Source of the DNA: Candidatus Endomicrobiellum mastotermitis
Lineage (GTDB): Bacteria; Elusimicrobiota; Endomicrobiia; Endomicrobiales; Endomicrobiaceae
Reading direction: 5' to 3'
Assembly (NCBI GenBank): GCA_031272445.1
Contig: JAISTT010000005.1
Location: forward strand, 1-52,236
DNA: 52,236 nt
Part shown: positions 1 to 52,236 of the stretch, piece by piece
Numbering within the stretch: the first letter of the stretch is position 1
Layout: every line of letters starts with the position of its first letter
The notes under the pieces: model-generated
Told to the model about the DNA's origin: nothing
The model's input: only the letters and a program-made list of their open reading frames with translations
Database searches by the model: none
Program-made: the position numbers and the translations under genes

Positions 1-138
1 ATTCTTATTTTCCGAAAAAATACTTGCAACATCTGAAACTAATGGTGGTACCCATGGACTATTTTTCGAATAAATTTTCCACGGTAAATGAATAAACTCT
101 TTAAACTGCTTTTTATTATCTACTATAACTATTCTCAT
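1..138 (-). CDS. N-terminus of a GNAT-type N-acyltransferase, possible bacterial ceramide synthase (partial)
   Basis: Only the first 46 codons are inside the window; the gene runs off the left edge. It starts with ATG at 138, with an AAGGA-type ribosome site about 10 bases upstream. The visible protein has the short strand-forming start MRIVIVDNKK followed by PWKIYSKNSPWVPPL. This resembles the N-terminus of a large family of GNAT-fold acyltransferases of roughly 370 residues. It lies 61 bases downstream of the serine palmitoyltransferase-like gene and in the same direction. In Caulobacter a GNAT-type protein (bCerS) N-acylates the sphingoid base, so ceramide synthase is a plausible role here. 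The family match rests on a short N-terminal pattern and the function is inferred from neighbours. Confidence 0.55.
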   Translation of the reverse strand, partial: MRIVIVDNKKQFKEFIHLPWKIYSKNSPWVPPLVSDVASIFSENKN

Positions 139-199
139 ATGACTAGTTTCCTTCTTAATTCCTTACAATCAACCAATCCCTAGTCGTTCCTATACTGAT

Positions 200-1387
200 C
201 TAAGCTAATATATCTAGCTGTTTACCAACTTTTTCAAATTTTTCAAGAATAAAATTTAAGTTATCATCAGAATGAGTAGCCATATAACTTGTTCTAATTA
301 TAGAATGTCCTTCCTGTACTGCAGGAGTAACAACAGGTGAAGCAAAAACTCCTTCATCAAAAAGCATTCTCCACATTTTAAAAGCAACTGAATCACTTCC
401 AACAACTAAAGGTATAATAGGAGACTGCGAATGTCCCGTATCATATCCCATAGATTGAAATGCTGATTTCATTTTCTTAGAAATTTTCATAAGTCTTTCC
501 CTTCGTTCAGTTTCAGTAGCAACTAAATCTAAAGCAGCATCTATAGCTCCGACACACGCCGGAGGCAAACTTGCTGTGAAAATCATTGTTCTTGCATTAT
601 GTCTAATATAGTCAATAACCTCAGATTTACTAGCAATAAAACCACCAATAGAGGCCAAAGACTTAGAAGCTGTAGCCATCAATACATCAATATTATCACT
701 CATATTAAAATACTCTCCGGTTCCTTTTCCATTTTCCCCTATAACACCCAAAGAATGAGCTTCATCAACAAATATCCTCACTGCATATTTCTTTGCAAGT
801 CTTGAAATTTCTGGCAAATTTGTAATGTCACCTTCCATACTAAAAACTCCATCAACCACAATCAATATGCCTTTTCCTTTACATCTAACAATCTGTCTTT
901 CAAGATCTGCCATATCGTTGTGTCTAAATCTTACCATTTCACCAAAAGATAAACGACAACCATCTATAATTGAAGCATGATCTAATTTATCTGTAATTAA
1001 AATTTCATTTTTCCCTGCCAAACTTGAGATAGCTCCTAAATTTGAATGATGTCCAGTCGTAAAAAGAACAGCTTCCTCTTTATTTACAAATTTTGCAAAT
1101 TTCCTTTCAACTTTCTCATGTAAATCATTAGTGCCATTAAGAAACCTAGAACCTGTACAAGAAGTACCATACTTCTTTATAGCAGCTATAGAAGCTTCGA
1201 TAACTTTAGGGTGATTCGCAAGTCCAAGATAATTATTAGAGCAAACAACTATCTTTTTTTCACCATCAACTATAACTTCAGGCCCCTGCACAGATTCAAC
1301 TTTGTGAAAATAAGGATAAAAACCTCTTATTTTAAGATCGTTTGCAACACTAAAATTAAAGCATTTTTTGAAAACATCTGGGCCCAT
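200..1387 (-). CDS. Serine palmitoyltransferase-like alpha-oxoamine synthase
   Basis: PLP-dependent alpha-oxoamine synthase of 395 residues. This family condenses an amino acid with an acyl-CoA or acyl-ACP with loss of CO2. The motif DEAHSLGV (about 208-215) and the PLP lysine in ASKSLASIGGF (K242) match serine palmitoyltransferase and CqsA better than 2-amino-3-ketobutyrate ligase or BioF, which carry DDAH-[GA]TG. His137 is the likely PLP-stacking residue. The start is ATG at 1387, with AGAGG about six bases upstream; an in-frame TTG at 1429 would add 14 residues unlike the family. It lies 38 bases after the reductase-like gene and before the GNAT gene, which supports a sphingoid-base role in the cytoplasm. 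BioF or Kbl are the alternatives, but no biotin or threonine genes are nearby. Confidence 0.8.
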   Translation of the reverse strand: MGPDVFKKCFNFSVANDLKIRGFYPYFHKVESVQGPEVIVDGEKKIVVCSNNYLGLANHPKVIEASIAAIKKYGTSCTGSRFLNGTNDLHEKVERKFAKFVNKEEAVLFTTGHHSNLGAISSLAGKNEILITDKLDHASIIDGCRLSFGEMVRFRHNDMADLERQIVRCKGKGILIVVDGVFSMEGDITNLPEISRLAKKYAVRIFVDEAHSLGVIGENGKGTGEYFNMSDNIDVLMATASKSLASIGGFIASKSEVIDYIRHNARTMIFTASLPPACVGAIDAALDLVATETERRERLMKISKKMKSAFQSMGYDTGHSQSPIIPLVVGSDSVAFKMWRMLFDEGVFASPVVTPAVQEGHSIIRTSYMATHSDDNLNFILEKFEKVGKQLDILA

Positions 1388-1425
1388 TTTTCCTCTTTTA
1401 ATACAAACATAATATATAAAACTAT

Positions 1426-2403
1426 TCAAAGAAATCTATTATTTAAGTACCAATTATACGTTACTTTAGAGCCAACTTCAAAAGACGTAAAATTAACATT
1501 CAAGTCTCTTTTAGAAGGTTCAGTATCTGCTATCCAATACTTTTCAAGCATTTCATTAATCTTCTGCCTATTCAATAAGGCAGATCTTCTAGTAAAATAA
1601 GATAAAAACTCCATTGTTATACCAACAAATTTAAAAATGAAGTCAGGAATAATAACAGGAACTGCTTTTACATTATTAGAAAATGATATAATCTTACCTA
1701 TATCTGACCATGTATGTGTGGCAGTATCAGCAAGATAATAACAATTATTATTAGTTTTTTCATTTTTCAAGCAATCCACAACAGAACTTGCTACATCTTT
1801 CACATAAACAAGCTGTAACAATTTTTTCACTAACGTTATAGGTCTCAAGTGGTTATGTACTAGCTTAAAAAATATAAATATATCTTTATCTCTTGGTCCA
1901 TAAATGGCCGCTGGTCTTAATATAGTGTATACCACCTTCCCATATAATTTTTTTTTTATCTCTCCTTCGGCTATAAGTTTACTTAAACCATAATCTGAAA
2001 TTGGATTTTCTTTATCTGTAAGTTTTTTACAGTCAGTCGATGTTGATGGACCCATAGCAGCTTGAGAGGAAATAAATATAAACTTTTTTAATCTAGGATT
2101 TACGCTTAAAATCATCTCACACAGGTCCTTAGTAATTTCCACATTCGCTTTAAAATATTCATTTTTGATCATCGCACGCACAACAGCAGCACAATGAATA
2201 ACAATATCTACATCTTTAACAATTTTTTTTAAAAAACTTTTGTCACTTAAATCACCATACCTGAAATCTAGAGATAAACCTCTTATCCATTTCAGGTTCG
2301 CTGTTTCTCTTATAGGACATATAACATAATGTTTCGCTTCAAGCAACGCTTCAACAATATGACTCCCAACAAAGCCATTTGCACCTGTAACTAAAATTTT
2401 CAT
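1426..2403 (-). CDS. NAD(P)-dependent epimerase/dehydratase family reductase (CerR-like)
   Basis: Extended short-chain dehydrogenase of 325 residues. The Rossmann motif TGANGFVG is at 6-13, and the catalytic YGLSK has Tyr138 and Lys142 with SSQAAMGPS before it. The region ETANLKWIRGL followed by YGDLSD is typical of the epimerase-like reductases found beside serine palmitoyltransferases; in Caulobacter such an enzyme (CerR) reduces 3-ketosphinganine. The chosen start is ATG at 2403; an in-frame GTG lies at 2415. It is the first gene of a three-gene run (reductase, SPT, acyltransferase). The substrate is inferred from context; a sugar or sterol-type dehydrogenase cannot be excluded from sequence alone. 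Confidence 0.7.
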   Translation of the reverse strand: MKILVTGANGFVGSHIVEALLEAKHYVICPIRETANLKWIRGLSLDFRYGDLSDKSFLKKIVKDVDIVIHCAAVVRAMIKNEYFKANVEITKDLCEMILSVNPRLKKFIFISSQAAMGPSTSTDCKKLTDKENPISDYGLSKLIAEGEIKKKLYGKVVYTILRPAAIYGPRDKDIFIFFKLVHNHLRPITLVKKLLQLVYVKDVASSVVDCLKNEKTNNNCYYLADTATHTWSDIGKIISFSNNVKAVPVIIPDFIFKFVGITMEFLSYFTRRSALLNRQKINEMLEKYWIADTEPSKRDLNVNFTSFEVGSKVTYNWYLNNRFL

Positions 2404-2452
2404 ACTACCATCCACTTTATACTATAACAACATATTATGATAATTAAACAAA

Positions 2453-3958
2453 TTAATTTGTGACTGAATCATTGGAATGAATGTCACAACTATACTTTAT
2501 CTTCAATACACTTTCACTTTGTTCTAACAAGGTTTTTACAGCTCTTTGCGAAATCTTTAGATTACAAATCGTCGCATTACCACCAATACATCCTCCCTCA
2601 CAACCCATCACTTCAACCAAATTTCCTTCCACACATTTTTTATCTTTAACTATTCTATTTAATTGTTTAATTGTTTCCTTAGTGAACCCATTAATTATAT
2701 ATTGTTTTAACAAAATCCTTCCCCCAAGAAACCCTACTACATTTGACACAGCACCTACAACACCCCCTGTAACACAAAAACCACGCCCTTGTTTAGAACT
2801 TTCAATATCAAATTTTTCCTCTTCACAATCTTGAACTTTAATACCTTTTACAGTAAACACTGCTCTAAGTTCTTCATAGTTTATAGCATAGTCAACATCT
2901 TTATTTTCATATACCTCTTTTTTCTTCGCAACACAAGGACCTATAAAAACAATTACAGCATCTTGATGTTTAGCTTTAACTTTCTGCGTAATATAATAAA
3001 GTGGCGTTTTAGTATCCGACACAAATGGTTCTATTTCTGGTAGATGTTTTTTTATAAACTGAGCGTAGCTCGCACAACAGGAAGTTGTCATGAAAGACTC
3101 ACCTAATTTCATCCTTTTATTAAACTCTTTTGCCTCATTTATAATAGTTACATCAGCTCCATAAGCAACCTCATAAACGTTAAAAAAGCCAACCTTTATT
3201 AGTGCTGACTTTAATTGATATATATTACCTTGAAATTGTCCAATAATTGAAGGAGCAATTAACGCAATAACTTTCTTCTTACCAAAAACAATATTTTTTA
3301 AAACGTCAATTATTTGACTCTTTTCATGAACAGCACCAAAAGGACAACTTACAATACATTTTCCACAATATATACATGTACTATAATCTATTTTCGCTGT
3401 GCCGTTCGCATTCTTCTTAATTGCACTAACCGGACAAACATCTTCACAAGGAACAACTATTTTCACAATAGCATTATATGGACACGCTGCTATACACATC
3501 TTACAGTTCTTACATTTACTACTATTAATTACTGATTTGCCATTGATTATACTTATAGCACCAAATTTACACGCAATTCGACACGAAGTTGCCAAGCATC
3601 CTTGACATATATCCGTTACATAAATTCTATTAGGAACGCAACCCTTACAAGCGGTCTCTACAACTGTAAGTGGATTCTCATCTGGTTCATTACGTTTAAT
3701 GGATTTTTCTGCATATTCTAATAGATCAGTTACCTCATTATCATTTTCTATAGTAAAACCTAAGCCTGCTATTACACGATCTTTTAAAATCGCACGTTCC
3801 TTAAAAATACAACATCGATACATTACCTCAGAACCCTTTGGACGCATCTCAAAAGGTATAAGTCGCGTCTTTTCTTTAAAATCATTAGAAAAAAACGCTT
3901 CCACTATTCTTTCCAAAATCTCTTCTTTTAAATGTATCTCTTGATTATTATTATTCAT
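2453..3958 (-). CDS. Monomeric [FeFe] hydrogenase, group B-like
   Basis: About 501 residues, iron-only hydrogenase that interconverts protons and H2 using ferredoxin-type electrons. After a roughly 100-residue leader come many cysteines: a CKGC...CQGC block (105-121) typical of the B1 type, then ferredoxin-like CxxCxxCxxxC sets at about 149-159 and 195-205. The H-cluster motifs are TSCCASY (292-298), GPCVAKKKE (340-348) and EVMGCEGGCIGG (449-460). Both L1 cysteines are kept, but the usual Pro after them is Ala, and Met-Pro-Cys of L2 is Gly-Pro-Cys. These changes fit group B rather than the classical group A enzyme. The start is ATG at 3958 after a GGAAGGA sequence. It follows adhE by 52 bases, so it probably disposes of fermentation electrons. 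Confidence 0.85.
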   Translation of the reverse strand: MNNNNQEIHLKEEILERIVEAFFSNDFKEKTRLIPFEMRPKGSEVMYRCCIFKERAILKDRVIAGLGFTIENDNEVTDLLEYAEKSIKRNEPDENPLTVVETACKGCVPNRIYVTDICQGCLATSCRIACKFGAISIINGKSVINSSKCKNCKMCIAACPYNAIVKIVVPCEDVCPVSAIKKNANGTAKIDYSTCIYCGKCIVSCPFGAVHEKSQIIDVLKNIVFGKKKVIALIAPSIIGQFQGNIYQLKSALIKVGFFNVYEVAYGADVTIINEAKEFNKRMKLGESFMTTSCCASYAQFIKKHLPEIEPFVSDTKTPLYYITQKVKAKHQDAVIVFIGPCVAKKKEVYENKDVDYAINYEELRAVFTVKGIKVQDCEEEKFDIESSKQGRGFCVTGGVVGAVSNVVGFLGGRILLKQYIINGFTKETIKQLNRIVKDKKCVEGNLVEVMGCEGGCIGGNATICNLKISQRAVKTLLEQSESVLKIKYSCDIHSNDSVTN

Positions 3959-4010
3959 TCCTTCCAATATTTTATACTTTCTTTATTTTCAAAGCATTTA
4001 AATTTTTCCA

Positions 4011-6614
4011 CTATAAGCCTCTATAAGCCTTTATTAACACACTCTTAATATCATCAATTAGCGGGTAAACAGGATTAGCACCAGTACATTGATCGTCAAA
4101 AGCTAGATTAACAATATCATCCAGTTTATTGTTAAAATCTTTTTCTGATACACCAGCATCCATTATAGAAAGTGGGATTTGAATATCCTTCTTAAGCTGC
4201 GTTATAGCATCAAGCAGAAAATTAACTTTTTCATCATCATTTTTGCCTCCAAGATCTAACTCGTCAGCAATTTGCCCATACTTTGCCTTAGCATTCGGAA
4301 ACTTATACTGAGGAAATATAGCTTGCTTCCTAGGACAATCAGTAGCATTATAACGTATCACTTGATTAATAACCAAAGCGTTTGCAATTCCATGAGGAAA
4401 GCCAAACATAGCACCAAGCTTATGAGCTATTGAATGGCATAAACCAAGAAACGCATTTGCAAAAGCCATACCAGCAAGAGTTGACGCATAATGAACTTTC
4501 TCTCTTGCAATTGGATCACATTTTCCTCCAACATAAGAACGAGGAAGATATCTAAATATCAATTTTATTGCCTCCAAAGCTGGAGAATTTGTGAAGTTAG
4601 TAGCAAGTACAGATACATAAGCCTCAACTGCATGAGTCAAAGCATCAATACCAGATGCTGCACATAAATTCTTTGGCATAGAATCAACAAAATTTGGATC
4701 AATAATCGCCATATTGGGAGTAAGCGCATAATCTGCAATAGGATATTTAATGTGAGTTTCATCATCTTGAATCACTGCAAACGGCGTCACTTCAGAGCCT
4801 GTACCTGACGTAGTAGGAATTGCAACCATTTGTGCTTTTTTACCCAACTCTGGAATTCTACAAATCCTTTTCCTAATATCCATAAATCGCATGGCAATAT
4901 TTTTAAAATTAGTTTCAGGATGCTCATACATTAACCACATAATTTTTGCTGCATCAATTGGAGATCCTCCTCCAAGGGCAATAATTACATCAGGTTCATA
5001 AGTTCTTATCATGGCTAGAGCTTCATTTATTGCAGAAATTGTTGGATCAGGTTTGACATCAAAAAATATCTGATAATCAATATTAATTTCTTCCAATACT
5101 TCTGTAACATTATAAATTGTGCCAGAATTAAAAAGAAATCTATCTGTCACTATAAAAGCACGTTTTTTACCCTGCAGTTCACGTAATGCTAAATCAGTAG
5201 CTCCTCTCTTGAAGTAAACCTTTGGTGGAACTTTGAACCATAGCATATTTTCGCGTCTCTCGGCAACTGTTTTATAGTTTAATAGATGCTTTACACCAAC
5301 ATTTCCACTCACAGCATTTCCTCCCCACGAACCACATCCAAGTGTTAATGAAGGTTCCAATTTAAAATTGTATAGATCACCAATTCCTCCCTGCGATGAC
5401 GGTGTGTTAATTAAAATTCTTCCTGTTTGCAACTTATTCGCAAATATATTTATTCTATCCTGTCCCTTTTCATCAGTATAGAGAACAGAGGTATGTCCTG
5501 CACCACACAACTCTACAAGTTTACAAGCTTTAATAACAGAATCCTCAAAATTTTCAGCTTTATAAATCGCTATCACTGGCGACAATTTTTCATGTGCAAA
5601 CTCTTCTTCCAAACTAATTTTATCAACTTCACCCGCAAGAATCTTTATATCTAAAGGAACTTTAATTCCCGCAATATCTGCGATCTTAAAAGCAGATTGA
5701 CCAACAATACTAGGATTTAACCTACCCTCTATAAACATAATCTTTGCTAATTTTTCTTTTTCATGCTCATTTAAAATATATGCCCCACGAAGCCTTAGCT
5801 CTTTAATAACATCGTAGTAAACATCTTTAATAACTATAATTGATTGTTCAGATGCACAGATCATGCCGTTATCAAAAATCTTTGACATAATAATTGATGA
5901 AACCGCCATACGTATATCAGCAGTTTCATCAATTATTGCAGGAGTATTACCTGCACCTACACCAAGGGCCGGCTTACCAGAAGAATAAGCCGCTTTAACC
6001 ATTCCAGGACCTCCAGTAGCAAGTATCATATCAATACATTTATCTGTCATAAGTAAATTAGTTAACTCTAAAGACGGGATATCAATCCAACCTATTATAT
6101 CGTTCGGCGCACCAGCTTTAACTGCAGCATCAAGCATAATTTTAGCTGCTGCTATAGTAGATCTTTTGGCTCTTGGGTGAGGTGAAAAAATTATAGCATT
6201 TCTTGTTTTCAGAGAAATCAAAGATTTAAAAATAGCTGTAGAAGTTGGATTTGTAGTAGGAACAATGCCTGCAATAACACCTATAGGTTCAGCAACAATC
6301 TTAATTCCATTAGGTACATTTTCACTGATAATTCCACACGTTTTAGCATTCTTATGCTTATTATAAATATATTCAGAAGCAAAATGATTTTTAATAACTT
6401 TATCTTCCACAATTCCCATACCAGTTTCTTCAACAGCCATCTTGGCGAGAAAAATTCGCGCATGGTTAGCAGCCATTGCTGCAGCTTTAAAAATTTTGTC
6501 AACCTGGCCCTGATCAAAATTAGAATATATCTTTTGTGCCTTTTTCACACGCTGAACAAGGGCCTCTAAAGTTTCCGGAGTATTAATAACATTTAAATCG
6601 TTTCTATTATTCAT
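4011..6614 (-). CDS. adhE: Bifunctional acetaldehyde-CoA/alcohol dehydrogenase AdhE
   Basis: Full-length AdhE (867 residues). The N-terminal half is a CoA-acylating aldehyde dehydrogenase, with the nucleophilic cysteine in NGMICASEQS (about C253). The C-terminal half is an iron-dependent alcohol dehydrogenase, with the nucleotide-binding GGGSPIDAAK and the metal-binding histidines in GLCHSIAHKLGAMFGFPHG. Together they reduce acetyl-CoA to ethanol using two NADH. The enzyme is cytoplasmic and usually forms spirosomes. Both active sites look intact. An AAGGAAG sequence lies upstream of the ATG. It sits between an EtfA gene and the hydrogenase on the same strand, which points to a fermentative redox-balancing block. 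Confidence 0.97.
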   Translation of the reverse strand: MNNRNDLNVINTPETLEALVQRVKKAQKIYSNFDQGQVDKIFKAAAMAANHARIFLAKMAVEETGMGIVEDKVIKNHFASEYIYNKHKNAKTCGIISENVPNGIKIVAEPIGVIAGIVPTTNPTSTAIFKSLISLKTRNAIIFSPHPRAKRSTIAAAKIMLDAAVKAGAPNDIIGWIDIPSLELTNLLMTDKCIDMILATGGPGMVKAAYSSGKPALGVGAGNTPAIIDETADIRMAVSSIIMSKIFDNGMICASEQSIIVIKDVYYDVIKELRLRGAYILNEHEKEKLAKIMFIEGRLNPSIVGQSAFKIADIAGIKVPLDIKILAGEVDKISLEEEFAHEKLSPVIAIYKAENFEDSVIKACKLVELCGAGHTSVLYTDEKGQDRINIFANKLQTGRILINTPSSQGGIGDLYNFKLEPSLTLGCGSWGGNAVSGNVGVKHLLNYKTVAERRENMLWFKVPPKVYFKRGATDLALRELQGKKRAFIVTDRFLFNSGTIYNVTEVLEEINIDYQIFFDVKPDPTISAINEALAMIRTYEPDVIIALGGGSPIDAAKIMWLMYEHPETNFKNIAMRFMDIRKRICRIPELGKKAQMVAIPTTSGTGSEVTPFAVIQDDETHIKYPIADYALTPNMAIIDPNFVDSMPKNLCAASGIDALTHAVEAYVSVLATNFTNSPALEAIKLIFRYLPRSYVGGKCDPIAREKVHYASTLAGMAFANAFLGLCHSIAHKLGAMFGFPHGIANALVINQVIRYNATDCPRKQAIFPQYKFPNAKAKYGQIADELDLGGKNDDEKVNFLLDAITQLKKDIQIPLSIMDAGVSEKDFNNKLDDIVNLAFDDQCTGANPVYPLIDDIKSVLIKAYRGL

Positions 6615-6716
6615 TTCTTATAATTATACTTCCTTTTTATTTAATATTAATAAATATTTACTCTTTACAATAAGTAAGAGGTGATTAAAAATTAGAACTC
6701 TATTTATCTATAAATT

Positions 6717-7952
6717 TTAAATAGATCTATACAATTTTATCTCCCTTATCACATTCGGAATAATTTCATATAAATCACCTTCTAAAGCATAAGATGCAAT
6801 TTGCATCATAGGACATTTTGCATCTTTATTTATTGCAACAATAACATCAGATGAATTCATACCTACCATATGTTGGATCTGTCCAGAGATTCCACAAGCA
6901 ACATAAACCTTTGGAGCTACAGTTTTTCCTGTTTGCCCTATTTGATGCATATCTGATATCCAACCAGAGTCAACCGCTGCCCTTGAGGCACCTACAGCTC
7001 CTCTTAAACACTCAGCCAATTCCTTAATGAGTTTAAAACCTTCTTTATTACCCAACCCTCTTCCACCAGACACAACAATATTTGCATCACTAAGATTAAC
7101 AATATTAGCAGTATATTTGATAAAACCAAGAAACTTTGTTCTATTCAGCAAAGTCTGTGTATCCACCTTATATTCAATAATCTCCCCCTTTCTTCTCACT
7201 TCAGCTTTAGCTTCCTTGAAAACTTTATATCTTACCGTAGCCATTTGTGGACGATGTTCTGGAGTTAAAATAGTTGCCATGATATTTCCACCGAAAGCTG
7301 GTCTTGTTTGCTGAAGATTTTTTGTTATACTATCCACTTCTAATGACGTACAATCTGCGGTAAGACCTGTACAAATCCTTGCTGCAACTCTTGATGCGAA
7401 TGAACGCCCTATATTTGTTGCCCCAATTAAAATAATTTCAGGTTTTTCCTTTTTTATAAGCCTAGTTAAAACGTCAGTATAAGGATCATCTTGAAACTCA
7501 ACAAAAATAGGATCGTCACAAACATAAACCTTACTTACTCCTCTATCTATTAGTCCCTGAACCTTTGATCTAATATCACTACCTATTAAGACAGCACTCA
7601 GAGATGTCCCAAGCTTTCCGGCTAGCTTTTGACCTTCATTTAAAAGCTCATATACAATATCTGATATCTCACCATGCCTCTGTTCTGCATAAACCCATAC
7701 ACCTTTATACAAATTTTTATCAATTTCAACTTGCACTTTATCCTTTTTCAACTCTATTGCATCAAACTTACAGATACGAATACATAATCCGCAATATGTA
7801 CATTTATTTAAATCTATAACTGCAAGCTTAAACCTTCTCTTATGTTCTGATGATCCCATTTCAAGCATTGAAATCGCACTAAAAGGACATCTACTTTCGC
7901 ACATCTTACAACCAACACATTTATCAGCTAACACCTTTATAATATTTATCAT
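6717..7952 (-). CDS. etfA: Electron transfer flavoprotein alpha subunit with N-terminal 2[4Fe-4S] ferredoxin domain
   Basis: 411 residues. Residues 1-65 form a ferredoxin domain with two CxxCxxCxxxC sets (C12/15/18/22 and C51/54/57/61). The rest is an EtfA core ending in the FAD-binding region with SGGRGLGNKEGF, VGASRAAVDSGW and GQTGKTVAPK. EtfA receives electrons from a flavin dehydrogenase with EtfB. Ferredoxin-fused EtfA is known from bifurcating systems such as caffeyl-CoA reductase (CarE) and lactate dehydrogenase of Acetobacterium. The start is ATG at 7952, with GAGGAG nine bases upstream. It lies 158 bases downstream of etfB, an unusually wide gap for this pair. Confidence 0.93.
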   Translation of the reverse strand: MINIIKVLADKCVGCKMCESRCPFSAISMLEMGSSEHKRRFKLAVIDLNKCTYCGLCIRICKFDAIELKKDKVQVEIDKNLYKGVWVYAEQRHGEISDIVYELLNEGQKLAGKLGTSLSAVLIGSDIRSKVQGLIDRGVSKVYVCDDPIFVEFQDDPYTDVLTRLIKKEKPEIILIGATNIGRSFASRVAARICTGLTADCTSLEVDSITKNLQQTRPAFGGNIMATILTPEHRPQMATVRYKVFKEAKAEVRRKGEIIEYKVDTQTLLNRTKFLGFIKYTANIVNLSDANIVVSGGRGLGNKEGFKLIKELAECLRGAVGASRAAVDSGWISDMHQIGQTGKTVAPKVYVACGISGQIQHMVGMNSSDVIVAINKDAKCPMMQIASYALEGDLYEIIPNVIREIKLYRSI

Positions 7953-8110
7953 TTAAACAAACTCCTCAAATAAAGTTTAGAATTTAAGCACTCAAAAGAG
8001 CACATATAAAGTTAGATATACCTTTTTTGTTCAAAACTTAAAGAGGACGCACTAAAAATAATCTATTTTCTATCTATTAATTTTATAAAATACTAAATAA
8101 TCTATATTTT

Positions 8111-8899
8111 TTAAACTATTCCTAATGTGGATAGCCTTTTAACTAAAGCAATAGCAATCTCTTTTGCATCACCACTAAATTTCTCTCCACAATTATTTCT
8201 TTGTGGAGGTGAAAAAGTCTTCATAACTTGCGTTGGAGATCCACTAAAACCTATTCTTTTAGCATCTACACCTATAGTAGCAGCATCAAGAGTTTTAATA
8301 GATGCCTTTTTTGAAAACATCTTTCCCCTAAGAGAGGGGATTCTTGGGATATTTATTTCTTTAACAACTGTTAGAAGAATCGGAAACGAGCTTTCTATTA
8401 AATCGTATCCATCTTCCATCATTCTTTCCACTCTAATCAATTTATCACCAAGTAATTCTATTTTTTTTACATAGGCTATATGAGGTATGTTAAGCATTTC
8501 TGCAACCCCAGGACCAACCTGTGCAGTATCACCATCCAATGCTTGTTTCCCACAAATAATAATATCATAATTACCTATAAATTTTATCGCAGACGATAAA
8601 GTGTAAGATGTAGCTAACGTATCTGATCCTCTAAAAGCTCTATCGCTTATTAAAAATGCTTCATCTGCACCTCTTGAAAGTGCTTCCCTCAAGGCAGATT
8701 CAGCTTGTGGGGGACCCATTGTAATAACAACAACTTTCCCTCCAACTTTCTCTCTAATTCTTACACCTTCTTCTATAGCATATTCATCAAAAGGATTAAT
8801 CACAGACTCTACACCATCTCTTTTAAGTCTTCCATTCTCTGGGTCGATTTGTACATCTGTTAAACTAGGAACTTGTTTAATGCAAACAATTACATTCAT
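8111..8899 (-). CDS. etfB: Electron transfer flavoprotein beta subunit
   Basis: 262 residues with the EtfB start VIVCIKQVPSLTDVQID and the nucleotide-binding signature CGKQALDGDTAQVGP. EtfB pairs with EtfA to carry electrons between an acyl-CoA dehydrogenase and NADH/ferredoxin or a membrane acceptor. In bifurcating Etfs the beta subunit also binds the bifurcating FAD and NADH; deciding that here needs structural modelling. It lies 43 bases downstream of the acyl-CoA dehydrogenase gene in the same direction, so the trio (dehydrogenase, EtfB, EtfA) is probably co-transcribed. The length is normal and a GGTGGTGA sequence precedes the ATG. Confidence 0.95.
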   Translation of the reverse strand: MNVIVCIKQVPSLTDVQIDPENGRLKRDGVESVINPFDEYAIEEGVRIREKVGGKVVVITMGPPQAESALREALSRGADEAFLISDRAFRGSDTLATSYTLSSAIKFIGNYDIIICGKQALDGDTAQVGPGVAEMLNIPHIAYVKKIELLGDKLIRVERMMEDGYDLIESSFPILLTVVKEINIPRIPSLRGKMFSKKASIKTLDAATIGVDAKRIGFSGSPTQVMKTFSPPQRNNCGEKFSGDAKEIAIALVKRLSTLGIV

Positions 8900-8942
8900 C
8901 TATCACCACCCATTTTACATATAATAAACATAACTACATTTC

Positions 8943-10112
8943 TTATCTAGATTTTGCCACATATTCTTTAATAAGATTAAGTGCGATTTCATTTTTTTGA
9001 ATTTGACTCGTTCCTTCATAAAGAGTCGTAATTTTCGCATCTCTCATCATTTTTTCTACAGGATACTCTCTAGTATATCCATAACCACCGAATATTTGTA
9101 CAGCGTTTACAGTAACTTTCATAGCCACTTCTGAGCAGAAAAGTTTTGCCATAGCCGATTCTTTACTTGTACGCTTTACTTTCCCAGAATCAATCATCCT
9201 TGCAGAAGCATAAAGTAATGCCCTTGCTGCTTCAATTTCTGTAGCCATTTCCGCAAGCATATGTTGTATAGCTTGAAAAGAAGCTATAGGTTGCCCAAAT
9301 TGTATTCTTTTTCTTGCGTAATCAACAGCTTCATTTAAAGCTCCAGTTGCAATCCCAAGCGCTTGAGCTGCAACACCAGGACGAGAATTATCCAATGTAG
9401 TCTGCGCTATCATCAACCCCTGACCCTCTCTTCCAAGCAATCTACACTTATGTATCTTACAATTATTGAACACAAGCTCCCTCGTAGAAGATGCTCTTAT
9501 CCCCATCTTCTTTTCCTTCTTGCCGAAACTAAAACCTATATCACCTTTTTCTAAAATAAAACATGATATTCCTCTTGCACCTCGAGATGGATTAGTTTTT
9601 GCAAAAATTGTATACGTTTCCGCATCTCCACCATTAGTAATAAAACATTTAGCCCCATTTAATATATAATAATCTCCATCTTTAGTAGCAGTTGTAGTCA
9701 TCCCTGTTACATCTGAACCAGCTCCTGCTTCTGTCAAACCAAAAGCTGCAATTTTTTTACCTGATGCAATGTCAGGCAGATATTTCTTCTTTTGCTCCTC
9801 ATTGCCAGCTATTAAAATAGGAAAAACTCCTAATGCTGTTGCGGCAAGTGATAATGAAATTGCTCCATCAACCTTACAGAGCTCTTCAACCACAAGTACA
9901 AGACCCATAATACCATTTCCAAAACCACCATATTCTTTAGGAATATATGTGGCAAACAAGTCAGCTTTAGCAAACTCTTTTACAATATCCCAGGGAAACT
10001 CTTCTTTTTCATCATAATATTCTCTTAAAGGCTTCACTTTTTCAATCGCAATTACTCTTGCAGTTTCAACTATCATTTTCTCTTCTTCAGACAACATGTA
10101 ATCCATTACCAT
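8943..10112 (-). CDS. Acyl-CoA dehydrogenase (butyryl-CoA dehydrogenase-like)
   Basis: 389 residues, a normal-length FAD acyl-CoA dehydrogenase. The N-terminal helical domain starts at LSEEEKMIVETAR; the middle holds AAFGLTEAGAGSDVTG and CFITNGGDAETYTIFAKT; the C-terminal domain has GGYGYTREYPVEKMMRDAKI. The catalytic glutamate is in LYEGTSQIQ (about E366), the position used by short-chain enzymes. It either oxidises an acyl-CoA or, in fermenters, reduces an enoyl-CoA with EtfAB. The start is ATG at 10112, with AGGAG six bases before it. No thiolase, crotonase or 3-hydroxybutyryl-CoA dehydrogenase is in the window, so the substrate is unknown. Confidence 0.93.
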   Translation of the reverse strand: MVMDYMLSEEEKMIVETARVIAIEKVKPLREYYDEKEEFPWDIVKEFAKADLFATYIPKEYGGFGNGIMGLVLVVEELCKVDGAISLSLAATALGVFPILIAGNEEQKKKYLPDIASGKKIAAFGLTEAGAGSDVTGMTTTATKDGDYYILNGAKCFITNGGDAETYTIFAKTNPSRGARGISCFILEKGDIGFSFGKKEKKMGIRASSTRELVFNNCKIHKCRLLGREGQGLMIAQTTLDNSRPGVAAQALGIATGALNEAVDYARKRIQFGQPIASFQAIQHMLAEMATEIEAARALLYASARMIDSGKVKRTSKESAMAKLFCSEVAMKVTVNAVQIFGGYGYTREYPVEKMMRDAKITTLYEGTSQIQKNEIALNLIKEYVAKSR

Positions 10113-10208
10113 TCTAAACTCCTATAAATAGTACCAAAGAAAAAACTAATAAAATTATTGTTAAATCATCTACACATCTTTTTTTTGTTGACATAATAGT
10201 TTAAATTT

Positions 10209-10779
10209 TCATTGTTTGTTTAGTAGCAGATCGTGATGGACCTCTTTTTTAGAATTTCTTGTGCCTGTTCCTTAAAAACTTACTTTCAACACTATACAAT
10301 AGCTTAAAATTCCTTTTTATGATCAGGTTCAACTTCTTTTTTGTTACTCAAAAAACTTTAAAACAAACTTTTTTTTATTTTTAAGTCCACTCTATCTAAA
10401 TTATATAGCTCATACAACAAAAACTTCACCCACATCACCCTAATAAGCCGATTATTATTCTTATTTTTACGTCTTCGTTTTCATTCTTCACAAAAAATAC
10501 ATGATTTCCAAAATCTATTTCTTTAGACAAATTACTCAAACTAGAAACTGAAACAACCTGAGCTTTAGTTGAGATAGCTTTCCCTAACTTTCATATTGAT
10601 ACTTTAAATAAAAAGTTTCTGCAACAACTGCTGAAAGAATACTATCACCTAAATTCCACATATCCATTATAATCTCTTTCCTTATACAAAGATTGAGTTA
10701 AAGCTATACTTAAAAACTTAAGATTATTGAATCTAGATTCAATAATCTTTTGAAACTCTTTTTGCTTTTTATTTAACAT
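10209..10779 (-). pseudogene. rnc: Decayed ribonuclease III gene (rnc)
   Basis: A broken rnc fills the gap after fabF. Its ATG at 10779 overlaps the end of fabF by 11 bases. Frame one gives 44 codons like an RNase III N-terminus (FQKIIESRF, then IALTQSLYKE, then YVEF) and stops at TGA 10645-10647, where the catalytic motif should read EFLGD. After a frameshift come LGDSILSAVVAETFYLKY, a TAG at 10584-10586, and GKLSQLK. A second shift near 10559-10569 (apparently one A missing) gives QVVSVSSLSNLSKEIDFG. Further down, other frames show dsRNA-binding-domain pieces, EVEPDHKKEF and GTGTRNSKKEV, before TGA at 10209-10211. At least three frameshifts and several stops make it non-functional. The order fabF-rnc is standard in bacteria. 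Confidence 0.85.
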
Positions 10780-12010
10780 ACTTCTTTATTACAACAGTAG
10801 CATTATGGCCACCAAAGCCTAAAGAGTTTGAAATGGCACAATTAATACATTGCATTCTCATAGTATTTGGAACATAGTCTAGATCACATTCTGGATCAGG
10901 AGTTTCATAGTTTATTGTAGGATGTATAAAACCTTCTTGCATTGCAAGAATAGTAGCTGCAAATTCCACAACAGACGCACCACCTAGGAGATGACCTACC
11001 ATTGATTTTGTAGATGAAACAGGTATTTTATATGCTCTTTTACCAAAAACTTTTTTTATTGCAAAGGTTTCTGTTTTATCATTTAAAACGGTTGATGTAC
11101 CATGCGCATTTATATAATCAACTTCTTCTTTAGAGATACCAGCATCAATTATAGCTTTCTCCATAGCCAAAACAGCTCCCCTACCCTCAGGCTCAGGAGC
11201 AGTAATATGATAAGCATCATTAGACGCTCCATATCCAGCAAGTTCAGCATATATTTTTGCTCCTCTACCCAATGCATGTTCCAAAGTTTCAAGTACAACC
11301 ATACCAGCTCCTTCACCTATGACAAAACCGTCGCGATCCTTGTCAAAAGGCCTTGAAGCCCTTTGAGGATCATCATTTCTTTTAGACAAAGCTCTAATAG
11401 AGCAAAAACCAGCTAATCCCAGAGGGACGATACTACCTTCCGCACCACCTGAAATCATTACATCTACATTACCACCACGAAGCAATTGCAAAGCATCTCC
11501 AATGGCACTGTTAGAAGATGCACATGCGCTTGTAACAGCATAATTTGTTCCCCTAAAACCGTAATGAATAGCTATTTCACCAGGAAGCATATTTGTAATT
11601 ATCATAGGTATGAGAAAAGGACTTACTTTCCTAGGACCCTGTCTTAAGAGAGTCTGTTCCTCCTCTTCAATTATATCTAAACCACCAATTCCTGTACCAC
11701 TTACAACTCCAATTCTTGATAAATCTTCATTAAATAGATCAAGTCCAGAATCTTCAATAGCCATTTTTGCCGATGCAAATCCAAACTGTGTAAACCTTGC
11801 CATCTTTTTTACTTTTTTCTTATCAATAAATTGTTCTGGGATAAAGTTTTTAACAGTAGCTGCAAATCTCGTGGTATATGCACTTGTATCAAACGACTCA
11901 ATAGCAGAAACACCTGATTTACCAATCTTTAACGCTCTAATAAATTCAGCATTTCCTATACCTATAGGTGTAACAACACCTACACCAGTAACAACTATTC
12001 TTTTGCTCAT
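10769..12010 (-). CDS. fabF: 3-oxoacyl-ACP synthase II FabF
   Basis: 413 residues, a full-length KAS II that extends acyl-ACP with malonyl-ACP in type II fatty acid synthesis. The Cys-His-His triad is visible: TSACASSN (C163), NAHGTST (H303) and KSMVGHLLGGA (H340). The start is ATG at 12010 after GGGTG. It follows acpP by 9 bases and overlaps the remains of rnc at its 3' end. It is the last intact gene of the operon that begins with rpmF. Confidence 0.97.
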   Translation of the reverse strand: MSKRIVVTGVGVVTPIGIGNAEFIRALKIGKSGVSAIESFDTSAYTTRFAATVKNFIPEQFIDKKKVKKMARFTQFGFASAKMAIEDSGLDLFNEDLSRIGVVSGTGIGGLDIIEEEEQTLLRQGPRKVSPFLIPMIITNMLPGEIAIHYGFRGTNYAVTSACASSNSAIGDALQLLRGGNVDVMISGGAEGSIVPLGLAGFCSIRALSKRNDDPQRASRPFDKDRDGFVIGEGAGMVVLETLEHALGRGAKIYAELAGYGASNDAYHITAPEPEGRGAVLAMEKAIIDAGISKEEVDYINAHGTSTVLNDKTETFAIKKVFGKRAYKIPVSSTKSMVGHLLGGASVVEFAATILAMQEGFIHPTINYETPDPECDLDYVPNTMRMQCINCAISNSLGFGGHNATVVIKKYVK

Positions 12011-12019
12011 TTTCGCACC

Positions 12020-12259
12020 CTATTTTGTAGCATGAGCCTTAATATAATCTATAGCATTTCCCACGGTTTGAATTTTTTCTGCTTCTTCATCTGGAATCTC
12101 AATACCAAACTCTTCTTCAAAAGCCATAACAAGTTCTACAGTATCTAAAGAATCTGCACCTAAATCATTAACAAATGATGCACTAAGCACTACCTCAGTA
12201 GGATTTACACCTAACTGTTCAACAATAACTTTTCTTACTCTATCCTCAAAATCTACCAT
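12020..12259 (-). CDS. acpP: Acyl carrier protein
   Basis: 79 residues, acidic four-helix carrier. The phosphopantetheine serine is S37 in [11 protein letters not shown], and the rest ([18 protein letters not shown]) is typical. The ATG at 12259 is preceded by AGGAGG ten bases upstream; an ATG nine bases earlier sits too close to that site, and longer upstream extensions are unlike any ACP. It lies between fabG (117 bases upstream) and fabF (9 bases downstream). It carries the growing acyl chain for FabH/FabF/FabG/FabZ and supplies acyl groups to LpxA and LpxD. Confidence 0.97.
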
Positions 12260-12376
12260 TTCGTACATTCCTCCTACACCTTTTATTTTTACTTTAGCTT
12301 TATACCTATAAATGATGCTATAAAAACTTAAAGCCATAACCACTTTTTAAACACTCTCCTTGCCCTCATCTTAAAA

Positions 12377-13120
12377 TTACATATACGCACCACCGTTAAC
12401 AGATAAAACCTGCCCCGTTATATAAGATGAATCATCACATACTAGAAACAATGCCGCTTTTGCTACATCAAAAACTTCCCCTAATCTTTTAAGAGGTATT
12501 GCTGAAGCCATGATCAGCTTTCGCTCTTCACTTAACTTATCTGTCATAGATGTACGAATAAAACCAGGAGCAATAGCATTTACCAGAATATTTCTCGAAG
12601 CAAACTCCTTAGCACAAGTTTTAGTAATTGCAATTATCCCCCCTTTTGATGCTGAGTAGTTTACTTGGCCTACATTCCCTATTTGACCTACAACAGAAGT
12701 TATGTTCAATATCCTACCATGTTTTTGCTTAAACATAGATTTACTGACTGCCTTTATACAATTAAACACACCCTTTAAATTAATAGCTATAACTTCATCC
12801 CACTCTGTTTCTTTAATTTTTAAAACTAAACCATCTTTCGTTATGCCAGCATTGTTGACTAGTATATCTATTTTAGAAAAATTGTCAAGAGAAGCTTTGA
12901 CTAAAGCCTCACAACTTTCTAATTTTGAAACATCTACGGCAACTGGTATAGCCTCACAATTGTACTTTGCTATTATTTCACTAGTTGCTTCTTGAGCTGA
13001 CTTTATGCTAGTTCCAGTGATTACAAGCTGAGCTCCCTCGGATGCAAAAACTTCTGCTATAGCCTTTCCTATTCCTCTAGAAGAACCTGTAATAATCGCT
13101 GTTTTACCTTGAAGTTTCAT
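12377..13120 (-). CDS. fabG: 3-oxoacyl-ACP reductase FabG
   Basis: 247-residue short-chain dehydrogenase that reduces 3-ketoacyl-ACP with NADPH. TGSSRGIG at 11-18 binds the cofactor, NNAG is at 89-92, and the catalytic residues are Ser142, Tyr155 and Lys159 (NYSASKGG). The C-terminus GQVLSVNGGAYM is typical of FabG. The start is ATG at 13120, with GGAG ten bases upstream. It overlaps the end of fabD by 17 bases, which suggests translational coupling. Its place in the fab operon makes FabG a safer call than a generic SDR. Confidence 0.96.
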   Translation of the reverse strand: MKLQGKTAIITGSSRGIGKAIAEVFASEGAQLVITGTSIKSAQEATSEIIAKYNCEAIPVAVDVSKLESCEALVKASLDNFSKIDILVNNAGITKDGLVLKIKETEWDEVIAINLKGVFNCIKAVSKSMFKQKHGRILNITSVVGQIGNVGQVNYSASKGGIIAITKTCAKEFASRNILVNAIAPGFIRTSMTDKLSEERKLIMASAIPLKRLGEVFDVAKAALFLVCDDSSYITGQVLSVNGGAYM

Positions 13121-14054
13121 ATCTATTCAACTCCAAAAGTGTTTTTTGCAAACTCATTGAATCTTCTATATTTAGCACTTTTTTTGATATATCTATTCTT
13201 TTTAAAAGTCCAGATAAGACTCTACCTGACCCAATTTCTACAAATACATCAAAATCCGCAGCAATAATGTTACTTATGATATCGTCCCACTTCACTGGAT
13301 TATTAATTTGTTTTATAAGTTTTTTCTTAACAGATAATTCATCAGTAGTTAATAATGCATCACAATTTGTAAATACTCCAAAAGATGGCACATTAAAAAT
13401 ATACTTCTCAAGCTCCCTTGACATATCATCCGCAGCTGAAGTCATAAGAGAAGAATGAAATGGCCCAGAAACATTTAAAATGATACATTTTGTCGCTCCC
13501 GCAATAGTCGCAAGCTTAATTGCTTTATTTACAGATAATAGACTTCCAGCTACAACAATCTGTTCAGGAGAGTTAAAATTAACTGGTTCACAAACCCCAA
13601 AATTTGAAACTTGTTTGCATATACACTCAACAACAGACTTCTTTAGCCCAATGATTGCAGCCATTGTACCTGGATTTTCTTCGGATGCTTTCTGAATAAA
13701 CTCTCCTCTTGCTTTGACCATTGCCAATCCATCTCTAAAACTAAAAAAACCAGCTGCACATAAGGCAGAATATTCTCCTAAAGAATGACCTGCAGCAACA
13801 ACAAAATCATTAACTGAAATATCATATAATTCCTTAAAAACTTCAAAGGCAGCCATGCTCACTGTAAATATTGCAGGTTGCACATATTTACTTAGTTTTA
13901 AAACTTCTTCTGGCCCATTAAAAATAATATTTTTAAGTTCATCTCCTGCTATATCTATAATTTCCCTAGCTTTCAGATATTTATTATAAAGATCTCTTCC
14001 CATACCTACTCTCTGAGTACCCTGTCCAGGAAACATTAACGCTATTTTAGCCAT
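13104..14054 (-). CDS. fabD: Malonyl-CoA:ACP transacylase FabD
   Basis: 316 residues. It moves malonyl groups from CoA to ACP. The motif MFPGQGTQRVGMG is at the start and the nucleophile lies in AGHSLGEYSAL (S91). SGPFHSSLM carries the catalytic histidine. Two ATG codons are adjacent; the second (14054) is four bases after GAGAGG and gives the usual MAKIALMFPGQG start. An upstream in-frame TTG is less likely. It lies 124 bases after fabH and overlaps fabG. Confidence 0.96.
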   Translation of the reverse strand: MAKIALMFPGQGTQRVGMGRDLYNKYLKAREIIDIAGDELKNIIFNGPEEVLKLSKYVQPAIFTVSMAAFEVFKELYDISVNDFVVAAGHSLGEYSALCAAGFFSFRDGLAMVKARGEFIQKASEENPGTMAAIIGLKKSVVECICKQVSNFGVCEPVNFNSPEQIVVAGSLLSVNKAIKLATIAGATKCIILNVSGPFHSSLMTSAADDMSRELEKYIFNVPSFGVFTNCDALLTTDELSVKKKLIKQINNPVKWDDIISNIIAADFDVFVEIGSGRVLSGLLKRIDISKKVLNIEDSMSLQKTLLELNRYETSR

Positions 14055-14178
14055 CATACCTCTCAAAAAACTAAAAAATATTATTCTCAGAAACGCACAA
14101 AATTTTCAAATATAAAAAACTTTAAAATCTTATAAATATTTTATTTATTCACATTCTCTCTAGTTAAAACCTCTAAAA

Positions 14179-15168
14179 TTAAATTCTAATAACAGCAGCT
14201 CCCCACGTGAATCCACCACCAAAAGCCACTAATTCCACAATGTCTCCATTTTTTAACTTATTGGTCTTTATAGCTTCATCCAAGGCTGTAATCGTAGTTG
14301 CTGAAGAAACATTTCCTGTCTTATGGATATTTACAAAAACCTTATCCATGGAAATGCCCATTTTTTTTGCAACCGCTTTAATTATTCTCATGTTTGCCTG
14401 GTGAGGAATAAAAAGCTTTACATCTTCAAGTTTTTTTCCTGAAAACTCCAGCGCTTTTTCAGCAGCAAAAACCATTTTTGGAACAGCTGCTCTAAAAACC
14501 TCTTTGCCATGCATTTTTATTGTATGTAACCTTTTATTTACAGTATCTATAGTTGCAGGACTAAACGTACCACCTGCAGGTAAAAAAAGTAAATTTGAGT
14601 ATGAACCATCGGCTCCTAAAAAAACAGATAAAACATTGTCATCTTCATACGAAGCAGATAAAATCATTGCACCTGCACCATCTCCAAATAAAACACACGT
14701 ATTCCTATCCGTCCAATCTGTAATCTTCGTAAGTTCATCAACACCAACTAGCAAAATCTTTTTATACAACCCTGATTCAATAAAAGCCTTTGCAATTGAA
14801 ATTCCATATATGAAACCACTACAAGAGGCAGATAAATCAAATGCTGGTGCTGGAGGAATATTCAATTTTGCCTGTAAAAAACACGCAGTTGATGGAAACA
14901 ACATATCTGGAGTGATTGTCGCTACAAGTATCATATCTATTTGTTTAGGTGAAATATTTGCAAATTTTAAAGCTTCAACAGAAGCTTTAAAGGCAAGTTC
15001 TGAAGTTGGCTCATTTATTTCAGAAACTCTTCTTTCTTTGATACCTGTTCTTGTACTTATCCATTCATCAGAGGTGTCAATTATTTTTTCCAAATCTACA
15101 TTAGTAAGAACCTTTTTAGGGAAATATGAACCTGTTCCAGAAATTTTAACACCTATTTTCTTTTTCAT
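14179..15168 (-). CDS. fabH: 3-oxoacyl-ACP synthase III FabH
   Basis: 329 residues, KAS III. It starts fatty acid synthesis from acetyl-CoA (or a branched acyl-CoA) and malonyl-ACP. The Cys is in SASCSGFIYG (C116), the His in FIPHQANMRI, and the Asn in GNVSSAT, completing the Cys-His-Asn triad. The N-terminal SGTGSYFPKKVLTN and TRTGIKERR are typical. It begins 3 bases after plsX ends, so the two are probably coupled. The family is normal in length and no lesions are seen. Confidence 0.97.
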   Translation of the reverse strand: MKKKIGVKISGTGSYFPKKVLTNVDLEKIIDTSDEWISTRTGIKERRVSEINEPTSELAFKASVEALKFANISPKQIDMILVATITPDMLFPSTACFLQAKLNIPPAPAFDLSASCSGFIYGISIAKAFIESGLYKKILLVGVDELTKITDWTDRNTCVLFGDGAGAMILSASYEDDNVLSVFLGADGSYSNLLFLPAGGTFSPATIDTVNKRLHTIKMHGKEVFRAAVPKMVFAAEKALEFSGKKLEDVKLFIPHQANMRIIKAVAKKMGISMDKVFVNIHKTGNVSSATTITALDEAIKTNKLKNGDIVELVAFGGGFTWGAAVIRI

Positions 15169-15171
15169 TTA

Positions 15172-16185
15172 TCAGCATCCCTTACCACATCTTGCTATTG
15201 CTTCTTTAATTTCAATTGCAAGATTATGGTTCACAGCCTTTATTCCAGCGAAGATAGCATTTTTCACTGCTTTACCATCTGAACTTCCATGCCCTATTAT
15301 ACATATTCCATCAACACCCAAAAGTGGAGCACCACCAAATTCGCTATAATCAACTTTCTTCCTTAAATCTTTTATCGCAAGCCATAAAAGAGGGAGCGAT
15401 GCCCATGCTACAGGATATCGCCTTAATCCTTTTCTTACAAGCTTAAGCATCATCTCTGCAAGTCCTTCACCAAATTTCAATATTACATTCCCCACAAATC
15501 CATCACATATAACTACATCTGCCTTTGCCCTTGGAATATCCAGACCTTCAATATTCCCTATAAAATTTATATCAGTCTTTTTCAAAAGTTCAAAAGCCGC
15601 TAAAGTAGTCTTATTGCCTTTTATAGGTTCTTCTCCAATTGAAACTAGCCCAACTCTAGGTTTTTCTATGCCAGCAACCTTTTCGCAAAACAAACTTGAC
15701 ATTATTCCAAATTGAAGAAGGTACTCTGGTGCACAATCTACATTAGCCCCTACATCAGCAATTATGCAAAAACCATTAATAGTAGGAAAAGCTGTCGAAA
15801 TCGCAGGTCTCAAAACTCCATCTATTCTTTTTAAATAAAAAAGCGCTGCTGCCATAGCAGCTCCAGAATTACCTAGAGAAATAAAAGCATTAGCCTTTCC
15901 ATTTGCTACAAGCTGTGCACAAACACATAAAGAAGACTTTCTTTTTTGCCTTACAGCTTTCACAGGATGTTCATTCATAGTAATAATTTCAGGCGCATCT
16001 ACTATCTCTATATTAAGTGACGCAAGATCATATCGTTTATTATGCTTTAGCAGTTCTTTAAATATAAGTTTTTCAGGACCTACAAGAACAATCTTATGTT
16101 CAGATTCTTTAGCTGCAAAAATTGCCCCTTCAACTGTGGAAACTGGTGCAAAATCACCTCCCATGGCGTCAAGCGCAATTATCAT
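15172..16185 (-). CDS. plsX: Phosphate acyltransferase PlsX
   Basis: 337 residues. PlsX makes acyl-phosphate from acyl-ACP for PlsY in phospholipid synthesis and acts peripherally at the inner membrane. The start IALDAMGGDFAP and the segments LGNSGAAMAAALF, ADVGANVDC and DGFVGNVILK are diagnostic. The ATG at 16185 overlaps the rpmF stop as ATGA. The next gene, fabH, follows after 3 bases. The rpmF-plsX-fabH order is widely conserved and couples envelope lipid synthesis to ribosome production. Confidence 0.97.
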   Translation of the reverse strand: MIIALDAMGGDFAPVSTVEGAIFAAKESEHKIVLVGPEKLIFKELLKHNKRYDLASLNIEIVDAPEIITMNEHPVKAVRQKRKSSLCVCAQLVANGKANAFISLGNSGAAMAAALFYLKRIDGVLRPAISTAFPTINGFCIIADVGANVDCAPEYLLQFGIMSSLFCEKVAGIEKPRVGLVSIGEEPIKGNKTTLAAFELLKKTDINFIGNIEGLDIPRAKADVVICDGFVGNVILKFGEGLAEMMLKLVRKGLRRYPVAWASLPLLWLAIKDLRKKVDYSEFGGAPLLGVDGICIIGHGSSDGKAVKNAIFAGIKAVNHNLAIEIKEAIARCGKGC

Positions 16186-16406
16186 TTCTTGACAACTCCA
16201 TGCTGTAATGTTTCAATAGACTTTTTAACACTTTTAGACACAACAAGTTTCCCATCATAAAACCCACATTCAAAACACACCTTATGCGGCAATTTCGCTA
16301 CACTACAATTTGGACACTTACTTGTATTTGGCACGTCAAGTTTAGAATTTGCCGATCTCCTACAGTCTCTTCTATGAGGAGTGTGCTTTCTTTTTGGATT
16401 TGGCAT
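16182..16406 (-). CDS. rpmF: 50S ribosomal protein L32
   Basis: 74 residues, somewhat longer than the usual 56-60 because of a basic C-terminal tail (SVKKSIETLQHGVVKK). The start MPNPKRKHTPHRRDCRRS and the zinc-binding pairs CPNC and CFEC identify L32 of the large ribosomal subunit. GGAGG lies nine bases before the ATG. It leads the plsX-fab operon. The DUF177 (YceD) gene that often precedes rpmF is not found; the 245 bases between here and ackA hold no recognisable gene. Confidence 0.96.
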   Translation of the reverse strand: MPNPKRKHTPHRRDCRRSANSKLDVPNTSKCPNCSVAKLPHKVCFECGFYDGKLVVSKSVKKSIETLQHGVVKK

Positions 16407-16651
16407 TTCTTAATTCCTCCAATTGTCTTTATTTAACATTTTAGACACTACAACCATACTTATATTATATATATATTAACAAAATTCATTAGTGCCTACA
16501 TCAAAACAATCACTTTTACTTATCTATTAACACCACAATATCATATCTCACTTTCAATGATATACACCACAACATAAACATAACAATTTTCACAAAACTT
16601 TTTTCTAAAAAGGCCAAAACACTTTTTATAACAAGCTAAAAAGCAAGTTTA

Positions 16652-17872
16652 TTATTTACATTTATACAGACAAATCTTTGACTCCCTTGCAATCATCAAC
16701 TCTTCATTTGTAGGAATTACCATAATTTTTACCTTAGAGTTTGAAGATGAAATTAATCTTTCTTCATTTGATATTACATTGTTTTTCTTCAAATCTAACT
16801 CAATCCCCAAAGCATGCAAATTAGAACATATCTTTTCCCTAACAAACGGAGAATTTTCACCTATACCAGCTGTAAAAACTAACCCATCAATGCCATTTAA
16901 CACTCCATAATAAGCACTTATATATTTTTTTACACTATAACAAAGCATTTCAAAAGCAAGTTTTGCCCTTTTGTTTCCTGATTTAATCGCTTTAACAATA
17001 GTTCTCATATCAGATGAAAGTCCTGAAATACCTAACAATCCACTCCTTTTATTCATTAAAGTATTTAAAAAAGTATCGCTGTCATTTTTATATTGCTTTA
17101 AAATATAAGGTATAATTGCAGGATCTATATCACCACATCTCGTACCCATAACAACTCCTTGAAGAGGAGTAAATCCCATAGAAGTATCTATAACCCTTCC
17201 TTTGTCAATCGCCGCTATGCTACTACCGTTTCCAAGATGAGCTGTAATCAGCTTAAGCTCATTTAAAGGTTTTTCTAGCATCTTAGCTGCCATTCTAGAA
17301 ACATAATTATGCGACGTCCCATGAAAACCATATCTTCTTATATGATTTTTTTCATAATACTCATACGGAATAGCATACATATAGGCATAATCGGGCATTG
17401 TCTGATGGAAAGCTGTATCAAAAACTAAAACTGACGGAATTCCAGGGAGCATTTTTTCTATAGCAAGAACACCAGCATAATTTGCAGGATTATGCAACGG
17501 TGCTATTGCAAAATATTCTTTTAAATCCTCTTTCACTTTTTCAGTGACTAAAACTGATTTTGAAAATTTGACTCCACCATGCGCTACTCTATGTCCAACA
17601 ACCGCAATTTCATTCGTATCTACAATACTGCCAACCTTTTCATCTAAAAGATTTTTTATTATAAGTTCAATCGCTTCTCTATGATTTGCAACTTTCAAAT
17701 AATCCTTTTTCTCATTAGTATTGACATTTTGCCTCTTATAGTATGCCTCAGGTAAACCAATACATTCAACTATCCCCCAATCAACTTTTTTTTCACTTGC
17801 CAACTCAAACAAAGTATACTTAACTGACGACGACCCACAATTAACTACTAGTATTTTTTTTAATATCTCCAT
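16652..17872 (-). CDS. ackA: Acetate kinase
   Basis: 406 residues, full-length. It converts acetyl phosphate and ADP to acetate and ATP, the substrate-level phosphorylation step of acetate fermentation. The signatures are [22 protein letters not shown], the catalytic Asp in [22 protein letters not shown] and [15 protein letters not shown] lies ten bases before the ATG. It is 59 bases downstream of the isocitrate dehydrogenase gene, and the two may share the promoter near 19012-19040. No phosphotransacetylase gene is in the window. Confidence 0.97.
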
Positions 17873-17931
17873 ACTATAAAATTTCCTTACTACTTACATT
17901 ATAGAAACAATTTTCTGCATATAACATTTAT

Positions 17932-18981
17932 TTAAAGCTTTTCAATTATTGCTTGACCCATTTCCTTTGTTCCTGCAGTACCACCCAAATCATAAGTAAC
18001 ACACTTTTTTTCCATTATAACATTCGACACTGCTCTCTCAAGTCTTGATGCAGCATCTATTTCACCTAGATATTCAAGCATAAGTTTGGCAGAAAGAATT
18101 AAAGCTGTTGGATTTACCTTATTCAGTCCTTTATATTTAGGAGCAGAGCCATGAACAGCTTCAAAAACTGCAATGCCTTTTCCCAAATTTGCTCCAGGAG
18201 CAACACCGAGACCTCCAACAAGTCCAGCACACAAATCTGAAAGAATATCGCCATAAAGATTTGGAAGCACTATAACATCATAAAGCTCTGGTTTTTGAAC
18301 AAGTTGCATGCACATATTATCAATCAATCTCTCTTCATATTCTATCTTGCCATCATAATCTTTCGCAACTCTTCTCGCTGTTTCATAAAACAATCCATCA
18401 GTACATTTCATTATATTCGCCTTTGTAACAGCAGTAACTTTTTTTCTGTTATATTTTAGCGCATATTCAAAGGCGTAACGTACAACTCTCTCTGTAGCAA
18501 AAACTGAAATAGGTTTTACTGATATTGCAGAGTGTTCTCTCAATTTACTATTTGAAAGCTTTATTATCTCTTGAGATTCTTTTGAATCCTGTGGATACTC
18601 AACCCCTACATACAAATCTTCTGTATTTTCTCTTACAATGACTAAATCTATATCTTCATATTTAGATCGCACACCATTATAAGTCTTACAAGGTCTAAGA
18701 CAAACAAACAAGTCAAGGTCTTTTCTTATTGCAACGTTAACAGAACGAAAACCTACTCCTATAGGGGTCGTTATTGGAGCTTTCAGAGCCACCTTATTTT
18801 TTCTTATAGAATCCAAAGTGCTCAAAGGAAGAGGTGTCCCTTCATTTGCCATTGCGTCAACTCCTGCTTGTGCTATTTCCCAATGAATTTTCACTCCAGT
18901 AGCTTCAATGACTCTTATTGCAACTTCAGTAATTTCAGGTCCCGTCCCATCGCCCGGGATAACAGTAACTCTATATGACAT
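17932..18981 (-). CDS. NAD-dependent isocitrate dehydrogenase-type beta-decarboxylating dehydrogenase
   Basis: 349 residues. [13 protein letters not shown] at the start, [26 protein letters not shown], the Asp-rich [18 protein letters not shown] and [10 protein letters not shown] place it in the isocitrate/isopropylmalate dehydrogenase family. SxNxxxRK in the substrate loop favours isocitrate over 3-isopropylmalate. Its likely job is making 2-oxoglutarate for glutamate. The start is ATG at 18981, with GAGG nine bases upstream; a TTG 12 bases earlier is unlikely. A good sigma-70-like promoter lies just upstream. Homoisocitrate dehydrogenase is a less likely alternative. Confidence 0.88.
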
Positions 18982-19011
18982 GTTTGACCTCAACTCTTTT
19001 TTTTGACAGAG

Positions 19012-19040
19012 ATTTTATAAAAATCTAGACCTATTGTCAA
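19012..19040 (-). promoter_or_regulatory. Sigma-70-like promoter for the isocitrate dehydrogenase/ackA unit
   Basis: Read on the minus strand: TTGACA (19035-19040), a 17-base spacer, then TAAAAT (19012-19017). The predicted start of transcription is about 25 bases before the ATG at 18981. The same segment contains inverted repeats (TTTGACA/TGTCAAA outside, AGATTTT/AAAATCT inside), which could be an operator but may be chance in AT-rich DNA. Confidence 0.55.
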
Positions 19041-19122
19041 ACAAAACTGAACTATCATCAACTAAATTAAACCTCTTTTATTATTAAATAACATCCATCT
19101 TTATATTCTTAAAAATGCACGC

Positions 19123-19755
19123 TCACTTATATAACACACCAATAAACAAAGAAGGTTTAGGAATAAATAAAACCGTAAAAGAAGCCACTGATAAAAACGG
19201 ACAAAAGGGAATATACCCCTTTTTTTCAATTTTCTTTAAAAGCACAAATATTAATCCTACTATACTACATAGAATTGATGCAATAATTATTGCAAATAAA
19301 ACTCTTTCCCATCCTATAAATGCTCCGACAGCTGCCATGAACTTAACGTCTCCTCCACCTAGAGTCTCTTTCTTATAAATAAACAGACCTAATATTTCAG
19401 CAACAAATAATACTCCTCCTCCAATAAAAATACCAAAAAGGGAATTTATAAATCTTAATAAATATGTTCCCCCTAAAGTTGAATTTATAAAACTTGAAAA
19501 AATACCAAAAGTAATCAAAAGAATTGGAAATATTATGGGTACTATTTTATAAAAATAATCTATCACTGAAACATGAATCAACAAAAATATAAGAAAAGCA
19601 AATATCATAAACTGAAATGAAAAAGAAAATTTCCAAAAAAGAAAGGCGAGAGAAGAAGCAAAAAGAAGTTTAATAAAAAGTATATTATACATTGCACCTT
19701 CTACTATAAATCCTGTACAAAAAACTAAAATTAATCCCGCTATGAAAGATGTCAC
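19123..19755 (-). CDS. Prepilin peptidase (A24 family) lacking the N-terminal methyltransferase segment
   Basis: 210 residues, very hydrophobic, with about six to seven membrane segments. The aspartyl protease residues are present: the first Asp in VSVIDYFYKIVP and the second in GGGDVKFMAAVGAF. The end (CPFLSVASF) resembles the family. Full-length PilD-type enzymes are about 250-290 residues and begin with a cytoplasmic CxxC...CxxC methylase region; here the similarity begins only around the IVE that normally follows it. The start is a GTG at 19755 with GGAG 12 bases upstream, and no missing domain is visible in the 73 bases before it. It would process type IV pilin or pseudopilin precursors at the inner membrane. 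It may be a natural short form or a truncated gene. Confidence 0.75.
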   Translation of the reverse strand: MTSFIAGLILVFCTGFIVEGAMYNILFIKLLFASSLAFLFWKFSFSFQFMIFAFLIFLLIHVSVIDYFYKIVPIIFPILLITFGIFSSFINSTLGGTYLLRFINSLFGIFIGGGVLFVAEILGLFIYKKETLGGGDVKFMAAVGAFIGWERVLFAIIIASILCSIVGLIFVLLKKIEKKGYIPFCPFLSVASFTVLFIPKPSLFIGVLYK

Positions 19756-19828
19756 TGTTATAATTTACTCCAATTTAAATTAGGTAAGTATTGTATACTA
19801 TAACATACACAATATTATATTCGCCCTA

Positions 19829-20341
19829 CTACTTTGCATAAGTTTCTTGTGATAAACCAACAACATACTTTTTTAATTCTTTTTCTACACAATCAGGTAC
19901 AAAATCAGCAATATTACCTCCAAGTATTGCAATTTCCTTGATCATATTAGATGAAATAAACATATAATCCTGATCTGTCATTAAAAATATTGTTTCAATT
20001 TTTTTGTTCAATTTTCTATTCATTAGTGCCATTTGAAACTCATATTCAAAGTCCGACAAAGCTCTTAATCCTCTTATCAAAACAAAAGAGTTAATCTTCT
20101 CAAGATAATTTACCAGAAGACCAGAAAAAGACATCACTTTCACATTATCTAAATTTTTCGTAATTTTCCGAAATAAATCAATCCTCTTATCTAAAGAAAA
20201 AATATGCTTTTTAGACATATTTTCCGTTATGGCGACTATCATTTTTGGAAATAAACAAGAAGCTCTGGATACAATATCTAAGTGCCCATTTGTAGGAGGA
20301 TCAAAACTTCCAGGATAAACTGCTAAGATTTCTTTAATCAT
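19829..20341 (-). CDS. coaD: Phosphopantetheine adenylyltransferase
   Basis: 170 residues. CoaD makes dephospho-CoA from 4'-phosphopantetheine and ATP, the penultimate CoA step. AVYPGSFDPPTNGHLDIV carries the TxGH nucleotidyltransferase motif, RGLRALSDFEYEFQMALMNR is the family signature, and ISSNMIKEIA completes it. The start is ATG at 20341. A longer frame exists upstream, but it reads straight through the tRNA-Ser gene and is an artefact. Only 11 bases separate the tRNA 3' end from this ATG and no good ribosome site is seen, so the mRNA probably comes from a tRNA co-transcript. Confidence 0.96.
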   Translation of the reverse strand: MIKEILAVYPGSFDPPTNGHLDIVSRASCLFPKMIVAITENMSKKHIFSLDKRIDLFRKITKNLDNVKVMSFSGLLVNYLEKINSFVLIRGLRALSDFEYEFQMALMNRKLNKKIETIFLMTDQDYMFISSNMIKEIAILGGNIADFVPDCVEKELKKYVVGLSQETYAK

Positions 20342-20352
20342 ATTCACACGCC

Positions 20353-20441
20353 CGGAGAAGGAGGGATTTGAACCCTCGATACAGTTTTCCCATATATCAG
20401 TTTTCGAGACTGACGCCTTAAACCAACTCGGCCACTTCTCC
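20353..20441 (-). tRNA. tRNA-Ser (anticodon CGA)
   Basis: An 89-nt class II tRNA read on the minus strand. Acceptor strands GGAGAAG and CTTCTCC pair fully with discriminator G. The anticodon stem TCAGT/ACTGA encloses CTCGAAA, giving anticodon CGA for UCG serine codons. A long variable arm follows, and the T-loop is GGTTCAAATCC. CCA is not encoded. It lies directly upstream of coaD. Confidence 0.95.
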
Positions 20442-20492
20442 AATTTAATTCTTCTTCACTAAGTTAATTGTTGCTAACACCACCCTCTATCG

Positions 20493-20498
20493 ATTATA
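20493..20498 (-). promoter_or_regulatory. Possible -10 box for tRNA-Ser/coaD
   Basis: TATAAT on the minus strand, about 50 bases upstream of the tRNA 5' end. There is no convincing -35 at the usual distance. Immediately further upstream is a small cluster of palindromes (about 20520-20545). Weak evidence. Confidence 0.3.
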
Positions 20499-20606
20499 CA
20501 TATGCGTCAGTCCACTATTCATGTACATGCATAATATATGCAATCATTAATTTGAAAGTCATTCAATAGATTTCTAAAAATATCATTATCAAACAATAAA
20601 TCCTAC

Positions 20607-22709
20607 TTATGAGTAAAACCATGACTCTGGCATTCCCTTAAAATCCTTGAAATAACCTACTTTTTGCTTTTCTTTATTAAAAAGCGTGTCAATTTTTTCA
20701 TTAAATTGTAAAAACACACAAGGTACTAAAGAACCAGAGGAATTTTTTGTTATTCTAAAAAGTACACCTAAATTATAGCAATGCAAGTTTCTATGAATCT
20801 TAAACTCAAACCCCTTTACCCCAAAGATAGAAGGCCTCTTTCTATTCGATATTATCATATTATAATCAAGTCTCCATTTGGGGCTAACCCATAGTCCAAA
20901 CCCCAATATGCTATTGATATTACTATTATCATTGCTTTTGCAAAAAACATCAAAATTTAAATAAGACTTACTTAAATCACCAATTTTAAAGGAGAATTTA
21001 AGATAATCAGTTTTAAATGTACGTAATAATTGAGACTGCTTTACGTACACGCTTACAAAACTTTTAGGATTCCACATTATTTCCGTAACAAAAGGCAATT
21101 TTTTCTCGCTAAATGAAAAGGAGTTTATGACTATAGCTGCATTTCCAATATAGATATAATCTGCTAAAGAGAGCACATTACAACCATAATCACTTCCACT
21201 TTTACTTATAGTATTAAAAATATCTTTCTTATTTTCTATTTTCCTTGGACAATAATTTAAGTTCAAATCTACACAATCCGTAATTCTATATCTTAAATTC
21301 AAACATCCACCACACTTTATGATAAAAGCATTATGAAAATTACGTCTAAATTTATCTTCAAAACTTAAACTTGTAAACATCTCTAAAGTAGGATTTAACG
21401 TAAATCTTTTCCAAAAGCTAAAGCTTCTTGTCAAAGTATAATTTAAACATACGGTATTACTAATTCCACACTTATATCCATCTAGATAATAATTATCGTG
21501 CAAAGTATTATCGTATACAAGACTAAATTTATGCATAATTCCCAAAAAAATGTTTTTAGGATAGTACGTAAAATTAATTTTAGGGTGCAGTAAAAATGTT
21601 TTTTTATAATTACTAACAGGACTTTCATTCCCTTTGTAAAACACTTTATCTTTATTATGTTGTAGAACACTCAACCCAATACTTAAATTTGAATCTTTTT
21701 TTTGTCTAGTTAAAACCGCATAAGAATGCTTATTATAATTTTCGTAATTACTAATCTTAGAAGAATTAAGATATGCAGTTGCTTTAGACCTTATACTCCA
21801 AATATTACTTATCATCTGAAAATAATCTAACTCTACCCTAGACTTATTATTATCAGAACCATGATAAGTATTAACAGTTCCTTTTGCACTTTCAGTTTTA
21901 TAGTCAAGCGACACATCCCATCTATTAGTTCTCCCTTTGAAATTAAAAGGGCAACAAAATGTAATACTACAGGTCAAAAACTTAGCTAACGGATATGAAA
22001 ACATCGTTCTTAAAAAAAATTCTTTTTCATCATAGCAAGGTATAGGATTGACTTTAAGTTTAGAGAAAAAATCTTTCTCGTCACTTAAGGATTTTGTAAA
22101 TATAGGTATATAAAGCACTGGAATTTTATTTATATAAAGAATTGCATTATAAATAGTCACTCTTTTATTTAACATAATTCTTCCTCTTTTTGCTTTAAGA
22201 TAGACATGAGGACTGTCTAAATCACAGTTTGAAAGTCTTATATTATTCATATTATACATATTTGCTTCACTAACGTCCCTCTCAATATATCCTGCTCGTA
22301 CAAATTTATTATTATCACTATTATTAGAAGAAGAATATCCAAAAATTTCTTTCATATTGCCACTTTCTTTATCATAATTATACGTAACACTATCCGCATA
22401 AATTACACTTTTTAACTCTTCAACCTTGACATTACCACAAGCATTAACAATTTTTTCTTCTAGGAAAAATTCAATATAATCGGCATAAATTTTTTTACCT
22501 TCCCACTCAATAACAACATTTCCTCTTGCTAAAAAACCATCTCCTTGTTTACCGCTGTATTCAAGGTTATTAGCAATTACATTAATCTCAGAAGAAAAAG
22601 CATTTAAACTTAGCAGTAGTATAAACACTAATAACAGTGCACTAAAAGCAATTATTTTTTTAAATTTAAATAATGATTCATCTATTTTAAAATTACTGGG
22701 AACAACCAT
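20607..22709 (-). CDS. lptD: LPS-assembly protein LptD-like (OstA)
   Basis: 700 residues. An N-terminal signal segment (IIAFSALLLVFILLLSLNAFS, with predicted cleavage just after) is followed by an OstA/LptA-like beta-jellyroll (INVIANNLEYSGKQGDGFLARGNVVIEWEGKKIYAD) and a long beta-barrel region rich in alternating aromatic strands. LptD inserts lipopolysaccharide into the outer leaflet of the outer membrane. The jellyroll domain is well conserved; the barrel is divergent, as is usual. Its short length compared with E. coli (784) is normal for non-proteobacteria. It is 54 bases downstream of folC. No LptE is seen nearby. Confidence 0.85.
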   Translation of the reverse strand: MVVPSNFKIDESLFKFKKIIAFSALLLVFILLLSLNAFSSEINVIANNLEYSGKQGDGFLARGNVVIEWEGKKIYADYIEFFLEEKIVNACGNVKVEELKSVIYADSVTYNYDKESGNMKEIFGYSSSNNSDNNKFVRAGYIERDVSEANMYNMNNIRLSNCDLDSPHVYLKAKRGRIMLNKRVTIYNAILYINKIPVLYIPIFTKSLSDEKDFFSKLKVNPIPCYDEKEFFLRTMFSYPLAKFLTCSITFCCPFNFKGRTNRWDVSLDYKTESAKGTVNTYHGSDNNKSRVELDYFQMISNIWSIRSKATAYLNSSKISNYENYNKHSYAVLTRQKKDSNLSIGLSVLQHNKDKVFYKGNESPVSNYKKTFLLHPKINFTYYPKNIFLGIMHKFSLVYDNTLHDNYYLDGYKCGISNTVCLNYTLTRSFSFWKRFTLNPTLEMFTSLSFEDKFRRNFHNAFIIKCGGCLNLRYRITDCVDLNLNYCPRKIENKKDIFNTISKSGSDYGCNVLSLADYIYIGNAAIVINSFSFSEKKLPFVTEIMWNPKSFVSVYVKQSQLLRTFKTDYLKFSFKIGDLSKSYLNFDVFCKSNDNSNINSILGFGLWVSPKWRLDYNMIISNRKRPSIFGVKGFEFKIHRNLHCYNLGVLFRITKNSSGSLVPCVFLQFNEKIDTLFNKEKQKVGYFKDFKGMPESWFYS

Positions 22710-22763
22710 AAGTATTATTTTTATTTGTTTTCAAACAACCCTTAAAACTAATTTGAAATTATC

Positions 22764-24023
22764 CTATTCTATATACTTCAAAAGTTCACCAATAAGATAA
22801 AGAGAACCTACTGCGACAACCACTTCATTACTGTCTATTTTATCAAAGACATCCTCCACCGAATCTACAGCAAAAACTTTATTATGTTCAACATATTTTG
22901 AAAATTCTTTCTTTAAAATGTCATGACTTAAAGTCCTATTATTATTTACTTTCAATAATATTATTCTCTTTGCAAAAAAAGCTATTTTTTTTATTATGTA
23001 CTCATACTTTTTTTCCTTCATAATGGCAAAAATAAAAACTCTTTTTTTTCTCGAAAAACCAAGTTGTTCGAATGTTCTGAAAAAGGCATTAATACTTTCA
23101 ATGTTATGTGCACCATCCATAATTAATTTAAAGATTTTGCTTCTCCAAACAACTTTTCTTATGTCAAACCTTCCTCGCCAAATTGTACTACTCAATCCCG
23201 TTCTTATACTTACCTCATTTAAATAATATCCCTTTTTATTTAAAAGCTCCGCTGCAAAAATAGCAACTGAAGCATTAACAAGTTGATGATCACCTAAAAG
23301 TTGTACTCCAACATCCGCTAAGCTAATATCTGTACTCAAATAATCAAATTTTTGTCCATACTCTCCATATTTACTATTCATGCTCCTAAAATCTCTTCCA
23401 TATAAGTACGGAGTAGCCTTGCCTTCAACTATACTTATAGCTTTAGGAGGCAGTTTACCACAAATAACATAAGATTTTTTTTTTATTATTCCAGCTTTTT
23501 CAAAGGCTATCTCTTTAATACTAGTCCCTAGTATTTCTTGATGCTCTTTTGAAACAGACGTTATTATGCATATTAGCGGCTTTTCTATAACATTTGTTGC
23601 ATCAAAACTACCACCAAGTCCTGTTTCAACAACAGCTATATCAACTTTTAAATCAGCAAAATATATAAAGGCCAATGAAGTCAAATATTCAAAATACGAA
23701 AGCCTATATTTTAATGCATTTGTCAAATAATTTTTTGACAAATTATCAAAAATTTTTCTTGATACCTCTACATCATTAACTTTAATCCTTTCGGTAATAT
23801 TAACTAAATGTGGAGATGTATACAAAGCTGTTTTATATCCACCTGCTTTGCAAATTCCAGATATAAAAGATGCCGTTGAACCTTTCCCATTAGTTCCAGC
23901 GATATGAATCACTTTCAATTTATTCTGAGGATTACCTATACTCTCAAGAAATCCTCCTATTCTCGAAAGTCCTAGCGTCATTCCTTTATATTCCTCTAAA
24001 ATCTCAAAAATATTATTTGTCAT
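22764..24023 (-). CDS. folC: Bifunctional folylpolyglutamate synthase/dihydrofolate synthase
   Basis: 419 residues, Mur-ligase fold. P-loop AGTNGKGSTASFI, then YTSPHLVNITERIKVN, VETGLGGSFDATN and DGAHNIESINAF. FolC adds glutamate to dihydropteroate and to folates. The 11-base overlap with accD upstream (accD-folC is a common order) suggests translational coupling. Length and motifs are intact. MurC/D/E-type ligases have different signatures, so the call is safe. Confidence 0.95.
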   Translation of the reverse strand: MTNNIFEILEEYKGMTLGLSRIGGFLESIGNPQNKLKVIHIAGTNGKGSTASFISGICKAGGYKTALYTSPHLVNITERIKVNDVEVSRKIFDNLSKNYLTNALKYRLSYFEYLTSLAFIYFADLKVDIAVVETGLGGSFDATNVIEKPLICIITSVSKEHQEILGTSIKEIAFEKAGIIKKKSYVICGKLPPKAISIVEGKATPYLYGRDFRSMNSKYGEYGQKFDYLSTDISLADVGVQLLGDHQLVNASVAIFAAELLNKKGYYLNEVSIRTGLSSTIWRGRFDIRKVVWRSKIFKLIMDGAHNIESINAFFRTFEQLGFSRKKRVFIFAIMKEKKYEYIIKKIAFFAKRIILLKVNNNRTLSHDILKKEFSKYVEHNKVFAVDSVEDVFDKIDSNEVVVAVGSLYLIGELLKYIE

Positions 24024-24819
24024 AAAAAAACTTTAATATTTTAGTAAGAACACTTTTCATATTTTTTCTTTCTACAACAATATCAATCATTCCATGTTTT
24101 TCTAAAAACTCAGAAAGCTGAAAACCTTCAGGAAGTTGCTGTCTTATAGTTTGCTCAATAACCCTAGGCCCAGCAAAGCCTATCAAAGCTTTGGGTTCTG
24201 AAATATTTATATCTCCAAGCATAGCGTAACTCGCAGCAACTCCACCAGTTGTTGGATCTGTCAAAATAGAAATAAACGCAAGTCCTACATCAGCAAGTTT
24301 CGCAAGAGCAGCACTAGTTTTACCCATTTGCATAAGAGACACTATACCCTCTTGCATTCTTGCTCCACCTGAGGCAGAAACAATAATTATATGGTATTTT
24401 TTTTTTAAAGCCCGTTCTATAGCTCTCACTATTTTTTCACCTACGACAGACCCCATACTACCACCCATAAACCTAAAATCCATAACCGCAATCACAACGC
24501 TATATCCACTGACTTTTGCTTCACCTGTAACAATAGCATCATTTATTTCAGATTTTTTTATCTTATCAGAATAATCTGGAAAATCTAAAAAATTTATAGA
24601 TCTGATATTTGCATTAATCTCTTTAAAGCTACCTTTATCAACGATAAGTTCAATTCTTTCACGCGCATTAAGCCTTACATAATATCCACATTCGGGACAC
24701 ACCATAAAATTCCCTTCAAAATCTTTTTGCAAGAGAATACTATCACACTTATTACATTTAGTCCAAATACCTGCAGGAAGCCCTTTCTTCTCAAATACAC
24801 CTTTGCCTACTATTTTCAT
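24013..24819 (-). CDS. accD: Acetyl-CoA carboxylase carboxyltransferase subunit beta
   Basis: 268 residues. An N-terminal zinc ribbon (CNKC and CPEC, about 21-43) is followed by the crotonase-like carboxyltransferase core with SASGGARMQEG, TDPTTGGVAASYAMLGD and IGFAGPRVIEQT. Together with AccA it transfers CO2 from biotin to acetyl-CoA to make malonyl-CoA for FabD. The start is ATG at 24819, with GGAG ten bases upstream; a TTG two codons earlier is unlikely. No accA, accB or accC lies in the window. Confidence 0.97.
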   Translation of the reverse strand: MKIVGKGVFEKKGLPAGIWTKCNKCDSILLQKDFEGNFMVCPECGYYVRLNARERIELIVDKGSFKEINANIRSINFLDFPDYSDKIKKSEINDAIVTGEAKVSGYSVVIAVMDFRFMGGSMGSVVGEKIVRAIERALKKKYHIIIVSASGGARMQEGIVSLMQMGKTSAALAKLADVGLAFISILTDPTTGGVAASYAMLGDINISEPKALIGFAGPRVIEQTIRQQLPEGFQLSEFLEKHGMIDIVVERKNMKSVLTKILKFFYDK

Positions 24820-24890
24820 TCTCAACTTTCTCCAAGACTCACTTTAACTTAACTAAATTTTTATTACAAATAACATTAAATCAAATATTC

Positions 24891-25868
24891 CTAATCGAGA
24901 AACCCTCCAGCTAATAAATCTCCTTGATCCAAAATACCTAAAAGCTTCATATTTCTATCTACAACTGGAATATTATCTATATTGTATTTCTTTAAAATTA
25001 GCGCCACTTCTGCAATCATCTTTTCACAGCATACAACCTTTGGATTTCTAGTCATAACAGATGTTATACTTTTATCAAGTACATTTTTATCAATCTGGAG
25101 ATACCTTCTCAGATCACCGTCTGTAAAAAAACCAACAATTTTACCATCACCATCAATAATACTTGTCGCTCCAATTCCTGTACTCGTCATAACAAATAGA
25201 GCTTCCTCAACAGTCGCAGCCTGTTTTACAACAGGATTCTGCTTCCCCTTTCTCATAATATCACTCACTCGAATAGTAAGCTTTTTACCTATAGAACCCA
25301 ACGGATGTAGTATGGCTAGGTTTTCCTTTTTAAAACCTTTCAACTTAGAAACAGTAATAGCCAAGGCATCTCCCATTGCAAGCATTGCAGTAGTTGATGA
25401 AGTAGGAGCAAGATTATATGGACACGCTTCTTTCTCAATACTACAATTGACAATACATTCACTATCCTGCCATACGTTAGCTAAGACTTTACCAGTCATT
25501 ACTATAATTTTTACTTTTATCTTTTTTAAAACAGAAAGAATTTCTTTTATACCTTCTGTACCACCTGAATAAGAAAGCATTATGACAATATCATCTTTTA
25601 TAATCATGCCCACATCACCATGCAAACCTTCAGTTAAATGTAAAAATGTTGATGGAATTCCTAGAGAAGACATTGTAGCAGAAATCTTTCTACCTATTAA
25701 TCCAGATTTGCCAAGCCCTACAATAACAACATGTCCTTTACAGTTTTTTATTAAAGAAACAGCTTTATCAAAGTTTGAATCTAAATGCTTTAACTGATAT
25801 TCTATGGATTGAGCTTCTATTTTCAAAGTTTCCACTGCAGTTTTAAACTTCTCCATTTTTGAATCCAT
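24891..25868 (-). CDS. kdsD: Arabinose-5-phosphate isomerase KdsD/KpsF
   Basis: 325 residues. An N-terminal SIS domain (GLGKSGLIGRKISATMSS, SYSGGTEGIKEIL) is followed by two CBS domains (about 205-320). It converts ribulose-5-phosphate to arabinose-5-phosphate, the precursor of Kdo for the LPS inner core. His in LTEGLHGDVGMI is part of the active site. The start is ATG at 25868 with GGGG seven bases upstream; an upstream TTG is less likely. It lies 71 bases before accD. No kdsA, kdsB or intact kdsC is in the window. Confidence 0.94.
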   Translation of the reverse strand: MDSKMEKFKTAVETLKIEAQSIEYQLKHLDSNFDKAVSLIKNCKGHVVIVGLGKSGLIGRKISATMSSLGIPSTFLHLTEGLHGDVGMIIKDDIVIMLSYSGGTEGIKEILSVLKKIKVKIIVMTGKVLANVWQDSECIVNCSIEKEACPYNLAPTSSTTAMLAMGDALAITVSKLKGFKKENLAILHPLGSIGKKLTIRVSDIMRKGKQNPVVKQAATVEEALFVMTSTGIGATSIIDGDGKIVGFFTDGDLRRYLQIDKNVLDKSITSVMTRNPKVVCCEKMIAEVALILKKYNIDNIPVVDRNMKLLGILDQGDLLAGGFLD

Positions 25869-26187
25869 AAATATCCCCAACAAATATAATTTAGTTATTT
25901 TAATCTTTTATTTGTTTCTAAGACTTTTTTTTTATAAAACACAATCTAATTAATTTAAGACACAACAGCTATAAAAATATACACCGAATGTTATTAACTT
26001 AATTTTAAAACATAAAAACCTTACCTATTTCATCATCCATAAAAATAAATTTTCGCCTTTGAAACACAATTTGATGAAACATATAATAAAGAAAGAACTT
26101 AAAACCTACATTTTTATAAGTCAAATTTTTTTGATAATATCTTTTAGAAAATTTTCTATTAAAATATAAACGCTAATTAAATACCTC
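25869..26187. other. Intergenic stretch without a recognisable gene
   Basis: About 319 very AT-rich bases between kdsD and hisI. On the minus strand an open stretch of about 50 codons contains FIFMDDEIGKVF, and a neighbouring frame contains FLKDIIKKI. These faintly recall the Kdo-8-phosphate phosphatase KdsC, but not enough to call a remnant. I see no RNA gene or clear terminator. Confidence 0.5.
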
Positions 26188-26577
26188 TCACCTTTTATAA
26201 ATTTTACCAGGATCAAATAATATCTTACCTATTGTTTCCGTACTATCATTTGATGTAACTCTTGTAAAGAAGCAACTTCTGTGCCCAGTATGACATGCTG
26301 CTAATCCAATTTGATTTACTTTCAAAAGAATACAATCACCGTCGCAGTCATAATAAAATTCTTTTACTTCTTGTATATTTCCTGAAACTTCACCTTTAAT
26401 CCAAAAAGATTTTCTGGAACGACTCCAAAAAGTAGCTTTCTTTGTCTTAAGAGTTCTTTTAATAGCTTCTTTATTCATATAAGCCACCATCAAAACTACA
26501 TTGCTCTCAAAATCTTGAACTACAACTGGAATAAGTCCTTTACTATCAAATTTTAAATTTTCAATGAAATTACCCAT
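26188..26577 (-). CDS. hisI: Phosphoribosyl-AMP cyclohydrolase
   Basis: 129 residues, monofunctional HisI, third step of histidine synthesis (ring opening of PR-AMP). [26 protein letters not shown] and the metal-binding cysteines in [11 protein letters not shown] and [12 protein letters not shown] are all there. The start is ATG at 26577 with GAGG seven bases upstream; an in-frame upstream start adds 14 unrelated residues. There is no fused HisE pyrophosphatase. It is the last gene of the his cluster, 91 bases after hisF. Confidence 0.95.
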
Positions 26578-26668
26578 AAAAAACCTCTTCTGTAACCTTA
26601 TAACCCATATCTCCAACATTTCACAATCATGTACAAGTTTAATTTTGAGCTTTTATCTTATTTTTATT

Positions 26669-27439
26669 TCAGACTTTTTCATTTATCGTTCTAACAAATA
26701 TATTTTTAGATCTTAAATAATTTTTAACCCCTTTTATTGTCAACTCTTTATAATGAAATAAAGAAGCAACAAGTATTGCTGAGGCACCAGACTCACAAGC
26801 TTGGTAAAAATGTTCCATTTTCCCAGCACCACCAGATGCAACTACAGGTATTTTCACAGAACCTGAAACTGCTTCTAAAAGCTCTAAATCATAACCATCT
26901 CTTGTACCATCCTTGTCCATACTAGTTAACAAAATTTCACCAGCACCAAGTTCCATAATTTTTTTAGACCAAACAATAGCGTCAATACCAGTGTCTATTC
27001 TACCACCATGAATAAAGACATTCCATCTGTTTTTTTTTACCCTTTTTGCATCTACAGCAACTACTATACACTGAATACCAAATTTATTACTCGCTTTCTT
27101 CACAAATTCAGGATCTTTAACGGCAGAAGAATTCAGAGAAACTTTATCCGCCCCTGCATTTAAAAGATTTCTTATATCCTCAACAGTTTTTATTCCTCCG
27201 CCTACTGTAAGAGGAATAAAAACTTTTTCAGCAGTTCTTCTCACCAAATCAATTGTAGTATTACGCCTTTCATGAGTTGCAGTAATATCTAGAAATACAA
27301 TTTCATCAGCACCATCTAAATAATATTGTCTAGCCACTTCAATAGGATTACCTGCATCTTTCAAATTAATAAAATTCGTACCTTTAACAACACGACCATT
27401 TGCAACGTCTAAACAAGGTATTAATCTTATCCCTAACAC
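26669..27439 (-). CDS. hisF: Imidazole glycerol phosphate synthase subunit HisF
   Basis: 256 residues, TIM barrel cyclase half of IGP synthase. It uses ammonia from HisH to make IGP and [24 protein letters not shown] has the first catalytic Asp, the second lies in [15 protein letters not shown], and [10 protein letters not shown] and ASGGAG bind phosphate. The start is GTG at 27439 with AGAGG just upstream. It lies 46 bases after hisA and is separated from its partner hisH by hisA, as in many genomes. Confidence 0.96.
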
Positions 27440-27485
27440 TTTACCTCTTTTTTTATCATCTAAACCTCTAAATTCAAAAAAGCGT

Positions 27486-28208
27486 TTATTCCACTCTCTT
27501 TATTGCATCCTCAAGTTTAAAATCACTCGTGTACAATGCACTACCAACCACTACAGCAAAAACACCCTTTTCCTCATACCTCTTAAGTTCAATCAAATCA
27601 TCAATAGTTTTAACACCACCTGAAGCAATTATTCTCAAACTACTTTCACAGAGTTTCTCAATACCTGATAAATCAGGACCCGTAAACATACCATCTCTAG
27701 ATATATCAGTGTATAAAATCTCCTCGATACCTATTTTTTTTAGCCTATCTATAAGTTCTAAAATATCAACTGGAGTTATATCTTTCCAACCACCTATTGC
27801 AATTTTACCATCTTTAGCATCAACAGCAACAATTATTCTTTTAGGTCCATACTTATCTATAGACTTTCTAACAATTTCAGGATTATAAACAGCTACCGTA
27901 CCTAAAACTACATACGAAGCACCCATATCAAAAATTTCCTTTACTTTATCCATATCTCTTATTCCACCACCTACTTCAACAGGAATATCAACTTCTGCAC
28001 ATATATTTTTAATAATATCTTTATTTATGTTCATTCCATTAAAAGCACCATCTAAATCAACAACATGTATACGCTGTGCTCCTTTTGCTTTCCAAAGTTT
28101 TGCAATAAAAACCGGATCCGTAGAATAAATAGTCTCAGCATCAATTTTACCTTGCTTTAATCTCACTGAGTTTCCCTGTCTTATATCAATTGCCGGTATT
28201 ACAATCAT
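27486..28208 (-). CDS. hisA: ProFAR isomerase HisA
   Basis: 240 residues, TIM barrel. It catalyses the Amadori rearrangement of ProFAR to [22 protein letters not shown] has the catalytic Asp8 region, the second Asp is in [15 protein letters not shown], and phosphate-binding GGGIRD and ASGGVKT are intact. A TrpF-like dual role (PriA) is not indicated. The ATG at 28208 overlaps the hisH stop by 4 bases. Confidence 0.96.
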
Positions 28209-28843
28209 TTACTTGCCTCACGTACAAAATTACTCAAAATTTTTAATCCTTTTTCTCCACTTTTTTCAGGATGGAACTGACTACCCCATAAATTTTCATA
28301 GGCTACTGAGGAACAAAATTTTAAACCATATTCGCACGTACTTGAAACACATAAAAAATTTTCAGGCACCACATAGTAAGAATGCACAAAATAAAAATTT
28401 TCCCCATCATTTATTGAAAAAAACATTTTTCCGGAGTATAAACTTCTTTCTATATTTACACTATTCCACCCCATATGCGGAATCTTTAGCAACCCATCCT
28501 TAAAGTTAAATTTTCTTACTTCACCAGATATAAGACCAAGTCCTTCATGACTACCACTTTCAGATCCTTTAGTAAAAAAGAGTTGAAATCCTAAACATAT
28601 TCCATAAAGCATTTTTCCGGAATTTACATAATTACGTATAGCTTTATCGAAACCCTTCAATCTTAAAAAATCTGCTGCAGGACCAAACGCTCCTACACCA
28701 GGAAGTATTATACCCCCAAAATCTGAAATTTTCAAAGGAGAATCAACAACACATGCTTCAGCATTACAATAATGTAAAGCATTTATAACACTTTTAATAT
28801 TACCAAAACCGTAATCTATAACTGCAATTTTTATCTGTCCCAC
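28205..28843 (-). CDS. hisH: Imidazole glycerol phosphate synthase subunit HisH
   Basis: 212 residues, class I glutamine amidotransferase that feeds ammonia to HisF. The nucleophile Cys is in [11 protein letters not shown] and the His-Glu pair in [18 protein letters not shown] is the oxyanion-side motif. The start codon is GTG at 28843, four bases after the hisB stop. It overlaps hisA by 4 bases at its end, consistent with tight coupling. Confidence 0.96.
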
Positions 28844-28847
28844 TATT

Positions 28848-29435
28848 TCAAAGAACCCCTTTAGTTGAAAGAATAGATTTTTTACTTTTTGAATACAATA
28901 CTGCTATTCCCAAAGCGTGACCAAAAGCTTTGAAGACGGACTCTACTATATGATGATTATTCCTTCCTTTAATCATTTTAATATGCAACGTAACTCCCAC
29001 ATTATTTACAAGAGCATAAAAAAATTCTTGTATTAAATCATAATTAAATCCATTCTTTTGGAACTTTAAATCTACCTCATAGCTTAAGTAAGATCTACCA
29101 GATAAATCCAAAGCTACGTAACTTAAAGCTTCATCCATAGGTAAAAGAAAATGACCGTATCTTACAATACCTTTTTTATCTCCAAGAGCTTCTTTTAAAG
29201 CTTGACCAATAGCAATCCCAGAATCTTCAACTAAGTGATGCTCATCCACATGAGTATCTCCAACAGCCTTAATTTTAAAACCTATTCCAGAATGCATAGC
29301 AAAAAGTTCAAGCATATGATCTAAAAAACCTATAGTAGTTGATACTGACGATACAAAATACCTATCAAGATTAACTTCAACAGAAATAGAAGTTTCCTTG
29401 GTCTCTCTCTCAATTTTTGCCTTTCTCTGACTCAT
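28848..29435 (-). CDS. hisB: Imidazoleglycerol-phosphate dehydratase
   Basis: 195 residues, monofunctional dehydratase without the phosphatase domain found in enterics. Metal-binding motifs DEHHLVEDSGIAIG and NNHHIVESVFKAFGHAL and the GFLDHMLELFAMHSG segment identify it. It removes water from IGP to give imidazole acetol phosphate. Its ATG overlaps the hisD stop by 4 bases. Neither hisC nor a histidinol phosphatase gene is in the window. Confidence 0.96.
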   Translation of the reverse strand: MSQRKAKIERETKETSISVEVNLDRYFVSSVSTTIGFLDHMLELFAMHSGIGFKIKAVGDTHVDEHHLVEDSGIAIGQALKEALGDKKGIVRYGHFLLPMDEALSYVALDLSGRSYLSYEVDLKFQKNGFNYDLIQEFFYALVNNVGVTLHIKMIKGRNNHHIVESVFKAFGHALGIAVLYSKSKKSILSTKGVL

Positions 29436-30604
29436 ATTCTTACCTCAGAAGACTTCTTATGATATTGCATGCCTTCAGACTCTGCGAAACTAGCAATAGT
29501 TTTATATGCTTTTTTATTTTTCTTACTCATCTCTACATATGTAGATCTTTTCAAAAATGTCATTACTGAAACACCACTGGAAAATTTTGCAGACCCACTT
29601 GTAGGTAAGACATGTGATGGACCGGCCCAATAATCACCAGAAGCAGTAGGTGTCTGATACCCTGCAAAAACTGCCCCTACATTTCTAATACTTTTCAACA
29701 AAGTTTTATAGTCTTTAACTAATAATTCCAAATGTTCAGGGGCTATATCATTAACTCTTTCAACAGCTTCATTTAAAGAGCAAAATTCAATTTTTAATTG
29801 TTTAAAAGCTTTTTTTGGAAGCAATTTCTTAATCTCGGAGATTTTACTTTCAGATTTGCATAAAAGATAAGCCTTTGCCATAGGGTCATGCTCTATTTGA
29901 GCCATTACATCAGCAACAACATAATCCGCAGGCACAGCTTCATCTGCAACTATTGCCACTTCACTAGGTCCAGCAAGAGAATCTATACCTACATGCCCAA
30001 AAACCTGCCTCTTAGCTTCATTCACATAAGCATTTCCTGGTCCTACAATCATATTAACTTTCTTTAACGTCTTTGTTCCGTAAGCAAGCGCTGCTACAGC
30101 CATTATGCCACCAACACAGTATACTTCTCTTATTCCGCACAGTTTTGCAGTGAACAAAACAGCACAACTCATATTTTTTGGTGGAGTAACCATCACTATC
30201 CGCTTCACACCTGCTGCGATAGCAGGAATTGCAGTCATAATAACTGTTGATGGATAAGTGAAACGACCTCCTGGTACATATATACCAACAGACTCTACAG
30301 GTGTGTAAAATTGCCCTACCTTTAAGCCATTCTTTTCATATTTCCACATCTTCTTAATTTGAGAGTACTCATACCTATGATAACTTAAAACGTTTAAATA
30401 AGAAGATCTTATTACATTTTTTAACAACTTTGGTACCTGATCAACAGCATCATCTATTACTTTTTGACAAACTTCATACCCTTTTTCAGATAAATCTATA
30501 TCATCAAACTTCTTAAGATACTTAAGAACAGCTCTATCACCATTCTTCTTTATATCTTCAATTATACGTGAAACATAACTGCTAATTTGTTTAATATTGT
30601 TCAT
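29432..30604 (-). CDS. hisD: Histidinol dehydrogenase
   Basis: 390 residues, slightly shorter than the usual 420-430. It oxidises histidinol to histidine in two NAD-dependent steps. GIYVPGGRFTYPSTVIM, GPGNAYVNEAKRQVFG, DSLAGPSEVAIVAD and the zinc-binding AQIEHDPMAKAYL and HVLPTSGSAKFSSG are intact. The ATG at 30604 has no strong ribosome site; an in-frame TTG 12 codons upstream would add a Tyr/Lys-rich stretch unlike the family. It is the first his gene, 56 bases after the MsbA-type gene, and may be part of that transcript. Confidence 0.95.
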   Translation of the reverse strand: MNNIKQISSYVSRIIEDIKKNGDRAVLKYLKKFDDIDLSEKGYEVCQKVIDDAVDQVPKLLKNVIRSSYLNVLSYHRYEYSQIKKMWKYEKNGLKVGQFYTPVESVGIYVPGGRFTYPSTVIMTAIPAIAAGVKRIVMVTPPKNMSCAVLFTAKLCGIREVYCVGGIMAVAALAYGTKTLKKVNMIVGPGNAYVNEAKRQVFGHVGIDSLAGPSEVAIVADEAVPADYVVADVMAQIEHDPMAKAYLLCKSESKISEIKKLLPKKAFKQLKIEFCSLNEAVERVNDIAPEHLELLVKDYKTLLKSIRNVGAVFAGYQTPTASGDYWAGPSHVLPTSGSAKFSSGVSVMTFLKRSTYVEMSKKNKKAYKTIASFAESEGMQYHKKSSEVRI

Positions 30605-30660
30605 GAATTTTAGTTTAGTATTATAATATAAAAAAATCAAAATTTTATATAACTATAAAA

Positions 30661-32442
30661 TTAATCCTGTATAAATTGAATATTGTAAAGATTCGTATAA
30701 TATCCATTTAGATCAAGAAGTTCTTTATGAGTCCCAGACTCTACAATATTGCCAGACTCAAAAACATATATCCTATCAGAACTAATTATCGTAGATAAAC
30801 GATGTGCTACAACTATTGAAGTTCTATCTTTCATTAACACTTCAAGACCTTCTTGTACTATTTTCTCAGATATAGAATCCAAAGAACTTGTAGCTTCATC
30901 AAGTAAAAGTATAGGAGCATTTTTCAACATAGCTCTTGCAATAGATATCATCTGCTTTTGTCCGCCTGATAAATTACTACCGCCTTCTCCTACAATTGTA
31001 TCATATCCTTCCTTTTGATTTATAATAAAATTATGTATCGAAGCTTTTCTCGATGCTTCTATAATCTCATCATTTGTAGCATTGGGTCTACCCACTAAAA
31101 TATTATTCTTAATAGTATCATTAAAAAGCACAACTTCCTGCGATACAAAAGCTACGTTATCTCTCAATGATCTTATTCTTAAATCTCTTACGTCATCACC
31201 ATCAATTTTTATACTTCCTTCCTCAACATCATAAAATCTTAATATTAAATTTATTAGAGTGGACTTTCCAGAACCAGCAGCACCAACAAATGCAACTTTT
31301 TCACCTTTATTCACTCCTAAATTAATGCCATGCAAAACTTCAATACCAGGAACATAGCCAAACTTAACGTTGACAATATTTATAACTCCATGTGTTGCTT
31401 TAAACACTTTAGCATTAGGCTTATCAACTATTTTAGGATTTTGATCCATTATTGTAAAAACACGATCAACAGCAGCTACACCAATTTGAATATACGAACC
31501 AAAATTTGCCAAAGATTTCAGCGGTTTATATGATGAAACTATGGCAAGTAAAAAAACCATAAAGTCACCTATAGTAAGATAACCATGCATGATCCTGTAT
31601 CCACCATAGATAAGACTTGCAGCTATGGTAACCCCACCAAAGAACTCCATCAAAGGACTTAAAATATTACTATTTTTCGCCATTTTTATTTGAATGTTTG
31701 CTATTTCAGCAGCACTATCTCTTATCTTCTGTGACTCAACCTTTTCTATGTTATAAGATTTGACAATTTTAATCCCTTGAAAAGACTGCGTTAAAAGTGA
31801 ATATAAATTACTAAAAGAACTTTGCTGTTTAGAAAAAATTTTCTTTATTTTTTCACCAAAATACACTATTGGGTAAAATACTAGCGGGAAAAGTACAAAT
31901 ACAACTACAGCCATATCAAAACTTTTCCAAAACATAAGAGCAACCAAAAAGATTGCCGAAAATGCATCTTTGACAGCAGTTGTAATTCCTCTTAGTACGG
32001 CATCTCTAATTGCATTCAAATCACCCATAAAATACACTAGAAGATTTCCAGAACTATTCTTACGGAAAAACTCTAAATCTTGAATAATAATTCTATCATA
32101 TAAATCATCCTGGATTTTTTTCGTGAAATTTATTCCTATCTTTGTCATACCAACAGATTGCATATAACATGCAATGCATTTAGCAGCAAAAATAACTATA
32201 ACTTGAATAGCAATCCATGTAAGAGTTTCTTTTTTCTTAGCTATAAATAGTTCATCAAAAATAGGTTTAAGTAAATTAACTGATAATGCTTCTAAAGCTC
32301 CAAACATAACCATAAAAACAATTGAGAGTATTAAAAGCCTTCGCTGTGGAAAAATATAATTAATCCAAAGACGTTTTACTTTTAAAAGAATTTCATGATT
32401 TATATAACCACTAATTCGTTCTTTTACATTTAAAATACTCAT
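30661..32442 (-). CDS. msbA: MsbA-type ABC exporter (lipid A or lipid flippase-like)
   Basis: 593 residues, half-transporter. Six predicted membrane segments (about 35-325) precede the ATPase with Walker A GAAGSGKST, Q-loop FVSQEVVLF, signature LSGGQKQM, Walker B LLLDEATSS and H-loop VVAHRLST. MsbA flips core-lipid A across the inner membrane. Related exporters move peptides or drugs, so the symbol is a best guess supported by the many LPS genes on this strand. It is probably expressed from a promoter near 32504-32533. Confidence 0.8.
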   Translation of the reverse strand: MSILNVKERISGYINHEILLKVKRLWINYIFPQRRLLILSIVFMVMFGALEALSVNLLKPIFDELFIAKKKETLTWIAIQVIVIFAAKCIACYMQSVGMTKIGINFTKKIQDDLYDRIIIQDLEFFRKNSSGNLLVYFMGDLNAIRDAVLRGITTAVKDAFSAIFLVALMFWKSFDMAVVVFVLFPLVFYPIVYFGEKIKKIFSKQQSSFSNLYSLLTQSFQGIKIVKSYNIEKVESQKIRDSAAEIANIQIKMAKNSNILSPLMEFFGGVTIAASLIYGGYRIMHGYLTIGDFMVFLLAIVSSYKPLKSLANFGSYIQIGVAAVDRVFTIMDQNPKIVDKPNAKVFKATHGVINIVNVKFGYVPGIEVLHGINLGVNKGEKVAFVGAAGSGKSTLINLILRFYDVEEGSIKIDGDDVRDLRIRSLRDNVAFVSQEVVLFNDTIKNNILVGRPNATNDEIIEASRKASIHNFIINQKEGYDTIVGEGGSNLSGGQKQMISIARAMLKNAPILLLDEATSSLDSISEKIVQEGLEVLMKDRTSIVVAHRLSTIISSDRIYVFESGNIVESGTHKELLDLNGYYTNLYNIQFIQD

Positions 32443-32503
32443 TTTCCTACCTTACATATATACTACTTATATAATAACTATTGCATCTTCACAAAAATAA
32501 ATC

Positions 32504-32533
32504 AATCTAATTAAAGACTCTCGGATTTGTCAA
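32504..32533 (-). promoter_or_regulatory. Possible promoter for the MsbA-type gene and his cluster
   Basis: On the minus strand: TTGACA (32528-32533), an 18-base spacer, then TAGATT (32504-32509), about 60 bases upstream of the ABC exporter ATG. The -35 is perfect and the -10 weak. Confidence 0.4.
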
Positions 32534-32626
32534 AGTTTCATTTCAAATAGATACTCTTTTTTTACAGTATACTATCAACAACAACTTTAGTTGTAAACTT
32601 TTACTCTACTCAACACTAGTAATGGA

Positions 32627-34027
32627 TCAATCATCAATAATATTCATATCTATAACACGCATTTCCTTCCATTTATCGGATCTGTACCTACAATAAAAAC
32701 TAATTGCAAGAGATACACTATAAGTAAGCATAAAGTACCATGCAGCGTATACACCAAATTTAAAGACCACTACTATAAGATATGTCGGTACAATTACAAA
32801 AAATACAGTAGAAGCCATAAGCGCCTTCATAATAAACACTGTGTCACCCGCACCTTTAATAGCTGCTGCAAAAATTATTCCAGTAGCATCAAAAATTAGA
32901 TATACTGCTAAAATCCTTAAAAGATCCACAGCCATTGGTTTTATATTACCTACTAACAAAACCTGCGCTCCATATGAAAATGGATAGAGAAGTTGATTTG
33001 GCAATAAAATCAAAACAAAAATAATAATTACGGAGTAAACATATACTACATGACTAGCAGATTTGACACTCATTTTTGCAAGAGATGCTTTATTCTTACC
33101 TAAGTAATTACCAACCATTATTGATATCGCCATACCACACCCAACAAGAGGCATAACAATTAGATTATTTACATTTAAAACTATATTACTAGCTGTTAGC
33201 TCTGCAATACCAAGTCTTCCAACTATAAGTACAAAAACTCCAAATCCTGTCATATCAAAAAAAAACTGCACTCCGTTTGGAAAACCATAACGCAACAATC
33301 TTTTCATGAAACTAAAATCAGGTTTAACACATCTTGTATTATAAATACTATTGCTTTTCGCAATGATCATAAAAACATAAGTTATAAGCATAATAGTTGA
33401 AGATATATTGCTTGACCAAGCTGAACCGCAAATACCTAATCTCGGGAAACCTAAATGTCCAAAAATTAAACAAATATCCAAAATAATATTTATTATAACA
33501 CCACAACCACCAACCAATAAAATTACTTTAGTTTTACCTCTCCCTGCATAAAAACCAGATAATGCCGCCACAGATAGAGTTGGGAAAGCACCATAACATA
33601 AAACTCTAAAAAATTTTACCTCTTCACATGCTACAATATAAGGGTGGCCTATGCTCATAAAGATACTTTCAGAAAAAAAAGAAATACAAAGAATTACAAA
33701 AGCTGCAACTAATGCTAGATAGACACTTTGCCAAATTACAGGACCTATTGATCGATATTCTCTCTTGCCGTAATATTGCGCTACAAAAACATCTACATAT
33801 GCCAAAGTACCAAGAAAAAGAGTGACAATCGCCCAATTAGAAATACCAGCTGGCGCAGAAGCAGCAAAAGCTTCTTGAGAATACAAAGAGAGAAAAGTTC
33901 TATTTATAAAAAGCTGAATTGCTCCGACACTTGTAGAAATGATAAGAGGAACCGCTATTTTCAAAAATTCTAAGTAACCTCCACTAGTCCCATATTGTCT
34001 TCTTATATTATTAAAAATATTCATCAT
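32627..34027 (-). CDS. MATE family efflux transporter
   Basis: 466 residues with about 12 membrane segments in two similar halves. The start FLKIAVPLIISTSVGAIQLFINRTFLS, the segment FVAQYYGKREYRSIGPVIWQ in the first half and MAISIMVGNYLGKNKASLAKMSVKSA in the second match MATE/NorM exporters. These use a Na+ or H+ gradient to expel cationic drugs or metabolites. The substrate cannot be predicted. Two ATGs in tandem (34027, 34024) are possible starts. It is 184 bases upstream of the ABC exporter and divergent from the orphan gene at 34222. Confidence 0.9.
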   Translation of the reverse strand: MMNIFNNIRRQYGTSGGYLEFLKIAVPLIISTSVGAIQLFINRTFLSLYSQEAFAASAPAGISNWAIVTLFLGTLAYVDVFVAQYYGKREYRSIGPVIWQSVYLALVAAFVILCISFFSESIFMSIGHPYIVACEEVKFFRVLCYGAFPTLSVAALSGFYAGRGKTKVILLVGGCGVIINIILDICLIFGHLGFPRLGICGSAWSSNISSTIMLITYVFMIIAKSNSIYNTRCVKPDFSFMKRLLRYGFPNGVQFFFDMTGFGVFVLIVGRLGIAELTASNIVLNVNNLIVMPLVGCGMAISIMVGNYLGKNKASLAKMSVKSASHVVYVYSVIIIFVLILLPNQLLYPFSYGAQVLLVGNIKPMAVDLLRILAVYLIFDATGIIFAAAIKGAGDTVFIMKALMASTVFFVIVPTYLIVVVFKFGVYAAWYFMLTYSVSLAISFYCRYRSDKWKEMRVIDMNIIDD

Positions 34028-34084
34028 AAAATATACAGCTCTTTTGTGTTTATTAAATTTTTGTTATATACATTTTTAATATAA

Positions 34085-34126
34085 AGTAACATGACCACAC
34101 TAAGAGCCAGAGTCACTTCCGTTACT
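34085..34126. other. GC-richer inverted-repeat segment between divergent genes
   Basis: A 42-base block with outer arms AGTAAC/GTTACT and inner arms TGAC/GTCA. It is clearly richer in G and C than the surrounding intergenic DNA. It lies between the divergent MATE and orphan genes and could be an operator or the body of a small RNA. No identity is claimed. Confidence 0.3.
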
Positions 34127-34221
34127 ATAAACTTTAAATTAAAAACAAAATAACACCTCTCACTGTTTAGTTATAAGACTACAATGCTAATTGTATCAAA
34201 AAATTATGGAGATTTTTAGTT

Positions 34222-34800
34222 ATGAAAAAAGAAAAAAAAATATTGAGTATACTAATAATTCTTGTACTTACTTTCACTACAATTCTTGTTTTAAATAAAA
34301 TAAGAGAAAACAAAAATATGACTATTTTTCAGAAATTAGATGACGCTTACATTTCAGTTATCGCTCCTATTATGAAAAAAAGTATTCAAAGCGAACAACA
34401 GATGTTAAAAAGCCCATTAAGTAATAAAATATGTAAAGTATCTTTTTATGAAGCAAAACACAAAAAAACTAACTATACTATCATATACGCAAAATATACA
34501 AACGAAATAAACTTAGAAAGTGGATTAGAATTAATTATAGGTACATTAAAGTATTGCAATAATTTTATATACGAAACAATGAACAATAAAATCACAAACA
34601 ATAAAGGAATACTACTAGAAGGTTCTTACGAAAAAAGCGGAACAAAATATGCAATTAAAGAACAATTAATAAAAAAATCAAATAACTTATGGCAAATAAT
34701 TGTAGTTTTTCCATATTCTAAAAAAAATAACATTGCCGCTAAGAATTACATAAATTCCATAAGTATTTTAAACAAACACTTGAAGCCATCTGAAAGTTAA
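34222..34800 (+). CDS. Hypothetical membrane-anchored protein
   Basis: 192 residues, not recognised. A basic start (MKKEKK) and one hydrophobic helix (about 8-25, ILSILIILVLTFTTILVL) suggest an inner-membrane anchor with the rest outside the cytoplasm; there is no lipobox cysteine. The remainder is very Lys/Asn/Ile-rich with predicted strands and only two cysteines. GGAG lies nine bases before the ATG, and TACAAT about 40 bases upstream may be its -10. It is one of four protein genes on the plus strand in the window and is flanked by genes pointing the other way. Confidence 0.7.
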   Translation: MKKEKKILSILIILVLTFTTILVLNKIRENKNMTIFQKLDDAYISVIAPIMKKSIQSEQQMLKSPLSNKICKVSFYEAKHKKTNYTIIYAKYTNEINLESGLELIIGTLKYCNNFIYETMNNKITNNKGILLEGSYEKSGTKYAIKEQLIKKSNNLWQIIVVFPYSKKNNIAAKNYINSISILNKHLKPSES

Positions 34801-34948
34801 ATCAAGAGAAGAAGTAACTAAACTAAACTTACTCATATACAATTTTATCAACACTGTTATATACAATACTTTTCATTATTTTAATGAACTTTCTTTTTAA
34901 CCAATAAAACCACATTCTCAGTTTTAACTTCAATAAAAAAGGGGACAC

Positions 34949-37066
34949 TTAACATACATTAATAAAATCTCTTTCATCTCCATAAGAAAAACGTTTAGAT
35001 ATAAGTTTTTTTAATATAAAATTTTTCTCTTTCGACAATGTAGGATCATCATCAATAACTTCTTTTGCACAGTTCTTTGCATATTTAATGATATCCAAAT
35101 CTTTTACTATATCACCAGCTTTAAATTTTGAAAACCCATGCTGTATTGTACTCATCAATACTCCAGGTCCACGCATTTTAAGATCTGCCTCAGCAATTTT
35201 AAATCCGTCATTTATTGACTCTATAATTTTAATTCTCTCATCTGCAGACCCGCTTTTTGCTTCTGATTTTCGTACAAGATAAAGATAAGATTGCTTATCA
35301 CTTCTACCAATTCTACCTCTTAATTGATGTAATTGTGATAACCCGAATCTCTCAGCATGTTGTATTATCATTACCGTTGCATTGGGTATATCTATACCTA
35401 CTTCAATTATTGCTGTAGATATCAACACGTCAATTTCTTTACTTTTAAATTTAATCAATACTTTATTTTTTTCTGATGATTCCAACCGACCATGAAATAA
35501 TTCAACCCTAAAGTTTCTAAACCATGTTTGAGATAATATTTTTGACTCTCGCACAACTGACTTTAAGTCAAGTTTATCATAACCATCAATAAGCGGATAC
35601 ACTATATACGCTTGGCTCCCATTTTTAAGCTCTTCAATTGTTTTTTGATATGCATTTCTCTCATCTAAAACATGGGTTATTACTGGGAGCCTACCGGGCG
35701 GTAGTTGTTTGATTGTAGTTACATCTATTTCTCCATGTATAATCATTGATAACGCTCTTGGTATAGGTGTTGCAGACATAACTAATATATCAGGATAAGA
35801 TACTTTTTTCAAAGCTGCGGATTTCTGCATAACACCAAATCTATGTTGTTCGTCAATTACTATTAATGATAAACTCGCGAATTTTATCCTGTCTTCTATT
35901 AATGCATGCGTACCGATTGCTACTTGTATATCATTACTTTCAAGACCTGCTAATATCATTTTCCTTTGATCTATTTTTCTTAATGACGAACTAGTCAATA
36001 ACGCAATTTTAACACCAATTCCTGAAAGCAAGCTTAACATTGTACAATAATGTTGCTCAGCTAATATTTCAGTCGGTACAATAATCATTGCTTGGTAACC
36101 ACTTTCTATAGCAAGTAATGTTGCACTTAACGCAACAACAGTTTTTCCACAACCGACATCACCAATTAGTATTCTATTCATAGGATATTCACTCTGCATG
36201 TCAGTAAATATATCTCTTATTGCCCTTTGCTGATCACTTGTAAATTTAAATTTCAAATTTTGTTCTAATCTTTCCAATAAATTAGGCTTTAGTAAATATT
36301 TTTGTTTTTTACGACTCTTCTTTAAATTATTTTGTGATAAATAAAACGCAGCCTCCATTACAAAAAACTCCTGCAATGCAAATGCTCTGCGAGCACTTTC
36401 AGCATCTTTTAAACTATCCGGATAATGGATTTTCTTTAATGCAGTTGACGCACTCATTTTTAATATATAATTACAAGTTGGTAGTAACCCAGATACATCA
36501 GGATAATCATGTAAGTGTGACCGCAGTACACTATTTATACAGGCCCTTATATATGCCTGGCTTATTTTTCTTGTAGTAGGGTAGATTGGAACAATTTTAT
36601 TGAAAAACAATGGGATATCACTCTCTTTTTCCACAATTTCATAATCATTTACGAGTATAAAATTGTCGTTGTATCTTATTTTTACTTCACCATAAACATA
36701 AGCAAAAACCCCTGTTTTAAAAACTCTTTTTATAGAGGCAAATATATCAAAGCTGGAATATATTTTTCTTTTTCTGAAAAATCGGATATACGCCATAGAA
36801 GTACTGTCAAATATCTCTACATCTAAAATGTAAAGTCCATTTGTAAATATCCTCTCATATACTTTACCTACTTTACCAAATATACAACAACTCTGCTGTT
36901 CTTTGTAAGCGTTTTTTATGGGAATGATTTTTGTTCTGTCTTGATATTGACTAGGGAAAAAAGTAAGTACATCTTCAATAGTTTTAATTCCAAGCTTCGC
37001 AAATGCCTGTGCACGCTTATGTCCCACTCCTTTTAAGCATTGTAATCTACTTTCTAAATTTAACAT
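34949..37066 (-). CDS. recG: ATP-dependent DNA helicase RecG
   Basis: 705 residues. An N-terminal wedge/OB domain with a helix-hairpin-helix-like start (LKGVGHKRAQAFAKLGI) precedes the helicase core: Walker A GDVGCGKT, DEQHRFG box, MSATPIPRAL, and the C-terminal HGRLESSEKNKVL, STAIIEVGIDIPNA and GRIGRSDKQSY. RecG remodels stalled replication forks and branched recombination intermediates. The length is normal. No strong ribosome site precedes the ATG. It is divergent from rpmB across a 79-base gap. Confidence 0.97.
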   Translation of the reverse strand: MLNLESRLQCLKGVGHKRAQAFAKLGIKTIEDVLTFFPSQYQDRTKIIPIKNAYKEQQSCCIFGKVGKVYERIFTNGLYILDVEIFDSTSMAYIRFFRKRKIYSSFDIFASIKRVFKTGVFAYVYGEVKIRYNDNFILVNDYEIVEKESDIPLFFNKIVPIYPTTRKISQAYIRACINSVLRSHLHDYPDVSGLLPTCNYILKMSASTALKKIHYPDSLKDAESARRAFALQEFFVMEAAFYLSQNNLKKSRKKQKYLLKPNLLERLEQNLKFKFTSDQQRAIRDIFTDMQSEYPMNRILIGDVGCGKTVVALSATLLAIESGYQAMIIVPTEILAEQHYCTMLSLLSGIGVKIALLTSSSLRKIDQRKMILAGLESNDIQVAIGTHALIEDRIKFASLSLIVIDEQHRFGVMQKSAALKKVSYPDILVMSATPIPRALSMIIHGEIDVTTIKQLPPGRLPVITHVLDERNAYQKTIEELKNGSQAYIVYPLIDGYDKLDLKSVVRESKILSQTWFRNFRVELFHGRLESSEKNKVLIKFKSKEIDVLISTAIIEVGIDIPNATVMIIQHAERFGLSQLHQLRGRIGRSDKQSYLYLVRKSEAKSGSADERIKIIESINDGFKIAEADLKMRGPGVLMSTIQHGFSKFKAGDIVKDLDIIKYAKNCAKEVIDDDPTLSKEKNFILKKLISKRFSYGDERDFINVC

Positions 37067-37096
37067 ATTTATTATTGTAATATAAAAAACAAACCT

Positions 37097-37125
37097 TTGA
37101 CTTCGACTAATAATTAAAGTATAAT
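37097..37125 (+). promoter_or_regulatory. Sigma-70-like promoter of rpmB
   Basis: TTGACT (37097-37102), 17-base spacer, TATAAT (37120-37125), about 20 bases upstream of the rpmB ATG. It is one of the best-matching promoters in the window, as expected for a ribosomal protein gene. Confidence 0.7.
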
Positions 37126-37145
37126 CTTTTCAAGAGGTATATAAA

Positions 37146-37337
37146 ATGTCTTACAAATGTATAATTTGCAACAAAGGCTCTAGATCAGGAAATACAATCA
37201 GTCACTCAAACAAAGTTTCTAAAAGACTTTTCAGACCTAACCTTCAAAATTTAAACATCATTATTGACGGGAAAAAGGTGCGCGAATATGTTTGTACATC
37301 TTGCATCAAATCGAACAAAGTTAGAAAAGCGATATAA
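37146..37337 (+). CDS. rpmB: 50S ribosomal protein L28
   Basis: 63 residues, L28 of the large subunit. [19 protein letters not shown] and [11 protein letters not shown] are typical. It carries two CxxC pairs (CIIC near the start, CTSC near the end), so it is a zinc-binding form. AGAGG precedes the ATG. It is a single plus-strand gene with its own promoter, convergent with lpxB whose end is 21 bases away. Confidence 0.96.
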
Positions 37338-37358
37338 TAGTCATCACAAATCATTTTG

Positions 37359-38450
37359 TTACTCAAACAAAATAATCTCAGCAACTCTTCTATTTACTCC
37401 AGGAGTTCCCAACATCTTTCTAAAAGTATTTAACTCTTTAACTTTGTGTGTGTAATTTTCAAACTCTAACTGCTCTAACACAGAAGATACGATTTTTTTG
37501 GGTTTTGCATTAGTTTGCACAAACTCGGGAACAATGTTTTTGTCACTTAAAATATTCACTAAAGTTATATATTTTACTTTTATAACTGCTCTTATAAAAA
37601 AATAGTTGAAATATGACAATTTATATATAACAACCATAGGGACTCCCATTAATGTATTTTCAAGACTTACTGTTCCAGAGGGGCAAATTGCAAAATCTAT
37701 TGACCTTCTCCTCTCAAAATCTCCTGATTTACAAAGCTCAATATATTCTGGTAATTGAAAAGTAAACTCTTCACTCGCACTAAACATTATAAACTTCGCA
37801 TCTAACTTAAATTTAAGTATTTTAGCAGTTTTAAGAATCAGAGGTATATGACGCTTAATAACATTCTTACGACTACCAGGAAATAAACCTATAGTAGGAG
37901 GATTAAAGCTCCCAAAGCTTTGTTTTGGAAAACTTTGCCTTTCCGGTACACTATCTATCAAAGGGTTCCCAACAAAAATAGCATCAACATTATTATCCTT
38001 ATATAATTTTTCTTCAAACGGTAAAATCACTAACATTTTTTTGACTGTCTTAGCAAGTTCCTTTATTCTGCCACTACGTGAAGCCCATACTTGTGGGCTT
38101 ATATAATAATAAACAGGAATTCTCAGTTTTTTAGCTAGCCTCGCTACAAATATGTTGAATCCATAATAATCAACTAGTATAATTTTGCCAGGGTGTTCTC
38201 CAATAAAATGATCTTCAAGTTTTCTTAAAACCTTTTTTAAATATAAAAACTGTTTTATAGGAAAAAAACCAAAAGCATTTATACTTACTATATTATCAAG
38301 GAATTTATCAGAAACTAGTTTTAGATTAACTCCACCAACAGCAGAAATATAGTATAAAGGATTGATTTTTTTTATCTCTTTTACAAGATTCGAAGCATGT
38401 ATATCACCAGAAAGATCACCAGCAGAAACAAAAATTTTATTATCTACCAT
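37359..38450 (-). CDS. lpxB: Lipid-A-disaccharide synthase
   Basis: 363 residues, GT-B glycosyltransferase. It joins UDP-2,3-diacyl-GlcN (or its diamino analogue) to lipid X to make the lipid A disaccharide at the inner membrane. The start FVSAGDLSGDIHASNLVKEI, LVDYYGFN, YYISPQVWASR, GLFPGSRKNVI and CPSGTVSLENTLMGVPMVVIYK are diagnostic. It lies 83 bases after the GnnA-like oxidoreductase gene, the end of the lipid A gene run. Confidence 0.95.
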   Translation of the reverse strand: MVDNKIFVSAGDLSGDIHASNLVKEIKKINPLYYISAVGGVNLKLVSDKFLDNIVSINAFGFFPIKQFLYLKKVLRKLEDHFIGEHPGKIILVDYYGFNIFVARLAKKLRIPVYYYISPQVWASRSGRIKELAKTVKKMLVILPFEEKLYKDNNVDAIFVGNPLIDSVPERQSFPKQSFGSFNPPTIGLFPGSRKNVIKRHIPLILKTAKILKFKLDAKFIMFSASEEFTFQLPEYIELCKSGDFERRRSIDFAICPSGTVSLENTLMGVPMVVIYKLSYFNYFFIRAVIKVKYITLVNILSDKNIVPEFVQTNAKPKKIVSSVLEQLEFENYTHKVKELNTFRKMLGTPGVNRRVAEIILFE

Positions 38451-38533
38451 TTTAACCCTAAATAAATAACACTCTTTTAAGATCTTAACTTTTAATTTCT
38501 AAATTATTAGCAATTATGTCAATTTTAATTATC

Positions 38534-39472
38534 TTAAAAAGTCATATTTTTTAAAATATTAAGAGCTAATTCAACTGCATCTCTACCATGCTCTCCAGTA
38601 ACACTCGGCTTCTTACCGTCAATAATACTAGTTAAAAAATTATCGAGCTCATAAAAAAGAGGTTCGTTTGAACGCAGGAGTTTAGGTTTTTTAATTTCTA
38701 TGTCAAAAAGAGAAGTTATTTTTTTTTCAGGATCTTTCTTTTTATAAATTTTAAGATCTTTTTTTGCATAATCTATAGAAATATAACTATCGGGTTGAAA
38801 AATCCTTATTCTTCTATATTTTTCCATTGAAATTCTACTTGCAGATACATCAGCCACACAACTATTTGAATATTTTAATCTTACTTTTGCAATATCTTCA
38901 TTACTTGATAAAACTCTTGCACCATGCGCCTCAAAAAAAACGACTTTATCCTTTATAAGGAAAAATAAAATATCTAAATCGTGTATCATCAAATCTAATA
39001 CTACACCTATATGATTAGTCCTAGGGTCATAAGGCCCTAATCTATTAACTTCAATAAATTTTGGATTGTTTATAAGAGGCATCGCCGCAATAATCGCAGG
39101 GTTAAATCGCTCAACATGCCCCACCTGTAAAATTAAATTTCTAATCTTCGCTATTTCTATAAGTTCTTCAGCTTCTTCAAGGTTTAAAGTAAATGGCTTT
39201 TCAACAAGGCAATGTATATTACTTTTCAAAAGCAATTTTGTTATTTGATAATGATACGGAGTTGGTACTGAAACAACTACTGCATCAACTTTTCCTATAA
39301 GCACATTAAAATCAGTAAGATAACTCGTTTTGTTTGCTTTTGCAATTTTTCTAGCCCTTTTTTCATCTATATCAACTACAAACTCCAATCTTGAATTAGG
39401 ATGATGTTTTAAAATTCTTACATGGTGTTGCCCTAAGCAGCCAACCCCAATAACGGCAGTCTTCACTTTCAT
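38534..39472 (-). CDS. gnnA: Gfo/Idh/MocA oxidoreductase, GnnA-like (UDP-GlcNAc 3-oxidation)
   Basis: 312 residues. Rossmann start AVIGVGCLGQHHVRIL and the family EKP motif in HCLVEKPFTLNLEEAEEL, then GHVERFNPAI and DLMIHDLDILFFL. The start overlaps the stop of the DegT-type aminotransferase by 4 bases. In Acidithiobacillus ferrooxidans and Leptospira, GnnA oxidises the 3-OH of UDP-GlcNAc and GnnB transaminates it to give UDP-GlcNAc3N for lipid A, and the pair lies between lpxA and lpxB, as here. The role is inferred from that order; the family also includes WbpB-like and other sugar oxidoreductases. Confidence 0.7.
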   Translation of the reverse strand: MKVKTAVIGVGCLGQHHVRILKHHPNSRLEFVVDIDEKRARKIAKANKTSYLTDFNVLIGKVDAVVVSVPTPYHYQITKLLLKSNIHCLVEKPFTLNLEEAEELIEIAKIRNLILQVGHVERFNPAIIAAMPLINNPKFIEVNRLGPYDPRTNHIGVVLDLMIHDLDILFFLIKDKVVFFEAHGARVLSSNEDIAKVRLKYSNSCVADVSASRISMEKYRRIRIFQPDSYISIDYAKKDLKIYKKKDPEKKITSLFDIEIKKPKLLRSNEPLFYELDNFLTSIIDGKKPSVTGEHGRDAVELALNILKNMTF

Positions 39473-40563
39473 TTTCTGTATCCACTTACCACTTCAATTA
39501 TCTTATCTACGTCATTTTCAGAAAGAGATGGATGCACTGGAAGTGACAACACTTCTTCCGCAGCTTTTTCAGCTTCCTCACATATTACAGATCCATATCC
39601 ACGTCGTTTGTAAAGTGGTTGTTTATACAATACATTATCATAATAAATCCCACTATTAACACCATTATCCGCTAAATATTTAATGAACTTATTTCTTTCA
39701 ATCGACGAGACTCTTATTGTATATTGATGAAAAACATGCCTACAATTTTTTGGAATGTAAGGTATTTTCAAAAAATCTAAACTTTTAAAGGCCTCATTAT
39801 ACTTTCTAGCATTTATAATTCTCTTCGTAATCCAATTTTCAAGTTGCTCTAACTGAGCTATACCTATCGCAGCAGCAATATTTGTAAGTCTATAGTTATA
39901 ACCTAAAATTGTATGTAACGAATGCCCATATCTACCATGATTTATAAGTTGTCTCCCATACTTATCAGCCTCTTCATCATTTGTAAGGATAACCCCACCT
40001 TCACCTGTCATCATATTCTTTGTAGCATAAAAAGAAAAAGCTGCTGCATCACCAAATGAACCTACCTTTTTATTTTTAAACTCAGCACCATGTGCCTGAC
40101 ATGAATCTTCAATAAGAACAAATTTATATTTTTCCTTAAGCGCTATAATCGCTTCCATATCACATGGTAATCCATAAAGGTGAACTATTAAAACAGCTTT
40201 AATATTCTTATATTTTTCTAATGCTCTTTCGATTCCAATAGAACTTATATTAAAAGTTTTGGGATCAATATCAACAAAAACGGGTTTAGCACCACAAAAA
40301 AGAATTGAATTTGATGTAGCTATAAATGAAAAAGGTGTTGTGATAACCTTATCTCCAGGTTTAATTCCAGACATCAAAAGAGCTACATGAAGTGATGCTG
40401 TACCATTCACATTTGCAATACCAAACTTTACACCAGAGTATCTTGCAAAAGACTGTTCGAACTGCTCAACATATTTTCCACTTGCAAGAATACCTGAATC
40501 CAAAACCTCTTTAATAAGTTGGTTTTCCTTCCATCCAATAATAGGACATGCTACATTTATCAT
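39469..40563 (-). CDS. gnnB: DegT/DnrJ/EryC1 aminotransferase, GnnB-like
   Basis: 364 residues, PLP-dependent sugar aminotransferase. LASGKYVEQFEQSFARYSG and NGTASLHVALLMSGIKPGDKV are at the start, EDSCQAHGAEFKNKKVGSFGD is in the middle, and the PLP lysine lies in SFYATKNMMTGEGG. It would add an amino group to a 3-keto-UDP-sugar made by the neighbouring oxidoreductase. Placement in the lpx gene run supports GnnB over a capsule or O-antigen role, and no other O-antigen genes are nearby. Confidence 0.72.
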   Translation of the reverse strand: MINVACPIIGWKENQLIKEVLDSGILASGKYVEQFEQSFARYSGVKFGIANVNGTASLHVALLMSGIKPGDKVITTPFSFIATSNSILFCGAKPVFVDIDPKTFNISSIGIERALEKYKNIKAVLIVHLYGLPCDMEAIIALKEKYKFVLIEDSCQAHGAEFKNKKVGSFGDAAAFSFYATKNMMTGEGGVILTNDEEADKYGRQLINHGRYGHSLHTILGYNYRLTNIAAAIGIAQLEQLENWITKRIINARKYNEAFKSLDFLKIPYIPKNCRHVFHQYTIRVSSIERNKFIKYLADNGVNSGIYYDNVLYKQPLYKRRGYGSVICEEAEKAAEEVLSLPVHPSLSENDVDKIIEVVSGYRK

Positions 40564-40634
40564 AAATTTTTCACTTTCTATTTTCTATAAACTAATAACA
40601 CTAGATTTCAAATTCAACAAATAGTATATTTTCA

Positions 40635-41435
40635 TTATATAGCTATTATAGTAACTCCACTTTTCTTTGCTATATCTAGAGCCTCATTTTTATCTAATAT
40701 CAAAGTAGCATTAGATTCCACTACCATTGCCCGTACCATATTTTCTTTAAGTGTATAAACAGTATTAACACCTATCACCGGAATATCAAACCTAAAATCT
40801 TGATTTGGCTTTGCCACTTTGACAACTATAGAATTTTCCCCTCCAAGTTTATACGCACGTTTAATACATTCATCTGTACCTTCAACTGATTCAACAGCAA
40901 TGATAGATTTATCCTTTACTACTACAGTCTGACCGATGTCAAGACCTGCTATCTCTTTTGCCATTTTATATCCGAACTCAACATCTCTATTCTCAATTGC
41001 TGAAAGCTTATTGCCAGACAGTACCCCTCTTTCAGCAAGTAAGTGTTTTAAGTAAACATTAGGTGATATAAGACGTATTCCATCTTTTTCAAACTCGTTC
41101 GCAATTGCTCCTAAAATCACATCAGCTTTTTTATTTATTAAACTTCCCATCACCTTAATTGCACGCCAATCCATTTTTATAGCAGAATAAATCTGCACAT
41201 GTTTCACTTGTCCAGCCATCACAACACTTTTCACATCCTCACTTTTTAAGGTATCTAATATTTTTTGAAATTTTCCAACAGAAAACCAATAAATTTTATC
41301 ACAAACTTTATCAAGTTTTATATCTGCTTCTTCTTTCAATGCAATACAAACAACTTTATCTCCACTTTTTTTTATCTCCTGAGCAACTAAAAAAGGAAAT
41401 CTATTATTACCTGCTATAAGTCCTATATTTTTCAT
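40635..41435 (-). CDS. lpxI: UDP-2,3-diacylglucosamine pyrophosphatase LpxI
   Basis: 266 residues. LpxI cuts UDP-2,3-diacylglucosamine to lipid X, replacing LpxH in many bacteria. The start IGLIAGNNRFPFLVAQEIK, MAGQVKHV, FEKDGIRLISPNVYLKHLL, KVAKPNQDFRFDIPVIG (with the catalytic Asp) and ESNATLILDK match the family. It sits 71 bases before the aminotransferase gene and 128 bases after lpxA. Confidence 0.94.
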   Translation of the reverse strand: MKNIGLIAGNNRFPFLVAQEIKKSGDKVVCIALKEEADIKLDKVCDKIYWFSVGKFQKILDTLKSEDVKSVVMAGQVKHVQIYSAIKMDWRAIKVMGSLINKKADVILGAIANEFEKDGIRLISPNVYLKHLLAERGVLSGNKLSAIENRDVEFGYKMAKEIAGLDIGQTVVVKDKSIIAVESVEGTDECIKRAYKLGGENSIVVKVAKPNQDFRFDIPVIGVNTVYTLKENMVRAMVVESNATLILDKNEALDIAKKSGVTIIAI

Positions 41436-41563
41436 ACTTTTTTTAAAACTACCACATATTTATTTATATACATAACAAAATTATTTATCTTGTTGCAAAC
41501 ATCGCACACAATTAGCTTTAACATCATCTTCTTATCTCTTATATTAACAAAAGCTCAAAAAGA

Positions 41564-42343
41564 CTACTTACACCTAATATTTCTAGGCCTCGCAATCCCT
41601 CTTTTAGAATTTCTTATAAAAGCTACTATATCTCTGACATAAGGTGATACTGAATTTTCAAGTTGAGTTATAGCATTATTTAGGGTTAATTTTGACATAA
41701 ACAGTATTCTATAAGCTTCTTTTATATTCTCAATCTCATAAAATTCTACTTTTCTTCTTCTTAATCCTACAACATTCAATCCAGCAAGAATCGCTCTATC
41801 TCCATATGCCGTCACATAAGGTATAATGTCCATACTAACCATTGAACCTGCACCTAACATCACAAACTTTCCAATTTTACAAAATTGATGTATTCCTATA
41901 CTTGCACTTAAAACTGCACAATCACCTATCTTAACATGACCTGCAAGACCTGTCGAATACCCAACTATTACCTCATTCCCAACTACACAATCATGAGCTA
42001 TATGCGCACATGACATAATCATGCAATTTTTTCCAATAATAGTGTTGCCTGATGCAATTGTACCTCTATTTAAAGTAACACATTCTCTTATTATCGTATT
42101 ACTACCCACAATAACCTTTGTTTTTTCACCACAATATTTTAAATCCTGTGGATATCCACCTATTGAAGAGAAACTGAAAATTTTACAATTACTTCCTATA
42201 TCTGCACATTCAATAAACGATTGACCATATATTTTTGTCCCACTTCTTATGATTGTATCCTGACCTATAACAGTATAGGGCCCTATTTTTACATTTTCTT
42301 CAATAATCGCATTCTTATCAATAATAGCCGTTTTATGAATCAT
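41564..42343 (-). CDS. lpxA: UDP-GlcNAc (or UDP-GlcNAc3N) acyltransferase LpxA
   Basis: 259 residues, left-handed beta-helix of hexapeptide repeats followed by a helical C-terminus. HKTAIIDKNAIIEENVKIGPY starts it, the catalytic histidines are in SCAHIAHDCVVGN, and SIGIHQFCKIGKFVMLGAGS and GLRRRKVEF are typical. It transfers a 3-hydroxyacyl chain from ACP to the sugar 3-position. With gnnAB next to it, the natural acceptor may be the 3-amino sugar, giving an amide. It lies 158 bases after lpxC-fabZ. Confidence 0.94.
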   Translation of the reverse strand: MIHKTAIIDKNAIIEENVKIGPYTVIGQDTIIRSGTKIYGQSFIECADIGSNCKIFSFSSIGGYPQDLKYCGEKTKVIVGSNTIIRECVTLNRGTIASGNTIIGKNCMIMSCAHIAHDCVVGNEVIVGYSTGLAGHVKIGDCAVLSASIGIHQFCKIGKFVMLGAGSMVSMDIIPYVTAYGDRAILAGLNVVGLRRRKVEFYEIENIKEAYRILFMSKLTLNNAITQLENSVSPYVRDIVAFIRNSKRGIARPRNIRCK

Positions 42344-42501
42344 GAATAAAATACTCTTAAAAATAATTAAAATTAAAAAACAGAAATAATATCACTCTTT
42401 CCATATAAAAAATTACTATATAGATTAAATACTGGCATAAATACTGATAAATAAATCTCCACAAATTTATAGCAAATTTTACAAATACAGCATTACAATC
42501 T

Positions 42502-43848
42502 TTATTTTCTATCAACAATAACAAACATAAATTCAGCTTCAGCAGCTAACTTTTTATCAACATACGCTCTGCCCTTCATTTTACCACGTCTCCCACTATC
42601 CTTGATTGTTTCTATATGTAATTCTAAAACATCTCCTGGTTTTACCGGTTTACGAAATTTCGCTTTATCTATAGATATGAAATAAGCAAGACAGTTCCTC
42701 ATCTCGGGTCTAGATAAAAACATGACACATGACGTTTGAGCCATTGCTTCAATAATCAAAACACCTGGCATTATTGGTGATCCCGGGAAATGTCCCTGAA
42801 AAAAACTTTCATTACCGCTTACAAGTTTATATCCAATAGCCTCTAAAGGATTTGCCTCATTCATCTTTACTTTATCAATCATTAAAAATGGATACCTATG
42901 TGGTATATAATTCAAAATCTCTTTGAGATCTAACACCATTTCTGTCTTCATTAATCCTGTTTTTCTAACATCATTTACTATTTCTAAAGTTTCATCCTTT
43001 TTAATAATTGCTTTCTTCAAAAATTCTTTTATGAAGCATATATTATTTCTATGTCCAGGCTTATCAGCAACTATCTTAGCTTTCACAGGTTTACCAGCTA
43101 AATAAATATCACCTATTAAATCTAAAATTTTATGTCTTACAAATTCATTGTTATAACGCAATGGCTCTTTATTATGAACACCATCTAAAGCTATAACTAT
43201 TGCATTATCCATAGATCCACCTAAAGCAAGTTTATCTTTTTGAAGTGTCTCTATTTCATAATCAAAACAAAACGTTTTCGCAGGTGCAATATCACCCAAA
43301 TAAAAATCTTTACTTAACCCACTAAAAGACATTTGCTGAAACTTCAAAAATGGATGATTAAAACCTATAGTACATTCCATCTCAAGTTTATCTGATGGAT
43401 ATGCAGATATTTTAGTTTTCCCAAGCTCAAAATATATAGGTTCATTAATAATATAGTACTCTTTAGGAAAATTAAATTCTTTCAATCCACCTTTTAAAAG
43501 AGTTTCTGTAAACGTTTTTGAGCCACCGTCCAAAATCGGAGGTTCATTATTATTTATTTCTATAACCAAATTGTCAATTCCAAGACCAAAACACGCTGAC
43601 ATAATATGTTCAATTGTATGAACTCTTACTCCATTTTTTTCAATGACACTTCCTCTTATAGTTAACTCAGGTGAAATATTTGAACATATAGCTTCAACTT
43701 CAGGTTTATTGGGTAAATCTATCCTTACAAATTTAATACCATAGTTAGCATACGGTGCAGGCTTAAAAATTACGATGCTTTTATCACCAGTATGAAGGCC
43801 TACGCCTTCAACGTAAACTTCTCTCAAAATAGTTGTTTGCCTAGCCAT
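42502..43848 (-). CDS. lpxC-fabZ: Fused UDP-3-O-acyl-GlcNAc deacetylase / 3-hydroxyacyl-ACP dehydratase (LpxC-FabZ)
   Basis: 448 residues. Residues 1 to about 300 are LpxC: zinc ligands in VHTIEHIMSACFG and RHKILDLIGDIYL, and FDYEIETLQK. From about 305, FabZ begins: LDLKEILNYIPHRYPFLMIDKV, GHFPGSPIMPGVLIIEAMAQTS with the catalytic His and Glu. The protein deacetylates the lipid A precursor and dehydrates 3-hydroxyacyl-ACP. Such fusions are known in Bacteroidetes and some other phyla. It is separated by 6 bases from lpxD. No separate fabZ is in the window. Confidence 0.96.
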   Translation of the reverse strand: MARQTTILREVYVEGVGLHTGDKSIVIFKPAPYANYGIKFVRIDLPNKPEVEAICSNISPELTIRGSVIEKNGVRVHTIEHIMSACFGLGIDNLVIEINNNEPPILDGGSKTFTETLLKGGLKEFNFPKEYYIINEPIYFELGKTKISAYPSDKLEMECTIGFNHPFLKFQQMSFSGLSKDFYLGDIAPAKTFCFDYEIETLQKDKLALGGSMDNAIVIALDGVHNKEPLRYNNEFVRHKILDLIGDIYLAGKPVKAKIVADKPGHRNNICFIKEFLKKAIIKKDETLEIVNDVRKTGLMKTEMVLDLKEILNYIPHRYPFLMIDKVKMNEANPLEAIGYKLVSGNESFFQGHFPGSPIMPGVLIIEAMAQTSCVMFLSRPEMRNCLAYFISIDKAKFRKPVKPGDVLELHIETIKDSGRRGKMKGRAYVDKKLAAEAEFMFVIVDRK

Positions 43849-43854
43849 TCAAAT

Positions 43855-44886
43855 TTATCTGCCCCCCAAGTTTTTTTTTATCATTTTCAAATTCCTATAT
43901 ATTTCTGGTAATTTCCTCATCAACGCCCTTATTTTTATACTCTGTTTGATTGGAGCTATAGGGTTACCACCAACTTTTTCAAAATCTTTAATGTTTCTTG
44001 TAACTCCAGACTGAGCTGCTATCATTACATCATTACCTATCCTTAAATGTCCAACAAGTCCAGCTTGGCCACCTATAGTGACATTATTCCCTAAATATGT
44101 TGAACCTGATATTCCTACTTGAGCAACAACCACACAGTTCTCACCAATTCTAACATTATGTGCTATTTGAACAAGATTATCAACTTTTGTCCCATTACCT
44201 ATTTTAGTAACATCCACAGTAGCTCTATCTACTGTGGTATTAGCTCCGACCTCCACATCATCACCTACCTCAACTTTTCCTATTTGTGGAACCTTTTGCA
44301 TTTTTTTTTCATTAGTCGTTGTAAAACCGAAACCATCTCCTCCAATAACAGCACCAGGATGAATAATAACCCTATTGCCTATCTCAGTATAATCCCCTAT
44401 AAAAACATTAGGATATATGAGGCAATCTCTGCCAATTTTTACGTTATTACCTATATATACATTTGGAAATATTCTTGCATTATCATCAATTTTAGTGCCA
44501 GTTTCAATTACAACATTTTGTCCTATATATACATTTACTCCTATCTTAACACTATTCGCTATAAAAGCAGAAAAATGTATATTTCTCTTTTCTAGATTTA
44601 ATCTTTCTTTCTCAATAATACTAAGAACAACACTGTAAGCATATTTAGGATTAGGTACTTTTATTATATTTTTGTTTGTAAACTGCGAAATATCCATATC
44701 ATTCGCAATAAAAATAATTCCAGCTCTACTTTTTAAAGCTTCGGAAAGATACTTTAAATTTTCCAAAAAGGAAATCTCACTTTCTTTTGCAACTGAAAGT
44801 CCACTAACACCTGTTAAAACAATATCCTCATCACCAAAAAGCTTCCCTGAAACAATTGCTGCAAGTTCCGCTGCTGTAATTTTCAT
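43855..44886 (-). CDS. lpxD: UDP-3-O-acylglucosamine N-acyltransferase LpxD
   Basis: 343 residues. The N-terminal uridine-binding domain ([24 protein letters not shown]) is followed by hexapeptide repeats with [14 protein letters not shown] and [16 protein letters not shown] carrying the catalytic histidine, and a short helical tail. It adds the 2-N acyl chain in lipid A synthesis. It is 82 bases downstream of bamA and 6 bases upstream of lpxC-fabZ. The OmpH/Skp chaperone gene common between bamA and lpxD is absent. Confidence 0.96.
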
Positions 44887-44968
44887 TGTATACCCTAGCC
44901 GCCCCTATAACTCATATAATTTTTAAGCATTAAATTCACAATCTAATTTTCGCTTCTAAACTATCTTC

Positions 44969-47206
44969 TTATTTAAAAATACCTAAAGTAAAATAAAATT
45001 TTAATCCAGGTTTTTCAGTCAATCTATATGCACAATCAACCCTTATAGGAAGCATGGGTATTGGTAACCTAATTCCAAAACCCACACTTTGATACAACTT
45101 TTTCTCCACCCTCTTCCTTTCCCAAAGTCCTCCTACATCGTAGAACAAAAAGCCTTGAATAAACGTTCTCCCTGTTTGTGAAAATATTGGGAATTTATAT
45201 TCGACATTTATTACCCCCATAAGTTTACCATTATAAGGCTTAATTTCATCTCTATCATAACCCCTTACAGTATCTGATCCTCCTATATAGAACCTCTCAT
45301 ATATAGGAACTGATTGGTTTCCATAAGACGCAACTAACCCCACACGCAAATTAGCACTTAATACAAATCTCCAAAATGTAGGAAAGAACCATTCAGAATC
45401 GACAAACCCTCTAACAAAATTTTTATTGCCACCTAATATATTACTCGCCATCTGTAAAGTTACATGATGTATAGTTCCTTTTGAAGGATCAAAAATATAA
45501 TCTCTTGAATCATATAAGAAGTGAGAAAAAACACTCGATATTCTGCCTTTTTCCAAAATTTTATCATTATCAACACTAGTAAAACACGAACGAAAGTTAA
45601 CATTTTCATACCCATATCCAAATGACAAACTTATTCTCTCACCAATTCTAGGATTTAACTTTACTTCAAATCCAGTCCTTTTGTCACTTTCTTTTTGCCA
45701 CTCCTTAGAAGTGTCATCATGGTTCTTTATATCTCTATTCTTTATCTTTATATCTTTAGTATCATCCCTTTTATAAACATTGAAAATCAAGCCCATATTT
45801 TTATCAAAAATCCAAGGCTCAATCCAACCAACTTCATAATTTTGCTTTTCCTTGACTATCTCACAAAGCAAATTCAATTTTTGCCCCAATCCAAACATAT
45901 TTACATGTTGAAATTGAACTGATCCAATAATAGACTTAGAATATCCAAGACCGGCACTAAACAAGTTTGAACGATTACTTTCTGTAACATAAAATTCTAA
46001 ATCAACAGTATTAGACATCTCAGTAGGCAACTCATTATATTTTACATCTTCAATAAAACCTAAATTATAAATCCTTTCAATACTTCTTAATAGCTTTTTT
46101 TTCATCAGCACATTTCCTGATCTCAGAAGTATTTCTCTCCTTATAACTTTATCTTTAGTAGAGACAAGACCAGCAATGTAAATATTTCTTAAATAAAAAA
46201 CTTCATTTTCCTCAACTAAAAAATTTACATCCACAGTTCCATTAACATCTTCTTTACTAAAACACGGTTTAACCACTACCTTAAAATATCCTTTATTAAA
46301 ATATGATTCACAAATATGATTTACAGTTTCTTCAATTTTATGCTGGTCAAAAATTTCACCTTTTTTAATTTTAATTACCTTTTTCATATACTTATCGCCA
46401 ACAACAAAATTTCCAATATAAGTCACAGATCCTATTTTATATCTATTACCCTCATTAATATTTAAAGTTAAAAACATTTCCGTTTCAGCATCATTACACT
46501 TAGTAGCCGAAGAAACAAATTGATAATCTATAAAACCATTGTTTTTATAAAATGTTTCTATCGATTTTAAATCCATTTGATAAACATCTTCTTTAAATAC
46601 TTTTCCAAGTTTTGTTTTCATAACTTTAAGAATTTCTTTTTCTTTAAAACAAGCTATACCTTCAATTTTAATATCTTTTATAACGATTTTATTATTTTCT
46701 GTTATAAGAAAAGTTACTGTCATTTTATTTGTATCAACGTTAACTGTAGGATAAGCTTCAATTTTACAATTAACATAACCTTTATTACTATACAGAGTAT
46801 TTATCTTTTTCTTAGTTTCCTCAAGTTTTGAAAAACTATAATAATCTTTCTCCTTCAACATACTTAGACTCTTAAGCTTACGTGTAGAAAATTCTGAATT
46901 TCCTCTAAAAACAATACGTTCTATAAAAGGCTCTTCACTAACTTCAAAAACAAGGCTCCCACTCTGTTTATTAAAATGAAATTTAACATCATTAAAGTAA
47001 CCTAAACCTGCAATTGAAGCTACATCCTTCTTTACTTGATATTTTGAATAGTACTTCCCTTTTTTAAGATCTATAACTGATAAAACATTTTTTAAACTTA
47101 CATTTTTCAATCCCTTAATCAAAACATCCGAAACCATATAGCTATCTGCATAAGAATGCACAGAAAAAAGTATAAAAATAAGTATCAAAATATAACGAAT
47201 TTTCAC
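44969..47206 (-). CDS. bamA: Outer membrane assembly factor BamA
   Basis: 745 residues. A signal peptide (IRYILILIFILFSVHSYA) precedes about five POTRA domains (to about 400) and an Omp85 beta-barrel containing RFYIGGSDTVRGYDRDEI, the conserved lid-loop signature. It folds outer membrane proteins. No ATG is available at the start; GTG at 47206 with GAGG six bases upstream is chosen over the TTG four codons earlier. The C-terminus ends FYFTLGIFK, so the usual terminal Phe/Trp is followed by one Lys. It lies between coaX (78 bases) and lpxD. Confidence 0.94.
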   Translation of the reverse strand: MKIRYILILIFILFSVHSYADSYMVSDVLIKGLKNVSLKNVLSVIDLKKGKYYSKYQVKKDVASIAGLGYFNDVKFHFNKQSGSLVFEVSEEPFIERIVFRGNSEFSTRKLKSLSMLKEKDYYSFSKLEETKKKINTLYSNKGYVNCKIEAYPTVNVDTNKMTVTFLITENNKIVIKDIKIEGIACFKEKEILKVMKTKLGKVFKEDVYQMDLKSIETFYKNNGFIDYQFVSSATKCNDAETEMFLTLNINEGNRYKIGSVTYIGNFVVGDKYMKKVIKIKKGEIFDQHKIEETVNHICESYFNKGYFKVVVKPCFSKEDVNGTVDVNFLVEENEVFYLRNIYIAGLVSTKDKVIRREILLRSGNVLMKKKLLRSIERIYNLGFIEDVKYNELPTEMSNTVDLEFYVTESNRSNLFSAGLGYSKSIIGSVQFQHVNMFGLGQKLNLLCEIVKEKQNYEVGWIEPWIFDKNMGLIFNVYKRDDTKDIKIKNRDIKNHDDTSKEWQKESDKRTGFEVKLNPRIGERISLSFGYGYENVNFRSCFTSVDNDKILEKGRISSVFSHFLYDSRDYIFDPSKGTIHHVTLQMASNILGGNKNFVRGFVDSEWFFPTFWRFVLSANLRVGLVASYGNQSVPIYERFYIGGSDTVRGYDRDEIKPYNGKLMGVINVEYKFPIFSQTGRTFIQGFLFYDVGGLWERKRVEKKLYQSVGFGIRLPIPMLPIRVDCAYRLTEKPGLKFYFTLGIFK

Positions 47207-47296
47207 TAAAAACCTCAATCTCCTTTAAAAATTAAAAATATTTATAAATATAAATGCATAGCTACCACATATTCTACAAAACACATTAATCTTTAT

Positions 47297-48097
47297 TTAT
47301 TTATCACTTTTAACACTTTTTCCCCATATAATGCGTATCCCTTCCAAAGTTAAATCTGGTAAAACAGTCTCTATTTCTTTTACATCATTTGATATAAGTC
47401 CAGCCAACCCACCAGTAGCAATCACATGTTTAACTTTTACTTCTTTTTTCATTCTTATAATAAGTTCCTTTACAAGTCCTACATACCCAAAATATGTACC
47501 AGATTGTATACACTCAAAAGTGCTAAAACCTACTGACCTTAAAGGTTTCTTTATCTCAACAATATTTGGAAGCTGTGATGTCTTTAAACTTAAAGACTGC
47601 ATCAAAATTGACGGTCCCATAACTATTGCTCCACCAAGATACTCACCAGTACAGTTTATACAGTCAAAAGTTGTCGCTGTACCAAAATCAACAACAATAC
47701 AACCTTCTTCTTCATTGTAAAAAGAGTACGCAGCTACAACATTAGCAATTCTATCAGCACCTGTTTCTTTAGAATTTTCTGCTGAAAAAACAAGTCCTCC
47801 ACAATTATCGCAACTTACAAAAAATATCTCTTTATCAAAATATTTTTTAAAAAGTTCCCTAAAAACATCATTTAGTTGAGGAATAACACTTGAAACCGCA
47901 ATATTAGTTACTTCCTTTGCATCAAAACCAGAATAAAAAAGCATATTTATAAGCATTACTGCATACTCATCAGAAGTCCATCTTTTTCTAGTAAACATTC
48001 TCCAAATTTTCAATGGTCCAGGTAAAACCTTTCCATCCCTCGTACCAAATAATCCAACAGTTATATTTGTATTACCAACATCTAATGCAAGAAACAT
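47297..48097 (-). CDS. coaX: Type III pantothenate kinase CoaX
   Basis: 266 residues, ASKHA-fold kinase for the first CoA step. LALDVGNTNITVGLF binds ATP, ETGADRIANVVAAY and VVDFGTATTFDCI are the family motifs, and LGGAIVMGPSI and ATGGLAG complete it. CoaX is not feedback-inhibited by CoA and needs a monovalent cation. With coaD at 19829 it gives two CoA pathway steps in the window, though they are far apart. No BirA domain is fused. Confidence 0.95.
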   Translation of the reverse strand: MFLALDVGNTNITVGLFGTRDGKVLPGPLKIWRMFTRKRWTSDEYAVMLINMLFYSGFDAKEVTNIAVSSVIPQLNDVFRELFKKYFDKEIFFVSCDNCGGLVFSAENSKETGADRIANVVAAYSFYNEEEGCIVVDFGTATTFDCINCTGEYLGGAIVMGPSILMQSLSLKTSQLPNIVEIKKPLRSVGFSTFECIQSGTYFGYVGLVKELIIRMKKEVKVKHVIATGGLAGLISNDVKEIETVLPDLTLEGIRIIWGKSVKSDK

Positions 48098-48218
48098 AAC
48101 ATCTTCTTTCCAATATACAATAATATTTTAAACGTTAAGCTAACTAATTTAATTATAAAACCCAAACCTATCCATTTGCAAAAGTGTATGTCTTGAAGAT
48201 TAAATATATATAAGGAAG

Positions 48219-48740
48219 TTACATCTTAAAAACAGTATTGCCGAAACTATCTATAGCAACAATCAATGGCATATCTTCAACTTCAAGCTTATAAACTGCT
48301 TCAGGACCCAAATCTTCAAAAGCTATTAAATCAATCTTTTTTACAGTCTTAGAAAGAAGTGCCGCAACACCACCCGTAGCAACAAGATAGATTGCACTGT
48401 TTTGTTTTATAGAATCAACAACAACTTCAGAACGAACACCTTTTCCAATCAAAAATTTAACGCCTTCTTTTAAAATTCTGGGAGTAAAAACATCCATCCT
48501 CGAAGACGTAGTAGGGCCACATGCACCTACAATCATACCTGGTTTTGCAGGTGATGGTCCGCAATAATAAATCGCTGCATTTTTCATCTCAAAAGGTATT
48601 TTTTCAGCACAATTCAACATTTTTACAATCCTATCGTGAGCAGAATCTCTAGCAGTATAAATAATTCCTCTAATTAAAACCTTTTGTCCTGCTTTTAGAA
48701 TTTTAGAATCTAAAACTAAATCGTGTAAATCTACTTTCAT
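48219..48740 (-). CDS. fumB: Class I fumarate hydratase, beta subunit (C-terminal domain)
   Basis: 173 residues. GACGPTTSSRMDVFTP and the C-terminal EDLGPEAVYKLEVEDMPLIVAID are typical of the beta part of the two-subunit Fe-S fumarase (or L-tartrate dehydratase). It pairs with the alpha subunit to interconvert fumarate and malate. Its ATG overlaps the alpha stop by 4 bases. Proximity to malic enzyme favours fumarase over tartrate dehydratase. Confidence 0.92.
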   Translation of the reverse strand: MKVDLHDLVLDSKILKAGQKVLIRGIIYTARDSAHDRIVKMLNCAEKIPFEMKNAAIYYCGPSPAKPGMIVGACGPTTSSRMDVFTPRILKEGVKFLIGKGVRSEVVVDSIKQNSAIYLVATGGVAALLSKTVKKIDLIAFEDLGPEAVYKLEVEDMPLIVAIDSFGNTVFKM

Positions 48741-49576
48741 ATTATGATTATTTTCCTTCTAAACGAATGACATTGAATATTTACAGATACTGGCAAGGAA
48801 GCTATGTGAGTCGGCCTTGCCTCAATAAATACTGCTAATGATGTCGTTTTTCCACACATCCCCATAGGGCCAATACCCAATTTATTTATTTCGTCCAACA
48901 ATTCCTTTTCTTTTTCGCTATAAAAGATATTTTTATTTTCACTACCTATTTCACGAATTAAAGCTTTTTTTGATATAAATCCAACTGATGAAAAATCTCC
49001 ACCTATACCTACGCCAATAACTAGAGGTGGACAGGCATTTCTACCTTTCTCATTTACAGTTTTTAAAACAAATTCTTTTACTCCATCCCAACCAACTGAC
49101 GGAGTAAGCATCATTGATGAACTTGCATTTTCGCTTCCGCCACCTTTAGCTAAAAAAGCAATTTCTATTTTATCGCCAGATACAATTTCAATATAAATAT
49201 TTGCTGGCGTGTTATCTTGAGTATTCTTTCTTTCAAGCGGATCAGAAACAATAGACTTGCGCAAATAATTTTTCGTATACCCTAAAAAGACACCTCTATT
49301 TATTGCATAGTAAATATCTCCATCTTCTATGCTCACATCATCTCCAAATTTCACAAAGAAATTTGCCATACCAGTATCCTGGCATAATGGGATTTGTTCA
49401 TTTTTTGCAATAAGCGCATTTTCAATCATTTCTTCCAAAATATCTTTAGCTATACCTTTTTCACAAAGAACACTTTTCTCTAAAGATCTTAAAACATCTG
49501 TAGGAAGCTCAAAATTTGCATTAGCACATAAATTTTCAACAGCATTTATGATAGTTCTAGATTTTATCTTCCGCAC
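48737..49576 (-). CDS. fumA: Class I fumarate hydratase, alpha subunit
   Basis: 279 residues, oxygen-sensitive [4Fe-4S] subunit. The three cluster cysteines are probably in IPLCQDTGMANFF, MCGKTTSLAVF and NIQCHSFR or the preceding ACPPLVIGVGIGG. AKGGGSENASSSMMLTPS is the signature. The start is GTG at 49576, overlapping the end of malic enzyme by 20 bases, so the three genes are an operon (maeB, fum alpha, fum beta). The fold and length match thermophile and clostridial two-subunit enzymes. Confidence 0.92.
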   Translation of the reverse strand: MRKIKSRTIINAVENLCANANFELPTDVLRSLEKSVLCEKGIAKDILEEMIENALIAKNEQIPLCQDTGMANFFVKFGDDVSIEDGDIYYAINRGVFLGYTKNYLRKSIVSDPLERKNTQDNTPANIYIEIVSGDKIEIAFLAKGGGSENASSSMMLTPSVGWDGVKEFVLKTVNEKGRNACPPLVIGVGIGGDFSSVGFISKKALIREIGSENKNIFYSEKEKELLDEINKLGIGPMGMCGKTTSLAVFIEARPTHIASLPVSVNIQCHSFRRKIIII

Positions 49577-50909
49577 TTTTTATATAACCTTTTTCCATCA
49601 TCGTTTTAGTTATAGCCCTACTTCTTTTTATTATCACTTTCGCATTGTTAAAAATCTCATCATAGTTTAACTCTCTACAAGCAACCTTTTCCTCTATTGC
49701 TTTTACTCCTATCGCAGCAGCAATCTTAGGAAAAATTTCCCAATCATCCATATTAGGAAGAATTTTGTTTGGACTAATTTCATTATCTGGGATACAAGAG
49801 GCAAGCTCAATCGCAGCCGATATACACATAGTATCTGTAATTGTGGATGCTCTGACGTCAAGAACTCCACGAAAAACACCGGGAAACCCTAAAGAATTAT
49901 TTACTTGATTTGGAAAGTCACTTCTCCCTGTTGCTATCACAGCCGCTCCAGCTTCTCTAGCTTCCCACGGCCAAATTTCCGGTATAGGATTTGCACATGT
50001 GAAAACTATAGGATTTTTAGCCATTGCTTTCAGCCACTCCTTTTTTATTATATCTGGTCCTGGAGTAGACAAAGCAATAACAGCATCAGCATTTTCCATG
50101 GCTTCTTTAATTCCACCATTCAAGTTATTAATGTTCGTGTTCATGGCTAATTTCCATTTTTCAGAGTGCGGCGTTAAATCGTTTCTATCTTTATTAATAA
50201 TACCATGTATATCAACTAAAATTATATTTGCAGGATTTGCACCATAAAGAGACAGAAGTTTGCATATACATATATTTGCAGCACCTGCACCTATCATCGC
50301 AATCTTAACTCTATCTACTCTTTTAGAAACAACTTTCAAAGCATTTATTAACCCAGCAAGCGTTACAAGCGCTGTTCCCTGTTGATCATCATGCCAAACA
50401 GGTATACGACACTCTTTTCTTAAAGTATCTAGCACAGGGAAGCACTTTGGTTGCTCTATATCTTCTAAATTTATACCACCGAAAGATGGCTGTAATACTT
50501 TTACAGTTTGTATTATTTTTTCTTCATCTACAGTGTCAAGGCATATAGGATATGCATCAACTCCACCAAGATATTTGTACAAAAGAGCTTTTCCCTCCAT
50601 AACTGGCATCCCTGCTTCTGGGCCTATATTGCCTAAACCTAAAACTCTCGTTCCATCACTTACAATCGCAACACTGTTCCACTTATTTGTGTATTCATAT
50701 ACAAGTTCCGGTCTCTTAAAAATATCTTTGCATACCTCTGCAACCCCTGGACTATACCATATAGAAAAGTCGTTAAAATCTTTTACTCTACACTTTGGGA
50801 CAATTTCAACTTTACCTCTGTAAAAAGGATGTAATTTTTTTGCAATTCTAGATGGCTCATGCGCCATCTCTAAAAGCCTTTTTATATCAACTTCTTCATA
50901 TTTCTTCAT
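49557..50909 (-). CDS. NAD(P)-dependent malic enzyme (short form)
   Basis: 450 residues. It decarboxylates malate to pyruvate with reduction of NAD(P). WYSPGVAEVCKDI, LGNIGPEAGMPVMEGKALLYKYLGGVDAYPIC, GGINLEDIEQPKCF and GAGAANICICKLL (Rossmann) are diagnostic. There is no C-terminal phosphotransacetylase domain. The start is ATG at 50909, with AGGAGG six bases upstream; an upstream in-frame start is rejected because that ribosome site lies inside it. It is the first gene of the malate/fumarate operon and follows a leader of about 150 bases. Confidence 0.95.
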   Translation of the reverse strand: MKKYEEVDIKRLLEMAHEPSRIAKKLHPFYRGKVEIVPKCRVKDFNDFSIWYSPGVAEVCKDIFKRPELVYEYTNKWNSVAIVSDGTRVLGLGNIGPEAGMPVMEGKALLYKYLGGVDAYPICLDTVDEEKIIQTVKVLQPSFGGINLEDIEQPKCFPVLDTLRKECRIPVWHDDQQGTALVTLAGLINALKVVSKRVDRVKIAMIGAGAANICICKLLSLYGANPANIILVDIHGIINKDRNDLTPHSEKWKLAMNTNINNLNGGIKEAMENADAVIALSTPGPDIIKKEWLKAMAKNPIVFTCANPIPEIWPWEAREAGAAVIATGRSDFPNQVNNSLGFPGVFRGVLDVRASTITDTMCISAAIELASCIPDNEISPNKILPNMDDWEIFPKIAAAIGVKAIEEKVACRELNYDEIFNNAKVIIKRSRAITKTMMEKGYIKSAEDKI

Positions 50910-50937
50910 TTTATCCTCCTTCTTATACATCACAGTA

Positions 50938-50987
50938 AGCAAAATCTATCTTTGCTATACCATTGAGCAACAATCTCGCAAATGCTC
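50938..50987 (-). promoter_or_regulatory. Two hairpins in the malic enzyme leader
   Basis: In the minus-strand leader, between the promoter (51067-51096) and the AGGAGG, lie GAGCA/TGCTC (50965-50987) and AGCAAA/TTTGCT (50938-50956). The second ends just upstream of the ribosome site region. They could modulate translation. No known riboswitch class is recognised. Confidence 0.35.
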
Positions 50988-51066
50988 ACACTTTTCACTT
51001 ATAAAATTACAAATACCTTTTACTCTTTGGACAACACATCACAACGCCTTAAATATATATTATGTT

Positions 51067-51096
51067 ATTATATATATTCTAGACGTAAATAGTCAA
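51067..51096 (-). promoter_or_regulatory. Sigma-70-like promoter of the malic enzyme/fumarase operon
   Basis: On the minus strand: TTGACT (51091-51096), 18-base spacer, TATAAT (51067-51072). Predicted transcription begins near 51060, giving a leader of about 150 bases before the ATG at 50909. Confidence 0.6.
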
Positions 51097-51146
51097 GAAT
51101 ACTTAAACGAGACAACCAGCTTATGGTATACTTATATATACTTGTC

Positions 51147-51176
51147 ATATTCTAATATATTTAATTACAATATTAA
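51147..51176 (+). promoter_or_regulatory. Possible promoter of tadA
   Basis: TTGTCA near 51144-51149, then about 18 bases and TACAAT near 51168-51173, about 20 bases upstream of the tadA ATG. The match is moderate and the whole region is AT-rich, so this is tentative. Confidence 0.35.
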
Positions 51177-51191
51177 AATAGCATATTCACA

Positions 51192-51695
51192 ATGAATAAA
51201 AGGGGGAATAAACAAATTATAGAGATAAATGACGCTTATTTCATGCTTCAAGCTATAAAAGAAGCTCATAAAGCAGGTACCGCAAAAGAAATACCTATAG
51301 GAGCAGTTATAATCCAAGATAGGAAAATAATAGCAAGAGGTTTCAATAAATGCATTTCATTATCCGATCCTACAGCTCATGCCGAAAATGTTGCGTTGAG
51401 GAAAGCTGCAAAAAAATTAAAGAATTATCGCTTGAATAATTGTTCCATATATATTACAATAGAGCCTTGTATAATGTGCATAGGAGCTTTAATAAACGCT
51501 AGAATAGAAAGAATCATTTTCGGTGCATTTGATAAAAGAATTGGTACATGCAAGAATATATATAAAACAGTATGTACAAAACTTAATCACAGAATAGAAA
51601 TAAAAGGCGGAGAAGAAAAATATTTAAGTACCAAATGCGCAGATATTGTTAAAAATTTTTTTAAAGAAAAAAGAATTAAAAAACAAAAAAAGTGA
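51192..51695 (+). CDS. tadA: tRNA-specific adenosine deaminase
   Basis: 167 residues, cytidine-deaminase fold. TAHAENVAL has the zinc-ligand His63 and proton-shuttling Glu65; EPCIMCIGAL has the two cysteine ligands (C93, C96). It deaminates A34 to inosine in tRNA-Arg(ACG). FGAFDKRIGTCKN near the C-terminus is the usual TadA segment. The basic tail (KEKRIKKQKK) is slightly longer than usual. No clear ribosome site precedes the ATG. The tmRNA gene begins about 30 bases after the stop, in the same direction. Confidence 0.93.
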   Translation: MNKRGNKQIIEINDAYFMLQAIKEAHKAGTAKEIPIGAVIIQDRKIIARGFNKCISLSDPTAHAENVALRKAAKKLKNYRLNNCSIYITIEPCIMCIGALINARIERIIFGAFDKRIGTCKNIYKTVCTKLNHRIEIKGGEEKYLSTKCADIVKNFFKEKRIKKQKK

Positions 51696-51813
51696 TATTT
51701 ACTAAATTAATTTTTTTTGTGGGAGGGGGTGAATAGGTCTCGACGAAAACGATTGATGTAATGACAGCAGGTCGGAGTTAGTCGATGGCTCCGTAAAAAT
51801 CGACTAAAAAATA

Positions 51814-51948
51814 AACAACGATGATTTAACTTCAACACAAAACTCCAAAATTCCTATTTTAGGAACGCTTTTGTTAGGCTTTTTCTTATGGATAGAAAAA
51901 AAATTCAAAGGCTTCAAGAATCTTGGAGCAGTGCCAATGGCTGCTTAA
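51814..51948 (+). other. tmRNA tag reading frame, apparently about 44 codons
   Basis: Seven to ten bases after pseudoknot 1, where the resume codon is expected, the frame reads N-N-D-D-L-T-S-T-Q-N. It stays open through a hydrophobic stretch (ILGTLLLGFFLWI) and a basic part to end GAVPMAA and TAA (51946-51948). The start resembles the usual A-N-D-E, and the MAA end resembles the LAA degron read by ClpXP. Usual tags are about 8-35 residues. The exact resume codon (51814 or 51817) is uncertain. Confidence 0.65.
51843..51928 (+). repeat. 86-nt inverted-repeat-bounded segment inside the tmRNA tag region
   Basis: CTCCAAAATTC (51843-51853) pairs with GAATCTTGGAG (51918-51928) at 10 of 11 positions. 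Inside are smaller hairpins: TTCCTA/TAGGAA (51851-51865) and TTTTTCT/AGAAAAA. The segment leaves the reading frame open across its flanks, so it may be a palindromic insert analogous to Rickettsia palindromic elements. I found no second copy in the window by eye. Confidence 0.5.
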
Positions 51949-52236
51949 AGCAGTCACGTTTTATCTTAAGACACCTGCTATGAGAATAAAACGAAAAAGA
52001 GCAGGTTAGTTTTAAACTGTTTGTATCGTCAGTTTAAAGTGAAATTGAAATGATACCGGTTTATAACGTAATCTTGTCTGGAGACAACGTTATAAATGAG
52101 AAAAATTTCCAGACTAAACCTGTAGTGGTCTTACTGAAACATTTTCGGACGCGGGTTCGATTCCCGCCACCTCCATTTCATAATAGTTACGAAAGTATTT
52201 GTTAGGCAAGTACACTACTATAATTTTGATATTACC

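Follow-up and report, generated by a model that had tools for sequence, protein, structure and literature searches.

A one-piece tmRNA gene near the contig end

The window analyzed here, the whole stretch of 52,236 nucleotides from Candidatus Endomicrobiellum mastotermitis (genome G000 in a comparison set of 42 genomes of the genus Endomicrobium), carries a gene for a one-piece tmRNA (ssrA; 51725..52175, plus strand). At a bit-score cut-off of 47, the RF00023 covariance model has a single match in the whole genome, at 51725-52178 on the plus strand (144.9 bits, E 6e-57), and this match covers the model from end to end (positions 1-374). The acceptor stem, GGGGGUG/CACCUCC-A, includes the G3.U70 pair, and both the T-arm and pseudoknot 1 are present. 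The gene does not encode CCA; its discriminator base is A52175, and the Rfam match extends 3 bases beyond it. An 8-bp helix 5 (51938..51956, plus strand) presents the UAA stop of the tag frame (51946-51948) in its loop, the canonical site for tmRNA stop codons (PMC1168896). The tmRNA that an earlier note on this DNA had described, with all its landmarks present, is borne out by this full-length match. ARAGORN makes no call at the window's tmRNA, and most long-tag tmRNAs of Endomicrobium are likewise missed by it. The upstream neighbor is tadA, of the tRNA adenosine deaminase family (51192..51695, plus strand), an arrangement conserved in the genus and the class; a promoter scan 5' of ssrA returned nothing beyond shuffle expectation, and the locus sits 61 bases from the contig end.

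Given the reduced genome, in which the next gene of the pathway, clpX, has become a pseudogene (see below), it could be argued that ssrA is itself decaying and that its long frame is a by-product. However, every landmark, the G3.U70 pair included, is intact, the body of the gene is 83-88% identical to that of relatives, and the gene for the partner protein SmpB is both intact (G000:C1:25033-25455; TIGR00086, 164 bits) and under purifying selection (dN/dS 0.09-0.16), which together make decay of ssrA highly improbable.

The tag frame and its length in Endomicrobium

The tag reading frame comprises 43 codons (NDDLTSTQNSKIPILGTLLLGFFLWIEKKFKGFKNLGAVPMAA; 51817..51945, plus strand), or 44 residues counting the alanine charged on the tmRNA. 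It opens with the resume codon AAC (51817-51819) and is preceded by UAAAC (51812..51816, plus strand), the five bases whose position upstream of the resume codon has a role in frame setting (PMC3968760). This context recurs in the genus as (U/C)AAA(C/U) before the resume codon (variants TAAAC, TAAAT and CAAAC, among tmRNAs with a readable 5' part) and in the class as UAAGU followed by GCA. Because the conserved context agrees with the clean ARAGORN calls in the long-tag relatives G008, G028, G036, G037 and G041, all of which begin at the same resume position, the tag can be placed at 51817-51945. The earlier note had proposed a tag frame of 44 codons; its open frame ending in PMAA and then TAA stands, but its 44th codon is the first AAC, upstream of the resume codon, so that the start was called one codon early. 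The frame is open from 51811 until the TAA at 51946-51948, and stops interrupt both other frames. Openness alone is weak evidence, as the share of dinucleotide shuffles that remain open is 8.5% for the window's tag and 16.6%, 3.4% and 5.1% for the other three of the four related tags, and the strongest argument against chance is conservation among relatives: homologous tags of 43 aa are found in G027 and G062 and one of 47 aa in G006. Judged by this conservation, the 43-codon frame is a real tag, and its translation is well supported. The suggestion that the tag might be extremely long is likewise upheld, as relatives share its frame, length and hydrophobic core.

With its tRNA-like domain, pseudoknot 1, resume context, stop-bearing helix 5 and AA end, the window's RNA resembles the standard one-piece tmRNA (RF00023, with an ANDENYALAA-like tag). 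It differs in its 43-codon tag, where 10 codons are usual and the published range is 8-35 (PMC3968760), in a resume codon for Asn, which is unusual in that the same review lists Ala and sometimes Gly, and in a hydrophobic core of 15 residues, with lysines after it. According to a 2025 tmRNA database paper, tags of 10 aa are the commonest, and the sole extreme mentioned in the accessible part of its text is a tag of 2 aa (PMC11915505). A search of the literature on Endomicrobium tmRNA found no text.

Across Endomicrobium the tags span 14-50 aa, mostly 20-28, and the longest are those of G033 (50), G020 (49), G006 (47) and G000, G027 and G062 (43 each). The window's tag closes with VPMAA (51931..51945, plus strand), a degron end of the ClpX/Lon type, in keeping with the (M/L)P(I/L/M)AA in which most tags of the genus terminate; few of the genus's tmRNAs reach a different kind of end. 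Beyond Endomicrobium, tag length is 8-10 aa in the class and phylum, and other families of the order have tags of either 9 or 21-24 aa. On these sequence comparisons, long tags are a genus-wide habit in Endomicrobium. Some tags contain in-frame repeats, such as ..GQAKML..GQAKML.. in G020 and VQMQVQMQV in G061. The 5' part of the G020 tmRNA looks mis-assembled: at locus L089 (G020:C108, 1-780) the tmRNA and a truncated tadA are fused, and the 3' part of the tmRNA recurs in inverted orientation at the contig end, an arrangement that is probably an assembly artefact. Three very reduced Endomicrobium genomes (G017, G031 and G034; loci L054, L055 and L056) hold tmRNAs of only 270-307 nt, which have apparently lost the pseudoknots 3' of the tag.

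The earlier note had also allowed that the RNA is processed or recoded, that is, that the insert part (51843-51928) is cut from the RNA or skipped by the ribosome to give a short tag. An imperfect 11-nt inverted repeat lies at the edges of this part, and the tag of the relative G001 is without the segment. However, dropping these 86 nt shifts the frame, which then reads NDDLTSTQNSANGCLKQSRF... and reaches no AA end; G062 and G027 have no such repeat arms in their homologous tags, and the window's arms are unpaired in the minimum-energy fold (z-score -1.4); and no other copy of the segment occurs in the genome. In addition, no intron family has a match in the window, and the known tmRNA introns sit in the T-loop (PMC11915505), whereas the T-arm is uninterrupted here. 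Two-piece and group-I-intron tmRNA genes, which share with the window's gene the presence of extra internal sequence, thus differ from it: the present gene is in one piece, and its extra sequence is coding and lies inside the tag. Removal or bypass of the segment is accordingly very unlikely, and that part of the earlier note falls away. A stable structure in the tag was rejected as well, the fold z-score being the value given above. In another Elusimicrobia genome (RIFOXYA2_FULL_47_53; G039:C20, locus L043), an insert of ~110 bases lies within the pseudoknot 1 region of the tmRNA, bounded by the inverted repeat CCTGGGAACCAGTATTG / CAATACTGGTTCCCAGG; the tag encoded there is a normal ANENLALAA.

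The hydrophobic core and its constraint

Within the tag, the hydrophobic core IPILGTLLLGFFLWI (51853..51897, plus strand) is followed by EKKFK. Its 15-residue KD value is 2.27, and the best such values in G027, G062 and G006 are 2.21, 2.21 and 2.15, respectively; the remaining tags of at least 15 aa reach no more than 1.58. These four genomes form a lineage with G001, G006+(G027,G062,G001,G000), which is fully supported both in an FtsH tree and in a five-protein tree, and within which only G001, with a tag of 22 aa, lacks the core. Read against these trees, the core has been inherited within a single lineage of five genomes, for which one gain and one loss suffice: a hydrophobic segment of ~21 codons would have been present in the ancestor of the lineage, kept in four of the five sampled genomes and lost in one. 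A mobile or repeated element was discarded as the source of the insert, protein and DNA searches having found no second copy in the genome, and the NCBIfam models, those for PEP-CTERM-like sorting signals included, have no match to the window's tag.

Among the G000, G062 and G027 tags, identity is 48-51%, pN is 0.24-0.26 against a pS of 0.35-0.59, and corrected dN/dS is 0.23-0.62 as compared with ~0.06 for lon. These values show constraint on the encoded peptide that is consistent but weak, so that much of the tag may drift. It is therefore possible to suppose that the tag is translated but that its extra length and core are without function, being products of slippage or in-frame insertion and of drift in a symbiont whose population is small, with an open frame and a suitable end as the only demands on the tag. 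The spread of tag lengths in the genus, the internal repeats in G020 and G061, the dN/dS of the tag and the absence of the segment from G001 would all fit such a history. However, hydrophobicity has been held in four of the five members although sequence identity fell to 21-51%, equal hydrophobicity occurs in only 0.4% (G000) to 4.4% (G027) of the dinucleotide shuffles that stay open, and pN is below pS, so that drift as a full account of the tag seems unlikely.

Loss of ClpX and the proposed fate of tagged proteins

The genome of G000 is 795 kb in an assembly that is 86% complete, and the lifestyle of a termite-gut symbiont is taken from knowledge of the genus (PMC4505116, PMC8809381). FtsH (638 aa), Lon (784 aa) and ClpP (202 aa) are intact. 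At the position between clpP and lon where relatives carry clpX, G000 has no ORF of 150 aa; similarity to clpX is instead scattered over three frames (locus L137, 3434-4663; G000:C6:40933-42162), with 38 in-frame stops and 23 indels relative to G001, as compared with a single 6-base gap each in the clpX of G062 and of G027. This reflects decay and not poor sequence, because the flanking clpP and lon have dN/dS of 0.05-0.09. The observation that the tag-bearing genome combines a clpX pseudogene with intact clpP and lon next to it is new. A further copy of clpX was not found in the 86% complete assembly, and no functional ClpXP is encoded at the sole clpX locus found; given that level of completeness, the remainder of the genome could encode another unfoldase. 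Neither ClpA nor ClpC was found in G000, the only protein with a Clp_N domain being ClpB, which does not serve ClpP.

The genus offers further cases. In G033 (locus L243, 4964-4974; G033:C6), the gene for trigger factor adjoins lon directly, clpP and clpX being gone, and in G029 (locus L244, 3404-4054; G029:C3), tig, clpP and clpX are gone; the deletions of clpP and clpX lie between gltX/tig and lon. The tags of these two genomes end in LFA and SVV, respectively, and thus not in AA, whereas among intact-ClpX genomes a non-AA end occurs in 1 of the 25 counted (G014, IAV); G000 keeps PMAA despite its broken clpX. A Fisher test of non-AA ends against confirmed ClpX loss gives p of 0.02-0.04 on three losses, with kinship ignored and hand-made tables, and for these reasons a change of tag end with ClpX loss across the genus is no more than a hint. 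The entire locus is absent from several other genomes, perhaps only through incompleteness. In G025, a second, decayed clpP-clpX set lies at C26, about 5699-7464, and G005 has two additional intact ClpX-like ORFs, 46% identical (C8:202-1161 and C52:37249-38217). The idea that losing ClpX brought about the hydrophobic tag was rejected, as G027 and G062 carry such a tag alongside an intact ClpX. The core therefore predates the loss, which it may have eased, or it may be neutral.

Taken as a whole, the data make it probable that the window encodes a functional one-piece tmRNA whose 43-residue hydrophobic tag is translated whole, with Lon and/or FtsH as the likeliest proteases to clear its products. 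In this model, the tmRNA would, in the manner of other bacteria, add an alanine and the 43-residue tag to proteins of stalled ribosomes, the whole tag being translated without excision or bypass and consisting of a tmRNA-typical N-terminal part (NDD...), the hydrophobic core with its lysines, and the PMAA end. The tagged proteins would then be cleared by Lon and/or the membrane protease FtsH, the likeliest route given that ClpX is a pseudogene and no ClpA or ClpC was found; degradation of tagged proteins by both Lon and FtsH is known (PMC3985003). The hydrophobic stretch could serve as an added recognition element, providing extra affinity, or could mediate membrane contact, and the 17 residues after the core could act as a cytoplasmic tail for FtsH. 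However, the positive charges on the C-terminal side do not fit a simple tail anchor, and a peripheral or degron role is as likely. The hydrophobic tag could thereby alter the fate of rescued proteins, as the earlier note had supposed. A more specific version, in which the tag has a built-in membrane-directing segment that delivers rescued proteins to FtsH (or Lon) instead of ClpXP, is rather doubtful and can be offered only tentatively.

A parallel may be drawn with Mycoplasma, in which ClpXP is absent, the tag ends in AFA, and the extended tag is read by Lon (PMC3985003, citing Gur and Sauer 2008 and, for the extended tag and Lon, Ge and Karzai 2009). Both systems combine an extended tag with ClpXP loss, and G033, without ClpP and ClpX, ends in FA. 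However, the phylum and the sequence are unrelated, the hydrophobic core belongs to the Endomicrobium lineage, and the long tag of that lineage is older than the loss of ClpX and retains its AA end. By analogy, the intact Lon of G000 is a putative reader of the tag.

The tags described here reach 50 codons, beyond the range given in the review, and one kind among them is hydrophobic; ARAGORN misses most of these tmRNAs. Although confirmed ClpXP losses in the genus are still few (three species), Endomicrobium provides a natural experiment, with ClpXP-intact species, ClpXP-loss species and tags that vary in length and end, and makes it possible to test in a second, unrelated group how tag and protease co-evolve, which has hitherto been known chiefly from Mycoplasma. 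If the tag does carry a membrane-directing segment, trans-translation would be rewired in these symbionts, and the genus would display consecutive steps in the loss of ClpXP and the change of the tag.

Follow-up and report, generated by a model that had tools for sequence, protein, structure and literature searches.

Candidatus Endomicrobiellum belongs to the Elusimicrobiota and comprises endosymbionts living inside the flagellates of termite guts. In the stretch of Candidatus Endomicrobiellum mastotermitis DNA analysed here (the window; 52,236 nt, contig JAISTT010000005.1 of assembly GCA_031272445.1), the gene for tmRNA carries an 86-nt block (51843..51928) bounded by an inverted repeat, which raises the question of where this block came from and what it does. 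The sequence-only reading had proposed either a selfish element, akin to the palindromic elements of Rickettsia, or a new structural domain of the RNA. Rickettsia palindromic elements are inverted-repeat blocks that sit within genes, keep the reading frame and occur in many dispersed genomic copies. In what follows, G000 denotes the genome carrying the window, other G numbers denote the genomes of relatives, and all window features lie on the forward strand.

The tmRNA gene and its tag

The ssrA gene spans 51725..52178 (454 nt) and matched positions 1-374 of the Rfam tmRNA model RF00023 without omission (144.9 bits, E 2.7e-58), i.e. the tRNA-like domain and the pseudoknots are present, while an ARAGORN run did not call a tmRNA at 51725-52178. 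A tadA-like gene (51192..51695) lies directly 5' of ssrA, as it also does in relatives. In the Rfam alignment, a large unmodelled insert falls within the tag region, so the RNA is indeed longer than usual at the block. The tag reading frame (51817..51948) consists of 43 codons (51817-51945) followed by the stop codon TAA (51946-51948), stays open across the block, as had been read from the sequence, and encodes the 43-aa tag NDDLTSTQNSKIPILGTLLLGFFLWIEKKFKGFKNLGAVPMAA. The block thus makes up the central part of the tag-coding sequence in a tmRNA of the working type. The resume codon is AAC (Asn), immediately 3' of ATAAAC, in the same register as GCA after AUAGUC in Escherichia coli and as GCA or GCT (Ala) after ATAAAC in G030 and G038. 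Asn (AAC) is the resume codon of most tags of the genus, as at 51817-51819 of the window, and is absent from the resume residues listed by Burks et al., i.e. Ala, Gly, Asp, Arg, Ser and Glu (PMC1168896).

The C-terminus of the tag, ...VPMAA, fits the small hydrophobic ...AA end of ClpXP-type ssrA tags, and a short helix 5 (51939..51955; GGCTGC / GCAGTC) surrounds the stop codon, as seen in the Rfam alignment and the sequence. SmpB is encoded at C1:25033-25455 of G000, so that both an in-frame tag and SmpB, as expected of a tmRNA, are present. The RNA therefore shares with canonical one-piece tmRNAs (E. coli ANDENYALAA type) the tRNA-like domain, the pseudoknots, a leader of the AUAAAC type, a helix 5 around the stop codon and the small hydrophobic ...AA end, but differs from them in having 43 instead of about 10 codons, an Asn resume codon, an internal hydrophobic run with basic residues and an extra hairpin in the ORF.

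The tmRNA occupies part of the last 500 bases of the window and its 3' end falls 58 bases short of the contig end, a position at which an assembly artefact might be suspected. We regard this as practically excluded, as homologous tags lie inside contigs of 592 kb (G061) and 238 kb (G026) from independent assemblies.

The smallest genomes, G016, G030 and G033 (L056, L057 and L058), have tmRNAs of 270-307 nt, in which pseudoknots 2-4 are apparently lost or reduced.

A tag-internal hairpin shared across the family

The tags of 65 tmRNAs from the phylum Elusimicrobiota were compared. Outside the order Endomicrobiales, tags such as ANTYAYAA, with 8-9 residues, are frequent; the range is 18-30 aa in other genera of the Endomicrobiaceae and 14-50 aa within the genus Endomicrobiellum. 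At the upper end of this range, G019 (L060) has a tag of about 49 residues with an internal tandem duplication of about 45 nt (KLEKVKGQAKMLSD / NLEEVEGQAKMLPA); the 5' part of its tmRNA is missing and tadA sequence is fused to pseudoknot 1, by misassembly or deletion. G032 (L048) has a strongly structured 50-residue tag (z -3.1) with a PLFA end, in a genome that is 95% complete and without clpX and clpP.

The common tag of the genus has 23 residues, NDKFVPMQSVKPFMGFGAMPIAA, and its ORF folds as two hairpins. Hairpin 1 sits at the resume codon (AACGAT...ATCGTT, with the variants AACAA...TTGTT and AACATT...AATGTT), and hairpin 2 (e.g. AGCGTTAAACC-loop-GGTTTTGGCGC) immediately precedes the ...MPIAA end. 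Mean fold z values were -1.66 for 35 genus tags against dinucleotide shuffles, -2.49 for 13 tags from other genera of Endomicrobiaceae, and -1.94 for 33 genus tags with synonymous recodings of their own peptides as control; the recoding control may be inflated because G+C content is higher in the tmRNA than in the genes from which codon usage was taken, a bias that leaves the dinucleotide control unaffected. In an ungapped set of nine tags with 23 codons each, 92.8% of the standard pairs possible in the two hairpins are formed, compared with 27-40% after sliding by one to three columns, and double-sided changes number 10 compared with 4.0 in shuffles, a count reached by 0 of 500 shuffles, which is no strict probability because the nine sequences are related. 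Base pairing within the tag-coding region has precedents in helix m of E. coli, based on energy prediction only, and in helices m1 and m2 of Caulobacter (PMC1168896). Compared with helix m, for which support in E. coli was only weak (PMC1168896), hairpin 2 is backed by covariation and, in one clade, has a large coding insert in its loop.

The inverted repeat of the block corresponds to the arms of hairpin 2. Its left arm (51843..51853; CTCCAAAATTC) and right arm (51918..51928; GAATCTTGGAG) form 10 of 11 pairs, exactly as first described. By itself, the repeat is within chance and proves nothing: when the tag region is shuffled with its dinucleotides preserved, 15% of the shuffles contain an 11-bp repeat with no more than one mismatch, and the tag-region fold of G000 reaches a z of only -1.1 to -1.5. 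That the hairpin exceeds chance follows from the relatives, as the related Endomicrobiaceae tags, mostly of 18-28 aa, have a covarying hairpin at the same site with a loop of 4-7 nt, and the left arm is homologous to AACTTCAA of G024 and G061 and to CACTTCAA of G067. Hairpin 2 is carried by tags across the Endomicrobiaceae and predates the insert in its loop.

Within the expanded form, 10 of 11 pairs are retained in each of G000, G061 and G026 (in G061, AACTTCAA / TTGGAGC, like G024); five changes are one-sided, two are double-sided, and an A-C mismatch is common to all three. An earlier strict-identity reading of the inverted repeat as unconserved was dropped once wobble pairs and double changes were counted. 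The retention is equalled by 54 of 500 shuffles, which is weak alone and comes from only three sequences. In G000 the fold prediction includes the closing stem, with a pair probability of about 0.7; the minimum-energy fold predicted for G061 or G026 does not contain it.

The kept arm complementarity, together with the family-wide selection on tag hairpins, could indicate that the block is purely an RNA domain whose fold is retained while the peptide is incidental. This is very unlikely, since no common fold within the loop is predicted among G000, G061 and G026, whereas hydropathy is common to all, and the fold of G000 has a z of just -0.87 against synonymous recodings. The earlier idea of a new structural domain therefore holds only in part: the arms do belong to a structure, namely the family-wide tag hairpin, and the novelty is the hydrophobic tag extension encoded by its loop.

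No evidence of a mobile element

The inverted-repeat ends, the preserved frame and the existence of insert-free relatives are all shared with, or would suit, a selfish palindromic element of the Rickettsia kind inserted in frame. When the 86-nt block was searched against its own genome and 40 congeners, however, only the tmRNA itself was found, all other matches scoring at most 37 bits, and the absence of copies applies to assembled DNA only because the assemblies are drafts (G000 is 86% complete). A search with the tag peptide in these genomes matched the tmRNA tags of two relatives, G061 (E 3e-9) and G026 (E 0.001), with three further matches at E >0.1 only, i.e. no source copy at the protein level. 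In addition, the sites without the insert in relatives retain the arms as a short-loop hairpin and no arm-free empty site was seen, so that, unlike Rickettsia palindromic elements, the block is unrepeated in its genome and its arms occur without it. The nearest relatives inherit a diverged block in the same tmRNA: three of the four have the insert, and with no copies elsewhere this comes close to the pattern that the sequence-only reading itself had set against a selfish origin. As far as the incomplete assemblies reach, we therefore reject the mobile element, for which next to no likelihood is left.

A second palindromic insert was noticed in another family's tmRNA, i.e. 114 nt with long terminal inverted repeats in pseudoknot 1 (G038:C20:126207-126320, L043); as a repeat element it was likewise rejected, being present in a single copy in its genome.

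The expanded loop encodes a hydrophobic segment

In G000, the loop of hairpin 2 (51854..51917) is about 60 nt, or 20 codons, longer than in the 23-aa tags of G015, G024, G067 and others. It encodes most of a 15-residue hydrophobic run, IPILGTLLLGFFLWI (51850..51894; mean Kyte-Doolittle hydropathy 2.27), followed directly by the basic stretch EKKFKGFK (51895..51918). The corresponding peptides are IPILGTLLLGFFLWI-EKKFKGFK in G000, VFVSGMFLVGLFFGM-RKKSKGF in G061, ILGLGMFLLALLGIK-NGFKDFR in G026 and, more distantly, SLAGLGGVMLALLAL-RTRKTNTKR in G006. Among the 65 tags, a mean hydropathy of at least 2.1 over 15 residues is confined to these four (2.15-2.27), the next best being 1.58, and a run like theirs is absent from the other 61 tags.

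Phylogenetically, the four carriers and G001 form a clade with 100/100 support in a tree of FtsH, used in place of rpoB, which was missed in half of the genomes: no rpoB turned up in 21 of the 41 genus genomes, including G000, G001, G026 and G061, owing to contig gaps, masking or a search artefact. G001, nested within the carrier clade, has a 22-residue tag without the hydrophobic segment, for which loss is the simplest reading. Its junction falls between CTTCAAA and CTTCGAA, two motifs that are near-identical in G061 and make a deletion between short direct repeats plausible. As G001 lacks the insert, it is dispensable in this genome.

Whether the peptide is under selection was approached through the divergence of its coding sequence. 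The hydrophobic segments of G000, G061 and G026 share only 52-58% of their nucleotides and are all still hydrophobic, which suggests selection on the peptide. In neutral simulations of the same divergence without stop codons, 3-8% of the runs for any one lineage kept the hydropathy, and well below 1% did so for the lineages jointly; the test covers few lineages, uses tip-to-tip differences and takes an ungapped alignment into which G006 fits poorly. Over the tag, dN/dS was 0.28-0.62, from 43 codons and a protein-guided alignment that biases the value downward, and neutrality was not rejected (P 0.07-0.65) when, separately, the whole tag was simulated with a window of 19 residues. Combined, these tests lean towards selection on the peptide, short of proof.

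The main rival is a neutral expansion of the loop, in which tag length is loosely constrained in shrinking genomes, the loop grew by duplication or slippage, and T-rich DNA codes for Phe, Leu and Ile by chance. Consistent with this, tag lengths within the genus run from 14 to 50 aa, the tag of G019 contains a tandem duplication, 8% of random ORFs of the same composition are equally hydropathic, the segment is lost in G001 and the simulation probabilities per lineage are just 0.03-0.08. Against it, all four carriers have kept the hydrophobic run and the basic residues despite heavy nucleotide change, and the other 61 tags lack the run. We consider a neutral origin possible, if somewhat doubtful.

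Proteases and a possible membrane route

SmpB, ClpP, FtsH and Lon are intact in G000. Its clpX, which lies between the intact genes clpP and lon, is a pseudogene (G000:C6:40957-41955, L155) with numerous stops and frameshifts, so the intact pair of ClpX and ClpP that goes with a ClpXP-type tag is lacking. Both clpX and clpP are intact in G026 and G061, so the loss of ClpX was not what triggered the insert.

Neither clpX nor clpP was seen in G017, G032, G006, G028 and others. As a separate observation, some tags lack the AA end, i.e. VV in G028, VA in G008 and G014, and FA in G032; such ends are commoner without clpX (4/10 vs 2/24; Fisher p 0.048, uncorrected for relatedness and completeness).

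Membrane-associated products of trans-translation are degraded by FtsH, and the Mollicutes, which are without ClpXP, altered their tags (PMC3985003, PMC7246954). On these grounds, we propose that the hydrophobic loop extension probably directs rescued proteins to the membrane or to a membrane protease such as FtsH. In the clade of G000, the apical loop of hairpin 2 has grown by about 20 codons, gaining the 15-residue hydrophobic run and the basic residues, and a rescued protein would receive A-NDDLTSTQNSK-(hydrophobic helix)-(basic)-NLGAVPMAA. The helix may then bring tagged proteins to the inner membrane, or serve as a hydrophobic degron for FtsH (or Lon), and this route may supplement or replace recognition of the ...AA end by ClpXP. 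The Lon-specific long tags of Mollicutes, as far as Gur and Sauer (2008) are cited in PMC7246954 and PMC3985003, offer a parallel in their unusual length, the reduced genomes and the loss of ClpXP, but the tag of G000 ends in PMAA, not in an NYAFA-type end, its run is internal and its insert predates the loss of ClpX.

Several points speak against this mechanism. A run of 15 residues is short for a membrane helix, with a 19-residue mean hydropathy of 1.35 vs the usual 1.6; for a cytosolic protein with a tail anchor, basic residues behind the predicted helix conflict with the positive-inside rule; and G001 appears to have lost the segment. The most specific version, in which the tag is a membrane-targeting degron whose helix inserts into the membrane and hands the protein over to FtsH, allowing the endosymbiont to manage without ClpX, is rather unlikely as a whole.

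Implications for trans-translation in the Endomicrobiaceae

Searches of open-licence literature returned nothing direct on hydrophobic or transmembrane tmRNA tags or on the tmRNA of Endomicrobium. The block is genuine and, for a known RNA, unusual: a new variant of the tmRNA tag inside an older RNA hairpin. In the usual case, the tmRNA tag is a soluble degron of short length. One carrying a segment that resembles a membrane helix would, if true, represent an apparently new disposal route for rescued proteins, connecting the rescue of ribosomes with proteolysis at the membrane in bacteria whose ClpXP is being lost. Insert-bearing and insert-free relatives permit a direct comparison, and the family as such provides a clear natural case of dual coding, in which RNA hairpins and a peptide degron are written on the same nucleotides.
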